In this document: positions 1 to 64,000 of the stretch, piece by piece
How the letters are laid out: every line of letters starts with the position of its first letter
Position numbering within the stretch: the stretch's first letter is position 1
Assembly: GCF_021533835.1 (NCBI RefSeq)
Contig: NZ_JAKFYQ010000002.1
Location: forward strand, 558,001 to 622,000
Reading direction: 5' to 3'
Length of the DNA: 64,000 nucleotides
DNA from: Synechococcus sp. Nb3U1
GTDB lineage: Bacteria > Cyanobacteriota > Cyanobacteriia > Thermostichales > Thermostichaceae
Notes under the pieces: model-generated
The model's database searches: none
Seen by the model: the letters and a program-made list of their open reading frames with translations, nothing else
Told to the model about the DNA's origin: nothing
Program-made: the position numbers and the translations under genes

Positions 1-291
1 CCGGAACCATTGATGAAGGCGTATCTTTTCATTGCGCTTTTTTTAATGGGGTTAAGAAAAACTTATTGCCTTTAAGCCAGGGTATCACCCCCTATCCCCG
101 AGCGACAATAGCAAGCTGCCAAGACGGGGATCGCTCTTGCTGCTTGACTTTGGGCGATTTGTTCTTTCAGATTATTCCAGACAAGAAAATCGGATCCCGA
201 GAAGAAGCCTGCCCTGGTAAACTAAGAAGAACAATCTGAAGACATCCTTAAGTTGGTCTTAATCATTCCGACATCACCAAGGGAGCACGCC
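1..291. other. Left-edge spacer upstream of glpX
   Basis: I recognise no gene in this stretch. It is the 5' region of the FBPase/SBPase gene. A purine-rich GGGAG at about 281-285 serves as ribosome binding site for the GTG at 292. I could not pick out a convincing promoter. Confidence 0.5.
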
Positions 292-1332
292 GTGGACAAT
301 AAGTTGGGACTGGAAATTATCGAAGTTGTGGAACAGGCCGCTATTGCCTCCGCCCGTTGGATGGGAAAAGGGGACAACAAGACTGCCGACCAGGTAGCCG
401 TGGAAGCGATGCGGGAAAAGATGAACCAGATCCTGATGCGCGGACGGATCGTGATTGGTGAAGGCACCCGTGACGAAGCCCCCATGCTCTATATCGGCGA
501 AGAGGTGGGCATTTGCACCCGCCCAGATGCGGATCAATTCTGCCGCCTCGAGGAGTTGGTGGAAATTGATATTGCGGTGGATCCCTGCGAGGGGACCAAC
601 TTGGTGGCCAAGGGGCAGAACGGCTCTATGGCGGTGCTGGCCATTTCCGAAAAAGGCGGCCTCCTCAATGCCCCGGACATCTACATGCAAAAGCTGGCGG
701 CTCCCCCCCAAGCCAAGGGCAAAGTCCACATCGACTATCCCCCCGAAAAGAACCTACAAATCATCGCCGAAAGCTTGGATCGGGAGATCTCCGACCTGAC
801 GGTGATCGTTATGGATCGCAAGCGCCACGCTCAACTCATCCAACAAATCCGCAACACTGGGGCACGGGTGAAGCTGATCACCGATGGGGATATCTCGGCA
901 GCCCTCTCGGCGGGCTTTAACGGCTCCGGTATCCATGCCCTGATGGGGATCGGGGCTGCTCCAGAGGGGGTCATTTCCGCGGCAGCCTTGCGCTGCTTAG
1001 GAGCCCATTTCCAAGGGCGGCTGATCTACGACCCTGAAGTGGTGCAGGCGGGTACCTATTTGCCCCCGATCGAAGAAACCCGGCGGGAACTCAAAGAGAA
1101 GGGCATTGAGGATCCAGACAAGGTTTGGGAATGTGAAGAGCTAGCTAGCGGTCAGGAAGTCCTCTTTGCAGCCACAGGAATCACCGATGGCGACCTAATG
1201 AAGGGGGTACGTTTCTTCGGCGGTGGGGCCCGTACTGAGTCTTTGATCATCTCCAGCCAATCCCGCACCGTCCGCTTCGTGGATACCATCCACATGAAAG
1301 ATGGCCAGCCACGCGGCTTACAACTGCGCTGA
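292..1332 (+). CDS. glpX: Class II fructose-1,6-/sedoheptulose-1,7-bisphosphatase
   Basis: This cytosolic enzyme removes the 1-phosphate from fructose-1,6-bisphosphate and, in cyanobacteria, also from sedoheptulose-1,7-bisphosphate, so it serves two regeneration steps of the Calvin cycle and gluconeogenesis. The 346-residue product matches the cyanobacterial GlpX type throughout. It opens with the conserved [20 protein letters not shown] segment, followed by [19 protein letters not shown] and the metal/substrate loop [17 protein letters not shown] chose the GTG at 292 because homologues begin just before LGLEI and GGGAG lies six bases upstream. An in-frame TTG at 253 would add 13 residues unlike the family. 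It is transcribed in the same direction as hemA but 328 bp away, so it is probably a separate unit. No defects are visible. Confidence 0.96.
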
Positions 1333-1660
1333 GGGATCCCGTTGCACAGACGGACTGCATGGGCGGCTTTCCGATGGCGAAGGTCGCCTCTGTTTTCTGT
1401 ATCTCATTGGGAAGATTACGAAATCTATCGAATTTGGCCCGCAAAAAACGTAATAACTCTTCAGCAAAATCCTGCAAAACCCGCTCGATACTGGTTCTAG
1501 GGTTTAGGTAGGCTGAGAAAAGTTGCCTAACCTTGCTGGACTCAGGCGAAGGGAGTTCCTCCGCATCGGTCACGGCTTTCCGGTTCTCTCTGAAACAAAA
1601 TTTGCTTTTGTTCAGGGTTGCTGTTTTTAATAACTTTCTGTGTAGAGACGACGGAGAGGC
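1333..1660. other. glpX-hemA spacer
   Basis: No convincing gene on either strand. Long reverse-strand open frames here run into hemA and have no family-like content. The last 15 bases carry the hemA ribosome binding site (GGAGAGG). I see no strong hairpin. Confidence 0.5.
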
Positions 1661-2956
1661 ATGTTTATCGCGGTTGTCGGTCTTAGCCATCGCACGGCTC
1701 CTGTGGAAATTCGGGAGCAACTCAGCATTCCTGAGATGGAGGTGGGGGATACGATCCAGCAGCTTTGCGCCTACCCTCACATCGAGGAAGCTGCGATCCT
1801 CAGCACCTGTAATCGGCTAGAAGTCTATATCGTCACCCCAGAAATGGAGAGTGGCGTACGGCAGACGATGCAGTTTTTGGCCGAATCCAAAGGGATCCCG
1901 TTGGCCCAACTGCGTCCCCATTTGTTCACCCTCATCTACCAAGACGCCGCTATGCACCTGATCCGGGTGGCCGCCGGTCTGGATAGCTTGGTGCTAGGGG
2001 AAGGGCAAATCCTCTCGCAGGTGAAGAAAGCCCAGCAACTGGGTCAAGCCTGCAATGGCATGGATCGCATTCTCAATCGCCTCTTCAAGGCGGCCATCAC
2101 CGCCGGTAAGCGCATCCGCACCGAAACGGAGATCGGCACTGGGGCCATGTCCATCAGCTCCGCTGCAGTGGAGCTGGCTTTGCAAGAACAGGGATCCCTC
2201 TCTCAAGGCAAGATCACCGTCGTTGGGGCCGGGAAAATGTCCCGTCTGCTGGTGCAGCACCTGTTGGCCAAAGGTGCGGTGGATATTACGGTGGTGAACC
2301 GTTCCCTGGAGCGAGCTGAGGAACTGGTTAAGCAATTCGAGCAACCGATCCAAGTGCTGCCCTGGGATGCCCTATTGAGCAGTGTGGCGGAGTCAAACTT
2401 GGTCTTCACCAGCACTGCGGCCACCCAACCCATCTTGACTTACCAGCAACTGGAAGGAGTGCTACAGCCGGATCAGCCCATCCTGTTGGTGGATATTTCC
2501 GTGCCCCGCAACATTGCTCCAGAAGTGGAGAAACTGAAGGGGGTACAGGTGTTCAATGTGGATCACCTCTCCCGCATTGTGGAGGAAAACCGGGCCCAGC
2601 GGCAAAAGCTGGCCCTGGCCGCCGAAGCTTTAGTGGAGGAAGAAGTGGATCAGTTCATGGAGTGGTGGCGCTCCCTGGAGACCGTACCCACCATCTCCAG
2701 CCTGCGCCACAAGGTGGAATCGATTCGTGAGCAGGAGATGGAAAAAGCCCTCTCCCGCCTGGGCAAAGACTTCGCCGAAAAGCATCTGGAAGTCATTGAC
2801 GCCCTGACACGGGGCATCGTCAACAAAATCCTGCATGACCCGATGGTGCAACTGCGGGCCAAGCGGGATATCGAGGCGCGGCGAGCCGCCATGCACACCC
2901 TTCAGGAGCTGTTTAACCTAGATCCGATGCTGTTTCAGGCGCAGCAGGAACGCTAG
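1661..2956 (+). CDS. hemA: Glutamyl-tRNA reductase
   Basis: HemA reduces glutamyl-tRNA(Glu) to glutamate-1-semialdehyde with NADPH. It is the committed step of the C5 pathway to 5-aminolevulinate, and so to chlorophyll, haem, bilins and corrinoids. The 431-residue protein has the N-terminal catalytic domain with STCNRLEVY, placing the nucleophilic cysteine at residue 50. The LVLGEGQIL substrate segment follows, then the NADPH-binding fold with [11 protein letters not shown], and finally the helical dimerisation domain rich in charged coiled-coil sequence. The ATG at 1661 follows GGAGAGG by a few bases and gives the family N-terminus ([19 protein letters not shown]). It ends in TAG. Nothing is unusual in the sequence. 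The partner hemL is not in the window. Confidence 0.97.
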
Positions 2957-3053
2957 GGATCCCTTGACGGGGAAGTACCCGCAAGACTTAAAGAATTGTA
3001 ACAGCTCTCTCATTCTAGGTGGGGGGCTGCCCTTAGGATACAAAACGTAAGCC

Positions 3054-3176
3054 ATGGGACTTGGGGTTATGTTCGGACAATACGAAGTGTTTGTGCAGTT
3101 GGCGCTGTTGGCCTTGATCGTCTTGGCTGGCCCGGTAGTGATCTTTTTGCTCTACCTGCGCGGCGCCGATATGTGA
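3054..3176 (+). CDS. psb30: Photosystem II subunit Psb30 (Ycf12)
   Basis: This 40-codon gene encodes a single-span thylakoid membrane protein at the edge of the photosystem II core, near cytochrome b559. The hydrophobic stretch LALLALIVLAGPVVIFLL, with its conserved central Ala-Gly-Pro and following Arg-Gly, matches Psb30/Ycf12 of cyanobacteria and chloroplasts. Two in-frame ATGs are possible, at 3054 and 3069. The second gives a 35-residue protein closer to the usual family length of about 33. It lies between hemA and a MITE copy, is transcribed rightwards and is probably monocistronic. The family assignment is firm; only the start is open. Confidence 0.88.
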   Translation: MGLGVMFGQYEVFVQLALLALIVLAGPVVIFLLYLRGADM

Positions 3177-3241
3177 GGTTTGGAGAGTCCGGCAGTTGTC
3201 TCTACGAGTTAGCAGCTACAGCCCTTTCTCTAGTCGCCCAG

Positions 3242-3345
3242 TCAGCCTTTTCCAGCGTTATCGACTGCAGCGAGTCCAAATCAATCTTTGCCTGACAAGG
3301 ATGTAGCTTTATCGAAGGCTCCTCGTAAAGTCGGGAAAGGCTATA
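3242..3345 (+). repeat. MITE-like element, diverged copy 1
   Basis: A roughly 104-bp element that starts CAGCCTTTTCCAGCGTTATC and ends GTAAAGTCGGGAAAGGCTATA, so its ends are imperfect inverted repeats. The outer parts match the copies at 14164-14270 and 53294-53422, while the middle has diverged. It contains no coding sequence. Confidence 0.75.
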
Positions 3346-3516
3346 GACTTGCCCATCCGTTGCTCATCGCGCCAGCGGGCCGGAGGCCTTGCAGGGGACG
3401 CAAGTACAGGCATCGTCACAGGAAACCCGTGAAAGGTCTGTAATCTGTGATAGGAAGTACCTGCAGTGGGGTGGCTTTCTCTCAACCAGCTCTTTCGGGA
3501 GGAGTGAGGAGAGAAA
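3346..3516. other. Spacer between MITE copy and Rpn-type gene
   Basis: No gene recognised. It ends in a purine-rich AGGAGAGAA ribosome binding site for the GTG at 3517. Confidence 0.4.
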
Positions 3517-4392
3517 GTGGCCTACAATAATGTTTGCAAGTATTTGGTGGAAATGTTTCCCAACGCCTTTGCGGAGTGGCTGTTGGGATATCCGGTGGTC
3601 GCAGCTCAGATGCAGCCGACCGAGCTTTCTAGCCAACCTTTGCGGGCTGATTCTTTGATTCTCCTGGAAGCAGGAGAGCTGCTTCTACATTTAGAATTTC
3701 AAACGGATCCGGATCCAGAAATTCCTTTTCGTATGGCCGATTACTGTCTGCGCTTGTATCGACGCTATCCCCACAAGCAAGTGCGACAGATCGTGATCTA
3801 CCTTAGAAAAACCCAGTCTGAGCGGGTGTATCAAACCTATTTTCAAAGAGGATCCCTGTTTCATCAATTCCAGGTCTTGCGCCTGTGGGAGTAGGATCCA
3901 AGGGGTCTGTTGGCTCATCCAGTGCTCCTCCCCTTTCTTGTCCTTACACAGCCGGAAAATCCGAAGGCTTATCTGCGCCAGGTCGCTGAGTCCACTGCCT
4001 CCATACCTGATCTCAAGCTGCAACGAGAAGTGCAAGCCGCCACAGCCGTTTTGGCTGGATTAACATGGACACCAGAGGCAATCCGTAACCTGTTGGGAGG
4101 GGCAATAATGCGAGAATCCGTCATTTACCAAGAGTGGCGAGCAGAAGCTCTCCGGGAGGGGTTGGAACAGGGTTTACAGCAGGGCCTGCAGCAAGGTTTA
4201 CAGCAGGAAGCCACTGTACTTACCCTTCGACAACTGCGACGAAAGTTGGGGCCATTGCAGGAGGGAGTAGCCGAAACCATTGGAGCGCTATCCACCCAAC
4301 AACTAGAAGCTCTGGCAGAAGCGTTGTTAGAGTTTCAAACTCCGGCAGATCTCATGGCCTGGCTGAGGGATCCCTCCTTGGAGTCAATTTAG
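3517..4392 (+). pseudogene. Rpn-family/DUF4351 nuclease-like gene split by in-frame TAG
   Basis: Read through one stop codon, this frame encodes a 291-codon protein of the Rpn/PD-(D/E)XK transposase-like family common in cyanobacteria, whose members end in a DUF4351 domain. The first part (GTG 3517) holds YNNVCKYLVEMFP, the nuclease-like core LHLEFQTDPDPEIPFRMADY and VIYLRKT. The second part begins with the expected LLAHPVLLPF and carries IMRESVIYQEW, three GLQQ repeats and the C-terminal domain. The TAG at 3892-3894 follows LRLWE, where from memory relatives usually carry Gln, so CAG to TAG would explain it. No frameshift is needed. The second half has no obvious ribosome binding site of its own. 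Family members are linked to recombination, but no function can be claimed here. Confidence 0.82.
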
Positions 4393-4518
4393 GGAGCCAC
4401 CGGTAGAGGTGTAGGGCTAGCGAAGCTGTTTAGCAATGTAACGCTCCTTTGCGTTAGAGTTGTAAACAAATGCTTGCGGCAGCTTGCCTCAGGCGCTCTA
4501 TCTCACCTGGCTTCATTT

Positions 4519-6336
4519 ATGTCACTCCCCATCCGTAACGTCGCCATCATCGCCCACGTTGACCATGGTAAAACGACCCTCGTGGACGCGCTGTTGCGGC
4601 AGGCGGGTACCTTTCGCGAGGGGGAAGACATTCCCAGCTGTGTGATGGACTCCAATACCCTGGAGCGGGAACGGGGCATCACCATCCTGTCTAAAAATAC
4701 GGCGGTTCGCTACGGCGAAACCCTGATTAATATCGTCGATACGCCCGGCCACGCCGACTTTGGTGGTGAGGTGGAACGGGTGCTGGGGATGGTGGAAGGG
4801 TGCCTGCTGATCGTGGATGCCAACGAAGGCCCGATGCCGCAAACCCGCTTTGTATTGCGCAAGGCTCTGGAAAAGGGCCTCCGCCCGATCGTGGTGGTGA
4901 ACAAAATTGATCGGCCTCGCGCCGAGCCTTATAAAGCCATTGACAAAGTGCTGGATCTATTTTTGGAGCTAGGAGCGGACGAAGACCAGTGCGATTTTCC
5001 CTATCTGTTTGCCTCTGGACTGCAGGGCTTTGCCCTCGAAGAAGCCGACCTCAACGACTTTTTGGAGGGGAAATACAGCGGATCCCTGGATATGCAGCCC
5101 CTTTTTAACGGGATCCTCAAGCACGTTCCCCCCCCGATTGGAGATGCCAGCAAGCCGCTGCAGTTGCAAGTCACCACCCTGGAATACTCGGAGTATCTGG
5201 GCCGGATCGTCATCGGCAAGATCCACAACGGCACCATTCGTCTGGGGGAGCAACTGGCCCTAGTGAAGGAAGAGGGCAAGATCGTCAAAAACAAGGTGAC
5301 TAAGCTGTTTGGCTTTCAGGGTTTGCAGCGGATCGAACTTACTGAAGCCACGGCTGGACAAATTGTGGCGGTGGCCGGATTTGCGGATGCCAACATTGGC
5401 CACACCCTCACCTCTCCTGAAAATCCCCAGGCCCTGCCCTTGATCAAGGTGGATGAGCCGACCCTGCAGATGGTGCTCTGCGTCAACGATTCCCCTTTTG
5501 CCGGTCAGGAGGGCACCTTTGTCACCTCCCGGCAACTGCGGGATCGACTGATGCGGGAGTTGGAAACCAACGTCGCCCTGCGGGTGGAAGAAACCGACTC
5601 TCCGGATCGCTTCTTGGTGTCGGGTCGGGGTGAACTGCACTTGGGCATTTTGCTCGAAACCATGCGGCGGGAAGGCTATGAGTTCCAGGTGGGACAGCCA
5701 CGGGTGATCTTCCGCGAGGTGAATGGCCAACCCTACGAACCCTACGAGTGCTTAGTACTGGATGTGCCGGAATCGGCGATGGGATCCTGCATCGAACGGC
5801 TGGGACAGCGACGTGGCGAAATGCAGAACATGATGGTCGGCTCCGATGGCCGGGCACAGTTGGAATTTGTCATTCCGGCGCGAGGGTTGATTGGGTTTCG
5901 GGGTGAATTCATCCGCATGACCCGTGGCGAAGGGATCATGAGCCACAGCTTTTTGGAGTACCGCCCCCTGACCGCCGAAATGGAGATGCGTCGCAACGGG
6001 GTGCTGATCGCCTTTGAAGAAGGGGTGGCCACCAGCTACTCCCTCAAAAATGCCGAGGATCGGGGCGTGTTTTTCATCACTCCCGGTACCCGTGTTTACA
6101 AGGGCATGGTGGTGGGCGAGCACAATCGCCCGCAAGATCTGGAATTAAATATCTGCAAAACCAAGCAGTTGACCAATCACCGTGCCGCCGGCGGCGAAGA
6201 ATTGGTGCATCTGCAAAGCCCTGTGGATATGAATCTAGAGCGGGCTCTGGAATATATCAGCGAGGATGAACTGGTGGAGATTACACCCCAGTCGGTGCGC
6301 CTGCGTAAAGCTCAGTTGACCACCTCTCGCCGTTAA
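4519..6336 (+). CDS. typA: Ribosome-associated GTPase TypA/BipA
   Basis: TypA is a translational GTPase that binds the ribosome and supports 50S assembly and growth under cold and other stress. The 605-residue product has the G1 loop AHVDHGKTT (residues 12-20), a switch region with RERGITI, DTPGH (G3) and NKID (G4). Elongation-factor domains II, III and V follow, then the BipA-specific C-terminus (GARGLIG-like loop seen as [12 protein letters not shown]). I start at ATG 4519 because homologues begin [17 protein letters not shown]. An upstream in-frame TTG would add 15 residues without family support. It stands alone, is transcribed rightwards and shows no defects. Confidence 0.96.
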
Positions 6337-6500
6337 CCAAACAGATTCCTAACGGGAAATCAACGAGGCATTTTGGCCTAGAGATGGTATGAAATGTTTC
6401 CTTGATTAGTTGGGTGCCCTATCATGGGAAGGGTTACTGGCTCTGGATGAGCTCTGGCTCGACCTAAAAACAGCAGATCGGTAAGGCATTTCCTGCCAAG

Positions 6501-8155
6501 ATGGCTGCTCACCCCATCGAAGTGCGCCGGCACCTTCAATCCCTGAGGCGTATGGAGAGCAAACCCAAGCACCCTGTCTCTGAACAGGGATCCCTCTCCG
6601 TACCAGGCAAGATCTGCGGTGTGGAGGCGAGCGATTCTGTCTCTTCTTCAACGTCGCACTATTTCCCCATGATCTTACAGGGCTTAGTCCTGGGGATAAT
6701 CGTCTGGTCATTGTCTGATCCAAGGGATCCCAGCACCTTTCGCTTGATCTATGCCAACCCCGCTGCTTCCCAGTTGTTGGGTTTTGAGTTGACGACCCAA
6801 TTGGGCCAGCGGATGGTGGATGTGTTCCCAGAGGTAGAGTCGCGGGGTATTTTGCGGCTGTACACGGACGTTCTATGGTCCGGCCAGCCATGGGAAGGCG
6901 AAGATTTAACCTACGGTGATGGACAAGTGGTCGAAAGTGTTTTCCAAGTTAAGGTTTTGCCTCTTGATGAATGCACTATCTGCACCATTTACGAAAATAT
7001 AACGGCAAAGAAACGGCTGGAGCAAGAACCTATAGCCCTTTTTGAACAAGAACATTCGGCACGAAAACAGGCCCAAGCCGCTGAAGCCAAAATCACAGCA
7101 ATTTTGGAAAGCATTACCGATGGTTTCTTCTTAGTAGATGCTGAGTGGAACTTTACATACTTAAACTCGCAAACAGAACCCCTTTTGGGTCGTAGCCGTG
7201 AGGAGTTGCTTTCATTGGTTTGTCTGGCCTACAACTGCTGCCCCTGAAAGAGCAAGCAAAATTTGAAGGGTTTCTAAAAGCCGTAGCCACAGGATCTCCA
7301 TTTGAGTTGGAAAGTCAGCATCAACGCAAAGATGGCACCTTAATTCTGGTGATTATGAGTGGCCGTTGTTTTTCGTTGCAGGGGGAGACCTACTTTCTAA
7401 TGGCGGTGCGGGATATTACTGAGAAAAAGCAACTCGTCGAAAATTTTTTTATTGATGAAAATTATGTGCGCGTTCACATCGACGCCAAGGTTGGGCCTTA
7501 TGTGGCGATCTCCGTTAGCGACACTGGCAGCGGGATCCCTCCCGAAATGCAGCAGAAAATTTTTGAGCCGTTTTTCACCACTAAACCCCTAGGGCAAGGG
7601 ACTGGCTTGGGGCTTTCCACCGTTTTGGGGATCATTCAAAGTCAAAGTCATGGTGGATTCATCAATGTCTACTCTGAGGTAGGGCAGGGCAGTCAATTCA
7701 AGGTTTACCTCCCCGCTGTCGAAAACGCCATTACCGTAGCCTATCGAGATCAGCAGAGGGAATTGCCCCGTGGACAGGAAGAACTGATTCTGTTAGTGGA
7801 TGACGAACCAGACATTCGAGAATTGACCCGTTCGACTCTGGAGCATTTCGGCTACCGCGTACTTACAGCCAGTGAAGGAACGGAGGTGATTGTGCAGTTC
7901 GTCCAACATCAGAAAGAAGTCGCCCTAGCTTTAGTAGATATGATGATGCCGGTTATGGATGGAGCGCAAACTATTCGTGCTCTTTTACAATTGCAACCAG
8001 ATTTGAAGGTAATTGCCATTAGCGGACTATTAACCAATGGACATAGTGCCGCCTTGGCCAGCAGCAATGTGAAGGCGTTTCTCAGCAAGCCTCATACCGC
8101 CGAAAAATTGTTGACAACCTTGCAGCGTGTGTTATGCCCAGGGGGATCCCGTTAG
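6501..8155 (+). pseudogene. Decayed hybrid PAS-histidine kinase-receiver gene
   Basis: Two overlapping frames together resemble a soluble hybrid sensor kinase. Frame one (6501-7247) has a PAS-like domain (about residues 55-160), a short helical linker and the beginning of a second PAS (ILESITDGFFLVDAEWNFTYLN). The frame is lost near 7205-7225. Frame two resumes in the PAS (FELESQHQRKDGTL, DITEKKQ) and then jumps directly to the end of a histidine-kinase ATPase domain ([23 protein letters not shown]). A receiver follows with VDDEPDIRE and the phospho-acceptor region LVDMMMPVMDG. The HisKA dimerisation domain with its phosphorylated histidine and the ATPase N box are absent. So there is one frameshift plus an internal in-frame deletion of roughly a hundred residues or more, and the gene cannot act as a kinase. 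Confidence 0.82.
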
Positions 8156-10344
8156 CCCAACCAAAATTGGGGTCGCCCCCGCTGCCGCAGATAAAAGGCC
8201 AAATTGGGGAAGTAAAATGCCCCCCAGATTCCAGTCGCAACCATACCCGCCCCAAACAGGATCAGCCACAGGCGCGGACGGCTGTGAATTTTTTCGTTGC
8301 CCACCTGCACATAGGCCAGATCCAACCAGGCGGTATTGCCCCGGCGAAACCAGCCCACCAGCTTGACCCGTTTGCCCATTAAAGCGCGGAGCCGTTTCAG
8401 ACCAGAAAAAACATTGCCCACCGGCCCTAAAGGAGAGGTAAAACGCACCGGGATCAAGCCTGTTGCATCCTGTAGCTTCAGCTCTGCCCCTAGTTGATAA
8501 CCGGAGCGCCCTAACCCCACTAATTCCCCTTCCAGTTCCACCCACTGGCCTCGACGGGGATCCGCATAGGGATCCGCAACCAAAGTCAGCACATCCGCTG
8601 GCCTGGCCTCTAAGGTGCGTGGATACATCAAGCCCGCCTTGGCCCACAGCCCCACCCCGTAGCCCGCCACCACCGCCGCCACGATCACCTTCGGATCCAA
8701 CCGATTTTGCATGGCCAAGTATAGGATCAACCCCACCAGCCAGCCGATCAGGATCCCGACCACCTCGGCAGCATAAATGGCCAGATCCAGCCAAAATTTG
8801 CCTTTCAAGCGGGCACTATCCAACCTTTGCCCGTCTTTGCTGTTGAGTCCCAGCTCAATGGGCAAGCGCAAGCGTTCTCCGTAGCCAGCCAAGAGATTGA
8901 GTCGGTGCCCCATCAATGGGTGGCTGGAATTGACCTGCATCCACCGCGCCCAGGGGTTGTACTGATCCCAGAGAAACACTCGCCCGGCCTGCCCCGGATC
9001 CTCAACGCGATTGGCTGCCCCGGCAGCAGTGGTAGTCTTGAAATCCAGGAAGCTAAACAGGCGGGTGCAGTGCAACAGGGAGGAGGGTCGCTTGATCGTT
9101 TTGTGGGCTTCTTGGATCCCATCGGCACTTTTGAGCAGAGCGCTGATCAACCCGTTGGGATTGCCCGTTACCTCGATCGCAAAATGGTCGGCATGATAGG
9201 TACCCAAGCGACACAAGAAAAAAAGTGGGTAGGACAACAAAGTGTAAACCAGATAGAGCAGAGGGGCGACATGGCCGATCAAGTCTTTGCGCCGGCTCTG
9301 GCCCCGCCCTTCCCCCAGTTTGCTCACCTGCTCTAAAGCCAGGTAAATCAGTTGAATCGGGGATCCCAGCAGCGTCATGAACAGGGCATCCCCATTAACT
9401 ATTCGCCCTAAAGCCTGAGCATACACAGCGGCGATTTCGTCCTCGGAAAGTTGCTCCAGCAGCCCTTGGGTGACTACAATTCGGCAGCCATCGGCCAGGG
9501 TGCCATAGACAAAAGCGAGCGGCCCAGCGTTCGGGATCACCCCGAGGCGAGGTTGTTTCACCTGTTTCTGGGCGCAGATCCGTTGCAGGAGGCGGGCGGT
9601 TTCGGGACTGTGGCGCTCGATCTCACTGAGACTGGCCCAGCGCAATTTGTGTAGCCGCTGGTGGAGCTGATCCATCAACCAAGGGGCAAAAAACAAAATG
9701 CCCACCCCAAAGTTGACCGCTAAGCTACCGGCTACCAACCCGCGCAAGCCATTGCGCAACCAGGGCAGCAAGCCCCGCAACCCAGACAGTTGCCGTGGAA
9801 ACCCCAAACGGTTGAAATCCAATTGTCCGCCCACCAGCACAAAGCAAAGCCACCAGAGCAGGGCAATCGCCACCACAAGGGATCCCCACTTGGCCCAGCG
9901 CAAGGATCCGGCCCGATCCGGCAAGGGAATCTTCATGCCCAGTTGGGTAGCCCGTTGATGAGAAGACGGGGATCCCGCATCGGGTTGAGTCCGAGGGGCT
10001 GGCTCTACAGGGAGGGGGGGAGCAGAACGCTTTTCGGCAGCTTGAGCGGGTGAAGGATTTGAGAGCTTTTCTAGGACGGGCAGGCGGGGCAGGATTTTTT
10101 GGGCCCAGCTTTGCACTTGTGGGTTGGGGTGTTGTAGCAGTTCGAGGCAGAGGGAACGCGCCTTTTGCATTAGCCCCGATTGATGGTAGGCCCTGACCAG
10201 GTTCATTTTGGCTTCTAGGATTTCGCCCTCGGGTTGGGCTGCCGGGATCCCTTGGGCCAAGTAATCTTCAAAAAGTTGAATGGCTTCTTGAAAACGGCCC
10301 TGCCGCAGCGCCTCTTTGCCTGCCCGAACGGCATCGGAGATCAT
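8152..10344 (-). CDS. TPR and M48-like membrane protein without zinc ligands
   Basis: This 730-residue protein begins with TPR-like helices (residues about 1-90) and a Pro/Ala-rich linker. Hydrophobic spans follow near 155-172 and 205-225, then a region homologous to M48 (HtpX-like) membrane metallopeptidases, more spans, an OB-like segment (about 600-690) and a last span. The M48 homology is clear from LGVIPNAGPLAFVYG, VVTQGLLEQLSEDEIAAV and ADHFAIEVTGNPNGLISAL. The zinc motif HExxH is replaced by Gln310-Ala-Leu-Gly-Arg314. The third ligand, normally Glu in an ExxAD context, is Thr382. It therefore cannot be a classic zinc protease and is probably a scaffold or pseudoenzyme. Its 3' end overlaps the decayed kinase by 4 bp, tail to tail. 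ATG at 10344. Confidence 0.8.
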   Translation of the reverse strand: MISDAVRAGKEALRQGRFQEAIQLFEDYLAQGIPAAQPEGEILEAKMNLVRAYHQSGLMQKARSLCLELLQHPNPQVQSWAQKILPRLPVLEKLSNPSPAQAAEKRSAPPLPVEPAPRTQPDAGSPSSHQRATQLGMKIPLPDRAGSLRWAKWGSLVVAIALLWWLCFVLVGGQLDFNRLGFPRQLSGLRGLLPWLRNGLRGLVAGSLAVNFGVGILFFAPWLMDQLHQRLHKLRWASLSEIERHSPETARLLQRICAQKQVKQPRLGVIPNAGPLAFVYGTLADGCRIVVTQGLLEQLSEDEIAAVYAQALGRIVNGDALFMTLLGSPIQLIYLALEQVSKLGEGRGQSRRKDLIGHVAPLLYLVYTLLSYPLFFLCRLGTYHADHFAIEVTGNPNGLISALLKSADGIQEAHKTIKRPSSLLHCTRLFSFLDFKTTTAAGAANRVEDPGQAGRVFLWDQYNPWARWMQVNSSHPLMGHRLNLLAGYGERLRLPIELGLNSKDGQRLDSARLKGKFWLDLAIYAAEVVGILIGWLVGLILYLAMQNRLDPKVIVAAVVAGYGVGLWAKAGLMYPRTLEARPADVLTLVADPYADPRRGQWVELEGELVGLGRSGYQLGAELKLQDATGLIPVRFTSPLGPVGNVFSGLKRLRALMGKRVKLVGWFRRGNTAWLDLAYVQVGNEKIHSRPRLWLILFGAGMVATGIWGAFYFPNLAFYLRQRGRPQFWLG

Positions 10345-10767
10345 CAGCTTGCTCCTGTCGCGGATCTGCCTGCTACCCCAGCTTACCCAGGGATCCGACC
10401 TAGGGATGCCTTATCCCCCCGAAGAGGGTAGTTGAGAGACCAGCAAATCTATCTGGGTGGGGTAGCCCGTTCGGGATCCCAGATGAATTTTGTCTATCCA
10501 TTTATCTATCCACTGTCTATCCACGCCGATGGCGGCACTCCCGTACCTTATGGCAGCCAGCAGAAAAAATACACTTGTTGGCTCAGTTAGGTTGCCAAAA
10601 CTCAAGGCAACATCTGCAAATATTCCGAGAAAATGACTTAACCGAGCCATGCTCAAATCTTAAACTTATCTTGGTTGGCATCTCACTTTTTCTCGGTCAG
10701 GATTGTGGTCTGCGCAAAAAATCAAAGAACAAGAAGAGTACAATAGTACAATAGGAAGATTACAACA
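10345..10767. other. Divergent spacer with short repeats
   Basis: No gene recognised in 423 bp. It separates two divergently transcribed genes and holds three TCTATCCA repeats (listed separately). There is a small inverted repeat GTTGCC...GGCAAC at 10591-10611. A tandem AGTACAAT pair lies at 10737-10752, just before the ribosome binding site of the phosphoesterase. Confidence 0.5.
10493..10523 (+). promoter_or_regulatory. Three 8-bp direct repeats, Pho-box-like
   Basis: TCTATCCA occurs at 10493-10500, 10505-10512 and 10516-10523, with spacers of 4 and 3 bp, about one helical turn apart. From established knowledge, the cyanobacterial SphR (PhoB-type) box is three YTTAAYYW units with 3-bp spacers; each repeat here fits six of eight positions. 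The rightward gene is a secreted phosphoesterase, 245 bp away. The leftward gene starts 149 bp away. Confidence 0.4.
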
Positions 10768-12774
10768 ATGAGCCGCTACGTCAAACAGATAACTCTTAGA
10801 TTAGGTCTTGTTGTCGTTTTTATAGCAGCTTTTTTCTTTTATACGCAATCCACTGGAGAGTCGGTCAAGTTTAGTGCTCCCTTTGACAGAGCTGTTGCCA
10901 GCTCTGGTACAGAAGTCTCGGTCTCGGGAGAGACGGTATCGGGGATTGTTTTTGAGGATTTGAATCAGGATGGCGAACATCAAGCAGATGAGCCTGGGAT
11001 CCCGGAGATCATTGTCTCCAATGGGCGTGATGTGACCCTAACGGACTCGGAGGGAGCCTATAGCCTGCCCGTCTTCGATAACATGACCGTTATGGTCAGT
11101 AAGCCTTCTGGCTACAGAGTGCCCCTAAATGAAGACTATGTGCCGCAATTTTCCTACATCCACAAGCCAGAGGGTACACCCACACAACTTCGCTATGGTG
11201 GGATAGCCCCAACCGGGCCATTGCCAGACTCTGTTGATTTTCCCTTAACTCGCAGCGAGGAAACAAGCTCCTTCTCCTGTGTGGTGATGGGAGATACACA
11301 GCCCTACTCCAACACCGAGATAGGCTATGTCCGGGATACGATTGTCAAAGATCTTCTTGCCCAGGATCTCTCTTCCTCAAGGTGCATGATTTTGCTGGGG
11401 GATGTGATTGGGGATGACCTCAACCTATTGCCGAGATTTATGAATGTGATGGGAGCCGTTGGTTTGCCTCAGTATTACATCCACGGTAACCATGACTACG
11501 ACTTTGATGCTAATTCCGATGAGGACTCGGCAGACAGTTGGCGCCGCATTTATGGCCCCAATTACTTTAGCTTTGAAATTGGCGACGTTTTCTTCGCTGT
11601 GCTGGATAATGTGGTTTACCCCTGTGGTGAGGCCGATAGCGGTACGGGTGGCCGTGAAGCTTGTACTCGGGCAGATGCGGATCCCACCTACAATGCCCGG
11701 GTTCCTGAGCAGCAGATGACTTGGTTGCAGAACACTTTGGAGTATGTGCCCAAGAATAAGTTGGTGGTGCTGATGCATCACATTCCGCTGGTGTCTTTTA
11801 TCGACAGCAATACTGGGCGCCACCAAACCGATAATGCCAATGATCTCTATCAACTCCTGGAAGGGCGACCGGCTTTATCCCTTTCGGGACACACACACAC
11901 CTACGAAATTCTTGCCACAGGAGAATCCTACAAGGGCTGGCAGGAGCAAGTGGAGGTTTCCCGCCTTCCTTTTGACCATATCGTGGGGGGCGCACCTTCC
12001 GGTAACTGGTGGCAGGGGGATTTTAGCTTCGACGGGATCCCGATGGCCTTCACCCGTGGGGGCACGCCTCCCGGCTACTTGATCCTCCAATTTGACGGTG
12101 CTGACTACCGCGTAGACTTCTATGCCTCTAATCAAGCTCAGGATCGGAAGATGGCTTTATCATTTAACACCCCAGCCTTCCGCTCCTGGTTTACCACCCT
12201 CTGGCAATGGCAAGACGAAAAAGGCCCAGGCACTGAGGAGATCCCTCCCCTGACGGTAAATGATCTGGAGGATCTGAAGCTCTTTACCCCGGATGAGCTA
12301 GCGGCAGGGGTTTACTTGACGGCCAATGTTTGGAGCGGGGAACGCAACACCGAGGTCATGGCCAGCATCGATGGGGGCGATCCCCAGGAGATGGTTCGGA
12401 CTCAGGCGGGAGAAGGGGAAGATATTTTGTCGGGGGCAGAGTATGCGGATCCTTTCGCGGTACTCCGCCAGCTAACCATTGGGCGCTACGCCTATAAGAG
12501 TACCTCTGGAGATGAGCGGGCTCAGGGATTTGAGATTTGGCAGGGATCCCGTTTTGGGCCGGTAGCTCCTCAGGGTATGGCCAGTTGGGGTATTGCCAAC
12601 AGTTCCACCCATCTCTGGCGGTTGCCATTGTCTGCCGATCTGCCAGTGGGATCCCATGTGGCCAGGGTTACGGTGAAGGATCGCTACGGGCGGGAATTTG
12701 TGGAGCAGATCCCCTTCGAAGTGCGAACAGAACGACCCTTCAAGTACTGGGATAATGCGCTTTGGGAGGGGTAG
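10768..12774 (+). CDS. Secreted calcineurin-like metallophosphoesterase
   Basis: A 668-residue protein with a basic N-terminus and a hydrophobic span (about residues 11-26), so it is exported or membrane-anchored. An Ig/SdrD-like N-terminal domain follows (VSGIVFEDLNQDGEHQADEPGIP, close to the MetallophosN type). Then comes the calcineurin-like phosphoesterase core with all five usual blocks: VVMGDTQ, LLGDVIGDD, HGNHDYD, MHHIPL and SGHTH. The C-terminal 200 residues match the MetallophosC type. Such enzymes hydrolyse phosphomono- or diesters using two metal ions; the substrate here is unknown. It ends in tandem stops TAG TAA. The three repeats 245 bp upstream may link it to phosphate starvation, which is inference. 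Confidence 0.85.
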   Translation: MSRYVKQITLRLGLVVVFIAAFFFYTQSTGESVKFSAPFDRAVASSGTEVSVSGETVSGIVFEDLNQDGEHQADEPGIPEIIVSNGRDVTLTDSEGAYSLPVFDNMTVMVSKPSGYRVPLNEDYVPQFSYIHKPEGTPTQLRYGGIAPTGPLPDSVDFPLTRSEETSSFSCVVMGDTQPYSNTEIGYVRDTIVKDLLAQDLSSSRCMILLGDVIGDDLNLLPRFMNVMGAVGLPQYYIHGNHDYDFDANSDEDSADSWRRIYGPNYFSFEIGDVFFAVLDNVVYPCGEADSGTGGREACTRADADPTYNARVPEQQMTWLQNTLEYVPKNKLVVLMHHIPLVSFIDSNTGRHQTDNANDLYQLLEGRPALSLSGHTHTYEILATGESYKGWQEQVEVSRLPFDHIVGGAPSGNWWQGDFSFDGIPMAFTRGGTPPGYLILQFDGADYRVDFYASNQAQDRKMALSFNTPAFRSWFTTLWQWQDEKGPGTEEIPPLTVNDLEDLKLFTPDELAAGVYLTANVWSGERNTEVMASIDGGDPQEMVRTQAGEGEDILSGAEYADPFAVLRQLTIGRYAYKSTSGDERAQGFEIWQGSRFGPVAPQGMASWGIANSSTHLWRLPLSADLPVGSHVARVTVKDRYGREFVEQIPFEVRTERPFKYWDNALWEG

Positions 12775-12785
12775 TAAGGATCCCT

Positions 12786-14063
12786 TCACCGCCTCAGTAG
12801 GCGCCGCCGTAGACGATCCAGGGCCGTTTGAGCGCTCCACCAGCGCACCCCTTCTCTACCGCGCAAGCTGCCGAACTGGTACTCCTGTACCTCTGTTTTC
12901 CCGTCGGGATCCGCTAAACCCAGATACACCAGACCCACCGGCTTGGTAGCGGTGCCTCCATCCGGCCCGGCAATACCCGTAATGCTCAAGGCCCAATCGG
13001 AGCCGAGGGTCTGCTTTGCTCCAAGAGCCATTTGGGCAGCGACGGGCTTGCTGACGGCTCCGTATCGTTCCAGAGTAGCTGGATCCACCCCCAATAGGTG
13101 CTCTTTGATGCGGTTGTCATAGGCCACCACCCCACCGAGGAAGTAACCCGAGCTGCCCGGGATCCCGGTGAGCAACTGCCCCAGCAACCCGCCCGTGCAA
13201 GACTCGGCCACTGCCAGGGTTTGTCCTTGTTTTAAGAGCAGCTCTCCCACCACCGAAGCCAAGGTTGCCTCATCGCTGCCGAAGTAGTCTTCTCCGGCAA
13301 TTTCCAAGATCTGCTGGATCACCGGGGCGATCAACGCTTGGGCCTGTTCGCGGGTGGGGGCCCGTCCGGTCACCCGCAGGCGCACTTCCCCTTGGCTGGC
13401 ATAGGGAGCTACCGTGGGGTTTTTGCCCGCCAACAGGGATCCCACCCGTTCGGCCAAGGTGGATTCGGGAATGCCCCAATGGCGTAACACCTGGCTGTGA
13501 AAGACCTCTTGTCCCCAACCGACGGAGCGTAAATAGGGCACGGCAGTCTCCTGCCACATTCTGTGCATTTCTCGGGGTACCCCAGGAAAGGTGAGGATTC
13601 TCAGGTTAGGCCTAGGTTGCCAGATCAACCCACAGGCGCTGCCGACCGGATTGGGCAATACCGCCGCTCCCTTGGGTAACAAGGCTTGCTTGCGATTGCT
13701 AGACGAAGGGACAATCCCCCGCTGCCCGTACTTTTGTAGGATTTCTTCCCACACTTGGGGGTGCTCCACCATCTCCACCCCAAAGAAGGAAGCCAGCGCC
13801 TCATGGGTGAGATCATCCGGGGTCGGTCCCAAACCCCCTGTAGTCAAAATCAGGCTGGAACGGCCACAGGCCACCTCTAAAGCGTGGTGAATGCGGGCCT
13901 CGTTATCCCCGACCACCGTTTGGTAATGGTGCGGGATCCCCAGTTGCGCCAGTTCGGTGGCTAGATATTGGGCATTGGTATTAGTGATCTCCCCCAAAAG
14001 CAACTCCGTTCCGATACAGAGGATCTCAGCCTCTTGGGGAATAACGGCTTGCGGCGGGATCAT
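12786..14063 (-). CDS. cinA: CinA-like protein (NMN deamidase / ADP-ribose pyrophosphatase family)
   Basis: The 425-residue product joins the two usual CinA domains. The N-terminal MoaB/COG1058 domain starts AEILCIGTELLLGEITNTN and contains TTGGLGPTPDD. The C-terminal NMN amidohydrolase (PncC-type) domain contains VAESCTGGLLGQLLTGIPGSS and ITGIAGPDGGT. Family members recycle nicotinamide mononucleotide, and the N-terminal domain can act on ADP-ribose; the old name comes from its link to competence. I start at ATG 14063. A further upstream in-frame codon at 14108 would add 15 residues unlike the family. It is convergent with the phosphoesterase, with an 11-bp gap. No defect is visible. Confidence 0.93.
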   Translation of the reverse strand: MIPPQAVIPQEAEILCIGTELLLGEITNTNAQYLATELAQLGIPHHYQTVVGDNEARIHHALEVACGRSSLILTTGGLGPTPDDLTHEALASFFGVEMVEHPQVWEEILQKYGQRGIVPSSSNRKQALLPKGAAVLPNPVGSACGLIWQPRPNLRILTFPGVPREMHRMWQETAVPYLRSVGWGQEVFHSQVLRHWGIPESTLAERVGSLLAGKNPTVAPYASQGEVRLRVTGRAPTREQAQALIAPVIQQILEIAGEDYFGSDEATLASVVGELLLKQGQTLAVAESCTGGLLGQLLTGIPGSSGYFLGGVVAYDNRIKEHLLGVDPATLERYGAVSKPVAAQMALGAKQTLGSDWALSITGIAGPDGGTATKPVGLVYLGLADPDGKTEVQEYQFGSLRGREGVRWWSAQTALDRLRRRLLRR

Positions 14064-14163
14064 ACTTGGCCTCGTGCTCAGGTTAGTCGCAAGTTTGGCA
14101 CTCCACAAGCCTACTAGCTTGCTTCCATTTGCGGTAGAAGTGGGCTTTATGGCGATTTCACTG

Positions 14164-14270
14164 TACAGCCTTTTCCAGCGTTATCTGATACAGCAGATTC
14201 AGGTCAATCCTTTGCTCCATAATGTTTTTTGCCTAGCTCAAGAGCCTACGTAAAGTCAGAAAAGGCTGTA
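14164..14270 (+). repeat. MITE-like element, copy 2 (best preserved ends)
   Basis: A 107-bp non-coding element bounded by perfect 12-bp inverted repeats, TACAGCCTTTTC at the left and GAAAAGGCTGTA at the right. The outermost TA on each side is what a TA target duplication would leave. The interior is nearly identical to the reverse-oriented copy at 53294-53422 over about 80 bp. Confidence 0.88.
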
Positions 14271-14543
14271 AGGATCCGACCGATCCTCAGTTCAAACTTT
14301 TCATCGTCAGTCCCAGTTTGTTCGAATCCTATCGCAATCCCATTCAATCGGCTGATGTGCTAATCTGCTTGTTGAAATTGCTTGTTGAAATTGCTGACCT
14401 TCCCAACTCAGGAACAATCCATCTGTGGATCTGGACTCCTACCGCATCCAAAGCTGCGCTAATTCCGCCACAAATTTCAGCAAGCTGAGGCTGAGCCAAA
14501 AGGAGCTCTCACCCCTGAATTGGAGGTGCCAATCCGATCATTG
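14271..14543. other. Spacer with a tandem 13-mer
   Basis: No gene recognised between the MITE and the TetR gene. TGCTTGTTGAAAT is repeated exactly twice head to tail at 14366-14391. A TTCGAAT at about 14321 mimics a tRNA T-loop but has no paired stem. Confidence 0.45.
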
Positions 14544-15200
14544 CTAGTCGGCACCGGCAAACGCATGATTTCCCGCCTGCATCACCACCAAATTCACCAG
14601 GCTATCCACCAAGCGCTCTGCTTCCATAGGAATTACCTCTTTGCCGTGCAACATTTCCTGCACAATCATGTAATGCACCAACGAGCCGAAAAAAATTCGT
14701 GCGACGGCCTCTGGATCTTTCAGCTTTAGGTCGGGATAAGAGCTTAGGTACTCCGAGATTACGTTCAAGCCATGGATCTCTATGTGGGTTAGAAAGGTTT
14801 TGCCCAAGTTTGGAAAACGGCCCGACTCTGCTATTAAAAGTCGCATGAAGGGAAGAATAAACTCGTCTTCAGAAACTTTATGGATTATACTTAGGGCAAT
14901 TTGCTTTAATCCAGCTTTGAGATCGTAGGCACTATTATCTCGAAATTGGTTATCCGAAACATTATCCTGAAGAAGCTCTAAAAAAACAGACATTCTTTGC
15001 TCAGTGAACTGATCAATCAAGGCAACAAAAAGATGTTCCTTGTCTTGAAAATGACTGTAAACAGTTGCTTTGGAAACCCCTGCCGAACTCGCCACTTTAT
15101 CCATGCTAGTACCCGCATAGCCATGTTCCAGGAACTCTTGGAGAGCTCCCTGGAGAATGGCCTCTTCTTTGGTCAGAGTGGTAGTAGGCATTGTTAGCAT
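14544..15200 (-). CDS. TetR/AcrR-family transcriptional regulator
   Basis: A 218-residue TetR-type dimeric repressor. The N-terminal helix-turn-helix is typical: ILQGALQEFLEHGYAGTSMD, KVASSAGVSKATVYSHFQDK and EHLFVALI. The C-terminal ligand-binding part resembles the AefR-like group, with LRLLIAESGRFPNLG. I favour the ATG at 15200; a second ATG at 15191 would shorten it by three residues. Earlier in-frame codons up to 15299 precede any family similarity. It lies 200 bp downstream of the double-glycine-leader gene on the same strand, so the two could share a transcript or a regulatory circuit. The ligand and targets are unknown. I found no clear inverted-repeat operator just before this gene. 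Confidence 0.86.
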   Translation of the reverse strand: MLTMPTTTLTKEEAILQGALQEFLEHGYAGTSMDKVASSAGVSKATVYSHFQDKEHLFVALIDQFTEQRMSVFLELLQDNVSDNQFRDNSAYDLKAGLKQIALSIIHKVSEDEFILPFMRLLIAESGRFPNLGKTFLTHIEIHGLNVISEYLSSYPDLKLKDPEAVARIFFGSLVHYMIVQEMLHGKEVIPMEAERLVDSLVNLVVMQAGNHAFAGAD

Positions 15201-15400
15201 CTCAATAAGTTGTGGGGAAGGCGCTAAAGACCCCGACAAGGTTGAGATCCCAACCGTGATTGCAAACTCATGGAAAGGACGGATCTCATCGGTTGCCAAC
15301 GAACAGGGGAAGCATAGAGTAGAGCAAGGAAGGGTAGTCCTAGTCTAGTGGAACAAGATCCAAAGGGATCCAGATAGCCCAGGCTGCTCTCTGTGGAGAC

Positions 15401-15607
15401 CTAGAAGCGGAAGATATTGAATAGCCGGAAGAAGCGAGGCGGCAAAGGCTGAGGATTGAGGGCAACGTTATTGAGGGAGCTCGAGAAGGCACTAGGCAGC
15501 CCCCCGACGATGATAATACCCCCTGAGATCGTTTCAAGTTGGTCATCGCTGAGGGCATCAGCTTCATTCAGGCTATCTGAGTGAGGGCTGGGATCCTGTG
15601 CAGACAT
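15401..15607 (-). CDS. Small peptide with double-glycine leader (candidate bacteriocin/RiPP precursor)
   Basis: A 68-residue protein in two clear halves. The first 30 residues are strongly acidic and end ALSDDQLETISGG, which fits the leader recognised by C39-peptidase ABC exporters (LS-x2-EL-x-x-I-x-GG). The remaining 38 residues have no acidic side chain. They contain VALNPQPLPP and end in the cationic aromatic RFFRLFNIFRF. The ATG at 15607 follows a good AGGAG by about eight bases, which argues for a real translated gene. There is no cysteine, so lanthionine or disulfide bonds are excluded. No C39 transporter or modification enzyme lies in this window, and its nearest same-strand neighbour is the TetR gene. 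I recall the NPQPLPP motif in small bacterial proteins of unknown function. A secreted peptide is inference. Confidence 0.75.
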   Translation of the reverse strand: MSAQDPSPHSDSLNEADALSDDQLETISGGIIIVGGLPSAFSSSLNNVALNPQPLPPRFFRLFNIFRF

Positions 15608-15663
15608 TTTTAGACTCCTAAACGGGATGAACCGATCCTATAGGGCTATTACTGTCTGTTCTC

Positions 15664-15696
15664 TGATACGGATCACCCCTTGATATGGATCACCCC
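15664..15696 (-). promoter_or_regulatory. Paired 16-bp direct repeats upstream of the leader-peptide gene
   Basis: On the plus strand, TGATACGGATCACCCC at 15664-15679 and TGATATGGATCACCCC at 15681-15696 differ at one base and are 17 bp apart centre to centre. On the coding strand they read as two GGGGTGATCC-type half sites 57-89 bp before the ATG at 15607, where a regulator would act. The direct-repeat layout suits two protomers on one DNA face less exactly than a palindrome would. Confidence 0.5.
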
Positions 15697-15812
15697 GCTT
15701 CTGTGATCATCCCCAGACTGAACTGTTGATTAAAGATCCCTCTTCCCCTCTGAGATTCCCTGGCTGAGTCAGAAGCCCTATACTGCCAGCCCCTTTCGGC
15801 AAAATCCTGGCG

Positions 15813-16169
15813 TTGCATTTTCCCCTCGCCCTGATTATTGCTTTCCTGCCCCCTGCCTGTGCAAACCCTTCTAGACTTACCAACCTGGAACGGATGAAAG
15901 ACCAAGCCGGGCTCACTCGGGATAACGGTTACGATCCCACCCTCTACCAACGGGATCCAGTTCTGGTGGTGGATTTGGTGCGAGATAGTGCTGTCTAGGA
16001 GCCAGCCTCAACTTCCACCCCATCTCGACTTGAGGCCATTTTTCGCTGGGCAGAAAGCCGGGAAGAACTGTTTTTGAGGCAGATCTTGCTGAGCATTAGC
16101 TTTTATCAAGAGCAACACAATTCACAAGAACTGGTAAATAGGGGGTCTGAAGGACAGAGGCGGCCTTGA
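15813..16169 (+). pseudogene. Remnant of a small exported protein, interrupted by TAG
   Basis: A frame starting at TTG 15813 opens with a signal-peptide-like stretch (LALIIAFLPPACA) and continues for 61 codons to a TAG at 15996-15998. The same frame then stays open for 57 more codons to TGA at 16169 and still reads like protein (RLEAIFRWAESREELFLRQI). I do not recognise the family. The continuous frame through a single amber codon suggests a recently broken gene. Without homologues this is tentative. It is not the same frame as the DUF2834 remnant that follows. Confidence 0.4.
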
Positions 16170-16236
16170 TGCATCTCCAAACTGGAGAAGAGATCTCTGA
16201 AAAGGGATCCCGGAGCCGGTCCAAACGGAGGGAGGG

Positions 16237-16406
16237 ATGGGTATCCGGCGGGTTCTGGAGCTGCTGTTTCAAAATCGGATCTCCAGCTTCTTTGGCATGG
16301 ATGTACTGGTATCCTCACTGGCGTTGTGGATTTCTATCTCTAGCGAGAGATCCCGACTGGGCATGAAACGGTGTATGTGCTGAGCAACCTGGCGGGGGAT
16401 CCCTGA
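16237..16406 (+). pseudogene. DUF2834-like membrane protein fragment, frameshifted
   Basis: The frame from ATG 16237 encodes RVLELLFQNRISSFFGMD followed by VLVSSLALWISIS and RLGMK, the pattern of the last two helices of DUF2834 membrane proteins. It then terminates at 16381. In the next frame the expected continuation VYVLSNLAG is present and ends at TGA 16404-16406. So the gene lacks its 5' part and carries one frameshift near 16370. The last stop overlaps the ATG of the following small gene (TGATG). Family recognition is from memory of the motif. Confidence 0.6.
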
Positions 16407-16606
16407 TGTCCGTTGAATTCATCGTCAAACAAGCACTCCAGCGGGGGATCCTCCCCGACGATCGGCTCAGCCACCTGCTGCACCTAGCGGAGAATGAGTC
16501 CCTGAGCACCTACGAATTAAATCTCATCGATCAGCTTTTAGAGGCTCTGCGATTGGGACAAATCCGGATTCAGCACGACACACCTCAAGATCCCGTTTCT
16601 CTTTAG
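16406..16606 (+). CDS. Conserved small cyanobacterial protein of unknown function
   Basis: A 66-residue, mostly helical, soluble protein (begins SVEFIVKQALQRGILPDD; central LSTYELNLIDQLLEALRLGQI). It resembles a short cyanobacterial family that starts with a similar F-I-V-K-Q segment and ends in a conserved leucine-rich helix. I know no function for it. The ATG overlaps the stop of the DUF2834 remnant by one base, so it may once have been translationally coupled to it. There is no membrane segment and no cysteine. Confidence 0.6.
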   Translation: MSVEFIVKQALQRGILPDDRLSHLLHLAENESLSTYELNLIDQLLEALRLGQIRIQHDTPQDPVSL

Positions 16607-16856
16607 AAAGACTTAGAAAGACCCAGTGAGATCGGCAATGATTGGAGGGATTACTTGACGGTCTTTTCCCACCTCCGCCAACCGATTCAGAAGCCGTTCC
16701 CCTGCTGTTTCTGAAATGTGCAGCAGATTGTTGGGGCGGAAATTACTCTAAAAAATTGGGACTTAGGTTGGGGATTTCCCCATTCGGCTAGACTTTCACT
16801 AAGCTAGTATTAAGTCTACAAGTAATTTTAAAACAATTTCTTCCGAGGAGTTGTGT

Positions 16857-17556
16857 ATGACTACCTTTGCCGATCCAACCCAAAAATGTATGTCCGCTGC
16901 CTTCAAGGAAGAACGTAAGTTGCAAGATTGTATTCAACGACTCTTGAAGCGTGGAGTTCCCAACGATCGCATCTCTATTATTGGACGAAACTTCCAAACC
17001 GAAGCCAAAATCACCGGGTTCATCACCCGTAAGGAGGTGATTATGGATGGTCTGACCAGTGGTGCTATCTATGGATCCCTATTTGGATCTTTACTGGGGG
17101 CTTTGATGGGGGTAGGAGTTTTGTTTGTGCCCTTTTTTGGGACCAGGGTTGGGATCGGCCCTGATCTCACTGGGGATGCCACAGGATAAAGCAGCGATTT
17201 ATCAAACCCGTGTGCAGGCAGGTGAGTTTTTGCTGGTGGTGCAAGTGCCCGAAGAAAAATCAGGTGAAACCTACCTGCTGCTCCAGAGTTCTGGTGGCGA
17301 AGAGCTTTCGATCAATGATTTAAATCTTCCCAGTGAGCCTGAGGGATCCCTTACACCAGAAACCATTTCACCAGACATCCGTTCTGATTTATCTGAAGAA
17401 GCGCAGCAAACCTTGCAGCAAACCTTTGTAGAGGCCTACAATCAAAGTCGTCAGGATAATTATGATCATAGCAATGCTTTGCTAAGGGCTTGGGACAAGG
17501 TTAAACAGTTTTTCGAGCGGGATGACAAGGGGATCTTTTCCAAACGTAAATCCTAA
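16857..17556 (+). pseudogene. Stress-type glycine-zipper/ChaB-domain gene with +1 frameshift
   Basis: Two frames make up one gene. The first (ATG 16857, after CGAGGAG) encodes an N-terminal domain like that of general-stress 17M-type proteins ([20 protein letters not shown]). A glycine-rich hydrophobic hairpin follows ([20 protein letters not shown]). The frame fails just after VPFF. The second frame continues with the expected [20 protein letters not shown] and YQTRVQAGEFLLVVQVPEE. It ends in a ChaB domain (DLSEEAQQTLQQTFVEAYNQ, ALLRAWDKVKQFF). Removing one T from the run of six at about 17132-17137 restores the whole frame. That is typical of a homopolymer sequencing error, but a true mutation or slippage is possible. 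It lies just upstream of cbpA. Confidence 0.8.
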
Positions 17557-17632
17557 GATCTCTGAAATCTTTGTCCCTGTCTAGCTAGCTGGTTTCAACT
17601 GGATTCCGGTTCGCAGGCTTAGGAGGCTACCG

Positions 17633-18556
17633 ATGGCCGCCAGTGACTTCAAGGATTACTACCAAATCCTGGGGGTAAGCAAGGATGCGTCTCCCGATGA
17701 GATCAAGCGTGCCTATCGCAAGCTGGCTCGCAAATATCACCCGGATGTCAACCCTGGCGATCAGCAAGCGGAGGAGCGCTTCAAAGCCATCAACGAAGCC
17801 CATGAGGTGCTCTCGGATCCGGAAAAACGGCGCCGCTACGACCAGTTTGGGCAGTATTGGCAGCAGGGGGGATCCCAAGCCAGTACTGCCACTGGGTTTG
17901 AGGGCTTTGGGCAGTACGGCAGCTTTGATGACTTTATTAACGAGCTGCTGGGGCGCATGGGATCCCGCCAGGGGTACACCACAGGGTTTGCTGGGTTCAG
18001 GCCAGTGGATCTGCCGGGGCAGGATGTAAAAGCTAGCCTCACCCTTACATGGCCGGAGGCTTTTGAGGGTTGCCAAAAGCGGCTGACCCTCAACGGCGAA
18101 ACCATCACCCTTCGCATCCCCCCTGGTGCCAAGCAGGGCAGTCGCCTACGGGTCAAAGGTAAGGGGCAGGTCAGTCCCTTTGGCAGCCAGCAACGGGGGG
18201 ATCTTTTTCTCAACCTGGAGCTTCCACCCCATCCCTTCTTTCGGTTTGAGGGGGATGACCTACTTTGTGAGATCCCGATCACTCCGGATGAGGCTGTCCT
18301 GGGAGCTACTGTGGAGATTCCCACTCCTACGGGCAAAGTCCAGCTCAAGATCCCCGCTGGGGTGGATAGTGGCCAGATCCTACGGCTGCGGGGGCAAGGC
18401 TGGCGGGATCCCGAGGGGCAGCGGAGCGATCTACGGGTGCGCCTCAAGGTGGTTACCCCCAAAACCCTGAGCTCAGAAGAGCGGGAACTCTACGAAAAAC
18501 TTCGACATCAGCGGCAGTGGGATCCCCGTCGCTCACTGAAGGAGGTGCATCTATGA
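17633..18556 (+). CDS. cbpA: CbpA-type DnaJ co-chaperone
   Basis: A 307-residue type II J-protein. The J domain (residues 5-70) contains [13 protein letters not shown] and YHPDVNPGD with the essential HPD that stimulates DnaK ATPase. A Gly/Phe-rich linker follows, then two DnaJ C-terminal beta domains ([39 protein letters not shown]), with no zinc finger. It would deliver unfolded clients to DnaK and may bind DNA as E. coli CbpA does. The ATG at 17633 follows AGGAGG. The stop overlaps the ATG of the next gene, a CbpM homologue, which supports the CbpA assignment over DnaJ proper. Confidence 0.92.
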
Positions 18557-18834
18557 GCCTAGCCATTGTCCAGTTGGAGGAGCGATTTTATACCTTAGAG
18601 CAAACCACCGAGGCCACCCAACTGCCCTTGCATCTATTGGAATGGCTGATTGGACAGGGACTAATCGAGATGGAAAACCAGTATCTGGCACCTCAGCAGG
18701 TGCGGCGGCTAATACAGATGAAGAGGTTGCATCGGGACTTAGGCCTTAACTGGACCGGTGCAGCCATGGTGCTGGATATGGCTCAGGAAATTGCTCAGCT
18801 CAAGGCTCAGTTACGGGTTTATCGGGGTTTCTGA
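18553..18834 (+). CDS. cbpM: CbpM-type chaperone modulator
   Basis: A 93-residue protein of the CbpM/MerR-like modulator family ([20 protein letters not shown] near the start, [20 protein letters not shown], then a coiled tail [15 protein letters not shown]). In E. coli CbpM binds the J domain of CbpA and inhibits it. The ATG overlaps the cbpA stop in an ATGA junction, so the two are translationally coupled and made in matched amounts. The winged-helix-like N-terminus may look like a DNA-binding domain, but in this context protein binding is more likely. Confidence 0.85.
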
Positions 18835-18893
18835 TAGCAACAATTATCAACAATGACCCAATAAACAAAACAAACGCCAGAAGGATAAGCAGC

Positions 18894-19649
18894 ATGGAAC
18901 ACATTATTCGTCGCAGTCAAGTTATTGGCCTAGTGGCTCTCGATGGCACCACCGCCACCGGCCTTGGTCGTGTGGAAGAAATTTGGGTCGATCCCCAGGG
19001 ACGAGTGAGCTACTTCACCAGCAGCCAGGGTTACACCCCTCTAGAGCAAATTTCGGTGATTGGCCCGGATGCGCTGTTGACCTATGCCAATGTTTTTACG
19101 ACCCCCAAGCTCCCGCTCAGCTCTTTGTACAAGCGGGTGGTGCGTCTGGGGGACCAGCCAGTGGGCTGGATTGAAGATTTCTTGTTCGACTGGGAAACGG
19201 GGGATATTGCCGCCTACATCTTGGGGGGCAGCATTGCTGAGCCTTGGGGAGGGAGAGCGGTACTCTTTCCTGATGATGTCGAAGTGATTGATCTGGAAGC
19301 TGTGGTCGTGCGGCAGGATGCTCCCCAACGGCTCAAGTCCGAAGCAGAAGGACTCAGGGGCTTTTTGAGCGAAAAATCTCAGCAGGTGAAGCAACTGGTG
19401 CAGCGTATGGGGGATCGCCTCAAAAGTTTGGTTGCCCCTCAGGATCCCCCTGAGATCGTGCGGGTTAAAATTCAGCAGGTGCGAGAGGAGCTGGCCAAGG
19501 TAGGCCGATTTGACCACCCTCTGCTGGACGAAGCAACCGAGTATTTGCAGCAGGGTTGGGAACGCTGGCAACAGCGGTTAAGCCGAGCTGGTCAACGGAT
19601 GCAGGCCGCCCTCAGCGCCGCATGGCAAAAACTCACTGAAAAAGACTGA
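18894..19649 (+). CDS. PRC-barrel domain protein
   Basis: A 251-residue soluble protein with two PRC-barrel modules in tandem (residues about 5-75, VIGLVALDGTTATGLGRVEE; and about 85-150, LYKRVVRLGDQPVGWIEDFL). A long helical C-terminal tail rich in Lys, Glu and Gln follows. PRC barrels are small beta domains found in photosynthetic reaction-centre H subunits and in RNA-processing and stress proteins. Paired PRC proteins of this layout are common in cyanobacteria, with no settled role. It lies 59 bp after cbpM, on the same strand, and may belong to the same stress-linked transcription unit. Confidence 0.82.
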   Translation: MEHIIRRSQVIGLVALDGTTATGLGRVEEIWVDPQGRVSYFTSSQGYTPLEQISVIGPDALLTYANVFTTPKLPLSSLYKRVVRLGDQPVGWIEDFLFDWETGDIAAYILGGSIAEPWGGRAVLFPDDVEVIDLEAVVVRQDAPQRLKSEAEGLRGFLSEKSQQVKQLVQRMGDRLKSLVAPQDPPEIVRVKIQQVREELAKVGRFDHPLLDEATEYLQQGWERWQQRLSRAGQRMQAALSAAWQKLTEKD

Positions 19650-19749
19650 GCTTGCTGCTCAGGGATCCCTTTTTCGCCCCCAACCCATCCCTTTCGTCGT
19701 AAGTCACCCTTCCGAAGCCTTGGCCCAAACCCGTCACCTTTTCTCATTC

Positions 19750-20409
19750 TCAGTCTGCCAAGGCAAACAGACTGCTCCAGTCTTGGTTGGGTACTTCAGG
19801 TTTGGCCACAATCTCGACGATCCGATTTCGAGCTGCGGGTTGGAACAAGCTTTCTACAGCCACTTGTGCCACTTTCGTACGGGGAATGCTGCCCTCAAAC
19901 AGGGTATCGGCTTTGGATAGAACGATGCCATCGTTGTTGTCCTGATTTTTCAGGCCCCCTGGCCGCACAATGGTGTAAGTGAGACCACTTTTTTGTAGGT
20001 ATTGTTCCGCCTGCTTTTTCCACACCAAGATCAGCCAAAACAAATTGAGCGGATGAAAAAACTGCGACACGCATAAAGAAGAGACCAAAACAAAGTGTTG
20101 GATCCCTTGGCTTTTGGCCATATTCACCAAATTCTTAGTGCCTTCGTAATCGACCCGGTAGGGCTGGAAGGGATCCCAGCTGGGTCTGGCCCCAGTGGCA
20201 CACAAGACCACTGTACATCCCTCCATACCTGCCTTGAGGGTGGCTGGATCCAGCACATCCCCTACCACAATCTCAGCCTCTGGAGGCAAAACTTGAGCCG
20301 CCAATTCCCGACTGCGCACCAGCGCTCGTACCCGGATCCCACGGCCGACCAGCTCCTGAACAATGCGGCGCCCAGTTTCTCCAGTCGCACCTGCAACAAA
20401 GGCTTGCAT
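19750..20409 (-). CDS. NAD(P)-binding atypical short-chain dehydrogenase
   Basis: A 219-residue Rossmann protein of the atypical SDR (NAD(P)H-binding, Tic62/YwnB-like) group. The N-terminal nucleotide loop is VAGATGETGRRIVQEL, the GATGxxG variant typical of atypical SDRs. Further blocks are VVGDVLDPATL, VLCATGARPSW, VDYEGTKNLV, HFVLVSSL and TIVRPGGL. The usual catalytic YxxxK is not evident; KKQAEQYLQKSGLTYTIVRPG stands in its place, as in this subgroup. Related cyanobacterial and plant proteins bind thylakoid or photosystem-assembly partners, but no substrate can be given here. It is convergent with the PRC gene and transcribed away from putA. Confidence 0.85.
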   Translation of the reverse strand: MQAFVAGATGETGRRIVQELVGRGIRVRALVRSRELAAQVLPPEAEIVVGDVLDPATLKAGMEGCTVVLCATGARPSWDPFQPYRVDYEGTKNLVNMAKSQGIQHFVLVSSLCVSQFFHPLNLFWLILVWKKQAEQYLQKSGLTYTIVRPGGLKNQDNNDGIVLSKADTLFEGSIPRTKVAQVAVESLFQPAARNRIVEIVAKPEVPNQDWSSLFALAD

Positions 20410-20563
20410 ACAGTCTCTCTTTTATCCCTAAAGCTTTCAATCGATAAAGTTCGGCGAAGATACTTTAGCATTGACCCTCATAAAAACATTATCTTCTCAA
20501 AAGTTGCCCGGATCCCAATCCAGCCTGTGACAGCATAAGGGGATCCCTGCACGCGTCGATTTT

Positions 20564-23524
20564 ATGGTTGCTCAAGCTACCCTCCCTGCTTACGAGACCC
20601 AAACCCAAACTATTGCCCAATCGTTGTTAGCGTCAGTTACAGGAGAAGGCAAGTCCCTGCTGTCCCAGTGGCGGGATCAACTGCGCTGGGAGGATAGGCT
20701 GCTGGCTTGGGCGATGGAAAATCCCCACCTGCGGGCGCAAATGTTTCGCCTCATCGATGTGCTGCCCAGTCTGAAAAGCAAAGCAGAAGTGGCTCGACAT
20801 TTGCAGGAATACCTCTCGGATGCGGCGGTGGAGTTGCCGGGTCTGTTGAAGAACCTGCTCAATTTTGCGGATCCCGACTCGATTCCCGGACAGTTGGCGG
20901 CCACCACCCTGACCACTGCTGTAGAAGCCCTGGCCCACCGCTACATCGCCGGAGAAACCCTGAAGCAGGTAAGCAAAACCCTCGAAACTCTGCATCGCCA
21001 GGGCATGGCCTTCACGGTGGATTTGCTGGGAGAAGCCGTCATCACCGAAGCCGAAGCCCAATCCTACTGGGAGCGCTACCTGCAGGTGATGGAGCATTTG
21101 GCAGCAGCCGTGAAGACTTGGCCACAACCTTCTCCTCTACCCCAGGTGTCGGTAAAGCTGACGGCCTTCTATTCCCAATTCGACCCCCTGGATCCGGTGG
21201 GGGCCAAAGCCAAAGTAGGAGAGCGGATCCGCCCCCTCCTGCGACGGGCCGCCGAACTGGGGGTAGAGATCCATTTTGATATGGAGCAGTACCGCTACAA
21301 GTCCCTCACCCTGAGCATTTTGCAGGAGCTGCTCCTGGAGCCGGAGTTCAAAAGTCGTACCGATATTGGCCTGACCTTGCAAGCCTACCTGCGGGATAGC
21401 TACGCTGATTTGCAGAATCTGATCACCTGGGCCAAAGAACGTGGATCCCCGGTAACGGTGCGCTTGGTGAAAGGGGCCTATTGGGATCAAGAAACCATCC
21501 TGGCGGCTCAAAAACACTGGCCGCAACCGGTTTATAACGACAAATCTGCCACCGATGCCAATTTTGAGCGCCTAACTCAACTGCTGTTGGAGCATTACAC
21601 CCATCTCTACGCTGCCATTGGCAGCCATAACATCCGCTCCCAAGCCAAGGCCATCGCCATTGCCCAAGCTCTAGGAGTGCCCAAGGAGGCGTTTGAACTG
21701 CAGGTGCTCTACGGCATGGCGGACAAACTGGCTAAAGCCTTGGTGCAAACGGGGCATCGGGTACGGGTGTACTGCCCCTACGGGGAGTTGCTGCCAGGGA
21801 TGGCCTATTTGATCCGGCGTTTGTTGGAAAATACCGCCAACAGTTCTTTCTTGCGGCAAAGCGTTCAGGGTTGTGACGCGGCACAACTACTGGCCCCCCC
21901 GGTCTTCAATGAGGGATCCGTTTTTCATCAGGCCCCTGCCCCCCTCTCCTTTGTGGCGGCCCCCGATACGGACTTCAGCCAACCCCAGCAACGGGATCCC
22001 TTTTTTCAAGCCCTAGAAAAAATTCGCACCCAACTAGGCCAGCCAGTACAGCCCTGGATTGCCGGCAAGCCCGTGGCCACAGCAGAGAGCATTCCTTCCC
22101 TGAACCCCGCCCACCCCACCCAAGTGGTGGCCCAGATTGGCTTAGCCAGCCCTGAGCAGGTGGAAGCAGCCATTGCAGCCGCCCAGGCTAGTTTTCCCCT
22201 TTGGAAGCGTACCCCCATCTCGGTTAGAGCCGGGATCCTGCGGCGGGTAGCAGAGCTGATAGAGGGGCAGCGGGCGGAATTGGCCGCTTGGATGGTGCTG
22301 GAGGTGGGCAAACCCATTGCGCAGGCGGATGGGGAAATTTCCGAGGCCATCGACTTTTGCCGCTACTACGCCCAGCAGATGGAAACCCTAGAGCAGGGGC
22401 AAGCGCGGGATGTTCCGGGGGAAACCAACCGCTACCACTACCAACCCCGCGGCTTGGCGGTGGTAATCGCTCCCTGGAACTTCCCCCTCTCCATTCCCTG
22501 TGGCATGACGGTGGCAGCCTTGGTGGCGGGCAACTGTGTGCTGCTCAAACCGGCGGAACAATCCTCCCTGATCGCCTCCCAATTGGCTGGCTATATCCGC
22601 ACCGCCCTAGACGAGGCCGGGATCCCAGCGGGGGTCTTTCAGTTTCTGCCGGGGGTAGGGGAACACATCGGCCCGCTGTTGGTCAAAGATCCGAGGGTAC
22701 ATCTGATCGCCTTCACCGGATCCCAGGCGGTAGGCTGCCAGATCCTCGCCCAAGCCGCCCAACTGCAACCGGGCCAGCACCACATCAAACGGGTGATCGC
22801 CGAGATGGGGGGCAAAAACGCCATCATCGTGGATGAAAGTGCCGACTTGGATCAGGCCATCAAAGGGGTGATCAACTCCGCCTTTGGCTACAGCGGCCAA
22901 AAATGCTCCGCTTGTTCGCGGGTCGTTGTTTTGGAGCCGATTCACGATTTGGTTTTGGGACGATTGATCGAGGCCACCCAGTCTTTGAATGTTGGGGATC
23001 CCGCCCATCCCAGCACCCAAGTAGGCCCGGTGATCGATGCAGAAGCGCAAACCCGGTTGCACCAGGCCATTGCCTCTGCCCAAGCCTATGCCCGTTTAGA
23101 ACTGAGCCTGCCGGTACCGGAACAGGGTTACTATGTCGGCCCCACTCTGTTTAGCCAAGTGGATCCGCAGTCGGAACTGGCCCAACGGGAGTGGTTCGGC
23201 CCGGTACTTGCCATTTTGCGTGCCCCTAACTTTGCTGGCGCCCTGGAAATAGCCAACGGCACCCCCTACGCCCTCACGGGTGGTCTCTACAGCCGCACTC
23301 CCTCCCATATCCAACAGGCCCGCCAAGAGTTTGCCGTCGGCAACCTCTACATCAACCGCGATATCACGGGGGCCTTGGTGGAGCAGCAACCCTTCGGAGG
23401 CTTCAAGCTGTCCGGGGTGGGATCCAAAGCTGGTGGCCCCGACTACCTGCTGCAATTCTTAGAACCCCGCACCATCACCGAAAATATCCAGCGCCAGGGC
23501 TTTGCCCCAATTGAGGGATCCTAG
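20564..23524 (+). CDS. putA: Bifunctional proline dehydrogenase / glutamate semialdehyde dehydrogenase
   Basis: A 986-residue PutA-type enzyme that oxidises proline to glutamate in two coupled steps. The FAD-dependent proline dehydrogenase barrel covers roughly residues 30-450, with DMEQYRYKSLTL, VRLVKGAYWDQE, GSHNIRSQAKA and LQVLYGMAD. The NAD-dependent aldehyde dehydrogenase covers about 500-975, with PWNFPLSIP, FTGSQAVG, AEMGGKNAIIVDESADLDQA and the catalytic cysteine at residue 781 in GYSGQKCSAC. There is no N-terminal ribbon-helix-helix, so it does not regulate its own transcription as E. coli PutA does. The gene is intact. The ATG at 20564 is the natural start. It is convergent with psbA. 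Confidence 0.95.
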   Translation: MVAQATLPAYETQTQTIAQSLLASVTGEGKSLLSQWRDQLRWEDRLLAWAMENPHLRAQMFRLIDVLPSLKSKAEVARHLQEYLSDAAVELPGLLKNLLNFADPDSIPGQLAATTLTTAVEALAHRYIAGETLKQVSKTLETLHRQGMAFTVDLLGEAVITEAEAQSYWERYLQVMEHLAAAVKTWPQPSPLPQVSVKLTAFYSQFDPLDPVGAKAKVGERIRPLLRRAAELGVEIHFDMEQYRYKSLTLSILQELLLEPEFKSRTDIGLTLQAYLRDSYADLQNLITWAKERGSPVTVRLVKGAYWDQETILAAQKHWPQPVYNDKSATDANFERLTQLLLEHYTHLYAAIGSHNIRSQAKAIAIAQALGVPKEAFELQVLYGMADKLAKALVQTGHRVRVYCPYGELLPGMAYLIRRLLENTANSSFLRQSVQGCDAAQLLAPPVFNEGSVFHQAPAPLSFVAAPDTDFSQPQQRDPFFQALEKIRTQLGQPVQPWIAGKPVATAESIPSLNPAHPTQVVAQIGLASPEQVEAAIAAAQASFPLWKRTPISVRAGILRRVAELIEGQRAELAAWMVLEVGKPIAQADGEISEAIDFCRYYAQQMETLEQGQARDVPGETNRYHYQPRGLAVVIAPWNFPLSIPCGMTVAALVAGNCVLLKPAEQSSLIASQLAGYIRTALDEAGIPAGVFQFLPGVGEHIGPLLVKDPRVHLIAFTGSQAVGCQILAQAAQLQPGQHHIKRVIAEMGGKNAIIVDESADLDQAIKGVINSAFGYSGQKCSACSRVVVLEPIHDLVLGRLIEATQSLNVGDPAHPSTQVGPVIDAEAQTRLHQAIASAQAYARLELSLPVPEQGYYVGPTLFSQVDPQSELAQREWFGPVLAILRAPNFAGALEIANGTPYALTGGLYSRTPSHIQQARQEFAVGNLYINRDITGALVEQQPFGGFKLSGVGSKAGGPDYLLQFLEPRTITENIQRQGFAPIEGS

Positions 23525-23537
23525 AGATACTGGCCGT

Positions 23538-23567
23538 AAAAAAATCCCCTGGCTATGGCCAGGGGAT
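23538..23567 (-). terminator. Intrinsic terminator of psbA
   Basis: A perfect 10-bp stem (ATCCCCTGGC / GCCAGGGGAT) around a 4-base loop. In the psbA (minus) direction it is followed directly by seven Ts. It lies 56 bp past the psbA stop and close to the end of convergent putA, for which the hairpin lacks a T run. Confidence 0.9.
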
Positions 23568-23622
23568 CCAAATCGTTAGTTAGTCAGTCACTAGAACAAG
23601 CTAGCAACCCCCTCTCAATTCA

Positions 23623-24723
<1,101 letters not shown>

Positions 24724-24733
24724 TTACACCCTA

Positions 24734-24762
24734 AGATTAAGTTATCCGTTAAGTTTCGTCAA
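24734..24762 (-). promoter_or_regulatory. psbA promoter
   Basis: On the minus strand, TTGACG (-35, 24762-24757) and TAATCT (-10, 24739-24734) are separated by exactly 17 bp, a near-consensus group 1 sigma70-type promoter. Transcription would start near 24727, giving a leader of about 40 bases. Confidence 0.85.
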
Positions 24763-24793
24763 CCTACCCCCCTCTCCCTGAGAAGGGATCCCT

Positions 24794-27364
24794 CTAGCGA
24801 TGGGTCCATCCGCGGCTGGGCGAGAAGAGGGTTCTCAGGGCTTGGTTTAGATTTGATTCCATCACCACTCGGTCTTCATAAGCCGCGATCACCCGGGTCA
24901 GTTGAGGGAGGCGCCCCTGTTCTGCTTCGATGTAGAGAGGCTGCACGTACAGCAAAGAATTCTCAATCGGGATCACCAGAAGCGTGCCCAGGTTCACCCG
25001 GGATCCATGCTGGTTCCAGAGAGCGATTTGCTCAGAAATACCGGGATCCTGGTTGACACGAGCTTCCACCTGCTCAGGCCCATACACGAGTCGTTGCTTA
25101 GAAAACTCATAAACCAACAGCTTGCCGTAGTTTTCGCCATCACAGCGGGCCGCCATCCAGCCGACCATGTTTTGCTTGTTGATCGGGGTAAAGGGAGAGA
25201 GCAAGACGAATTCCGGCGGATTACTCAAGCCAGAAAGCGCCTGCTCATCCGGCAAGGTCAGGATCAGGTACTGGGGCTGCATCGGGGTGCGGCGGCGGTT
25301 ACGGAATTGATTGGGGATCTGCCACTGATCTTCGCGGTTGTAAAAGATGCGGGGATCCGTCATGTGGTAGGTGGCAAACTGCTGCACCTGTACCCGGAAA
25401 AGGTCTTGTGGATAACGAATGTGTTGCCGTAGAACCTCGGGCAAGTCGCTTAGGGGGTGAAACAGGCTGGGATAAATGCGGTCATAGGCTTGAATTAAGG
25501 GATCCTCCGGCTCAGCGATGTAAAGATCAAGGCTGCCGTTGTAGGCATCCATCACCCCCTTCACAGAATTGCGAATATAGTTGAAAGAAAAGGAAGAAGA
25601 GGTCGCATGTTCTGAGTAGGGGTAACGGCTGCTGGTGGTGTAGGCATCGAGAAACCAGTAGAGCCTTCCATCCACAATCACCAAATAGGGATCCTGGTCA
25701 TAGTGCAAAAAAGGCATTAGCTGGCGGATGCGCTCCCGAATTTGGCGCCGGTAGAGAAAGCGACTGTTTTTTGAGAGTTCTTGGCTGATTAGAATACGCA
25801 AATCACCGAAATGCCAAGCGTAAAGAAAGCGTTGCCAGAGGTGGGGAATCGGCACTCCGCCTGTGCCTCGGTAATTGCCGTACACATAGCGATCTGCTGC
25901 TGGGTAATCCAATTCACGCGCCTCGGTGCCCACAAACACATCAGTGGTAGTCAGCTCACCATAGTAGAGGGCCGGTTGATCCACCCGCAGCACAGAAGCC
26001 ACCTCTGGGTAGCGCGGAGAAATGCGCGGCGGAATATCCGATAGGAAAAAGTCCGGCAACCCTTCCGGTGTGACCACATTCACCGGGCTGAGGGTGAGAC
26101 CATAGCCGTGGGTGTAGAAAAAGCGCTCGTTAATCCAGGTTTGGGCGGCGGGGGGCACTTGGGCGAAGTCCAGCTCGCGGGCGGCGTGCATCACCTGGCG
26201 CAGTTCCCCCCCAATGCGGTAGCGATCCACATTCACATAAGGAAATTGGTAGTAGGGGCGAATCTCTTGTAACTGCCGGTAGGTGGCCAACAGAGGATCT
26301 GCATCCCAGAGGCGCACATTGGTCAGGGTGGGTTGATTTTGTTCGAGCACCTCTGCTGTCAGGGATCCCTCTTCTAGAAAAGGCTGCACGGTGATGTTGC
26401 TGAGGCCAAAACCGGCGCGGGTGAAGCGGATGTTGTGCTCGATGTAGGGGCGTTCTAGCTCCAGCTCGTTGGGGGAAACCAACAGCGTCTGTAGGATTTG
26501 TGGGTACAAGCCAGTGGTTAGCACTCCAAACCCCAAGTAGGCCCCCCAGAGAAGAGCTGGAGCCAGCAGAGAACTGGCCCAGGGGTCGCACAACTGTTTC
26601 GGTAAAGGTAAGCTCAGGCGCGTGCCCTGCCGAGCCAGGACAAAAAAGCCGATGGCCGTCAGGAGGGCCACCCCGCTCATTAGGGTAGTGGCTGGTAGCG
26701 TCGCATGGACATCCGTAAAGCTGGCCCCAAACACAACACCCCGACTGGAATAGAGCAGCTCATAGCGATCCAACCAATGTCCCCAAGCCCGCAGCAAAAA
26801 CAGGGATCCCCCCAAAATCAGTAGATGCCGCTGGGCAAATAGGGAGAGGGCCATGGTGAGCCGCTGTTCGGAAAGTCCCAGTTCTACCAGATAGATGATT
26901 ACCGTGGTGATTAGGGTGAGGAGCACCAGGTTAAAACACCACTGTTGCAGAGTCTCCCAGAAGGGCAGGCTGAAGAGGTAAAAGCCGAGATCTCGGCTAA
27001 AAATCGGATCGGCCTCCCCAACGGGCCCTTGGTTGAGCCAAAGCAGCAGCGTAAACCAGTGATTGGCAAGAGACCAAGCAAAAAAGCCACTCAAGCCCAA
27101 GGCAATGACCCAAGCCCAGGTCAGGGTTGCCCCCCGCCAGCAGGAACGGATGTTGGATCCCGCCACCACCAAGGCGAAGACGAAAGCTCCTAAACCCAGC
27201 CCCCAACGGGCTACAACCCGCGTCCACAGCACCGGCAGGGCATTCAATTCGGCGAACCAAGCCAGATCCACATAAAAAGCTGCCAACCCTGTGATGGCTA
27301 GGAGCCCTAACCCTATCCAGAGCAGCAGGATCAACCCTCGCCGCAAGGTCTGCATTTGCCCCAT
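24794..27364 (-). CDS. UPF0182 family large membrane protein
   Basis: An 856-residue protein of the UPF0182 (COG1615) family. The first 290 residues hold about seven hydrophobic spans, including LILLLWIGLGLLAITGLAAF and LLILGGSLFLLRAWGHWLD. The rest is a large extracytoplasmic domain with conserved blocks PYIEHNIRFTRAGFGL, RYPYSEHATSSSFSFNYIRN and LTRVIAAYEDRVVMESNLNQ. The family is present in cyanobacteria and actinobacteria, and no biochemical function is established as far as I know. Length and layout match the family. It lies upstream of psbA on the same strand but is separated from it by the psbA promoter. ATG at 27364; an ATG three codons later is possible. Confidence 0.9.
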   Translation of the reverse strand: MGQMQTLRRGLILLLWIGLGLLAITGLAAFYVDLAWFAELNALPVLWTRVVARWGLGLGAFVFALVVAGSNIRSCWRGATLTWAWVIALGLSGFFAWSLANHWFTLLLWLNQGPVGEADPIFSRDLGFYLFSLPFWETLQQWCFNLVLLTLITTVIIYLVELGLSEQRLTMALSLFAQRHLLILGGSLFLLRAWGHWLDRYELLYSSRGVVFGASFTDVHATLPATTLMSGVALLTAIGFFVLARQGTRLSLPLPKQLCDPWASSLLAPALLWGAYLGFGVLTTGLYPQILQTLLVSPNELELERPYIEHNIRFTRAGFGLSNITVQPFLEEGSLTAEVLEQNQPTLTNVRLWDADPLLATYRQLQEIRPYYQFPYVNVDRYRIGGELRQVMHAARELDFAQVPPAAQTWINERFFYTHGYGLTLSPVNVVTPEGLPDFFLSDIPPRISPRYPEVASVLRVDQPALYYGELTTTDVFVGTEARELDYPAADRYVYGNYRGTGGVPIPHLWQRFLYAWHFGDLRILISQELSKNSRFLYRRQIRERIRQLMPFLHYDQDPYLVIVDGRLYWFLDAYTTSSRYPYSEHATSSSFSFNYIRNSVKGVMDAYNGSLDLYIAEPEDPLIQAYDRIYPSLFHPLSDLPEVLRQHIRYPQDLFRVQVQQFATYHMTDPRIFYNREDQWQIPNQFRNRRRTPMQPQYLILTLPDEQALSGLSNPPEFVLLSPFTPINKQNMVGWMAARCDGENYGKLLVYEFSKQRLVYGPEQVEARVNQDPGISEQIALWNQHGSRVNLGTLLVIPIENSLLYVQPLYIEAEQGRLPQLTRVIAAYEDRVVMESNLNQALRTLFSPSRGWTHR

Positions 27365-27421
27365 GACAGTTGGCTCAAAGCTGCTCCTGATGATCTTAGC
27401 GGCACAGTCGTTTGGATAGGG

Positions 27422-27447
27422 CTAAAGGGCTATATATAGCCCTTTAG
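27422..27447. repeat. 26-bp perfect palindrome at the end of the radical SAM gene
   Basis: CTAAAGGGCTA, four bases TATA, then TAGCCCTTTAG form a perfect inverted repeat that includes the stop codon of the radical SAM gene. It has no T run on either strand, so it is not a standard intrinsic terminator, though it could still halt transcription or protect the 3' end. Confidence 0.7.
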
Positions 27448-28817
27448 AGGACTTTCTCCTGGATTTGAGGCTGGCCCACCACCTGTTGTACCGCTTGTAC
27501 CAGTCCTGCCGGCCCACCTTCTACCTGAACGACAGGGATCCCGACTTGAGTTTGTAGCGCTTGCCAGGTGAGATCATCCAAAAAACGCTCCCCATCCTTG
27601 AGGGTGACCTGAGGCAGCAGCAGCACATCATAGTCCGCCAAATCGGGGACAGAGCGCAGGGCACGCAGCACATCTTGCCCCGTCAGTAGCCCGGTAACCG
27701 TCAGGGTTTGCCCCCAAAACTGGCTGGCAATGGGCAGCAGGGTGAGCCGCAAATTGGGGATCCTATTCATGCGCTGCACGATCGGCTGAAAGGCTTGCCC
27801 TACAGCATTGCCCACCAACCACAGGCCCTTTAGGGGGGATGCCAACCCAGCCGGTAAACTCACCTGCTCAAACTGGCTCAAAAACAAGCGCAGGGATCCC
27901 ACCCCATTGCCCAGTTGCGGGTAATCTTCGTAGTGCTCTGCGGGGGGAAATTCCCAGCCTGCCAGCAGGTACCACTCATCTGCTAACCAAGCAAACGTGG
28001 ATCCCAATTCCTGCCGAAACTGAGCCTGCAATCCCTCGACTTGCCGAATCACTTCTTGAGCCTTGGCCGCATCCACAGGCACTATCTCGTCATCGGGGGG
28101 GCGAAAGCGGGTTAAACCCACGGGGACTACGGCTGCCGAGAGCACAGTGGGGATCCCATCCTGAGGGAGGTGAAAAGCCGCCAAATCTAGGAGGGTTCGG
28201 TTTAGGTGCTCGGCATCGTTCCAGCCAGGGCAGACGACCACTTGCGCGTGCAGTTGCAGGCGATGCTCTCGAAACCAGGTCAACTGTTCTAGAATCTGCC
28301 CTGCTCGCGGGTTTTTCAGCAATCGGCTGCGCAACTCCGGCTCTGTGGCATGTACCGATACATACAACGGGGAAAGGCGCATACGGGCGATGCGATCCCA
28401 TTCGGCGGCGGGCAGATTGGTCAGGGTGAGATAACTGCCGTAGAGAAAGCTGAGGCGGTAGTCATCATCCTTGAGGTGCAGGGTGGCCCGCATCTCGGGG
28501 GGCTGTTGGTCGATAAAGCAAAAGGAGCAGGCGTTGGTGCATTGGATCAACCCATCGAACAGGGCGGTCTCGAATTCCAGACCCAGATCCTCGTCAATCT
28601 CTTTTTCTAGCTCCACTCGGTGCAGGATCCCGCTCGTATCCAAAATCTCCAACTCCAGGTCTTCTTCAGCAATCAAAAAGCGATAGTCGATCAAATCTCG
28701 GGGGCGTTCTCCGTTGATGCTGACCAGAGCATCTCCAGGTTGGATCCCCATCGTTTCGGCCAGGGATCCGGGCAGAACAGCGCTGATGCGGGCGGGTTTG
28801 AGGTTGGCACGAGACAT
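27444..28817 (-). CDS. PDZ-radical SAM (DUF512) FeS protein
   Basis: A 457-residue protein of the cyanobacterial family annotated as putative FeS-containing oxidoreductase. It has an N-terminal PDZ-like domain (residues 1-70: ISAVLPGSLAETMGIQPGDA). The radical SAM core follows, whose cluster ligands lie in CTNACSFCF (CxxxCxxC), then the DUF512 C-terminal domain (PVGLTRFRPPDDEIVPVD; NGVGSLRLFLSQF). Radical SAM enzymes cleave S-adenosylmethionine to start radical chemistry; the substrate of this family is unknown to me. The same two-domain arrangement is found widely in cyanobacteria. It ends inside a perfect palindrome. The gene appears intact. Confidence 0.88.
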   Translation of the reverse strand: MSRANLKPARISAVLPGSLAETMGIQPGDALVSINGERPRDLIDYRFLIAEEDLELEILDTSGILHRVELEKEIDEDLGLEFETALFDGLIQCTNACSFCFIDQQPPEMRATLHLKDDDYRLSFLYGSYLTLTNLPAAEWDRIARMRLSPLYVSVHATEPELRSRLLKNPRAGQILEQLTWFREHRLQLHAQVVVCPGWNDAEHLNRTLLDLAAFHLPQDGIPTVLSAAVVPVGLTRFRPPDDEIVPVDAAKAQEVIRQVEGLQAQFRQELGSTFAWLADEWYLLAGWEFPPAEHYEDYPQLGNGVGSLRLFLSQFEQVSLPAGLASPLKGLWLVGNAVGQAFQPIVQRMNRIPNLRLTLLPIASQFWGQTLTVTGLLTGQDVLRALRSVPDLADYDVLLLPQVTLKDGERFLDDLTWQALQTQVGIPVVQVEGGPAGLVQAVQQVVGQPQIQEKVL

Positions 28818-28876
28818 AAAGGGGGAAGGCTATCGACCTCTCAGAGCAAGGATCCAGGGCAGCACCAGAGAAGGCT

Positions 28877-29164
28877 TTACCCAAGGCAGCGGAGGAGCAC
28901 TGTCTCTAGCTCAGGCTGGCTCAGTTCCGTGACCACAAACACCTCCTGCACACTGGTTCCTTTGCGGGCAACCAGCTTGTATCCACCTCGGATCGGCACC
29001 GAAACGCGCAACTGCAACTGCGGGATCCGCCCCCGACTGTGGGACAAAGCGCCTGGGGTAACGGTTTTAATGCCCGCTTGCTGGATCAAACCCTCCAACA
29101 CGGGGATCAGACCAGAAATATGGGTGGAATGATTCCAAACCAGGCGACCGGAAGGCTCAGACAT
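28877..29164 (-). CDS. DUF2103 family protein
   Basis: A 95-residue soluble protein matching DUF2103, described as predicted metal binding. Recognisable blocks are GRLVWNHSTHISGLIPVLE, the basic LRVSVPIRGGYKLVARKG and TSVQEVFVVT. The two His residues of NHSTH are candidate metal ligands. Similar proteins are found in cyanobacteria and archaea, with no demonstrated role. It lies 59 bp upstream of the radical SAM gene on the same strand and may be co-transcribed with it, and diverges from mutL. Confidence 0.82.
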   Translation of the reverse strand: MSEPSGRLVWNHSTHISGLIPVLEGLIQQAGIKTVTPGALSHSRGRIPQLQLRVSVPIRGGYKLVARKGTSVQEVFVVTELSQPELETVLLRCLG

Positions 29165-29217
29165 AATGGCAACGGGAGGAGTGGGATCTCTATGCTATTC
29201 CCCTGAAAAGCCTGTTC

Positions 29218-30966
29218 ATGCTCAAAATCCAGCCTCTCACCCCCGAACGGATCGCCCAAATGGCGGCAGGAGAGGTGATTGATTCTCTGGCGGCCGCTCT
29301 GCGGGAATTGCTGGAAAATGCTCTCGATGCCCAGGCGAGTCGCATTCAGGTGGAGCTTTGGCTGCAGCGCTGGCAAATTCGGGTGGGGGATAACGGCGAA
29401 GGGATCCCAGCCTCAGAACTGGAGCAGGTGGCGCGACGACACACCAGCAGCAAACTGAGCCACCCCAGCCTGGGATTCCGGGGGGAAGCCCTGCACAGCT
29501 TGGCCCAGTTGGGATCCCTGACCATCCAAACCCGTCACGGCGTCGATCCGCATGGGTGGCGGGCCACCTACAACCGCGACGGGGAATTGCTCCACCAGCA
29601 ACCGGCAGCCACAGCCCTGGGTACTGTGGTTACCGTCACCAATCTCTTTGGAGAGTGGCCTTTGCGCCGTCAGGAATTGCCCCAAACTCGCCCGATCCTG
29701 ACGCTGCTGCAGAATGTTGCTTTGGCTCATCCTGCGGTCAGTTGGCAGGTTCACCAAGATAGGCGCTTGCTCCTCAGCCTTTGGCCAGGGAAAACCTTAC
29801 AAGACATCCTTTTGCAACTGTTGCCGCAACTGGATCCCTCCGATTTGCGCTATTTGTCTATCCAGCAGCAAGAGGCCGACTGGGAAATTCTCTTGGGTTT
29901 GCCGGATCGACTGCATCGTCCCCGACCTGATTGGATTCGGCTAGCGGTGAATGGGCGCTTTGTGCAGTTCCCCGAGTTGCAGCGGGTGATTCAGTCGGTT
30001 TTTCACCATACCCTGCCCCGCCACCGACATCCCCTGGCTGTGGTGCATCTGCGCCTGCCCCCTGAGCAGGTGGATTGGAATCGTCATCCCGCCAAGAGTG
30101 AGCTGTATGTGCATGAACTGGCCACCCGACAGGAGCAACTGCGCCACTATCTGCACTCTCTCCTCAGCCCGGGATCTGGCCAAGCTAGCCGCCGCTCCGT
30201 ACACCTGATTCGCGCCAGTGAGGCCAAACAGACTTACCGGATCTCACCCAACCCAGCCCAGAACCCATCTACCCAACCTGCTTTGACGGGATCCCTGCCC
30301 CCCCTCAAAGCCCTGGCTCAATTGCACCACATCTATATCCTGACGGAGCATCCCCAGGGGCTGTGGTTGGTGGAGCAACACCTGGCCCATGAGCGGGTTC
30401 GCTACGAGCAATTGCAACAGCACTGGCAGCTGGTCGAACCGAATTTTCCCCTGACTCTGGAGGGACTCTCGCCACAAGCGCTGCAACAGCTAGAACATTT
30501 GGGGTTAGAGCCAGAGCCCTTTGGCCCCCATATCCATGTGTTGCGACGGATTCCCCTGGCTTTACTTCAAGAAGATCCTCAGGGCATTCAGGGATCCCTC
30601 CTCGAACTCAGTCGCTGTGAAGATTTACCCTCAGCCCAGGTGGCGGTAGCCTGTCGAGGTGCTCTCCGCAATGGGATCCCTCTGACCCTGGAGCAGATGC
30701 AACGGTTGCTGGACGCTTGGCAGCGCACCCTCAACCCCCATACCTGTCCTCATGGCCGCCCGGTTTATCTGGCCCTGGCAGAAACCGATCTGGCCCGTTA
30801 CTTCCGTCGTCGCTGGAGCATCTGCGACCGGCCTGGGGCGGGTCAGGGGGCGGGATCCCTGTTGGAACTGGATTCCCTTGGGGATAGATTTGCCACACAA
30901 GTCCGCCAGACAACGGATGCTTCTGCGCTCAGGCCGAAGGACGGGATTAAGCCATCCCCACTATAA
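29218..30966 (+). CDS. mutL: DNA mismatch repair protein MutL
   Basis: MutL couples mismatch recognition by MutS to strand removal. The 582-residue protein has the N-terminal GHKL ATPase: IAAGEV-like block seen as MAAGEVIDSLAAALRELLEN, then NALDAQA, VGDNGEGIP and GFRGEALHSLAQLG. The transducer domain contains NGRFVQFPEL and VDWNRHPAKSEL. The C-terminal dimerisation domain includes CPHGRPVYLAL near the end. The DQHA(x)2E(x)4E endonuclease motif is replaced by EQHLAHERVRYE, which keeps a related form. It starts at ATG 29218, 53 bp from the divergent DUF2103 gene. It appears intact. Confidence 0.94.
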   Translation: MLKIQPLTPERIAQMAAGEVIDSLAAALRELLENALDAQASRIQVELWLQRWQIRVGDNGEGIPASELEQVARRHTSSKLSHPSLGFRGEALHSLAQLGSLTIQTRHGVDPHGWRATYNRDGELLHQQPAATALGTVVTVTNLFGEWPLRRQELPQTRPILTLLQNVALAHPAVSWQVHQDRRLLLSLWPGKTLQDILLQLLPQLDPSDLRYLSIQQQEADWEILLGLPDRLHRPRPDWIRLAVNGRFVQFPELQRVIQSVFHHTLPRHRHPLAVVHLRLPPEQVDWNRHPAKSELYVHELATRQEQLRHYLHSLLSPGSGQASRRSVHLIRASEAKQTYRISPNPAQNPSTQPALTGSLPPLKALAQLHHIYILTEHPQGLWLVEQHLAHERVRYEQLQQHWQLVEPNFPLTLEGLSPQALQQLEHLGLEPEPFGPHIHVLRRIPLALLQEDPQGIQGSLLELSRCEDLPSAQVAVACRGALRNGIPLTLEQMQRLLDAWQRTLNPHTCPHGRPVYLALAETDLARYFRRRWSICDRPGAGQGAGSLLELDSLGDRFATQVRQTTDASALRPKDGIKPSPL

Positions 30967-31002
30967 TCGGGGGTGTTAACTGCCGTAGCTGTCCAGAATC
31001 CA

Positions 31003-31848
31003 ATGGCCTACTATCTCAAAACCCAAGAAGAGCCCTGGCTACACCGTCATTCCCGCACAATTTTGGCGGTTTTGGCCGGGTTGGGATCCCTGTTAACGGC
31101 TTATCTCACCTTCAGCAAACTGACGGAGCAACCTGCGGCCTTCTGTACCGGCGATGGCGGCTGTGATCTGGTGCTCTCCAGCCGTTGGGCGGAGTTTCTC
31201 GGGATCCCGACGGCGGCGGTTGGTCTGTTGGGTTTCTTGGGGGTTTTGGGGTTGGCCCTGATTCCGGATGGGATCCCAGTGGTGAAGCAATGGCGTTGGC
31301 CAGCTTTGTTTGGCTTGGTTTCCGCCATGACCGCCTTTGAAATGTATATGCTCTACCTGATGGTGGCGGTGCTGCGGCAGTTTTGTATGTACTGCACGGC
31401 GGCGATTGTTTTGGTGGCGGGGCTGTGGTTGGTGACGGTGTTGGGCCACCGCTGGTTAGATTGGGGCAAGATGAGCTTCGGCTACATCCTGGTGAGCGTA
31501 TTGACCTTGATCACCACCATTGGCGTGTATGCCAACCAAGTGCCCCCGCCCAGCCCATTTGCGCTAGGGTTGGCGGCCCACCTGCGGGAGACAGGCGGCA
31601 CCATGTACGGTGCTTACTGGTGCCCCCACTGCCAGGATCAAAAGGATTTGTTTGGGGCGGCTTTTGCGGAGGTGCCCTATGTGGAGTGCTCCCCCAATGG
31701 CCCCGGTACCCCGCAGGCGCAGGAGTGTACCGAAGCGGGGGTGAGTAGCTATCCTACCTGGGTGATCAATGGTCGCACCTACACGGGCGTGCGCTCCTTG
31801 GAGTCGCTGGCGGTGGCCTCAGGCTATCAGTTCCATCCCGGAGAATAA
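31003..31848 (+). CDS. VKOR-thioredoxin fusion (disulfide-forming membrane enzyme)
   Basis: A 281-residue homologue of vitamin K epoxide reductase fused to a thioredoxin-like domain. Four or five membrane spans carry the loop cysteines (FCTGDGGCDLV) and the quinone-side active site CMYC. The C-terminal periplasmic or lumenal domain has the redox motif WCPHC and a cis-proline loop (SSYPTWVING). In cyanobacteria and plants such proteins make disulfide bonds and are needed for photosystem II assembly, passing electrons to quinone. I start at ATG 31003; a possible in-frame start at 30973 overlaps the spacer only. It follows mutL by 36 bp. Confidence 0.92.
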   Translation: MAYYLKTQEEPWLHRHSRTILAVLAGLGSLLTAYLTFSKLTEQPAAFCTGDGGCDLVLSSRWAEFLGIPTAAVGLLGFLGVLGLALIPDGIPVVKQWRWPALFGLVSAMTAFEMYMLYLMVAVLRQFCMYCTAAIVLVAGLWLVTVLGHRWLDWGKMSFGYILVSVLTLITTIGVYANQVPPPSPFALGLAAHLRETGGTMYGAYWCPHCQDQKDLFGAAFAEVPYVECSPNGPGTPQAQECTEAGVSSYPTWVINGRTYTGVRSLESLAVASGYQFHPGE

Positions 31849-31851
31849 GCC

Positions 31852-32931
31852 TTAGGGGTTTGCGTCCAAGGGTGGGGTGAGGATGTGCACCCGGTTCCGC
31901 CCCGCTTGCTTGGCTTGATAGAGGGCCTCATCCGCCTGTTGCAGAGCGACTTCTGGCTCTAGATGGTGATCTTCAGTGATCACGACCCCGCCAATGGTAA
32001 TGGTGATGGGTAAGCTGCGTTTTGGGGAAACGGCGATCGGGTGGTTGCTGATCACCCGTCGCAAAAAGTCGGCATAGCGGTAGCTGCGGGAGGGATTGAG
32101 CCCGGGGGTAATACAGACAAACTCTTCGCCCCCATAGCGGTAGATCAGGCTGGAGGGTCGCAGTTGGTTTTGCAGCCGACCGGCAATCGCTTGCAGCACA
32201 CAGTCACCGATGTAGTGGCCGTAGGTATCGTTCACCTGCTTGAAGTGATCCACATCCATCATCAGCAGGCAAAGATAGCGGTAACGGGCTTCCCCAAACC
32301 GGGGCCCCACCTGTTTGAGCAAATGGGGCAGCGCCTGATCGAGGGCACGTCGATTCAACACCCCCGTCAAGGGATCCGTCAGAGAGAGGGACTCCAGCAG
32401 ATTGTTGCGGGCTTGCAGTTGCCGATTGGCTTGGGCCAGCGCCTGGGTGAGCCGTTGCAGCCGTAGACCTGCCCGTACCCGCGCTTTTAGCTCATCTGGG
32501 TTAACCGGTTTGGCAATAAATTCATCCGCCCCCGCATCCAACCCCCGCACCCGATCCTTAATCTCAGAACGCGCCGTCAGCAAAATGAAGTAAACAAACT
32601 GGCCGTTGGCGGATCCCTTCAGGCGGCGACAGAAATCCACCCCCGACAGATCCGGCATCACCCAATCACAGATGATCACATTCGGCAGTTGTCCTTCTTC
32701 CAGGCTTTGTATGTACTCCAGGGCCAATTTTCCACTTTCTCGGGTTTCGACCTGGTAATCAGAACTTCGCAATACTTCACTAATGTAGTTACGGCTGGCC
32801 GCATCGTCATCCACCACCAAAATGCGGGGAGCCTGCGTGAAGACATAGCCTGAAGATCCCCCCCCATCCAAGGGCTCGCTCCCCTCGGGAGCTTGGGCGG
32901 GCAGATGTGGATGTGGGTCGTTGGATAGCAT
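31852..32931 (-). CDS. Response regulator with GGDEF diguanylate cyclase domain
   Basis: A 359-residue protein with an N-terminal receiver (residues 35-155; acidic DDD at 41-43, phosphorylatable Asp89 in IICDWVMPDLSG, Lys in FIAKPVNP). A short coiled linker leads to a GGDEF domain (about 195-355) with DVDHFKQVNDTYGH and the active-site RYGGEEF. It should make cyclic di-GMP in response to phosphorylation by an unknown kinase. The inhibitory I-site RxxD five residues before GGEEF is RPSS here, so product inhibition by that site is probably absent. It is convergent with the VKOR gene and 14 bp downstream of btpA on the same strand. Confidence 0.92.
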   Translation of the reverse strand: MLSNDPHPHLPAQAPEGSEPLDGGGSSGYVFTQAPRILVVDDDAASRNYISEVLRSSDYQVETRESGKLALEYIQSLEEGQLPNVIICDWVMPDLSGVDFCRRLKGSANGQFVYFILLTARSEIKDRVRGLDAGADEFIAKPVNPDELKARVRAGLRLQRLTQALAQANRQLQARNNLLESLSLTDPLTGVLNRRALDQALPHLLKQVGPRFGEARYRYLCLLMMDVDHFKQVNDTYGHYIGDCVLQAIAGRLQNQLRPSSLIYRYGGEEFVCITPGLNPSRSYRYADFLRRVISNHPIAVSPKRSLPITITIGGVVITEDHHLEPEVALQQADEALYQAKQAGRNRVHILTPPLDANP

Positions 32932-32945
32932 GTGCCGGAAAACCC

Positions 32946-33851
32946 TTACCCGGAACTGGGAGTAGCCATGTAGGAGTGATTGGAAACCCGCTCACGGATC
33001 CCGAGGTGTAACGCTTCTACAAACTCCCTGACCCGAATCGGGTCAATGAGGGGAAAGGGATCCGCTCGCGTGAGCGGGACGGAGTCCTTATACCCTGCTG
33101 GAATACTCACGGAACGAGAAGATCGTTTGAGGGAGCTAGCCACAATCACCCCATCCGCCTGCCGAATCAAGCTGCCAATATTCTCTGCAGTGGCTCCGGA
33201 GCCGATCAACAAAGGTACATGGGGGGCAACGGTGCGGGCCAGCTCCAGTTCCTCAAAAATGGGTGGGTTACCCGTAGCCCAGCCGGAGAGGATGATGGCA
33301 TCGGCTAAGCCGCGCTCGACGGTGTCGCTAATGGCGGCGGTGAGGCCCACGGGACCTAGGGGCTGGGCATGTTTCACCAGCACATCAGCAAAAATTTTGA
33401 TGTCGGCCCCCAGCTCACGACGGTAGCGCATCAGGCGGTGGGCATCCCCCTCGATGATGCCTTGGTCGGTGGCCATCACCCCCGAGAGCACATTCACCCG
33501 AATAAACTGCGCCCCTACACAAGCGGCAATGGCCAGAGCACTGTGACCATCGTTGCGCAAGACGTTGATCCCGAGGGGCAGAGAGACCAGCGTTTTCAGC
33601 CGTTGGACAACGACCGTCATGGCGCTCACCACCGCCGCGTCCACCTGATCCTTGGCAAAGGGGGCATCGTAAAAGTTCTCGACGATGATCCCGTCTACCC
33701 CCCCCGCCGCCAGAGCCGTGGCGGCCTGTTCCGCTTGGGCGATCACCCACTCCAAGTCGCCTCCCCAACGGGGGGATGTCGGTAGCGGCAACAGATGAAC
33801 CACCCCGATGACTGGATGGGCAGTTTTGAAAAGATGTTGCAGCAAGTTCAC
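32946..33851 (-). CDS. btpA: BtpA family protein (photosystem I stability)
   Basis: A TIM-barrel-like protein of the BtpA family, in Synechocystis a thylakoid-associated factor that stabilises photosystem I reaction-centre proteins, especially in the cold. Its blocks are VIGVVHLLPLPTSPRWGG, GGVDGIIVENFYDAPF, LPLGINVLRNDGHSALAIA, DIKIFADVLVKHAQPLG and LIGSGATAENI. The GTG at 33851 gives a 301-residue protein that begins just before the conserved part; earlier in-frame codons to 33911 add up to 20 residues without family similarity. It lies between pyrD and the diguanylate cyclase gene, all leftward, and is probably co-transcribed with the latter. Confidence 0.88.
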   Translation of the reverse strand: MNLLQHLFKTAHPVIGVVHLLPLPTSPRWGGDLEWVIAQAEQAATALAAGGVDGIIVENFYDAPFAKDQVDAAVVSAMTVVVQRLKTLVSLPLGINVLRNDGHSALAIAACVGAQFIRVNVLSGVMATDQGIIEGDAHRLMRYRRELGADIKIFADVLVKHAQPLGPVGLTAAISDTVERGLADAIILSGWATGNPPIFEELELARTVAPHVPLLIGSGATAENIGSLIRQADGVIVASSLKRSSRSVSIPAGYKDSVPLTRADPFPLIDPIRVREFVEALHLGIRERVSNHSYMATPSSG

Positions 33852-33954
33852 CGGCAGGCTCTCACAGGAATTCCCCACGATCTTACGCCCGGATCTTCCC
33901 CAAGTCGGCATTCTTTAAGGGGAAGTGTAATCTACGGCTGGTTAAGGAATGGGT

Positions 33955-35049
33955 TTATGGGTCTGCAGCAGCACGTATGGGGGCCTTTCGGTGGGCGGAG
34001 ATTCCCTGCAGCAGTCGTTTGACCATGCCCGGCCCTTCGTAAACCCAGCCCGTGTACACCTGCAGCAAACTGGCTCCGGCTTCCAGTTTCTCCAGAGCAT
34101 CCGCCAGGGTAAAAATGCCCCCCACACCGATGATGGGTAGTTTCCCTTGCGTGGCTTGGTGAATATAGCGAATCACCTCGGTGGAACGGGCGCGCAGGGG
34201 TGCACCGCTGATCCCGCCCGCTTCTTCGGTAATCGGGATCCCTCTGCCGGGTAGGAAACGGGTTTGCAGATGGTTCCGCCGTAGGGTGGTGTTGGTGGCA
34301 ACAATCCCGGCCAGTTGGTGGGTTTGGGCCAATTCCAGGATCCCGTCAATTTCTGGCCAATCCAAATCAGGGGCAATCTTGACCAAGAGGGGTTTCTGCC
34401 CTTGGTTCTCCTGCTGCACAGCCACCAGGATCGGCTCCAGTTGTTCGGTGGCTTGTAAAGAACGCAACCCTGGTGTATTGGGGGAGCTGACGTTGACCAC
34501 AAAATAGTCCCCCAGTTCCTTGAGTAGGCGGAAACTGGTCAAATAGTCCGTGGCCGCTTCTTGCAGTGGGGTGACTTTCGATTTGCCCAGGTTCACCCCG
34601 ATCGGGATCCGATGCTGCGGCAACTGCCGCAACCGTTTGGCTAGGGCGGCAGCTCCCTGGTTGTTAAAGCCCATGTGATTGAGCCCCGCTTGATCTTGCG
34701 GCAGTTGAAACAGGCGTGGTTTGGGGTTGCCTGGTTGTGCCTGAGCAGTTACAGTGCCCACTTCCACAAAGCCAAACCCCAAACTGGGCCAGGCTGCTAG
34801 CCCAAGACCATCTTTGTCAAAACCGGCTGCCAACCCAATGGGATTGGGAAAGGTGAGGCCCCATAGCTTGACCTGTAGGACGGGATCCTCATAACAAAAC
34901 AAGCGCTCTAACCCAGCCAGAACGCCGGTGGCGTGGGTTGTCCCCATCCAGTGCAGAGCTTGCAACAGCTGAACCTTCAGGGTTTCGGGATCCGCCCTGA
35001 AGCCAGAGAAGAGAAGGGGCCGCAGCACATCTCGATACAGATTCACCAC
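33955..35049 (-). CDS. pyrD: Dihydroorotate dehydrogenase (quinone), class 2
   Basis: PyrD oxidises dihydroorotate to orotate in pyrimidine synthesis, passing electrons to the quinone pool at the membrane. The 364-residue protein has the class 2 N-terminal extension ([20 protein letters not shown]). The FMN barrel follows with [46 protein letters not shown], the base serine region [21 protein letters not shown] and [20 protein letters not shown]. The extension and the catalytic Ser in NVSSPN mark it as class 2. The start is GTG at 35049, with a second GTG one codon later. It appears intact. Confidence 0.95.
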
Positions 35050-35242
35050 CCTTTCACCGTTCGGGATCCCTCAAGAGCCCCGCCATCAAACTCTATCTAG
35101 GATCCCATCCTCAACCCAATTCCTCCAAAGCAAATAAGAGCCTGCAAAGAATTCTCCTCACAGGCCCATCCGTGTAACCGGTGTCAATAGGTGTTCTGAG
35201 AACGTTACTGATCAGCAGGATCAGCCTCGAATCCACAGAGAA

Positions 35243-36484
35243 TTAGCTCTCCGGCTCAAACACCTCCAAATCCACCACAGTGCCCCCTTGGAAGGTCCAG
35301 CGGGCGAAGGTACCGGCCACATCACCATTCTCGTCGAAGTTGATTGACCCAGAAGCACCCGTGTAGAAAATGTCTTCCCCTTTGCTGATGAGATCGACAG
35401 CTTTTTCCCATTCACCAGCGAGAATCTCGGTGCCGGGGGGGTTAGCCACCTCCCGCAGAGCATCTCGAATGGCAACTCCATCGGTGCTACCGGCTTTTTG
35501 GATGGCTAGAGCCAGCACGAAGGCAGCATCATAGGAGGTGTCGATGTAGGGAGTAGGGGGCAGTTCTCCGTAGGCTGCTTTATAGGATTCGGCAAAGAAC
35601 TGGTAGGTTTTGCTATCGGTAAGGGCTTGCGGAGAAACGCCGATGGATCCTTCCAACAGATCTGCCCCCACTTGGGTAGCCACATCGGGAGAGCGCATTC
35701 CATCGGTGAAGACGAACCGGTCAAACAGCCCTTCTTCCAGGGCTTGCCGCAAAATGACCACACCATTTTCCGGGTAACCAATCAGTACCAGCGCCTCGGG
35801 ATCCCCATTGGTGAGTTGCGAGAGCTCGCCCCGATAAGAGGCTTGGCCGGGTTCGTAGGAGACGGCATTGGTGATGATTCCGCCACGCGCTTCAAAGGCT
35901 TCAGTAAAACTGTCGGAAAGCCCCTGGCCATAGTCGTTGTTGATGAAGATGATCGCCAGCCGTTCCAGATTCTCCTGTCGGGTTACCTGGGCCAGTGCTA
36001 CCCCTTGATAGGCATCAGAAGGAACGGTACGGAACAGGAAGTCGTCGTCGTCGAGGGTGCTGATGGCGGGAGCCGTGGACGCTGGAGAAATTTGCGGGAT
36101 CCGATTGGGGGCCGAAACAGTGGTAGCCACCGGGATCGTATTGCCACTTCCCAAAGCACCAATGATCCCAGCCACACGCTCAACGGTCGCTAGGCGCTGA
36201 GCCCCATCAATGGCCGGTTGAGCGGCGGTTTGATCGTCTGCTACCACCAGTTCTGCGGGAGCCCCCAGGATCCCTCCGGCGGCGTTGATCTGCTCGATGG
36301 CCAGTTTCACACCATTCAGGCAATTTTCACCGAAAACCTGCAGGTCACCGGTTAGGGGCATCAAGGCCCCAATCTTGACCGCCTGTTGAGCGGCGCTGGG
36401 AAACAGAGTGGTGGTGAGGGCAGCAGCAGTAAGGGCGGCGGCAGCGGCGAAAGCACGCCGAGTCAGTTTACTCACACGGGACAT
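35243..36484 (-). CDS. Branched-chain/amide ABC importer, substrate-binding protein
   Basis: A 413-residue periplasmic binding protein of the LivJ/HAAT family. The N-terminus carries a twin-arginine-like signal (TRRAFAAAAALTAAAL) ending near AQQA. The two-lobed domain follows with VKIGALMPLTGDLQVFGEN, AAGGILGAPAELVVADDQT, NRIPQISPASTAPAIS and IFINNDYGQGLSDSF. The ligand could be branched-chain amino acids, other neutral amino acids, urea or short amides; the sequence does not decide. ATG 36484 is preferred over the TTG at 36493 because GGAGG lies eight or nine bases before it. It diverges from two matching ATPase genes, but no permease genes are present in the window. Confidence 0.9.
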   Translation of the reverse strand: MSRVSKLTRRAFAAAAALTAAALTTTLFPSAAQQAVKIGALMPLTGDLQVFGENCLNGVKLAIEQINAAGGILGAPAELVVADDQTAAQPAIDGAQRLATVERVAGIIGALGSGNTIPVATTVSAPNRIPQISPASTAPAISTLDDDDFLFRTVPSDAYQGVALAQVTRQENLERLAIIFINNDYGQGLSDSFTEAFEARGGIITNAVSYEPGQASYRGELSQLTNGDPEALVLIGYPENGVVILRQALEEGLFDRFVFTDGMRSPDVATQVGADLLEGSIGVSPQALTDSKTYQFFAESYKAAYGELPPTPYIDTSYDAAFVLALAIQKAGSTDGVAIRDALREVANPPGTEILAGEWEKAVDLISKGEDIFYTGASGSINFDENGDVAGTFARWTFQGGTVVDLEVFEPES

Positions 36485-36744
36485 AACAAACAACCTCCTG
36501 TGAGGAAAGAAAACAATAGGAGTCCTCAGAAAAAAGCCGAGCGTTAATTGTATAGGCCAGACGCTTGCTCACCTCAAAGCGTTCCCCACTCCCTCAATAA
36601 AAATGGATGTGCTAGATCCCAACAACCTTTGTAAAGTTAACTGCAGAATTCAGGGGCAGTTGCTCCTGCAGGGATCCGGGAAGGATAATAAGCGAACTCG
36701 GCAGTTGTATTCATTATGCAGTGTGTTCTTCCTAGGGCAGTAGC
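36485..36744. other. Divergent promoter region of the ABC importer
   Basis: No gene. It must hold the promoters of the binding protein (leftward) and the ATPases (rightward). I looked for an NtcA-type GTA-N8-TAC box and saw no convincing one. Confidence 0.45.
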
Positions 36745-37569
36745 GTGATTGTTATCGATGATATCTCTAAACGGTTTGGCGGCATTAATGCAGTGGATCG
36801 CTGTTCTTTCCGAATTGAGACCGGTCAGGTGACGGGCTTGATTGGCCCCAATGGCGCTGGCAAAACCACGCTTTTTAACATCATTGCCGGGTTTATCCGC
36901 CCGAGTGCTGGGCGGATCTGGCTAGATGGGGTGGATGTCACCGGGTTGTCCCCCCATCGCCTGTTTCACCGTGGTTTGGTGCGCACCTTTCAGATCCCAC
37001 GCGAGTTTGGTCGCATGACGGTCTTGGAAAATCTCATGGTGGTGCCCCCAGAGCAGGCGGGTGAGAACCTGCTCACCACCTGGTTTGGCTGGCAGCGGGT
37101 GAGGCGGCAAGAACGGGATCTGCAAGCCCGAGCTGAAGAGGTGTTGGAACGGCTAAAGCTGATTCATTTGCGGGATCAACTGGCGGTTACCCTTTCTGGT
37201 GGGCAAAAAAAGCTGCTGGAGCTGGGGCGGACGCTGATGACAGATGCGCGGGTGATTTTGCTGGATGAGCCGGGTGCTGGGGTGAATCGTACCCTACTCG
37301 GAGATTTGATGAGTTTTATTGAATATCTGAATCGGGAGCGCGGCTGCACCTTCTGCATCATTGAGCACGATCTGGATCTGGTAACTCGCCTTTGTAACCA
37401 TGTGGTAGTCATGGCGGCAGGTCAGGTGCTTACCCAGGGATCCATGCAAGAGATTAAACAAAACCCGGAGGTGCGAGAGGCTTACTTGGGATCTATGACC
37501 GTTGCCGACCGACCCAGCCAGCCCCAACCCTCTACCTCCGCCATGTCTCCAGAAGGATCCCCGTCATGA
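36745..37569 (+). CDS. LivG-type ABC transporter ATPase
   Basis: A 274-residue ATP-binding subunit of the branched-chain/amide importer group. It has the Walker A GPNGAGKTT near residue 33, the family-typical HRLFHRGLVRTFQIPREFGR, signature LSGGQKKLLELGR and Walker B VILLDEPGAGVN. The extended C-terminus is characteristic of LivG. The start is GTG 36745 (IVIDDISKRFGG). It overlaps the next gene by 4 bp (ATGA), so the two ATPases are translationally coupled. With the divergent binding protein they form part of one importer; the two membrane subunits must be encoded elsewhere. Confidence 0.92.
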   Translation: MIVIDDISKRFGGINAVDRCSFRIETGQVTGLIGPNGAGKTTLFNIIAGFIRPSAGRIWLDGVDVTGLSPHRLFHRGLVRTFQIPREFGRMTVLENLMVVPPEQAGENLLTTWFGWQRVRRQERDLQARAEEVLERLKLIHLRDQLAVTLSGGQKKLLELGRTLMTDARVILLDEPGAGVNRTLLGDLMSFIEYLNRERGCTFCIIEHDLDLVTRLCNHVVVMAAGQVLTQGSMQEIKQNPEVREAYLGSMTVADRPSQPQPSTSAMSPEGSPS

Positions 37570-38270
37570 CCTTGCTGGAACTGCAGAATCTCTACAGTGG
37601 CTATCGCGGCGTGGACATCCTGAAAGGGATCCACCTGGAGGTGAAACAGGGGCAAATCGTGGTGATCATCGGCCCTAACGGCGCGGGCAAATCGACGGTG
37701 TTGAAATCCTTGTTTGGTTTGGCCACCATCCGAGCGGGTAAGGTGCTGTTTCAGGGATCCGACATTACCCGGCTAGCGGCAGAACAGTTGGTGCGGCGGG
37801 GGATTTGTTTTGTGCCTCAAACAAACAATGTCTTTCCGTCCCTGTCGGTGCAAGAAAACCTGGAGATGGGAGCCTTCACTCGGCAGGATAACTACGCCAG
37901 TCAGTTGGAGCGAGTCTACGAACTGTTCCCCCCCCTGAAAGAGAAACGGCGACAAGCAGCGGGATCCCTGTCGGGAGGGCAGCGACAAATGGTGGCAATG
38001 GGGCGGGCCTTGATGGTAGAGCCACAGTTGTTGCTCTTGGATGAGCCGACCGCGGGCCTATCCCCACTGTTCATCGAGCAAACCTTCGCCATCCTGCGGG
38101 ATATCAACCGCCTTGGCATCAGCATCCTCATGGTGGAGCAAAACGCCAAGCAGGCCCTAAGCATGGCGGACTGGGGCTATGTGCTGTCGATGGGGGAAAA
38201 CCGCTTTGAGGATACCGGCCCCAATCTGTTGACCAATCCTGAAGTGCTAGAGCTGTTTTTGGGCGGATGA
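37566..38270 (+). CDS. LivF-type ABC transporter ATPase
   Basis: A 234-residue ATP-binding subunit typical of LivF: LLELQNLYSGYRGVDILKGI, Walker A GPNGAGKST, LVRRGICFVPQTNNVFPSLS, signature LSGGQRQMVAMGRALM, Walker B LLLLDEPTAGLSP and the switch histidine region replaced by SILMVEQNAKQAL. It pairs with the upstream LivG-type ATPase as the nucleotide-binding heterodimer. The ATG at 37566 overlaps the end of the previous gene. The protein seems complete. It is convergent with recN, with about 60 bp between. Confidence 0.92.
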   Translation: MTLLELQNLYSGYRGVDILKGIHLEVKQGQIVVIIGPNGAGKSTVLKSLFGLATIRAGKVLFQGSDITRLAAEQLVRRGICFVPQTNNVFPSLSVQENLEMGAFTRQDNYASQLERVYELFPPLKEKRRQAAGSLSGGQRQMVAMGRALMVEPQLLLLDEPTAGLSPLFIEQTFAILRDINRLGISILMVEQNAKQALSMADWGYVLSMGENRFEDTGPNLLTNPEVLELFLGG

Positions 38271-38333
38271 ATTAGGTTCTTGGCAGTGGTTAGGTAGACG
38301 AGTTTTGACAAGGAGATCCCTCAAAGAGATCCC

Positions 38334-40046
38334 TCAAGCAGGACTCGCTACCTGTTGTTTGCGCATTTGAGCAGCTTGGTTGAGGAGGGCTTCCACAAAT
38401 GTCATCGCCTCTTGGGCCGAGTGACCAGCAGTGAGTTGCGCCAATTCTTGGCGGCGTTCTTCTTCTCCCAAGGGATCCACCCGCACCGAGGTTCGTTTTT
38501 TCTGCACAACTTTGTGGACACGCAGGTGGTGATCCGCCAGGGCCGCGATCAAAGGTTGGTGGGTAACACAGAGGATTTGGTGATCTTGGGCGATACTGTG
38601 CAGTTTGGTGGCGATGGCTTGAGCCACTTTGCCGGAAACCCCGGTATCGATCTCATCAAAAACCATCGTGGCAACCGGGTCGATACGGCTAAATACAGCT
38701 TTCAGAGCCAACAAAAAGCGGCTCATCTCCCCTCCAGAGGCGATGCTGGCCAGGGGTTGTAGCGGCTCACCGGGGTTGGGGCTAATCCAAAAACTTACCT
38801 GATCCCAGCCTTCCGCCGTCGGGGATCCGGTTTGGATTTGCACCTGAAATTGCACAGCGCTCATCCCCAGTGGTTGGAGTTCCTGTACCAGAGACTTTTC
38901 CAATTGGCGGGCTGCCTGTTGCCGCAGTTGAGATAGCCCCTGGCAATGGTGCTCTAGTTTTTGAGAAGCCTTATTGAGCTGAGCTTGCAGCTCCTCCAGG
39001 TTGGTGCCATCCCCTTGAATTTGGGCCAATTTCGCCTGGATCTGTTCCGCATGGGCGATGACGTGGGCCAGGGTGGGGCCATATTTGCGGCAGATCTGCT
39101 TGAGTTGAGCCAACCGCCGCTCGATCTTATTGAGGCGACTGGGATCCGCCTCCAGTGTTTCCCCGTAGCGAATGAGTTCTCGTCCGGCCTCTTCCACCTG
39201 GATTAGAGCGCTGCTGACCATTTCTGCTAGAGGGATGAGGTCGGGATCCACTTGGGCCATATTCTGGAGCAACCGTTCTGCTTGCCCCAAAAGGTCGGCA
39301 ATCGCTGAAGAGCCGCTATCGTTTTGGTAGAGCAGTTGGTGGGCTTCGTAACTTTGCTTTTGCAGTTCCACACTGTGGGCGAGGCGATCTCGTTCCCGTT
39401 CCAGTTTGCCGATTTCGTCTGGATCGTCCAAGCGTAGGGCGGCTAGCTCCTGGGCCTGGAACTCCAGCATGTCCAACCGTTGCAGGCGCAGTTGCTGGTC
39501 TTGCTGGCGGGACTCGATTTGGGTTTTTAGGTGGTGCCAGGTCTGGTAGAGGGCACTCACCTTGGCCCGTGCTTGCAACAGCTCTCCACCGCCAAAATCG
39601 TCCAGCCAACGGCGCTGGGTCTGGGGAGATTGAATTTGCACCGTTTGCCCCTGGGCAGTGATTTCTACCAATTTGGCCCGCAAGCTGAGCATCTGGGTTT
39701 TGTTGACCAATACCCCATTCACCCGTGAGCGGCTGGTGAGTTTGCCGTTACCTTCCCGTAACACCAGTTCCCGACTACAGACCAGGCCTTCTTCTAAGGG
39801 GTCAATTTGTTCGTGTTCCAACCAGGCTTGTAACTCGCCATTGAGACGAAAAATCGCCTCGACTAGCCCCCGCTCACTGCCGCTGCGCAAAGACCGAATC
39901 GTTCCCCCTAGAGCTACATCCAAAGCATCGAGGATGATCGATTTTCCCGCGCCGGTTTCTCCGGTGAGCACGTTTAACCCTGGCTGAAAAGGAATCTCCA
40001 GTCGCTCGATTAGGGCAAAGTTCTCAATCCGCAACAGGCGCAACAT
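38334..40046 (-). CDS. recN: DNA repair protein RecN
   Basis: RecN is an SMC-like ATPase that holds broken DNA ends during recombinational repair. The 570-residue protein starts MLRLLRIENFALIERLEIPF with Walker A LTGETGAGKSIIL. Two long coiled-coil arms follow (about 150-370), and the C-terminal head contains LASIASGGEMSRFLLALKAV (ABC signature), MVFDEIDTGVSG (Walker B) and ILCVTHQPLIAALAD. Length and order match the family. It lies alone on the minus strand, convergent with the LivF-type gene and diverging from the DUF924 gene. Confidence 0.95.
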   Translation of the reverse strand: MLRLLRIENFALIERLEIPFQPGLNVLTGETGAGKSIILDALDVALGGTIRSLRSGSERGLVEAIFRLNGELQAWLEHEQIDPLEEGLVCSRELVLREGNGKLTSRSRVNGVLVNKTQMLSLRAKLVEITAQGQTVQIQSPQTQRRWLDDFGGGELLQARAKVSALYQTWHHLKTQIESRQQDQQLRLQRLDMLEFQAQELAALRLDDPDEIGKLERERDRLAHSVELQKQSYEAHQLLYQNDSGSSAIADLLGQAERLLQNMAQVDPDLIPLAEMVSSALIQVEEAGRELIRYGETLEADPSRLNKIERRLAQLKQICRKYGPTLAHVIAHAEQIQAKLAQIQGDGTNLEELQAQLNKASQKLEHHCQGLSQLRQQAARQLEKSLVQELQPLGMSAVQFQVQIQTGSPTAEGWDQVSFWISPNPGEPLQPLASIASGGEMSRFLLALKAVFSRIDPVATMVFDEIDTGVSGKVAQAIATKLHSIAQDHQILCVTHQPLIAALADHHLRVHKVVQKKRTSVRVDPLGEEERRQELAQLTAGHSAQEAMTFVEALLNQAAQMRKQQVASPA

Positions 40047-40176
40047 AGAAGGATCCCGTGTGCTCAGCGTGCCGTTGGCAGTTTAAGGATAGGGCTTGCA
40101 GGGGCCGTTCTGTCTCACGTTAGCGTACCCACAACCACCCAGTAGACTGGTGCAGTGGCCGTTGGGAGATCTAAAC

Positions 40177-40764
40177 GTGACTGTAGCCGCTACCACCCCG
40201 GAAGAGATCTTAAAGTTCTGGTTCGGGGATCCCACAGGCTCAGAATATGGTCAGTCACGCCCTGAGTGGTTCAAAAAAGACCCGGAATTTGACCGGACGA
40301 TCGAGGAACAGTTTTTGCCAGTGTATGAGCAGGCGGCAGCCGGGCAATTGGAATCCTGGCAAGGCTCCCCATCAACTTGTCTGGCCCTGATTCTGGTGTT
40401 GGATCAGTTCCCCCGCAATATGTTTCGGGATACCCCCCGTGCTTTTGCAACGGATCCCTTGGCTTTGCAGGCGGCACGACAGGCGGTGACCCAGGGCTTT
40501 GACCGTCAACTGTTGCCGGTGCAGCGGTGGTTTGTCTATTTGCCTTTTGAGCACAGCGAAGATTTGGCGGATCAACAGCGATCAATGGAGCTATTCGGGC
40601 AGTTGCAGTCGGATCCTGCTAGCCAGAGCGCTATCGACTACGCCCGTCGCCATCTGGAGATCATCAAGCGCTTTGGCCGTTTCCCCCATCGCAACACCAT
40701 TCTCGGTCGCCCTTCCACACCCGCAGAACTAGAGTTTCTCCAACAGCCGGGGTCTTCTTTCTAG
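40177..40764 (+). CDS. DUF924 family protein
   Basis: A 195-residue protein of DUF924 (COG3803), predicted to adopt a helical TPR-like fold. Family blocks are EILKFWFGDP, RPEWFKKDPEFD, ALILVLDQFPRNMFRDTPRA, FVYLPFEHSEDLADQQRSME and GRFPHRNTILGR. Function is not established as far as I know. The GTG at 40177 follows GGGAGATCT and gives the expected N-terminus; the frame is open back to 40096, but that part does not resemble the family. It diverges from recN. Confidence 0.87.
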   Translation: MTVAATTPEEILKFWFGDPTGSEYGQSRPEWFKKDPEFDRTIEEQFLPVYEQAAAGQLESWQGSPSTCLALILVLDQFPRNMFRDTPRAFATDPLALQAARQAVTQGFDRQLLPVQRWFVYLPFEHSEDLADQQRSMELFGQLQSDPASQSAIDYARRHLEIIKRFGRFPHRNTILGRPSTPAELEFLQQPGSSF

Positions 40765-41003
40765 CCCTTGGCCTGCACTTAAGAATTTGTAAAAAATCAA
40801 ACATAAGGTAGGACTCTCTGGCGGCTGCCCTGACGAATCGGCACAGAAGGCGAAATTTCACGATTTTCTACCGTAACTCCGCGATCTAGCGGAGAGGTTC
40901 TCAGCAGAATTTCCTACGTGATCTTCCAGAAGATCGACTATCATGAACCCAGTTGGATACAAACTTGTTCCGTGGTTACACGACCTCGCTGTATTGAAAG
41001 GCT

Positions 41004-42173
41004 ATGACAAGCGCCCTACGAGAAATGCCAATTGGCATCAACGCCTATGTCCGTTACCGAGGCTGTGACTTTCATCTGCTCTGCCGCTATCACAACGAAA
41101 TTCTGCGGGTGAAGCAGCTCTATCAGAATTTGGCCGCTTGTTTTGCCTCGAACCCAGAAGAGCTAGTGTGGGTGCCAATCCGGGATCTGGAGCATGTGAG
41201 CCTCCAGGAACTGCAAAAGATTCTGAACCTTGCTCCCCCGGTGCCGGTCAAGCTCTACACAGTGCCAGAGGTGGAAACCCCCACCCCCCAGACCCAGGCC
41301 CCCACTCAAGCGCCGACGGGCCAACGCACCCACACTCCCACCCGTGGTAGTACCCGTAGTAATACCCATGCCTCTCCCAATCGCGTAACTCAATCTCAGG
41401 CCCGCGCAGCAGCGCCCCAAACCTCCAATCCGCTCAAAACTTCAAATCCTACGCCGGCTGTACGGCAGGTGTTGATTAGCCAAACGGATCCGTTCCAGGC
41501 CAAACTCTGGCAGCTGGCACTCGGATCCCAGGGGGTACAGGTGATCTTGGCGGATGCGGCGGGAGATGTTGAGAATCTTTTGGATCAGGTGAAGCAATAT
41601 CGCCCCCATTTGCTGATTCAAGACATGGGTGCAACCCAATTTAACCCCTACGAGTTTTGTCGGGATTGTCATGGTCGCTACCCGAAGTTGCCCATTATTC
41701 TGACCCATGCAGTGAACCGAACCATCGCCGATGGAGAAAAACGCTGGGCTACTTCGCAAGGGGCTGCAGATATTATCCCGGCCCTGAAGCCTTCGGTTCA
41801 AGAGTTGATCCCATCTTTGGTGTATGTGCTAGGTCGCTTGGGTTTGCCTAGACCCGATGTGGAAATCCTGAAACGCTCCCTCAGGCCAACGGGATCCCAG
41901 CGCACCGGTTCTGCTGTCCCCGCTCCCTACGGATCCCGCTCTATAGCACAGGCTGCCAAGATCCCAACACCTCCGCCCCGTCCAACTCACTCCCCGGTTC
42001 CAGCCCCTTCGGATCTCTCGCCCCACCGCCCCCATCGTCCCTCCTTGATGGCCTTCATAGGAATGCCAAGGTCTGAGCCGAAACCGGCGGAGCAAAGGAA
42101 CAAGCAGCAGGATCATGAACAGCAGAGCTCTTGGCTGCAAAAATGCTGGCAGGTTCTTAACGCGCCTGTCTAG
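41004..42173 (+). CDS. Receiver-like domain between a conserved N-terminus and a proline-rich tail
   Basis: A 389-residue protein. Residues 1-85 form a compact domain (INAYVRYRGCDFHLLCRYHN; ELVWVPIRDLEHVSLQELQK). Residues 85-150 are a Thr/Pro/Gln-rich disordered linker with repeated TPT/APT units. Residues 150-275 resemble a response-regulator receiver (VLISQTDPFQAKLWQLALGS; LLIQDMGATQFNPYEFCRDC, Asp in the phosphorylation position; LPIILTHA). The rest is Pro/Ser-rich and ends in a hydrophobic WLQKCWQVLNAPV. The receiver lacks the usual acidic DD pocket, since TDP stands in its place. It may be a pseudo-receiver or PatA-like adaptor. I do not know this architecture as a named family. Confidence 0.6.
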   Translation: MTSALREMPIGINAYVRYRGCDFHLLCRYHNEILRVKQLYQNLAACFASNPEELVWVPIRDLEHVSLQELQKILNLAPPVPVKLYTVPEVETPTPQTQAPTQAPTGQRTHTPTRGSTRSNTHASPNRVTQSQARAAAPQTSNPLKTSNPTPAVRQVLISQTDPFQAKLWQLALGSQGVQVILADAAGDVENLLDQVKQYRPHLLIQDMGATQFNPYEFCRDCHGRYPKLPIILTHAVNRTIADGEKRWATSQGAADIIPALKPSVQELIPSLVYVLGRLGLPRPDVEILKRSLRPTGSQRTGSAVPAPYGSRSIAQAAKIPTPPPRPTHSPVPAPSDLSPHRPHRPSLMAFIGMPRSEPKPAEQRNKQQDHEQQSSWLQKCWQVLNAPV

Positions 42174-42209
42174 ACTTCGAACATCAGGAGCTAACAGCTC
42201 AGTCTCAAA

Positions 42210-42917
42210 TCAGTCTCCTGGAGTGAGGATCGCCAACAACTGCGGTAGATACTCAATGAGATGGGTATGGGGCTCCTTGGCCAACGCTTCAGCAGAATGG
42301 GATCCACGGGTTACCCCGATCACATAACGACATCCGGCACGGGATCCCTGTTGCAAATCCGAAGGGGTATCGCCCACTTTGGCCACCTGACTCACCTGAT
42401 CCACCCCGGTACGGCGCATCGCCTCAAAGATCATGTCTGGGTGGGGGCGACCGTTGGCCACTTCATCGCTAGTGACACTGGCATCAACTAAGCCCTGTTC
42501 CAGCCAGCCCAACCGTTGCAGCAAAACATCTGCTGTAGCCCGGTCAAACCCTGTATCCAGAGCAACGCGGATCCCTTGTTGCTTTAGGGCAGCAAAGGTT
42601 TCTGCAGCTCCGGTGGCTTCTTGAACATCGGGATCCGTCTGGTAAAAGCGAATCATGGCTTGCAGGTAGAGGCTGTGAACTTTGTCCACGAGTTCCGGGG
42701 TTACCTGTGTAGCATCCGGCCAATGATCCTGCAGTAACTGATGCACGGCGACAGGTTTGGGATAGCCCATGACAGGGTTGGTTTCCGTTAGCCCAATCGG
42801 GATCCCCACCTGTGCAAAGGCGGCGATCAAGGCTTTGCTGACATCGTCGTTGTCTTTGACCGTGGTGCCAGCCATATCGAACACCACCAAGCAAATGGTC
42901 ATAGCAGCCTCGCTCAT
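42210..42917 (-). CDS. HAD-superfamily phosphonatase-like hydrolase
   Basis: A 235-residue HAD hydrolase. Motif I is FDMAGTTV, the DxAGTT form seen in phosphonoacetaldehyde hydrolases and their relatives. Motif II is LDTGFDRATAD, and motif IV is KVGDTPSDLQQG. The cap contains MGYPKPVAVHQLL, whose Lys may correspond to the Schiff-base lysine of true phosphonatases, though this cannot be decided without alignment. The likely role is dephosphorylation or C-P cleavage of a small substrate. No other phosphonate genes are near. ATG 42917 and ATG 42902 are both possible starts. Confidence 0.85.
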   Translation of the reverse strand: MSEAAMTICLVVFDMAGTTVKDNDDVSKALIAAFAQVGIPIGLTETNPVMGYPKPVAVHQLLQDHWPDATQVTPELVDKVHSLYLQAMIRFYQTDPDVQEATGAAETFAALKQQGIRVALDTGFDRATADVLLQRLGWLEQGLVDASVTSDEVANGRPHPDMIFEAMRRTGVDQVSQVAKVGDTPSDLQQGSRAGCRYVIGVTRGSHSAEALAKEPHTHLIEYLPQLLAILTPGD

Positions 42918-43072
42918 CCCCCCTCACTTTACAGGGGATTCTGACTCAACCTTCAGCCTTGGCCAGCCATTCTCGGTAAGCCCAGATACGACAGGACTGA
43001 GGGATCTCCGGTTTGATTGAGCGCAAGTTTTTATCTTTGTCAATTCCCAAACCCTAGAGAGGAGATAGTATC

Positions 43073-43735
43073 ATACCTTGGTTTAACGAAAAGTCGTCCC
43101 AAATTAGCCGATGGGGTCGTCGTCAATTGTTGCGGTATGGAGCGGCAAGCTCTGGGGGGAGGTCTCCTTGCTTCTGGCACAGCATAAGCGCAGCGGAAAT
43201 CCTCGCCTATCCGGTGCAGGGATCCCTGGAGAAAATCAGCTTTGGCACCAACTGGTATGCCCAGGCTGAGCACGGGGGCTTTTATCAGGCGCTGGCCACC
43301 GGCCTTTACCGGGAACATGGCCTGGATGTGACGATCCAGATGGGTGGCCCCGGCATCAATGTGACACATACCATCGAAACCACGCGTCGCCTCGTAGAAA
43401 CTGAACCGGATCGGTTGCAGCGTTTTGTGGCTGCCTCAATCAAAGGTTGGTACAGCTTCCTGGAGGATCCCCGCCCGGCCTTCCGGCTGATTCAGCAAGA
43501 TAACCCCAATATGTCCAATGCCCAGTTGGTCTACAGCCACGAGAAACTGCAGGAATACGGCATCATCAAGTCTGGCGATGCGCTGGAGAAGGGGATTGGC
43601 GCCGTGACCCACGAACGCTGGCCAACCTTCTTCGACACCATGACCGTAGCCGGTGTGTATCCGCCCACCTTGCCCTATCAAAATGCCTATACCCTCGATT
43701 TCATCAACAAGGGAGTAGCTGCCTATCAAGCCTAG
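43073..43735 (+). pseudogene. Decayed NMT1/ABC-type substrate-binding protein
   Basis: A remnant of a periplasmic binding protein of the nitrate/taurine/thiamine-precursor (NMT1/THI5) type. A strong GAGAGGAG at 43057-43064 is followed eight bases later by ATA at 43073, where an ATG would be expected. The signal (RWGRRQLLRYGAASS) then shifts frame inside a run of six Gs near 43154-43159: the alternative frame gives the normal GGGLLASGTA. The mature part starts well (ISFGTNWYAQAEHGGFYQAL and YREHGLDVTIQMGGPG). It then jumps from INVT directly to RRLVETEPDRLQRFVAASIK, which deletes about half of the domain. The C-terminus is normal. So there are at least three lesions, and no functional protein is likely. 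Confidence 0.75.
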
Positions 43736-43758
43736 AGCGATTAGAGATCCCAGTTATT

Positions 43759-43998
43759 TCAGCAGTGCGGAACAGAGGGGTTCTTCGAGCCTGGCGAGGA
43801 ACGTCGTTTGGAGCAGCGACGCAATAACCAACTGGCAGCGGCCCGATCTCCTTCATCCCAGGCCAGGCGTTCCACCGCCACCATCACCATTGAGGCAATC
43901 ACAGCCTCACTCAAATGGCGAGAGCGCAAATCCTGTACGGCTGAGGTGGCGGCCTCGAGGTCGCGGCTACGAATCGCGCGGAGCAGATCGTCAAACAT
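43759..43998 (-). CDS. Small hypothetical helical protein
   Basis: A 79-residue protein, mainly helical and charged (FDDLLRAIRSRDLEAATSAV, LAWDEGDRAAASWLLRRC), with a basic Cys-containing C-terminus. I do not recognise a family. In favour of a real gene are its amphipathic, even composition and an ATG start with no competing gene on the other strand. It lies between a decayed binding-protein gene and glgX. Confidence is moderate to low. Confidence 0.45.
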   Translation of the reverse strand: MFDDLLRAIRSRDLEAATSAVQDLRSRHLSEAVIASMVMVAVERLAWDEGDRAAASWLLRRCSKRRSSPGSKNPSVPHC

Positions 43999-44188
43999 AG
44001 GCGAGGGCCAGCTAGCCTTATTACCATCCCTTCTGTCACACTTACACCCCGAAGAAACAAAGCTTCCGTTTTGCTTCCACTTCCCGTCAGACAGCGCAAG
44101 GGTTCGTCTTGCTTCCTTAAATTGCCATAGGAAACGTTACACTTTTTGCTGCTGGATGTGGAGATCCTTTTTGTTCCCAACGGGATCC

Positions 44189-46306
44189 CTACAAGCGGCG
44201 CAACACCAACATTGACCGATCCTGGACTTGAATGGGTTTATCCCCCTCATAACGGGGCCCCACCTCGACAAAGCGGGCTTTACAGGTATCGATCACCAGC
44301 ACCCATTGCCGACTTTGCAACCCCACTGGCAGGAGAAACTCCAGCGGCTCGTAATGGGCATTAAACAGCAGCAGAAAACTGTCATCCAAAATCCGTTCTC
44401 CCCGTGGGCCAGGAGTGACGATCCCTTCTCCGTTCAGGAAAATGCCAATCGCCTTGGCAAAACCCACCTGCCACTGTTCTTCGGTCATTTCGCCACCATC
44501 GGGGTTAAACCAGGTGATATCTGCCACCCCCCGGATCGATCGCCCCTGGAACCACTTGCGGCGACGAAACACCGGGTGTTGACGACGGGAAAAAATCAGT
44601 TGTCGGGTGAAATTGAGGAGGGAGCTATTCTCGTCCGGCAAATCCCAGTTGATCCAGGAAATCTCGTTGTCTTGGCAGTAGGCGTTGTTGTTGCCCTTCT
44701 GAGAGCGGCCCATTTCATCCCCTGCCAACAGCATCGGCACCCCTTGGGATAGGAAGAGCGTTACCAAAAAATTACGGTGCTGCCGTTTGCGTAGGGTTAA
44801 CACCTCGGGATCCGTGGTATCTCCCTCAATGCCGCAATTCCAGGAGCGGTTGTGGCTTTCGCCGTCGCGGTTGTCTTCGCCGTTGGCCTCGTTGTGCTTT
44901 TCGTTGTAGCTAACTAAATCCCGCAGGGTAAAGCCATCGTGGGCGGTGATGAAGTTGATGCTGGCGTTAGGGGTGCGCCCGTTGGTTTGGTACAAGTCGG
45001 AGCTGCCGGTAAAGCGATAGGCAAACTCTGCCAGGGTTTGATCTTCCCCACGCCAAAAATCCCGCACGGTATCCCGGTACTTGCCGTTCCATTCCGACCA
45101 GCGCAAGGGGAAATTCCCCACTTGGTAGCCCCCTTCTCCTACATCCCAGGGTTCGGCAATCAGCTTCACATCGGAAAGGGTGGGATCCTGATGAACAATA
45201 TCAAAAAAGGCGGCCAAGCTATCTACTGCAAACAGTTCTCGTGCCAGAGCAGAAGCCAGATCAAAACGGAAGCCATCCACATGCATCTCCGTCACCCAGT
45301 AGCGCAGGCTATCCATGATCAGCTTCAATACCTGCGGATGCCGCACATTCAAGGAGTTGCCACAGCCGGTGAAGTCCATGTAGTAGCGGGGATCCCCGTC
45401 CACAAGGCGATAGTAGACCGCATTGTCGATGCCCCGAAACGACAGGGTTGGCCCTAGGTGATTGCCTTCGCCCGTGTGGTTGTAAACCACATCCAAAATC
45501 ACTTCAATGCCCGCTTTGTGTAGCGCCCGCACCATTTCCTTGAACTCTCGTACCTGTTGGCCACAGGAGCCGCTGGCGCTGTAGCCGCTGAAGGGGGCGA
45601 AGTAGTTGACCGAGTCGTAGCCCCAGTAATTCACCAGCCCTTTGTCCACCAAGTGACCGGGGTGGGAGAGAAAGTGGTGAACCGGCAGGAGTTCTACAGC
45701 CGTAATGCCCAGCTGTTGCAGATGGGAAATGGCGGCGGGATGGGCCAATCCAGCATAAGTACCGCGCAGTTTAGGGGGAATCTCCGGGTGCAGTTGGGTA
45801 AAACCTTTAACATGCAGCTCGTAGATGATCGTCTCGTGGGCTGGGATCCGCAAAGGCTCATCCCCTTGCCAGTCAAAGGAGCCATCGATGACCACCGCTT
45901 TGGGCACCAGAGGGGCACTGTTGCTATCCGAAAAGCTCAGATCTGCTTCTGGAGCCTGCCAGTCATAGCCAAAAATTTCTGGGCCAAAGCCGATCAACCC
46001 ATCAATAGCTTTGGCATAAGGGTCAATCAGCAACTGGTTGGGATTGAAGCGCTGGCCATTTTGCGGATCGTAGGGGCCATGCACCCGAAAGCCATAGCGT
46101 TGCCCAGGGGCAATGCCGGGTATGTAGCCATGCCAGACAAAAATATCCCGTTCGGTCAGCGATAGGCGGGTTTCGTTGCCTTCCCCATCGAACAGACACA
46201 ACTCCACTGCGGTGGCATTTTCGGAATAGAGGGCAAAGTTGGTACCTCGGCCATCCCAGCGGGCTCCGAGTGGGTATACCTCGCCAGGCCAGAGGGGAAC
46301 ATACAT
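44189..46306 (-). CDS. glgX: Glycogen debranching enzyme GlgX (isoamylase type)
   Basis: A 705-residue GH13 enzyme that hydrolyses alpha-1,6 branches of glycogen after phosphorylase has trimmed the chains. It has the N-terminal CBM48-like domain ([20 protein letters not shown]). The (beta/alpha)8 barrel follows with catalytic blocks [24 protein letters not shown] (nucleophile Asp), [10 protein letters not shown] (acid/base Glu) and [14 protein letters not shown]. The linker has [17 protein letters not shown], which is diagnostic for GlgX/TreX. The ATG at 46306 is natural. It is intact and stands apart from other glycogen genes. It will supply maltodextrins at night or during starvation. Confidence 0.95.
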
Positions 46307-46460
46307 GGGCAGAGATCCTCTCGGCTGAACTGCAAACCTTGAACTGTCGGCGGGAAAAATTCGAGACGAGCTCGAACAGGATCCTAGTAGCTCTCAGCTC
46401 CGTCATTGTTGCACACTTCCTGATTGCACACTTTCTGAGAGGGAATTTCCTCCACCCCTG

Positions 46461-46850
46461 CTAGAGATTAACCAGCTGCAAGCAAAAGGGATAGCGGTAG
46501 AGCTTGCCCTTGTAAGCGTTCACACTGGCCAAAATCATCGTCACCAAACCAAAGATGAACAGGCCCAAAAACGCCAGCGGTAAGAGGATAAAACCAACCA
46601 CCACAAAGGTGAGAATCAGACCCAGCACTCCAACCACGATGAAGTAAATGAACATCGAGATCTGAAAGTTGAGGGATTCTTGGGCGTGATCTCTGATAAA
46701 GCTGGACTCTTTCCCCTTCACCAGTAAAATTAGCGGGATGAAGATCTAACCAAAGCCTACCAAGTACCCTGCTAGAGGAGCCAATTGCGCAATTAAGGCC
46801 AGGGTTTTCTCTTCATCTGTTGGCTCCGTCACAGGCTGAAGGGTGAACAT
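46461..46850 (-). pseudogene. DUF4870 membrane protein gene interrupted by in-frame TAG
   Basis: From ATG 46850 the frame reads 34 codons (TLALIAQLAPLAGYLVGFG), meets TAG at 46748-46746, and continues in the same frame with IFIPLILLVKGKESSFIRDH. The rest is typical of DUF4870: ESLNFQISMFIYFIVVG, a double hydrophobic span and a C-terminal NAYKGKLYRYPF. Together these make the expected 130-codon small membrane protein with three spans. The only defect is the amber codon, where a polar residue such as Asn or Gln is usual. A GTG at 46721 could restart translation, but that would omit the first span. Readthrough is possible but unproven. Confidence 0.8.
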
Positions 46851-46996
46851 GGCAGGGGGTCTCCGGCAGTGACCAGCAAGATTTTAGCCGGGAGCCGGGT
46901 ACGGTTATCTTTCAAGTGGTGAAGACTCAAACGCCACCCTGAGAGGGCTGATACAGTACCTATGAACCCTTTACTCTCCAATTAGGAACCTCCCCG

Positions 46997-48028
46997 ATGA
47001 CGGAATCTGCCGACCTCTGGCCACAGCTTTTGGCGCAACTGCTGGATCGACAGTCCCTAAGCGAAGCTCAAGCCGAGCAACTTATGAATGGCTGGCTGGA
47101 CAATCAGGTGCCGGATGTGGTGTCGGGGGCGATCCTGGCGGCTCTTCAGGCTAAGGGAGTCCGTGCCAGCGAATTGGCAGGCATGGCGCGGGTGCTGCAA
47201 CGGGCTTCGATCGGATCCCCGCTGGAGTTGCCTTTGCTGGTAGATACCTGTGGTACCGGCGGCGATGGGGCGGGCACGTTTAATATCTCCACGGCGGTGG
47301 CTTTTGTGGTCAGCGCGGCAGGGATCCCGGTGGTGAAGCATGGCAATCGTTCGGCCTCAAGCAAAGTGGGATCGGCAGATGTCCTGGAGGCTCTGGGAGT
47401 GAATTTGGGGGCTGAGCCGGAGCGGGTTCGGGCTGCTGCTACCGAAGTGGGCATCACGTTTTTGTTTGCTCCCAACTGGCATCCGGCCATGCGAGCGGTG
47501 GTGCCCTATCGGCGGGCTTTGAAGATCCGCACCATTTTCAATTTGCTAGGCCCGTTGGTGAACCCTTTTTATCCCAATCGGCAGGTGATCGGGGTTTATG
47601 CCCAAGAGCTGGTGCCGATTATGGCAGAAGCCCTACAGCTGTTGGGACGAGAAGGGGCGATCGTGTTGCACAGTCGTGAGCGACTGGATGAGGCAGGACT
47701 GGATCAACCAACAGATTTGGGGGTGCTTGCCGGGGGAACAGTACGAGCAGAGGTTCTCGATCCGCGAGACTATGGACTGACCTCAGCCCCCACCCAAGCC
47801 CTGAAAGGTGGGGAATTGCCGGAAAATACCGCCATCCTCACCCGAGTTCTCCAGGGATCTGGAGAACCGGCCCAGCGGGATGTGGTGGCCTTGAATGCCG
47901 CTTTGGCTTTGCAGGTGGCAGGAGCCGCCCCCAATTGGGGAGCCGGGATTGCTCAGGCCCAGGACATTCTTGCCAGTGGAGCTGCCTGGGAGCGGTTGCA
48001 GCAGTTGGTGGATTTTCTTAAATCTTGA
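46997..48028 (+). CDS. trpD: Anthranilate phosphoribosyltransferase
   Basis: TrpD joins anthranilate to phosphoribosyl pyrophosphate, the second step of tryptophan synthesis. The 343-residue protein has the helical N-terminal domain and the binding loops [18 protein letters not shown] (PRPP/Mg), [20 protein letters not shown] and [10 protein letters not shown]. These are followed by [14 protein letters not shown] and the conserved [11 protein letters not shown] variant. It is intact, the ATG at 46997 is the natural start, and only 7 bp separate it from the next gene, so the two are probably co-transcribed. No other trp genes are nearby. Confidence 0.95.
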
Positions 48029-48035
48029 CGCTGAT

Positions 48036-48788
48036 ATGAGAGCCGAACAACTGAACTTATTTGCAGAGCTAGCGGAGCCAAGTCCGGTGGAGCCCTGGCC
48101 GAGCATCCGAGAAAGTTTGCGGGCCCGCCGGGTGATCTTGACCTATTCTCCCCGCAAGGGGTTGGAACTGGTGATCCCGACCGGGTTTGACCGCAGACGG
48201 ATCCCGGATATCCTGCGCACCCATACCGCCTGGATCCAACACAAGCTGCAAAGGCCTGTTCAAACCGCTCCTCTTTTGCCGGAGAGAATTACCCTACCCG
48301 CCCACCCTACCCCAAACTCTCGTACCGAATGGACTGTCCTCTACCAACCGAGCGGCAGCCCGCCCACCTGGAAAGAACGGGATGGGATCCTGTTACTCAA
48401 CCGTGGACAGGATAACCCCGAGCTGTGTTGTGTTCTTTTGCAGAAGTGGTTACGCAGTCAGGCCAAAGCCTGTTTGGATCCCTGGATCCATCAGCTCAGC
48501 CGGGAATTGGGCTTACCGTTTGCCCATCTCACCATTCGGAGCCAACAGACCCGCTGGGGCAGTTGTTCCCGCAAAGGTAATATCAACCTGAATGACAAGC
48601 TCTTGTTTCTACCCACAGACGTAGTGCGTTATGTGCTGATTCATGAGTTGTGCCACACCGTTCACCTCAATCACTCCGCCGCTTTCTGGAAACGGGTAGA
48701 GTGCCATGAACCTCATTATCTCTATCTCAAATCTCAACTCAAAACCCTGCTGGATCGGATCCCTGCTTGGGTAGAGAACTCCCGATAG
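48036..48788 (+). CDS. YgjP/DUF45-type zinc metallopeptidase
   Basis: A 250-residue protein of the YgjP-like (DUF45, SprT-related) group. The zinc site is intact: IHELCHTVHLNHSAAFW contains HExxH and the downstream His of the NHSxxFW block typical of the group. Other blocks are SQQTRWGSCSRKGNINLNDK and FLPTDVVRYVL. These proteins are soluble minigluzincin-like peptidases, and substrates are unknown. I start at ATG 48036, right after trpD; the frame is open further upstream only as a shadow of trpD. It may be translated from the trpD message. Confidence 0.88.
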   Translation: MRAEQLNLFAELAEPSPVEPWPSIRESLRARRVILTYSPRKGLELVIPTGFDRRRIPDILRTHTAWIQHKLQRPVQTAPLLPERITLPAHPTPNSRTEWTVLYQPSGSPPTWKERDGILLLNRGQDNPELCCVLLQKWLRSQAKACLDPWIHQLSRELGLPFAHLTIRSQQTRWGSCSRKGNINLNDKLLFLPTDVVRYVLIHELCHTVHLNHSAAFWKRVECHEPHYLYLKSQLKTLLDRIPAWVENSR

Positions 48789-48812
48789 CCGAGAGTTTTT
48801 CTGGGCCCGATC

Positions 48813-49493
48813 TTGACTCAACATGACAGTGCCACCGGATCCACCCCTCAACGACAACTGGGAATGGTTATGGATGAAGCCTCGGTTGATCCAATTACAG
48901 CAGCCAGCTTTCGCCAAATTGACCAGGAAATTGGCCCGCACCCGTGGCAAGGGATCCAGTACGAAGTGGTACGACGAGCCATCCATGCTACCGCCGACTT
49001 TGAATTGCGGGATCGCTTTGTGTTCAGCTCGAACGCCATTGAACAAGCTCTAGTAGCCCTGCGGGAAAAACGGCCTGTCATCGTCGATGTGAACATGGTG
49101 GCTGCCGGGATCCACTCTCGACTGGTGGCCGCTGGGATCCCGTTACATTGTGCTCTGGACTGGGTGGAAGAACCCCGTTTGTCTGGGCAAACCCGCACCG
49201 CCAATGGCATGTTGAACTTGGCGCAACTTTACCCAGAAGCCCTATTTGTAATCGGCAATGCCCCCACAGCACTGCTGGCGTTGGTGGACGAGATTCAGGC
49301 TGAGCGGGTACAACCGTGTGTGGTGATCGGCGTGCCGGTGGGGTTTGTAGCGGTGGAAGCGGCCAAGCAGGCGTTGGCACAAACGAATGTTCCCCAAATT
49401 CGGGTGGAAGGGCGTAAAGGCGGATCCCCAGTGGCGGCGGCGATCGTCAACGCCTTGCTGACAGCTGCCCAACGGGATCCCACCTCAAACTGA
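48813..49493 (+). CDS. Precorrin-8X methylmutase
   Basis: This enzyme (CobH/CbiC) moves the C-11 methyl group to C-12 of the corrin ring, turning precorrin-8X or its cobalt form into (cobyrinic) hydrogenobyrinic acid. The family blocks are ITAASFRQIDQEIG, VRRAIHATADFEL (the His is the likely catalytic residue), PVIVDVNMVAAGI and VVIGVPVGFVAVEAAKQAL with RKGGSPVAAAIVNAL at the end. The start could be TTG 48813 (226 residues) or ATG 48864 (209 residues); homologues favour one close to the DPITAASF segment. It lies near a cobN fragment and is co-directional with the YgjP gene. Confidence 0.9.
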   Translation: MTQHDSATGSTPQRQLGMVMDEASVDPITAASFRQIDQEIGPHPWQGIQYEVVRRAIHATADFELRDRFVFSSNAIEQALVALREKRPVIVDVNMVAAGIHSRLVAAGIPLHCALDWVEEPRLSGQTRTANGMLNLAQLYPEALFVIGNAPTALLALVDEIQAERVQPCVVIGVPVGFVAVEAAKQALAQTNVPQIRVEGRKGGSPVAAAIVNALLTAAQRDPTSN

Positions 49494-49609
49494 CTCAGAT
49501 TGGGGGTAAGTCTTCAGAACGATAGAACGATCACCTCATGATCACTTTCATCCCGCTCAGCCAAACTGTTTGATAGAGTAGTACGGCTGTGCGGCGGTCG
49601 CTGCGGCAG

Positions 49610-49692
49610 GGGATCGTGGCGGAATGGTAGACGCTACGGACTTAAAATCCGTTGTTCGCAAGAACGTGAGGGTTCGAGTCCCTCCGATCCCA
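49610..49692 (+). tRNA. trnL-UAA: tRNA-Leu(UAA), intronless
   Basis: An 83-base class II tRNA. The acceptor stem GGGATCG pairs with CGATCCC. The anticodon stem CGGA/TCCG encloses loop CTTAAAA with anticodon TAA. The long variable arm (TTGTTCGCAAGAACG) marks tRNA-Leu, and the T arm is GAGGG-TTCGAGT-CCCTC. CCA is not encoded. There is no interruption in the anticodon loop, where many cyanobacteria carry a group I intron. Confidence 0.95.
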
Positions 49693-49848
49693 TCATCAGA
49701 AGTTCACCATCTCCTTGGCCTAAGCCACTTGTGGACGGTCTAAACAATGGGGTACACCTTATTTCTTTGCGGGTGGTGCGGGTCAGATTACAGTAAGGAT
49801 ACAAATCGAACACTGTATAGACTTAACCTTTTGCGTTGGTAAGCATCG

Positions 49849-50460
49849 ATGGCTCATATCCACTCAGCCTCCGAACTGCTCGCATCCTATGCCCAGGGCA
49901 ATCGAGACTTCAGCGGTGTCACTCTGCGCCTAGCGGAACTGATCGGGGCCAACTTGCAAGGGATCCAACTGGTACGGGCCGATTTGGTGGGGGCGGAACT
50001 GATCGGGGCCAATCTCAACGAAGCGAATCTGACACGAGCAGAGCTGATCGGGGCCAATCTGATCGGGGCCAATTTGCGACAGGCGGATTTGACGGGTGCG
50101 GACTTTAGTGGGGCAGATCTGAGTGGGGCTATGCTGAACGAGGCGCTGTTGTCGGGGGCTAGGTTGGGCGGGGCCAAGCTGCGCATGATCAAACTGAATG
50201 GCGCCAATCTGGCTGGGGTCATCTTAGTGGGTGCAGATTTGATTGGGGCAGACATGATCGGGGCTAACCTAGTGGGGGCTAAGTTTGGAGGTGCCGATCT
50301 ACGCGGTACTGACCTAAGCAAAGCCAACCTGCGGGGGGCAGATTTTTCAGGAGCCAAAATTACCGGAGCCAAATTGGCTCGAGCCAGTTTTGACTCTACT
50401 ACGATCTTCGATGCTTCTTTTGATCCGCTGCAGGCAGGGATGTTGCTGGTCAAAGAGTAG
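49849..50460 (+). CDS. Pentapeptide-repeat protein
   Basis: A 203-residue protein in which residues about 25-185 consist of roughly thirty A(N/D)LxG-type pentapeptides, many of the form GANLIG or GADLSG. Such repeats fold into a right-handed four-sided beta helix, often of a size like a DNA duplex. Cyanobacteria carry many such proteins, mostly of unknown function; some are lumenal, but no signal peptide is visible here. The N-terminal 24 residues (AHIHSASELLASYAQGNRDF) form a short cap. ATG 49849 is the only good start. The repetitive GGGGCC-type DNA may itself be prone to repeat-number change. Confidence 0.88.
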   Translation: MAHIHSASELLASYAQGNRDFSGVTLRLAELIGANLQGIQLVRADLVGAELIGANLNEANLTRAELIGANLIGANLRQADLTGADFSGADLSGAMLNEALLSGARLGGAKLRMIKLNGANLAGVILVGADLIGADMIGANLVGAKFGGADLRGTDLSKANLRGADFSGAKITGAKLARASFDSTTIFDASFDPLQAGMLLVKE

Positions 50461-50590
50461 GCACTGAGTACTATAGATCTGGGTTGAGAAAGTTGGTTGT
50501 CTCTGGATCCCAAATTCTGCCCAAGGTTCTGTCACGGATTAGATGCGTCTGCACTAGCTGTAGTGGATAAGGAACTCTGTCCCGCTGCGC

Positions 50591-50609
50591 AACGCTGGAA
50601 AAAGCTGTA
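50591..50609 (-). repeat. MITE terminus remnant
   Basis: AACGCTGGAAAAAGCTGTA matches the conserved end of the MITE copies (AACGCTGGAAAAGGCTGTA) at 18 of 19 bases. The rest of the element and its other inverted end are not recognisable upstream. Its last base is the A of the ATG of the cobN fragment. Confidence 0.55.
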
Positions 50610-52084
50610 TGTCCGATAATTTTCGCTGGATCGGAGATGGAGTTACGGCTCTGGAAGCGCAAGCCCGCCTTTGGATTGCCCAACGGCTGCAAGGGATCCC
50701 TTATGATCCGCCACCGGGGCCTGCGGCCCAACGAGTGCTGCACTGGATGGAAACGGATCTCCTCCCCCGCCTGCAACAAACCCCCCAAGAGCTGCACAAC
50801 CTCTTGCACGGGCTGAATGGCGGCTATGTGCCCAGCGGGGCTTCCGGCGCACCCACACGGGGACGGATGGAGGTTTTACCCACCGGGCGCAACTTCTACT
50901 CGGTGGATATTCGCGGTATCCCCACCCCAACCGCCTGGCAAGTCGGATCCCTGGCGGCAGAACGGGTGGTGGAGCGCTATGTGCAGGAACAGGGAGACTA
51001 TCCCCGCAGCTTGGGTCTCTCTGTTTGGGGAACCGCCACCATGCGTACCGGCGGAGAGGATTGGGCGGAAGCCCTAGCTCTGTTGGGGGTGAAGCCCCGT
51101 TGGGATGGGGGGCGGGTGGTGGACTTCGAGATCACGCCAGTTTCCGTGTTGGGGCGGCCGCGCGTGGATGTCACCCTGCGCATTTCCGGCTTCTTTCGGG
51201 ATGCTTTTCCCAATTTGATCGCCCTGTTTGACCGGGCTGTGCAAGCCGTAGCCGATCTGGATGAGCCGGGAACTGAGAACCCATTACGGGCTCAAGTGAG
51301 GGCTGACTCTCAATACTGGCAACAGCAAGGGATCCCGCCCCAACAAGCTGAGGAACGCTCGCGGCTGCGGATCTTCGGCTCCAAACCGGGGGCCTATGGG
51401 GCCGGGTTGCAGGGGCTGATCGAGGGGCAAAATTGGGAAACCGAGGCAGATCTGGCGCGGGCCTACTTGAACTGGAGCAGCTATGCCTACCGAGCCGAAG
51501 CAGAGGGACAGGCCGCTCCAGAAGCCCTACAGCGGCAACTGGCCCATTTGCAAATTGTGCTGCACAATCAAGACAACCGCGAACACGACCTGCTGGATTC
51601 CGACGATTACTACCAGTTTCAGGGGGGGATGGTGGCGGCGGTACGTACCCTTCAGGGGCGGGAGCCCCAGGTGTATTTCGGGGATCATGCCCGCCCGCAA
51701 AACCCCAAAATTCGCGCTCTATCAGAAGAAATTGACCGGGTTTACCGCTCGCGGGTGATCAACCCCAAGTGGATCGCCGGAATCCTGCGCCACGGCTACA
51801 AAGGGGCCTTCGAAATGGCTGCCACGTTGGACTATCTGTTCGCCTACGATGCCACCACCCATACTGTGCCGGACTTTATGTATGCGGGTCTGGCCCAAGC
51901 CTATCTCTTGGATCCCCAAGTGCAGGCTTTTTTGCGGGCCCACAACCCCTGGGCGTTGCGAGACATGAGCGAGCGGCTGCTGGAGGCCCATCAACGGGGC
52001 TATTGGCAGGAGGGGGCCACAGATTGGTTGCCTCAGCTGGAAACCCTGATGCTGCAGGCGGAAGCCTGGCTGGAATCACGGTGA
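50609..52084 (+). pseudogene. cobN: 3' fragment of cobaltochelatase subunit gene cobN
   Basis: The 491-codon frame encodes only the C-terminal part of CobN, the large subunit that inserts cobalt into hydrogenobyrinic acid a,c-diamide (or, in paralogues, ChlH/BchH-like chelatases). Recognisable blocks are GGYVPSGASGAPTRGRMEVL, PTGRNFYSVDIRGIPTPTAW, HNQDNREHDLLDSDDYYQFQ and NPKWIAGILRHGYKGAFEMA, all intact. Full CobN proteins have about 1200-1400 residues, so roughly 60 percent of the protein is missing. The breakpoint coincides with a MITE terminus. The upstream sequence holds no more cobN. It is either a dead fragment, or a half gene whose other part lies elsewhere. Precorrin-8X methylmutase is 1.1 kb upstream. 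Confidence 0.82.
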
Positions 52085-52161
52085 AGGGGATCCCTGGGCA
52101 ACAAAAGTTAAGTTCTGCTAAGATTTTCTTATCTTAACCAGCTATTGAGGGATCCCACGCC

Positions 52162-52473
52162 ATGAGCAAAGCGGAGCTATTGCAAGAGATCCTGGGGCCG
52201 TTGCTGGAGGACTACCGCTACTGGTTTGAGCGGTCTCGTCGATTTTTACAAGAAGAAACGCTGGACTTTATCAGCCCACAAGAACAACAGTCCATCTTGG
52301 AGCGAGTTCTAGCTGCCCAATCGGAGTTACAGGTGGCAGACGCTCTCTATCAGTTATCGGATAATGAAGTTGGCATCGATCCTGGTCTGATGGCAAAATG
52401 GCATCGCTTACTGATGGAATGTGCCGAGCTTGGTCGTCGATTTCGCCAGATTCACCCCTCCTCCGACTCCTGA
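52162..52473 (+). CDS. DUF2605 family protein
   Basis: A 103-residue helical protein of DUF2605, found in cyanobacteria. Blocks: LLEDYRYWFERSRRFLQEE, FISPQEQQSILERVLAAQSE and the C-terminal WHRLLMECAELGRRFR. Function is unknown. Its stop overlaps the start of the next gene by one base (TGATG), so the two are translationally coupled. In other cyanobacteria DUF2605 and DUF2973 genes are also neighbours, which suggests a joint role. Confidence 0.82.
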   Translation: MSKAELLQEILGPLLEDYRYWFERSRRFLQEETLDFISPQEQQSILERVLAAQSELQVADALYQLSDNEVGIDPGLMAKWHRLLMECAELGRRFRQIHPSSDS

Positions 52474-52736
52474 TGCTCCAGATTCTCTACCTCATCGCTT
52501 TTGCGGCCATTGCCTTTTTGGCCCTGCGTAACTTGGTCTCCAACCTCATTACCCTGGGGATAGAAGAGCGCAAGGCATCTCCCCGTCGTTCTCGTAAGCG
52601 GGTACCCCACCCAGAACTGGTGGATGAGGATGGCAACCTCACAGAAGAGCCCCTGTTGGTGATCCGCTCGACTAACCTGGATGAGGCCCGTAACCGCTTG
52701 GAAGACCTCTATTCAGGCTCTCCGGACGAAGATTGA
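52473..52736 (+). CDS. DUF2973 family membrane-anchored protein
   Basis: An 87-residue protein starting with one hydrophobic span (LQILYLIAFAAIAFLALRNL). A basic segment (RRSRKRVPHPELVDEDGN) and a C-terminal NLDEARNRLEDLYSGSP follow. It belongs to DUF2973, the usual partner of DUF2605. Its ATG overlaps the stop of that gene. No activity is known; the pair could form a small membrane complex with the soluble DUF2605 protein, which is inference from gene order only. Confidence 0.8.
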   Translation: MLQILYLIAFAAIAFLALRNLVSNLITLGIEERKASPRRSRKRVPHPELVDEDGNLTEEPLLVIRSTNLDEARNRLEDLYSGSPDED

Positions 52737-52816
52737 TCTGGATCCTCAAGTCCTTTGCCAACGGGCTGCTGGCAGCCACGGTAGGTTGGGGTTGTTATGC
52801 AGGTGAGTGGGCCGAG

Positions 52817-53227
52817 ATGGGATCCGAGTTCAACGTCGAAACGGTACTGGAAGCGGTGCTGAGCAAGCTGAGGGTTTTGGCGGAAACGGGGCAGACCTTC
52901 GGCCAGCCGATCACCATTGGTGAGACGATTATTGTGCCCTATATGTCTTTGCACTTTGGCTTGGGCGGTGGTGGCGGCAACTTTGGCAAGACCCCTTCAG
53001 GCTTTCGGGGTAATGGGGGGGATCCGGCCAGCTTGTTCGGAGGTGCCGGCGGTGGGGTGCGCATCGAGCCGGTCGGCTTTTTGGTGATCCGCGGGGAACG
53101 AGTGGAGTTGCTGACCACCGAACAGAAACCCAGCCAGTGGAACCAACTGAGCGAAACCTTGCTCCCCTTGTTGCAGCAGTGGTTGCAGAGCCGAGTTGAG
53201 ATCTCGCACGGATCAGAGGTTGACTGA
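52817..53227 (+). CDS. GerW/YtfJ-like protein
   Basis: A 136-residue protein of the GerW (YtfJ) family, named from Bacillus sporulation but widespread in non-sporulating bacteria. Blocks are VETVLEAVLSKLRVLAETGQ, FGQPITIGETIIVPYMSLHF, a Gly-rich loop (GLGGGGGNFG), GGVRIEPVGFLVI and ERVELLT. I choose ATG 52817; the frame is open from TTG 52733, but the extra 28 residues are not family-like. Cellular function is unknown; it is probably a cytosolic beta-rich protein. It follows DUF2973 on the same strand and may be in the same operon. Confidence 0.8.
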   Translation: MGSEFNVETVLEAVLSKLRVLAETGQTFGQPITIGETIIVPYMSLHFGLGGGGGNFGKTPSGFRGNGGDPASLFGGAGGGVRIEPVGFLVIRGERVELLTTEQKPSQWNQLSETLLPLLQQWLQSRVEISHGSEVD

Positions 53228-53293
53228 GCCAATGAATCCCAACGGGATCCTTTTTAGATTTTTTGGATTTGGGTGGGATCCCGGAATGGCTCC

Positions 53294-53422
53294 CTGCCTT
53301 TTCCGGCTTTATAGTGCTTTATAGTTCCGACTTCACACAGGCCCTTGAGCTAGGCAAAAAAACTTATGGAGCAAAGGATTGACCTGAATCTGCTGTATCA
53401 GATAACGCTGGAAAAGGCTGTA
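53294..53422 (-). repeat. MITE-like element, copy 3 (reverse orientation)
   Basis: The element is inverted relative to copy 2. Its right end GGAAAAGGCTGTA is intact. Its interior matches copy 2 almost base for base over about 80 bp. The other end carries some 20 extra bases (ACTATAAAGCACTATAAAGC on the reverse strand) before a degenerate GGAAAAGGC. It lies 53 bp upstream of the dxr start. Confidence 0.88.
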
Positions 53423-53475
53423 AGGTGAAAGGGAGCAGCATCTTCACCTTTTCTTTAGGCGCAAAGGGATTTTTC

Positions 53476-54654
53476 ATGCAGGCCATCACCTTGCTCGGCT
53501 CCACCGGCTCCATCGGTACCCAAACCCTGGACTTAGTTGCTCAGTATCCAGAGCGCTTTCGGGTGGTCGGCTTAACCAGCCACAACAACATCACCCTGTT
53601 GGCGGAGCAGGTGCGGCAGTTCCGCCCCCAGATCGTTGGCATTGGCCGTGAGGACTTGCTGCCGGAGCTAAGGTCGCTGTTGGACGGGATCCAGCCGCTG
53701 CCTGAGTTGGTGGCGGGAGCCGACGGACTGTGTCAGGTGGCCGCCCATCCTGATGCAGAGCGGGTGGTAACGGGGATTGTCGGCTGCGCCGGTTTGTTGC
53801 CCACCTTGGCGGCCATCCGTTCCGGCAAAGACATTGCCCTAGCCAACAAAGAAACCCTCGTCGCCGGTGGCCCGGTGGTGTTGCCCTTAGTGCAGGAGTA
53901 CGGTGTCAAGCTGATCCCCGTCGATTCCGAGCATTCCGCCATTTTTCAATGTTTGCAGGGGGTGCCTGAGGGGGCGCTCCGGAGAATTTTGTTGACCGCT
54001 TCGGGGGGGGCCTTCCGGGATTGGCCATCCGAGAAGCTGGATCAAGTAACCCTGGCGGATGCTCTCAAACATCCCAACTGGGTGATGGGGCGCAAAATCA
54101 CCATTGACTCCGCCACCCTAATGAACAAGGGCTTGGAGGTGATCGAGGCCCATTGGCTGTTCGGTCTGGACTACGACCACATCGACATCCTCATCCATCC
54201 CCAAAGCATCATCCACTCTCTGATTGAACTGGCGGACACTTCCGTCTTGGCCCAACTGGGTTGGCCAGATATGCACCTGCCCATTCTCTACGGGCTCAGC
54301 TGGCCGGAGCGCCTCGCTACGCCCTGGGATCCCCTTGATTTGGTTAAGCTGGGATCCCTCACCTTCAAGGCCCCTGATCACCGCAAGTATCCTTGCATGA
54401 AGCTGGCCTATGCTGCCGGGCGGGTGGGTGGGACACTGCCGGCAGTGTTGAATGCTGCCAACGAGGCTGTTGTGGCCCTGTTCTTGGAGGAGCGCATCCA
54501 CTTCTTGGATATCCCGCGGCTGTTGGATCAGGTTTGCGAGCGGCATCGGCTGATTGCGGATCCCGACCTCGAGGACATTTTGCAGGTGGATGCCTGGGCA
54601 CGGCGGGAAATTAGGCAACTGGCGCAGCAAGCCCCGGCGCAGGTTTTGGTCTAG
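53476..54654 (+). CDS. dxr: 1-deoxy-D-xylulose-5-phosphate reductoisomerase
   Basis: DXR converts DXP to 2-C-methyl-D-erythritol 4-phosphate, the first committed step of the plastid-type (MEP) isoprenoid route that feeds chlorophyll phytol, carotenoids and quinones. The 392-residue protein has the NADPH loop [15 protein letters not shown]. The active-site blocks are [53 protein letters not shown] and [15 protein letters not shown] 53476 ([13 protein letters not shown]) is the natural start; the frame is open from a GTG at 53425 next to a MITE end, but those residues are not conserved. The gene is intact. Confidence 0.96.
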
Positions 54655-54770
54655 GGGTCCTCTAAAGGGCTATTTCACAGCACGGATCCACAGTCTAGAT
54701 CTGTGCAAGATCTCAGGGGTAACGGCCCAAGTTGGCGTTAGCCTGGGTCAGGTATTTGCCGGATGTGACT

Positions 54771-55673
54771 ATGTTGGTAGCCCACGATCTACACAAAACC
54801 TATACCAACGTGGAAGTGGTGCGCGGCGTAGAACTCAACCTGGATACAGGGGAAGTGCTGGGCTTGCTGGGGCCGAATGGGGCGGGCAAAAGTACCACGA
54901 TGGGCATGCTTTACGGCATGGTGGTGCCTACGCAGGGGTTTGTACGCCTAGATCACCTCGATATTCACACCCAGGGATCCCTGGCCCGCCGCCAAATGGG
55001 CGTGGTCACCCAGGATGACAACCTGGATCCCGACCTGGATGTATACGAGAATCTGATCTGTTTTGCCCGCCACTGTCGATTGGTGGGCCGCGAGGCGAAA
55101 CACCGGGTGGCGGAGGTGATGGAGCAAGTCAGTTTGTTGGGGCGAGAAAAAGCCAACGTGGAGGAGCTTTCCGGCGGCTTGAAGCGGCGGTTGGTGCTGG
55201 CGCGAGCCCTGTTGAACAACCCCAAAATTGTCTTTTTGGATGAGCCCACCACCGGTTTGGATCCCGATGCTCGCCAAGACTTTTGGAAGCTGGTAACCCA
55301 ACTGCGTCAGGCGGGGCGGGGGGTGTTGCTGACCACCCATTACATGGACGAGGCGGAACGGTTGTGTGATCGGCTGTTGTTGATGCAGCAGGGGCAAATT
55401 GTGGATCGGGGCACCCCGGCGCAGCTGATTGAACGGGTGGTGGGGCGAGAGGTGTTGGAGGTGGAAGGGATCCCAGGCAAACGGGTAGAAGCGCTAGCCG
55501 AGCGGGCGGGGGTATGGTGGCGACCCTTCAGTACCGGTTTTTTGGTGGTGTTGCCCAGTACCGATCCCCAGTCTTTTTTCCATCGGATCGAAGATGAGCA
55601 GCCCAGCCGACTGTTGCGCCGCAAAGCCAACCTAGAAGATGTGTTCCTGCGCCTAACCGGAGATCGCCTTTAG
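54771..55673 (+). CDS. ABC transporter ATPase (NodI/DrrA type)
   Basis: A 300-residue ATP-binding protein of the NodI/DrrA/CcmA-like group. Walker A is LLGPNGAGKST, the signature is VEELSGGLKRRLVLARALL, Walker B is KIVFLDEPTTGLDP and the H-loop is LLTTHYMDEAERL. The C-terminal 70 residues after RGTPAQLIE are the usual extension. The GLKRR variant of the signature is typical of exporters of this group. A partner permease is expected but not present next to it; the following gene is a self-contained exporter. ATG 54771 gives the canonical start; GTG 54765 is also possible. Confidence 0.9.
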   Translation: MLVAHDLHKTYTNVEVVRGVELNLDTGEVLGLLGPNGAGKSTTMGMLYGMVVPTQGFVRLDHLDIHTQGSLARRQMGVVTQDDNLDPDLDVYENLICFARHCRLVGREAKHRVAEVMEQVSLLGREKANVEELSGGLKRRLVLARALLNNPKIVFLDEPTTGLDPDARQDFWKLVTQLRQAGRGVLLTTHYMDEAERLCDRLLLMQQGQIVDRGTPAQLIERVVGREVLEVEGIPGKRVEALAERAGVWWRPFSTGFLVVLPSTDPQSFFHRIEDEQPSRLLRRKANLEDVFLRLTGDRL

Positions 55674-55748
55674 ATCCTCAGAGCTCCAATCCCTACCGGG
55701 GGGATCCGGCTCAGCGCTAAAGTGAGAATAGACCCAGGGAGCAAGTGA

Positions 55749-57515
55749 GTGGCCAGATCCGGATCCCATTTACAGCAATTGGCCCACTACCTGCGCCCTT
55801 ACCAACGGCAAGTGGCCTTGGGGATTGGATCCCTGCTGTTGGTAAATGGCTTTGGGGTGTTTCTGCCCTGGTATATCAAACTGGTCATCGACGATCTGAG
55901 CCAGAATCTGGCTTCTTTACAAGCTCAGCGCGTTGTGATCTATGCCCTGACGGTGTTGATCGTCTCCAGCCTGATGATGGGGATCCGCATCGCCTCGCGG
56001 GTCTGGATGTTTGGGGTGGGTCGGCAGGTGGAGTTTCACCTCAAACAAGTGATCTTCGAGCATTTACTCACTCTGCAGCCTTCCTACTTTGCCCAACAAA
56101 CCATTGGAGATATCCTCACCCGGGTCACCAGCGATGTGGAAAATATCCGTCGTCTGCTGGGATTTGCCCTGCTCAGTTTGGCTAACACGATCTTTGCCTA
56201 TGCCACCACCTTGCCGGCCATGTTTTGGATCGATCCTGGCCTCAGTGCCTTGGCTCTGTCGGTGTTTCCGGTGATGTTGGTGCTGGTGAAGCTCACTAGT
56301 GCCCGCCTGCAACAGCAACAATTGCGGGTACAACAGCAGTTGGCGGAGCTGAGCGACCTGATTCAAGAGGATATGAACGGCATCACCCTGATCAAGGTCT
56401 ACGGCCAGGAACAGCACGAACAGGGGGAATTTCGCCACCAAAACCAGCGGCTTTTACAGGCCAACTTGCGCCTAGCCCTGACCCGTAACCTCCTGTTTCC
56501 CTCTCTGGTGGCTTTGGTCAGCCTCAGTTTGTTGGTGCTGTTGGCGGTGGGGGGGCCCCAGATTGCCTCAGGGGTGCTGACGCTTGGAGATTTTTCCGCC
56601 CTGACCCTCTACATCGAGCGGCTGGTGTTCCCGACAGCTCTGCTGGGCTTTACCATTACCGCCTATCAACGGGGTCAGGTTAGCCTAGAGCGCATTGATG
56701 CCCTGCTGCGGGTGGAGCCCACCATTCAGGATGCCCCGACGGCTTTGCCCCTGCTCCCGGAAACGGTGCAAGGCCAAATCGAGGGCCGACAGCTCACCTT
56801 TCGCTTTGCGGATGCTAGGGATCCAGCTTTGGATCAGTTGCAGTTTCGCATCGAATCCGGCCAGATGGTGGCGATAGTCGGGCCGATTGGAGCGGGTAAA
56901 TCCACCCTCGCCAATGCGATCCCCCATCTGCTAGAGATTCAACCCGGACAACTGTTTTTGGATCAGATCGATATCACCCAGCTCCAACTGGGATCCCTGC
57001 GTCAGGCCATTGCCTATGTGCCCCAGGAGAGCTTTCTGTTCAGCGCCACCGTCCGCGACAATATCCGCTACGGCAAACCGGAGGCAGAAGACTGGGAAGT
57101 GGAACTGGCGGCCAAAGCAGCCCACATTCACTCCGAGATCCTTAACTTCCCCAAGGGCTATGACACACTCGTCGGGGAGCGGGGGATCACCCTTTCTGGT
57201 GGGCAACGGCAACGGGTCGCTCTGGCCCGAGCTTTGCTGGTGGATGCACCGATTTTGATCCTGGATGACTCCCTCTCCAGTGTGGATAACCAAACGGCCC
57301 AATCGATTCTCTACAACCTGCGCCACGCCACCGCCCAGAAGACGGTGATTTTCATCGCCCATCGCCTCACGGCTGTTGTGGATGCCGATCAAATTTTGGT
57401 CATGGAAGGGGGACGGATCGTCCAAACGGGATCCCATGCAGAATTGATGGCGGATCCAGAGGGGTTATACGCCTCCCTTTGGGCCAAGCAGAAGCTGGAA
57501 GAGGTGCTGGTTTGA
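55749..57515 (+). CDS. MsbA/MdlB-like ABC exporter half-transporter
   Basis: A 588-residue exporter half with an N-terminal six-span membrane domain (about 1-310: VALGIGSLLLVNGFGVFLPW, LLFPSLVALVSLSLLVLLAV). The C-terminal ATPase domain has Walker A IVGPIGAGKSTL, Q-loop AYVPQESFLFSATVRDNI, signature ITLSGGQRQRVALARALL, Walker B ILILDDSLSSVD and H-loop FIAHRLT. It forms a dimer, perhaps with another half-transporter, and moves lipids or small molecules outward; the substrate is unknown. The start is GTG 55749. There is no C39 peptidase domain, so it is not the expected processing exporter for the double-glycine peptide. Confidence 0.92.
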   Translation: MARSGSHLQQLAHYLRPYQRQVALGIGSLLLVNGFGVFLPWYIKLVIDDLSQNLASLQAQRVVIYALTVLIVSSLMMGIRIASRVWMFGVGRQVEFHLKQVIFEHLLTLQPSYFAQQTIGDILTRVTSDVENIRRLLGFALLSLANTIFAYATTLPAMFWIDPGLSALALSVFPVMLVLVKLTSARLQQQQLRVQQQLAELSDLIQEDMNGITLIKVYGQEQHEQGEFRHQNQRLLQANLRLALTRNLLFPSLVALVSLSLLVLLAVGGPQIASGVLTLGDFSALTLYIERLVFPTALLGFTITAYQRGQVSLERIDALLRVEPTIQDAPTALPLLPETVQGQIEGRQLTFRFADARDPALDQLQFRIESGQMVAIVGPIGAGKSTLANAIPHLLEIQPGQLFLDQIDITQLQLGSLRQAIAYVPQESFLFSATVRDNIRYGKPEAEDWEVELAAKAAHIHSEILNFPKGYDTLVGERGITLSGGQRQRVALARALLVDAPILILDDSLSSVDNQTAQSILYNLRHATAQKTVIFIAHRLTAVVDADQILVMEGGRIVQTGSHAELMADPEGLYASLWAKQKLEEVLV

Positions 57516-57642
57516 AAATGCTCCCGCCAAGATCCTAGGAAAGAAGTTGATTCAAGCTCGGCATCTTCGTAAAACCTACAACAGCAAACAGAGCTCTAAG
57601 TGTCAAGTGTCGTGCAAGACCCCAGAACAAAATCACTCCCTC

Positions 57643-58767
57643 TTAGGCCAGCCCCTCTCCCTCCTTACCTTCCAACCGACAGAACAATTGCCGCATGATC
57701 AGCTCCCGCTGCCCAATGGAGAGAGATGGGGCGAGGGTACTGGGGAAGTGGGGCATGGCTAAGGTGACCCGATCCAATAAGTCGGCACGACTCTGTTTTT
57801 GTTGAATAGACCAGGCCCGTTCCAAGATATTTTGGGCCGCCTCCGGTTCTAAACCTGCCTCTTCCGATAGCCAGGCCGCCAGTTGTTCCAGATCGGGGTC
57901 AAAGCGTAGCCGATACATGTAGACCAGCATGCCAATCCCGAGCACAAGACCCAAGCCACTGGCCACATAAGCCACCTTGATGGAGGTTCCGGGCAGATAG
58001 GCCACCGCCGACACCCGCAACATTTCGTAAGGGATCCGAATCAAGCTATAGCCGACCACATAAGTCCAGACCCAGGTGCCATCCTTGAGTTTGGGGGCCC
58101 GCCAGAACATCCCCATTAGCAGGGCAAACAACACCAGATTGAGGACGCTTTCGTAGAAGAAGATCGGGTGGAAAAACTCAAACTGGCTGTACTCCGGCTC
58201 ACGGGCTTGGGGAGGGATGTACACCTGCAACGGCCAGGTGCTACCCGGCGGGAGCGGGGCTCCATAGGCTTCTGAGTTGAAAAAATTGCCCCAGCGCCCG
58301 ATGGCTTGGCCCAAGATCAACCCGGGGGTGAGGATATCGGCATATTTCCAACCGTTGATGCCGGTGGTGCGGCCATAGAGGTAGAGGGCTAAGCTCCCAG
58401 CCAGCACACCGCCATGGATGATGATGCCCCCCTGCCAAATGGCAAAGGCCGAGAGGGGGTTATCACTAAACTCTGACCAATGAGTGAGCACATAGTAGAG
58501 CCTGGCCCCCAAAAAACCAGATACCACCAGCCACAGAGCCAGCATTTCCACCCGTTCGCTAGCTTTCCCCGGTTCTTTCTCCAGATGTCGCGCTTCCGCC
58601 AACGCCTTGGTCAGGATCAAGCCAATCAACACTGCCGCCGCCATCAACAAGCCGTACCAGCGCAAGCCCAAGCCACCTACCCCAGGGGTATCGACAGGAA
58701 AGCGGAAGACAAATTCTCCAGGAGAGCTGAAGGTGAGGCCCAACAGCCCGGGATCCCATGAGTTCAT
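57643..58767 (-). CDS. lgt: Prolipoprotein diacylglyceryl transferase with C-terminal extension
   Basis: Lgt attaches diacylglycerol to the lipobox cysteine of prelipoproteins in the plasma membrane. The 374-residue protein has the family core of seven spans with LRWYGLLMAAAVLIGL, FLGARLYYVLTHW, GGIIIHGGVLAGSLA, the signature GQAIGRWGNFFNSEAYG and FFYESVLNLVLFALL. After the last span (about residue 285) there is an unusual cytoplasmic tail of some 85 residues (LEQLAAWLSEEAGLEPEAAQ; RADLLDRVTLAMPHFP). Most Lgt proteins stop near 290. I use ATG 58767; the frame continues upstream to 58818 without family similarity. Confidence 0.93.
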   Translation of the reverse strand: MNSWDPGLLGLTFSSPGEFVFRFPVDTPGVGGLGLRWYGLLMAAAVLIGLILTKALAEARHLEKEPGKASERVEMLALWLVVSGFLGARLYYVLTHWSEFSDNPLSAFAIWQGGIIIHGGVLAGSLALYLYGRTTGINGWKYADILTPGLILGQAIGRWGNFFNSEAYGAPLPPGSTWPLQVYIPPQAREPEYSQFEFFHPIFFYESVLNLVLFALLMGMFWRAPKLKDGTWVWTYVVGYSLIRIPYEMLRVSAVAYLPGTSIKVAYVASGLGLVLGIGMLVYMYRLRFDPDLEQLAAWLSEEAGLEPEAAQNILERAWSIQQKQSRADLLDRVTLAMPHFPSTLAPSLSIGQRELIMRQLFCRLEGKEGEGLA

Positions 58768-58917
58768 CAATATGCTCTGCACCTCAATCCCCCTCCACTC
58801 AGTTCCAAAATTACCCACAACTACACTTTAAGAAAGACAACTTAAGTCAAGATCACCTGGGATCCATACCCTATCGCTAGGGATCCCTTTTACCCCATCC
58901 GAAGTGCCAACCCCCCC

Positions 58918-60075
58918 TCACCTGCCAGACGAGGGCAAATCCAAACCGGCCAACAGGGCTTGAAATCGTTTGTTTTTGCGCAAGCGCTCCAAGTCGGGAT
59001 CCGTACGGGCGGCAGGCCCATACTTCTGGGGGTTCAGCTGAATCGCCTCGGCAATACAGTCTATCGCCTCACGGGTGCGTCCCATTAAGGCATAACAGTA
59101 GCCTTTGTTGTAAATGCCATTGGCATGCTGGGGATTAACTTGCAAAGATTTTTCGATGCTAGTCAGTGCCTCTGTTAAGCGGCCCAACTTGGTGAGGGCA
59201 TAGCCACGGTTATCCCACGCTTCAAAATTGCTGGGGTCACACTCCACTGCCCGATCATAGGAGGTGATTGCCTCTTCTACCCGTCCCATGTGCCGCAAGA
59301 CTAAGCCACGATTATTCCAAGCATGGGTAGCTTCTCGGGAGCTAGATCCGGGTTTGCTGGCCAAAATCTGCAAGACATGCTCGTAGATAGCCAGCGATTC
59401 TGGGCCTTTCGGCAGTAGGGTGCCTTTATTCATCCAACAGCCAATGTGCTCGGGATCCACCTTTAGCCCTTCCTCGTAGGCTTCCAGAGCCGCTTTCGGA
59501 TCTTCACAGGCGGTGTAGCAACAGCCCAAGTTAAACCATACCTGTGCGTCGTCGGGGTTGAGGTGGAGGGCGCGGCGAAAGCAGCCCACCCCGCGCAAGG
59601 GATTGCCTAAACTGAGGAAGATGTTGCCCTGATTGCTCCAGGCTTTGTAGTAGCTGGGGTTAATTGTCACCGCCTGCCGGTAGGCCTCTAGCGCTGCTTT
59701 CCACTGGCCCAAAGCTGCAAGGCTATTCCCTTTGTTGGCCCAAGCTTCGTAGTGGTCGGGGTTGAGGCGGATCACCTGCTCAAAACTGTCAGTTGCTTCC
59801 AGGTGATGATCCCAATCCGCCAAAGCAAGACCCCGATTGTTCCAAACCCGCTCCTGATCAGGGCGTAAAGCTAGGGCGCGGTCAAAACTTTCAAGGCTAG
59901 CGGGGTAACGGCCCAAATGAGCTAGAGCTAGGGCGCGGTTGACCCATGCCTCAAAATGGTCGGGATCCCAGGCGATTACTTGGTCAAATTGCAGTAGCGC
60001 CAGTTCCTGTTGCTGGTTAGCCAGGTAGCGTTGGCCCAACTGCAGACGATACTCCACCTCAAGGGGATCTGGCAT
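58918..60075 (-). CDS. TPR repeat protein
   Basis: A 385-residue protein made almost wholly of tetratricopeptide repeats, about ten, each with the pattern seen in AWVNRALALAHLGRYPASLE, VWNNRGLALADWDHHLEATD and AWANKGNSLAALGQWKAALE. TPR arrays form a superhelix for protein-protein contacts. No signal peptide or membrane span is visible, so it is cytosolic. The C-terminus (RTDPDLERLRKNKRFQALLA) is short. It starts 13 bp after the regulator gene on the same strand and is probably co-transcribed with it. Partner and role are unknown. Confidence 0.9.
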   Translation of the reverse strand: MPDPLEVEYRLQLGQRYLANQQQELALLQFDQVIAWDPDHFEAWVNRALALAHLGRYPASLESFDRALALRPDQERVWNNRGLALADWDHHLEATDSFEQVIRLNPDHYEAWANKGNSLAALGQWKAALEAYRQAVTINPSYYKAWSNQGNIFLSLGNPLRGVGCFRRALHLNPDDAQVWFNLGCCYTACEDPKAALEAYEEGLKVDPEHIGCWMNKGTLLPKGPESLAIYEHVLQILASKPGSSSREATHAWNNRGLVLRHMGRVEEAITSYDRAVECDPSNFEAWDNRGYALTKLGRLTEALTSIEKSLQVNPQHANGIYNKGYCYALMGRTREAIDCIAEAIQLNPQKYGPAARTDPDLERLRKNKRFQALLAGLDLPSSGR

Positions 60076-60088
60076 AGAGGCGGTACCC

Positions 60089-60781
60089 TCACTCGCGCAT
60101 CACGTAACCCACCCCACGCACGGTCTGGATGAGGCGCTTTTCCCCTTGGTCTTCAATCTTGAGACGCAAATAGCGAATATAAACCTCGATGATGTTGGAG
60201 TCGCCCATAAAGTCGAACCCCCAGACATGCTCCAAAATCTGTTGGCGGGTGAGTACCTGTCGGGGATGCTCCATCAGATAGCGCAGCAGGTCATATTCTT
60301 TAGCCGTTAGCTCCACCCGCCGCTCTCCCCGGGTGACCTCCCGTGTCAAGGGATCCAGAGTTAAATCCATAAAGGCCAAATGGCCAGCATGGGATCCCTT
60401 TTGGCGGCGCAGATGGGCCCGCACCCGCGCTAGGAGCTCTTGAATACTGAAGGGCTTCACCACGTAGTCATCGGCCCCGGCATCCAACCCCGCTACCCGA
60501 TCCGACACATCATCTCTAGCGGTCATCAACACCACCGGCACCCGATTGCCTGTGGAGCGCAGTCGCCGACAAATTTCCAAGCCTGAGATGCCAGGCAGCA
60601 TCCAGTCCAGCAGCACCAGGTCGGGCTTTTGGTCGCGGGCTGCCATCAACCCAGCTGTACCATCGCTGGCCACACTGACTCGATACCCTTCGTAGGTCAG
60701 CTCCGTCTCGACAAAACGGGCCAGTTTTGCCTCATCTTCGATCACCAGGATGTGGGCAGAGGACGGGTCGGTTTCTGACAT
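60089..60781 (-). CDS. OmpR-family response regulator
   Basis: A 230-residue DNA-binding response regulator. The receiver (residues 10-122) has the acidic pair in VIEDEAKLA, phosphorylatable Asp59 in LVLLDWMLPGISGLEIC, Thr in LMTARDDVSDRVAGLDAGAD and Lys in YVVKPFS. The C-terminal winged helix (about 140-230) has VELTAKEYDLLRYLMEHPRQ and GDSNIIEVYIRYLRLKIEDQ. It closely resembles a common cyanobacterial OmpR group that includes ManR-type regulators, but the specific name cannot be fixed. ATG 60781 follows AGGAG. No histidine kinase gene is adjacent; the TPR gene follows. Confidence 0.92.
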   Translation of the reverse strand: MSETDPSSAHILVIEDEAKLARFVETELTYEGYRVSVASDGTAGLMAARDQKPDLVLLDWMLPGISGLEICRRLRSTGNRVPVVLMTARDDVSDRVAGLDAGADDYVVKPFSIQELLARVRAHLRRQKGSHAGHLAFMDLTLDPLTREVTRGERRVELTAKEYDLLRYLMEHPRQVLTRQQILEHVWGFDFMGDSNIIEVYIRYLRLKIEDQGEKRLIQTVRGVGYVMRE

Positions 60782-60978
60782 ACGCTCTCCTGAAGGGAAG
60801 AGACAGAAGAATTGCCTACTGCCCACAAGCATACCCCAGCCCTACAAGTCAATTGCCAGGGGATCCCTCCCTATACCCTAGCTAGTCTTATGGAACGGGT
60901 TCAGGGTTGATGCTCGAGAGTCCGGTGGGTTATCCAGAAAGGGATCCGCGTATCTTGCCACCCTGGGTACCTTAGGCC

Positions 60979-61773
60979 ATGACCCTCTCCCCCGTTTTGC
61001 TCACCCAATCCCCACCTCAAATTCGTTGGGAAAAGCTACCAGAAGACTTTCCGTTGCCGGATGAGCCCGTGGAAAGCACCTTACAACCGCTCTTAGCTGC
61101 TGCTCTGCGAGAACTGCTGGAACTGGCCCGGTTGATCCCTGCCCATGCCTTGATTGCTTCCAACTTCGGCCTTTGCAGCACCGTTGGGGGCAAGGTGGTG
61201 GTGAAAGCTCCTGATTGGGTCTATGTGCCCATGGTGAAACCCATCCCTGAAGGGGAGATCCGCCGCAGCTATACCCCCCACTTGGAAGGGGATCCCCCGG
61301 CGATTGTGATGGAATTTGTGTCCGAGACTGAGGGTGGCAAATACTCCATTAACCCCCACTACCCCTATGGCAAGTGGTATTTCTACGAGCGCATTTTACA
61401 AATACCTGTCTACGTGATCTTTCATCCGAAAACGGGGGAGCTGGATGTGTACCGCCTAGAGAATGGCCGCTATACCCCTGCATTAGCCGATGAAAACCAG
61501 CGCTACTGGATCCCGGAGATCGGCTTGTTTTTGGGAGTGTGGTGGGGACAAAAAGCAGAAACCAAGGCCCACTGGTTGCGTTGGTGGACTCCTGACGGGC
61601 ATTTACTCCTCTGGGGGAGCGAACAGATAGATCAGGAACGACAACGCGCTGAACAGGAGCGCCTACGGGCAGAAGCAGCAGAAACAGCGCTCGAACAAGC
61701 TCGATCAGAACAACAACGCCTAGCTGCAAAATTACGGGAATTGGGGTTGGATCCTGATTCAGTAGCTGACTAA
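60979..61773 (+). CDS. Uma2 family putative PD-(D/E)XK endonuclease
   Basis: A 264-residue protein of the Uma2 (DUF820) family, very abundant in cyanobacteria and thought to be restriction-like nucleases without proven targets. The core contains APDWVYVP (Asp), IVMEFVSETEGGKYS (Glu with nearby Lys), GKWYFYERILQIPVYVIFHP and the late RYWIPEIGLFLGVWWG. The C-terminal 50 residues form a Gln/Glu/Arg coiled coil (QRAEQERLRAEAAETALEQA). ATG 60979. It stands alone, diverging from the response regulator. It appears intact. Confidence 0.88.
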   Translation: MTLSPVLLTQSPPQIRWEKLPEDFPLPDEPVESTLQPLLAAALRELLELARLIPAHALIASNFGLCSTVGGKVVVKAPDWVYVPMVKPIPEGEIRRSYTPHLEGDPPAIVMEFVSETEGGKYSINPHYPYGKWYFYERILQIPVYVIFHPKTGELDVYRLENGRYTPALADENQRYWIPEIGLFLGVWWGQKAETKAHWLRWWTPDGHLLLWGSEQIDQERQRAEQERLRAEAAETALEQARSEQQRLAAKLRELGLDPDSVAD

Positions 61774-61861
61774 GTGATAGCTGGAGCCATTCCGAGAGGC
61801 TATTCATGCCCTCATAGAGGTTACTGATCTTCAGAGTTAGGAATGAAGACCTACTAAACAT

Positions 61862-63049
61862 CTAATGATTAGTCAGAGTGGATAGAGAAGGCAGGATATC
61901 CTCTCGAAAGGGAACCTCATTTTGATTGACGTTTTCTAGCTCGGCCAACATGAGAGGATTAATTCGATTCAGGTAGGGTATCAATACCTGCTGTAGTCGT
62001 GGGCGGTAGAACCGATGGTAGCTATAAACGGGGGTAGCCGGAAAGCCACGGCGAATTTTATGGGATCCCCCTGCGCCGGGATCAAAGTTGTGGATCCCTT
62101 CTTGAATGGCCAGCGCAATCGGCTCGTAGTAGCAAACATTAAAATGTAGAAACTTGACCTCTTCCCGACATCCCCAGTAACGTCCAAACAAGCGATCGCC
62201 CTTACGGATACAGAAGGACATCCCCACCACCTCTGCGTCTCGTTCCCCGGCCACCAGCACCACCCGTTCCCGATAGTTGGCGTGTAACGACTCAAAAAAT
62301 CGACGATTCAGGTACTTGCTCCAGTTCCAAAATTGGGCGCAAGTATTGCTGTAGAAGTCGTACATCAAAGAAAGTAGCCGAGGCGAGATGCGATCCCCTG
62401 TATAAATGTTCAGGTTTAGGCCACTTTTTTCCATGGCAGCCCGTTCCCGCTTGATGTTACGTCGTTGGTTGGCATTAAACTGACCCAAAAAGTCTTCATA
62501 AGAGCGATAGCCAGGGTTGTGCCATTGGTAATTGTGGGTAATGCGGGGAATGAATCCATCCGCTTCCAGTTGTGCCCGCCAGTCTAGATCCACGTAGAGC
62601 AAACTGAACACCGAAATATCATTCTCTCGACAAAAGCGATCGATGGCCATCAACATCAACGGCCAAAGTTCGGCTTCTAAACTTTCGGGATGAACCAGAA
62701 TGCGATAGCCCGTAGCCGGAGTAAAAGGGGCCATGCCGATCAATTTTGGGTAGTAGCGTTCCCCCAGTTGGCTGGCGACTGAGGCCCACTCTTGGTCGAA
62801 AACAAATTCCCCCTGGCTGTGGCTTTTCAGATATAGCGGGGCAGCAGCGATCAACTGGCCTTCGGATTCCACCAACAGATGACAGGGCATCCAGCCGGTT
62901 TTGCGACTGGCAGATCCTGAGCTTTCCAAACTATGCAGCCATTCATATTCCAAAAAAGGAGAGGTGCGCCCCGTTTCCAGCGCTTGCCAGGCGGCGGCTG
63001 GGATCTCGCGGATATCGTGGCACCAACGCAACTTCAAACGGGTTGACAT
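61862..63049 (-). CDS. FemAB/GNAT-like acyltransferase (DUF482)
   Basis: A 395-residue protein of COG3146 (DUF482), with a GNAT/FemAB-like fold suggested to transfer acyl or aminoacyl groups in cell-envelope building. Blocks: SPFLEYEWLHSLESSGSAS, GWMPCHLLVE, FVFDQEWASVASQLGERYYP, NYQWHNPGYRSYEDFLGQFN, NQRRNIKRERAAM and HNFDPGAGGSHKIRRGF. Its ATG lies inside the 3' end of the preceding 62-codon gene (16-bp overlap), so translation is coupled. Together with the upstream ATP-grasp gene this suggests a small operon for making or attaching a peptide-like group, which is inference. Confidence 0.87.
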   Translation of the reverse strand: MSTRLKLRWCHDIREIPAAAWQALETGRTSPFLEYEWLHSLESSGSASRKTGWMPCHLLVESEGQLIAAAPLYLKSHSQGEFVFDQEWASVASQLGERYYPKLIGMAPFTPATGYRILVHPESLEAELWPLMLMAIDRFCRENDISVFSLLYVDLDWRAQLEADGFIPRITHNYQWHNPGYRSYEDFLGQFNANQRRNIKRERAAMEKSGLNLNIYTGDRISPRLLSLMYDFYSNTCAQFWNWSKYLNRRFFESLHANYRERVVLVAGERDAEVVGMSFCIRKGDRLFGRYWGCREEVKFLHFNVCYYEPIALAIQEGIHNFDPGAGGSHKIRRGFPATPVYSYHRFYRPRLQQVLIPYLNRINPLMLAELENVNQNEVPFREDILPSLSTLTNH

Positions 63050-63222
63050 TTGCCTGCTCGGATCAGTCCGACCCGTCGTGCGATCGCTTCTGCTTGGCTG
63101 GGGAAAGGCCCCCAGTGCTCCTGCTGGTGCAAGAGGGGATCCTCAGCAGAAAGGGATAACACCTGACAGGATCCCTGCGGTTGTTTGATCACATACCATT
63201 CTGGAACAGGATCCGAAACCAT
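63034..63222 (-). CDS. Small conserved cyanobacterial protein
   Basis: A 62-residue soluble protein. Its second half (HWGPFPSQAEAIARRVGLIR followed by AGKCQP) resembles a short conserved cyanobacterial family I remember with the same W-G-P-F and ARRVGLIRAGKC ending; no function is known. The single conserved Cys sits near the C-terminus. The ATG follows GGGAG. It overlaps the DUF482 gene by 16 bp and follows the ATP-grasp gene by 58 bp, all on one strand. A substrate or accessory role in that operon can be considered but not shown. Confidence 0.65.
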   Translation of the reverse strand: MVSDPVPEWYVIKQPQGSCQVLSLSAEDPLLHQQEHWGPFPSQAEAIARRVGLIRAGKCQPV

Positions 63223-63280
63223 GCTGCTACTCCCTCGCCTAAGATAGGACTTCCCTGACGGGGCCTATCTTCCCTTGATT

Positions 63281-64000
63281 TTAGTCGGGATCCCTCGGCT
63301 CGTAATAGCGGTTAGCCAGCTCTAGGGCTGCCTGAAACTTTTGCTTGCGGCTGAGATCGGATCGACGGGCGATGTGAGCGAAGGTATTGATGTCCGGGGG
63401 CAAAAAGTCAAAAGAGCGCTGTTCCTGAACAATGTCCACTACCAAGGCGCAAAGAGCCTGCTGATAATCGTTATAAAAAATTTTTCCCAGAGCCTTGAGG
63501 CGACCATCCGGCACCGGATTATTAAAATCGATTGCCTGCAACTCCCCCCGCTCATCGATGAACATCTCCACAGAGTTCATCTCATAGCCTAAGACCCGAT
63601 TGATAATTTGACAGGTATCAATCACCTTTTTGCCCAGTTCTGGGCTGAGAAACTCGGGATCAAACAGATACTCACTGGCATCCATTTTGCGGAAGATATA
63701 TTTGATAGGGATAATTTTACGGCCAATACATAAGGCGCGAATTTGCCAAGGATAGGGGGTTTTTACCTTCTCCTGGATCATCATCACCTGGGATCCCGAA
63801 TGGTTATACAGATACAGCAGTTGATCCATATTATGGGCTAGCTCCACCCCGATTGCCTCTCGACCTTCGGCGGGTTTGATCACAATCGGCCAGCCCAGCT
63901 CTTCGGTCATGCCCTGCCAATCGAAAAATTTGTGATATTTAAAATCATCTCCCTGCAGAGCTGGAGCTTCTTTGGGGGGCAGGATGTAGGTTTTCGGGAT
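63281..64000 (-). CDS. ATP-grasp ligase, partial (continues past the right edge)
   Basis: The frame is open through the right end of the window, so the N-terminus is missing. The visible 239 residues begin IPKTYILPPKEAP and contain the ATP-grasp blocks GWPIVIKPAEGREAIGV, MMIQEKVKTPYPWQIRALCI and the metal-binding end EMFIDERGELQAIDFNNPVP. This resembles RimK-like carboxylate-amine ligases. These enzymes join a carboxylate to an amine through an acyl phosphate. An ATG at 63910 lies inside the domain and is not the start. It is first in a leftward operon with the 62-residue protein and the DUF482 transferase. Confidence 0.8.
   Translation of the reverse strand: MPKTYILPPKEAPALQGDDFKYHKFFDWQGMTEELGWPIVIKPAEGREAIGVELAHNMDQLLYLYNHSGSQVMMIQEKVKTPYPWQIRALCIGRKIIPIKYIFRKMDASEYLFDPEFLSPELGKKVIDTCQIINRVLGYEMNSVEMFIDERGELQAIDFNNPVPDGRLKALGKIFYNDYQQALCALVVDIVQEQRSFDFLPPDINTFAHIARRSDLSRKQKFQAALELANRYYEPRDPD

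What the first reader, a model, noticed from the sequence alone, without database searches (positions are those of the whole stretch)
15401..15607. Orphan double-glycine-leader peptide with proline motif and cationic aromatic tail
The 68-residue product splits into an acidic leader ending DDQLETISGG and a core without any acidic residue that carries ALNPQPLPP and ends RFFRLFNIFRF. A good ribosome binding site supports translation. It has no Cys, so known lanthipeptide and disulfide classes do not fit, and no transporter or modifying enzyme is adjacent. It could be a secreted antimicrobial or signalling peptide of an unstudied type, with the TetR gene as its possible regulator.
Basis: partly seen in the sequence, partly recalled or inferred. 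Interest (0 to 1): 0.7.

Follow-up and report, generated by a model that had tools for sequence, protein, structure and literature searches.

The report
Exported Gly-Gly leader peptide, conserved core
A photosynthetic bacterium carries a small gene for a peptide that is almost certainly trimmed and exported from the cell; it belongs to an unnamed peptide family shared with Bradyrhizobium, and its exported part is unusually conserved, which points to a conserved partner outside the cell rather than to an ordinary antibiotic.

Summary
The ORF is real, on the minus strand: 15404-15607 plus stop, 68 aa, RBS AGGAG, dN/dS 0.17 against a congener. It splits into a textbook double-glycine leader (ALSDDQLETISGG) and a 38-aa Cys-free core, IIIVGG-x11-VALNPQPLPP-RFFRLFNIFRF. 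It is no singleton. The same architecture (GG leader, IIIV[SG]G, invariant VALNPQPLPP, aromatic tail) occurs in four cyanobacterial genomes and patchily in Bradyrhizobium. Pfam, NCBIfam and PHROGs do not name it. In one Bradyrhizobium the peptide follows a co-directional NHLP-type HlyD / C39-ABC / ABC / cNMP export cluster. The window's genome holds the same exporter type, with a LanM, on another contig. In other Bradyrhizobium the same IIIVSG + LNPQPLPP module sits behind an apparent Sec signal instead, independent evidence that it works outside the cytoplasm. Most likely: an NHLP/C39-exported peptide, processed at GG, acting extracellularly through a conserved motif (assembly, adhesion or recognition) more probably than as a hypervariable bacteriocin. 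Main caveat: the congener that keeps the peptide has no detectable C39 exporter. New variant of a known kind.

The parts
15404..15607 (-). precursor peptide CDS, 68 aa (stop codon 15401-15403)
   Evidence: ortholog under purifying selection; family alignment A3
15518..15607 (-). double-glycine leader, residues 1-30 (MSAQDPSPHSDSLNEADALSDDQLETISGG)
   Evidence: matches the C39 leader pattern L(-12) L(-7) I(-4) GG(-2,-1); conserved in 10 family members; chance control
15404..15517 (-). predicted mature core, residues 31-68, 38 aa, +3, no Cys, no acidic residue
15500..15517 (-). IIIVGG motif at the start of the core
   Evidence: near-invariant in the family; 0 copies of the motif pattern in 653,366 aa of background ORFs
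15437..15466 (-). VALNPQPLPP motif, invariant in all 10 aligned GG-family members
15404..15436 (-). cationic aromatic tail RFFRLFNIFRF
   Evidence: tail type kept, sequence variable; similar tail WLRNLIRNIFPF on another GG precursor beside an NHLP exporter (L175:4699-4869)
15615..15619 (-). ribosome binding site AGGAG
   Evidence: family members have comparable sites
15664..15677 (-). direct repeat GGTGATCCGTATCA upstream of the gene, possible regulatory site (copy nearer the gene)
   Evidence: conserved in G005; no copy in the window outside this pair
15681..15694 (-). direct repeat GGTGATCCATATCA, second copy, period 17
14544..15191 (-). TetR/AefR-like regulator downstream, co-directional (start chosen from the G005 ortholog); possible but unproven regulator
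   Evidence: PF00440 6e-17, PF14246 5e-10; pair and about 210-nt spacing conserved in G005

Best explanation
The gene encodes a ribosomal precursor peptide. A C39 peptidase-containing ABC exporter of the NHLP (NHLM) type, encoded elsewhere in the genome, reads the 30-aa leader, cuts after Gly-Gly and exports the 38-residue core IIIVGGLPSAFSSSLNNVALNPQPLPPRFFRLFNIFRF. The core carries no Cys and is probably not cross-linked. Outside the cell it works through two fixed elements, a hydrophobic beta-prone N-terminus (IIIVGG) and the rigid VALNPQPLPP segment, with a variable cationic aromatic tail for surface or membrane contact. The most likely role is cell-surface or matrix assembly, or recognition of a conserved partner, comparable to the GG-exported EbfG proteins of Synechococcus elongatus, rather than a classical hypervariable bacteriocin. 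Shown here: gene, leader, family, conservation, adjacency to the exporter in a relative. Inferred: cleavage, export, extracellular role. The choice among extracellular roles is open.
For: Leader matches the GG consensus and is conserved across two phyla while the regions around it vary. In Bradyrhizobium G637 the peptide lies downstream of co-directional HlyD - C39-ABC - ABC - cNMP genes; HlyD and both ABC proteins score above the NCBIfam cut-offs for TIGR03794, TIGR03796 and TIGR03797, the cNMP protein matches TIGR03896 below its cut-off. The window's genome has the same exporter set plus LanM on contig C3. Eleven of the 12 genomes tested that carry a GG member have a C39 match of E<1e-34. 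The same module follows an apparent Sec signal in G637, G753 and G780. The core is under purifying selection. Precedent: GG proteins EbfG1-4 need the C39 transporter PteB for efficient secretion and build biofilm matrix; EbfG1-3 form amyloid (PMC4997328; PMC9981879).
Against: G005 keeps the peptide but has no detectable C39 peptidase or exporter homologue; its 120-contig draft may miss it, or another route exists. The exporter is not linked to the gene in the window. No cleavage, secretion or function is tested. The AlphaFold model of the peptide is uninformative (pLDDT 56). ALNPQPLPP also occurs in many proteins without an export signal, so the motif alone does not imply an extracellular site.
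Confidence: 0.72

Rival explanations
1. Antimicrobial, class II microcin-like peptide: exported by the same route, the amphipathic aromatic-cationic tail permeabilises competitors' membranes.
For: GG leader, NHLP exporter type, +3 core with Phe/Arg tail; other GG precursors beside Bradyrhizobium NHLP exporters end in a similar WLRNLIRNIFPF; host Nif11-like GG precursors also end in cationic aromatic KIPKPKW.
Against: VALNPQPLPP is identical from cyanobacteria to Bradyrhizobium, whereas NHLP cores are described as hypervariable (PMC2887384); no immunity gene is recognisable next to the gene.
Confidence: 0.27
2. LanM-modified peptide: the LanM on contig C3 dehydrates Ser/Thr in the core before export.
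For: LanM (TIGR03897, 690 bits) is encoded beside the genome's only C39 exporter; the linker holds Ser/Thr in most members (SSS, TS); G329 also encodes a LanM-like protein about 7.5 kb from its peptide.
Against: No Cys in any core, so no lanthionine; no LanM homologue turned up beside the Bradyrhizobium peptides; the exporter beside that LanM was not found in G005 (LanM itself was not searched there).
Confidence: 0.12
3. Intercellular signal peptide whose level is read by a regulator, for example the downstream TetR.
For: TetR gene and about 210-nt spacing conserved in G005; Bradyrhizobium members often sit just downstream of a LysR gene; conserved upstream direct repeat.
Against: TetR is not next to the peptide outside this genus; TetR proteins usually bind small cytosolic ligands (own knowledge); no receptor identified.
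Confidence: 0.12
4. Full-length cytosolic small protein; the GG pattern is incidental.
For: G005 has no C39 exporter; 150-240 aa proteins without an obvious signal carry both motifs in reverse order.
Against: Leader conserved across phyla at the positions a C39 peptidase reads; adjacency to an NHLP exporter in G637; Sec-signal variant of the same core.
Confidence: 0.08

Closest known systems
NHLP / N11P (Nif11-like) double-glycine precursors with the NHLM export system (TIGR03793, TIGR03798; TIGR03794, TIGR03796, TIGR03797)
   Same: GG leader, same exporter type in the genome and beside a family member, precursors far from the enzymes, LanM in the export cluster
   Different: Short 30-aa leader with no significant NHLP or Nif11 match; core invariant instead of hypervariable; no Cys
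CTB family bacteriocin (NF038167)
   Same: Cyanobacterial GG leader; weak profile match to the leader and first core residues (18.1 bits)
   Different: Below the curated cut-off of 32 bits; the core motif is not part of that match
EbfG1-4 / PteB of Synechococcus elongatus PCC 7942
   Same: C39 ABC exporter and GG-leader small secreted proteins in a unicellular cyanobacterium
   Different: Reported to lack homologues elsewhere; encoded as a four-gene operon; sequence homology to the window peptide not tested here
Class II lanthipeptides / prochlorosins
   Same: GG leader, LanM plus exporter in the genome, substrates encoded far away
   Different: No Cys in the core, so no lanthionine rings are possible

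Membership tests
C39/PCAT double-glycine leader peptides | leader with hydrophobic -4, -7, -12 and GG/GA/AG at -2,-1 | tested here: met
   LSDDQLETISGG; conserved in 10 members; chance control
C39/PCAT double-glycine leader peptides | C39 exporter present in the genome | tested here: met
   G000:C3:150688, 1.7e-34; TIGR03796 1165 bits; not met in ortholog carrier G005
C39/PCAT double-glycine leader peptides | precursor next to exporter genes | tested here: inconclusive
   not in the window; yes in G637/L154
C39/PCAT double-glycine leader peptides | cleavage after GG and secretion | not testable with these tools
   needs an experiment
CTB family bacteriocin NF038167 | score over curated cut-off (32 bits) | tested here: not met
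   18.1 bits, E=0.0022
NHLP precursor TIGR03793 | nitrile-hydratase-like leader above cut-off | tested here: not met
   no match for the window peptide; 14.3 of 50.9 bits for the G329 member
N11P (Nif11) precursor | Nif11-type leader | tested here: not met
   no Pfam or NCBIfam match
Class II lanthipeptide | Cys plus Ser/Thr in the core for lanthionine | tested here: not met
   no Cys in any core
Class II lanthipeptide | LanM in the genome | tested here: met
   L011:14905-18354, TIGR03897
Class II microcin / bacteriocin | antibacterial activity and immunity protein | not testable with these tools
   no obvious immunity gene adjacent; not assayed

The most novel reading that the evidence does not exclude
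IIIV[SG]G-x(8-14)-VALNPQPLPP is a portable extracellular module. It reaches the outside by two unrelated routes (C39 double-glycine export and Sec), and its two motifs also appear together, in reverse order, inside larger DDWCG proteins. It would define a class of conserved-core exported peptides that bind a widespread partner or co-assemble with those proteins.
Probability: 0.4. Interest if true: 0.72.

Novelty: new variant of a known kind. Interest (0 to 1): 0.52.

Why it matters
GG-exported peptides are usually studied as hypervariable antimicrobials or lanthipeptides. This family keeps ten core residues identical between cyanobacteria and Bradyrhizobium and re-uses the module behind a Sec-like signal, so it points to a conserved extracellular function of NHLP exporters that has no name in the libraries searched. 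It also gives candidate cargo for NHLP exporters that lack a neighbouring precursor.

Tried and rejected
Pfam, NCBIfam, PHROGs and PDB sequence searches gave no significant family. A plasmid protein search and a viral-contig scan found no relative. No held paper contains NPQPLPP. AlphaFold on the peptide was low confidence (pLDDT 56) and was not used for fold search. AlphaFold on the larger DDWCG family (pLDDT 74, pTM 0.64) had no convincing PDB match (best E 0.12). Weak first-pass hits G033, G014 and G051 (E 0.02-0.09) were dropped, as were G293 and G300 at E about 2e-4. No additional GG precursor was recognised beside the host's LanM exporter cluster on C3. A TetR operator was not tested beyond noting direct repeats.

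Full report
Observation. The ORF exists at the stated coordinates on the minus strand: ATG 15607, last sense codon ending at 15404, stop 15401-15403. An AGGAG site precedes it by 7 nt. The product is a 30-residue acidic leader (7 Asp/Glu, no Lys/Arg) ending in Gly-Gly, then a 38-residue core with three Arg, no acidic residue and no Cys. The leader LSDDQLETISGG has Leu at -12, Leu at -7 and Ile at -4, as in known double-glycine leaders (own knowledge). A search for that pattern with an RBS found this ORF and one other, which is the tail of a long ABC-ATPase gene, in the window, and none in 25 simulated windows.

The gene is under selection. The congener G005 has a full-length copy next to the same TetR gene, with similar spacing. 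NG86 gives dN 0.10 and dS 0.59; residues 48-66 have four synonymous and no nonsynonymous codon changes. Four other congeners lack it.

A family, not a singleton. Most encode unrelated or larger proteins, but six encode 57-60 aa peptides of identical design, and a pattern scan of cyanobacteria gave another in G329. The alignment has an invariant LxxxxL..(G/A)G leader frame, then II(I/V/L)V(S/G)G, a variable linker of about 8-14 residues, invariant VALNPQPLPP, usually a basic residue, and a short Phe-containing tail. Profile searches found it in 4 of 390 cyanobacterial genomes, ignoring two weak hits at E about 2e-4, in 6 of 147 genomes of the genus of G637, two seed genomes and G637 itself included, and in no other of 385 genomes of that class. 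The genus is Bradyrhizobium, because the named records behind L024 and L056 (G633, G634) fall in it. The window's genome is a cyanobacterium: it has two PsaA/PsaB genes. The distribution is rare, patchy and cross-phylum, which suggests horizontal transfer (inference). Pfam, NCBIfam and PHROGs have no model for it; the best is CTB bacteriocin NF038167 at 18.1 bits against a cut-off of 32.

Exporter evidence. In L154 (Bradyrhizobium G637) co-directional genes run HlyD 17227-15953, C39-ABC 15928-13754, ABC 13757-10860, cNMP 10826-10290, then the peptide about 0.3 kb further on. HlyD and both ABC proteins exceed the NCBIfam cut-offs for TIGR03794, TIGR03796 and TIGR03797; the cNMP protein matches TIGR03896 at 126 bits, below its cut-off of 161. 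The window's genome carries the same HlyD, C39-ABC and ABC types, with a LanM, on contig C3. Haft et al. (PMC2887384) defined these models and noted precursors far from their enzymes and Cys-free cores. The host also has three Nif11-like GG precursors on contig C1 with Cys-free, cationic, Trp-ended cores; G005 has two ('Nif11-like' is by eye, since NCBIfam gave no hit at the threshold used). In sister Bradyrhizobium genomes the homologous exporter sits beside a different GG peptide ending WLRNLIRNIFPF, and on plasmid pCB82_1 beside others. Of 12 genomes tested that carry a GG member, 11 have a C39 match of E<1e-34; the exception is G005. G005 also lacks a homologue of the host exporter. This is the main weakness.

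A second route out. Bradyrhizobium G637, G753 and G780 encode proteins with what looks by eye like a Sec signal (for example MSPFSFVVILSSAVLATDFAFA-ADA) followed by the same IIIVSG ... LNPQPLPPR module. Finding the same core behind a different export tag is the best sequence-only evidence that the core works outside the cytoplasm. Both motifs also co-occur, in reverse order, in six 150-250 aa DDWCG proteins. The pattern G[IV][IVL][IVL]V[SGN]G is present in 12 of 117 NPQPLPP ORFs and in none of 653,366 aa of other ORFs of at least 150 residues from the same loci, a mechanical set that includes non-coding frames. What the pairing does is unknown.

Mechanism. I conclude that the leader is read and cut by an NHLP-type C39 exporter and that the unmodified 38-mer is released. 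The fixed VALNPQPLPP differs from the hypervariable cores described for NHLP antimicrobials, so I favour a conserved extracellular partner or self-assembly. The nearest experimental precedent is EbfG1-4 with PteB in S. elongatus: GG proteins that need the C39 transporter for efficient secretion and are required for biofilm; EbfG1-3 form amyloid (PMC4997328; PMC9981879). An antimicrobial role remains the main rival. LanM cannot form lanthionines here because no core has Cys. The TetR neighbour is genus-specific, so its role as regulator is open.

Limits. No biochemical data. The peptide model is low confidence. The organism behind L130 was assigned through its genus only. Operon structure is inferred from gene order. 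Family counts are from sampled genomes.

Noticed in passing
L011 (G000:C3:141000-160999), 7042-18354 +: The window's genome carries a complete NHLP-type export cluster with a 1149-aa LanM (cNMP, HlyD, C39-ABC, ABC, LanM) with no precursor recognised nearby; the other five genomes of the genus lack the C39.
   Followed up: partly
L014 (G000:C1), 7411-9311 -, and L197 (G005:C16), 9216-10255 -: Tandem Nif11-like GG precursors with Cys-free cores ending KIPKPKW in both species, although G005 has no detectable C39 exporter.
   Followed up: partly
L051, L083, L087, L096, L118, L120 and relatives (alignment A4): Unannotated 140-250 aa DDWCG/NPQPLPP protein family across Proteobacteria, Actinobacteria and others; some also carry GIIIVSG. 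No Pfam or PDB match; model mostly helical.
   Followed up: partly
window 15664-15677 and 15681-15694: Direct repeat GGTGATCCNTATCA, period 17, upstream of the peptide, conserved in the congener, no other copy in the window.
   Followed up: partly
L022, L060, L065, L078, L089, L111: Short proteins with apparent Sec or Tat signals carrying one or several ALNPQPLPP copies in diverse bacteria; the motif seems widely re-used in secreted proteins.
   Followed up: no
L199 (Bradyrhizobium sp. CB82 pCB82_1, record 175146-189491): NHLP exporter on a conjugative plasmid followed by near-identical GG-leader peptides (MIRELIDTELEVVAGG...) annotated as hypothetical.
   Followed up: no
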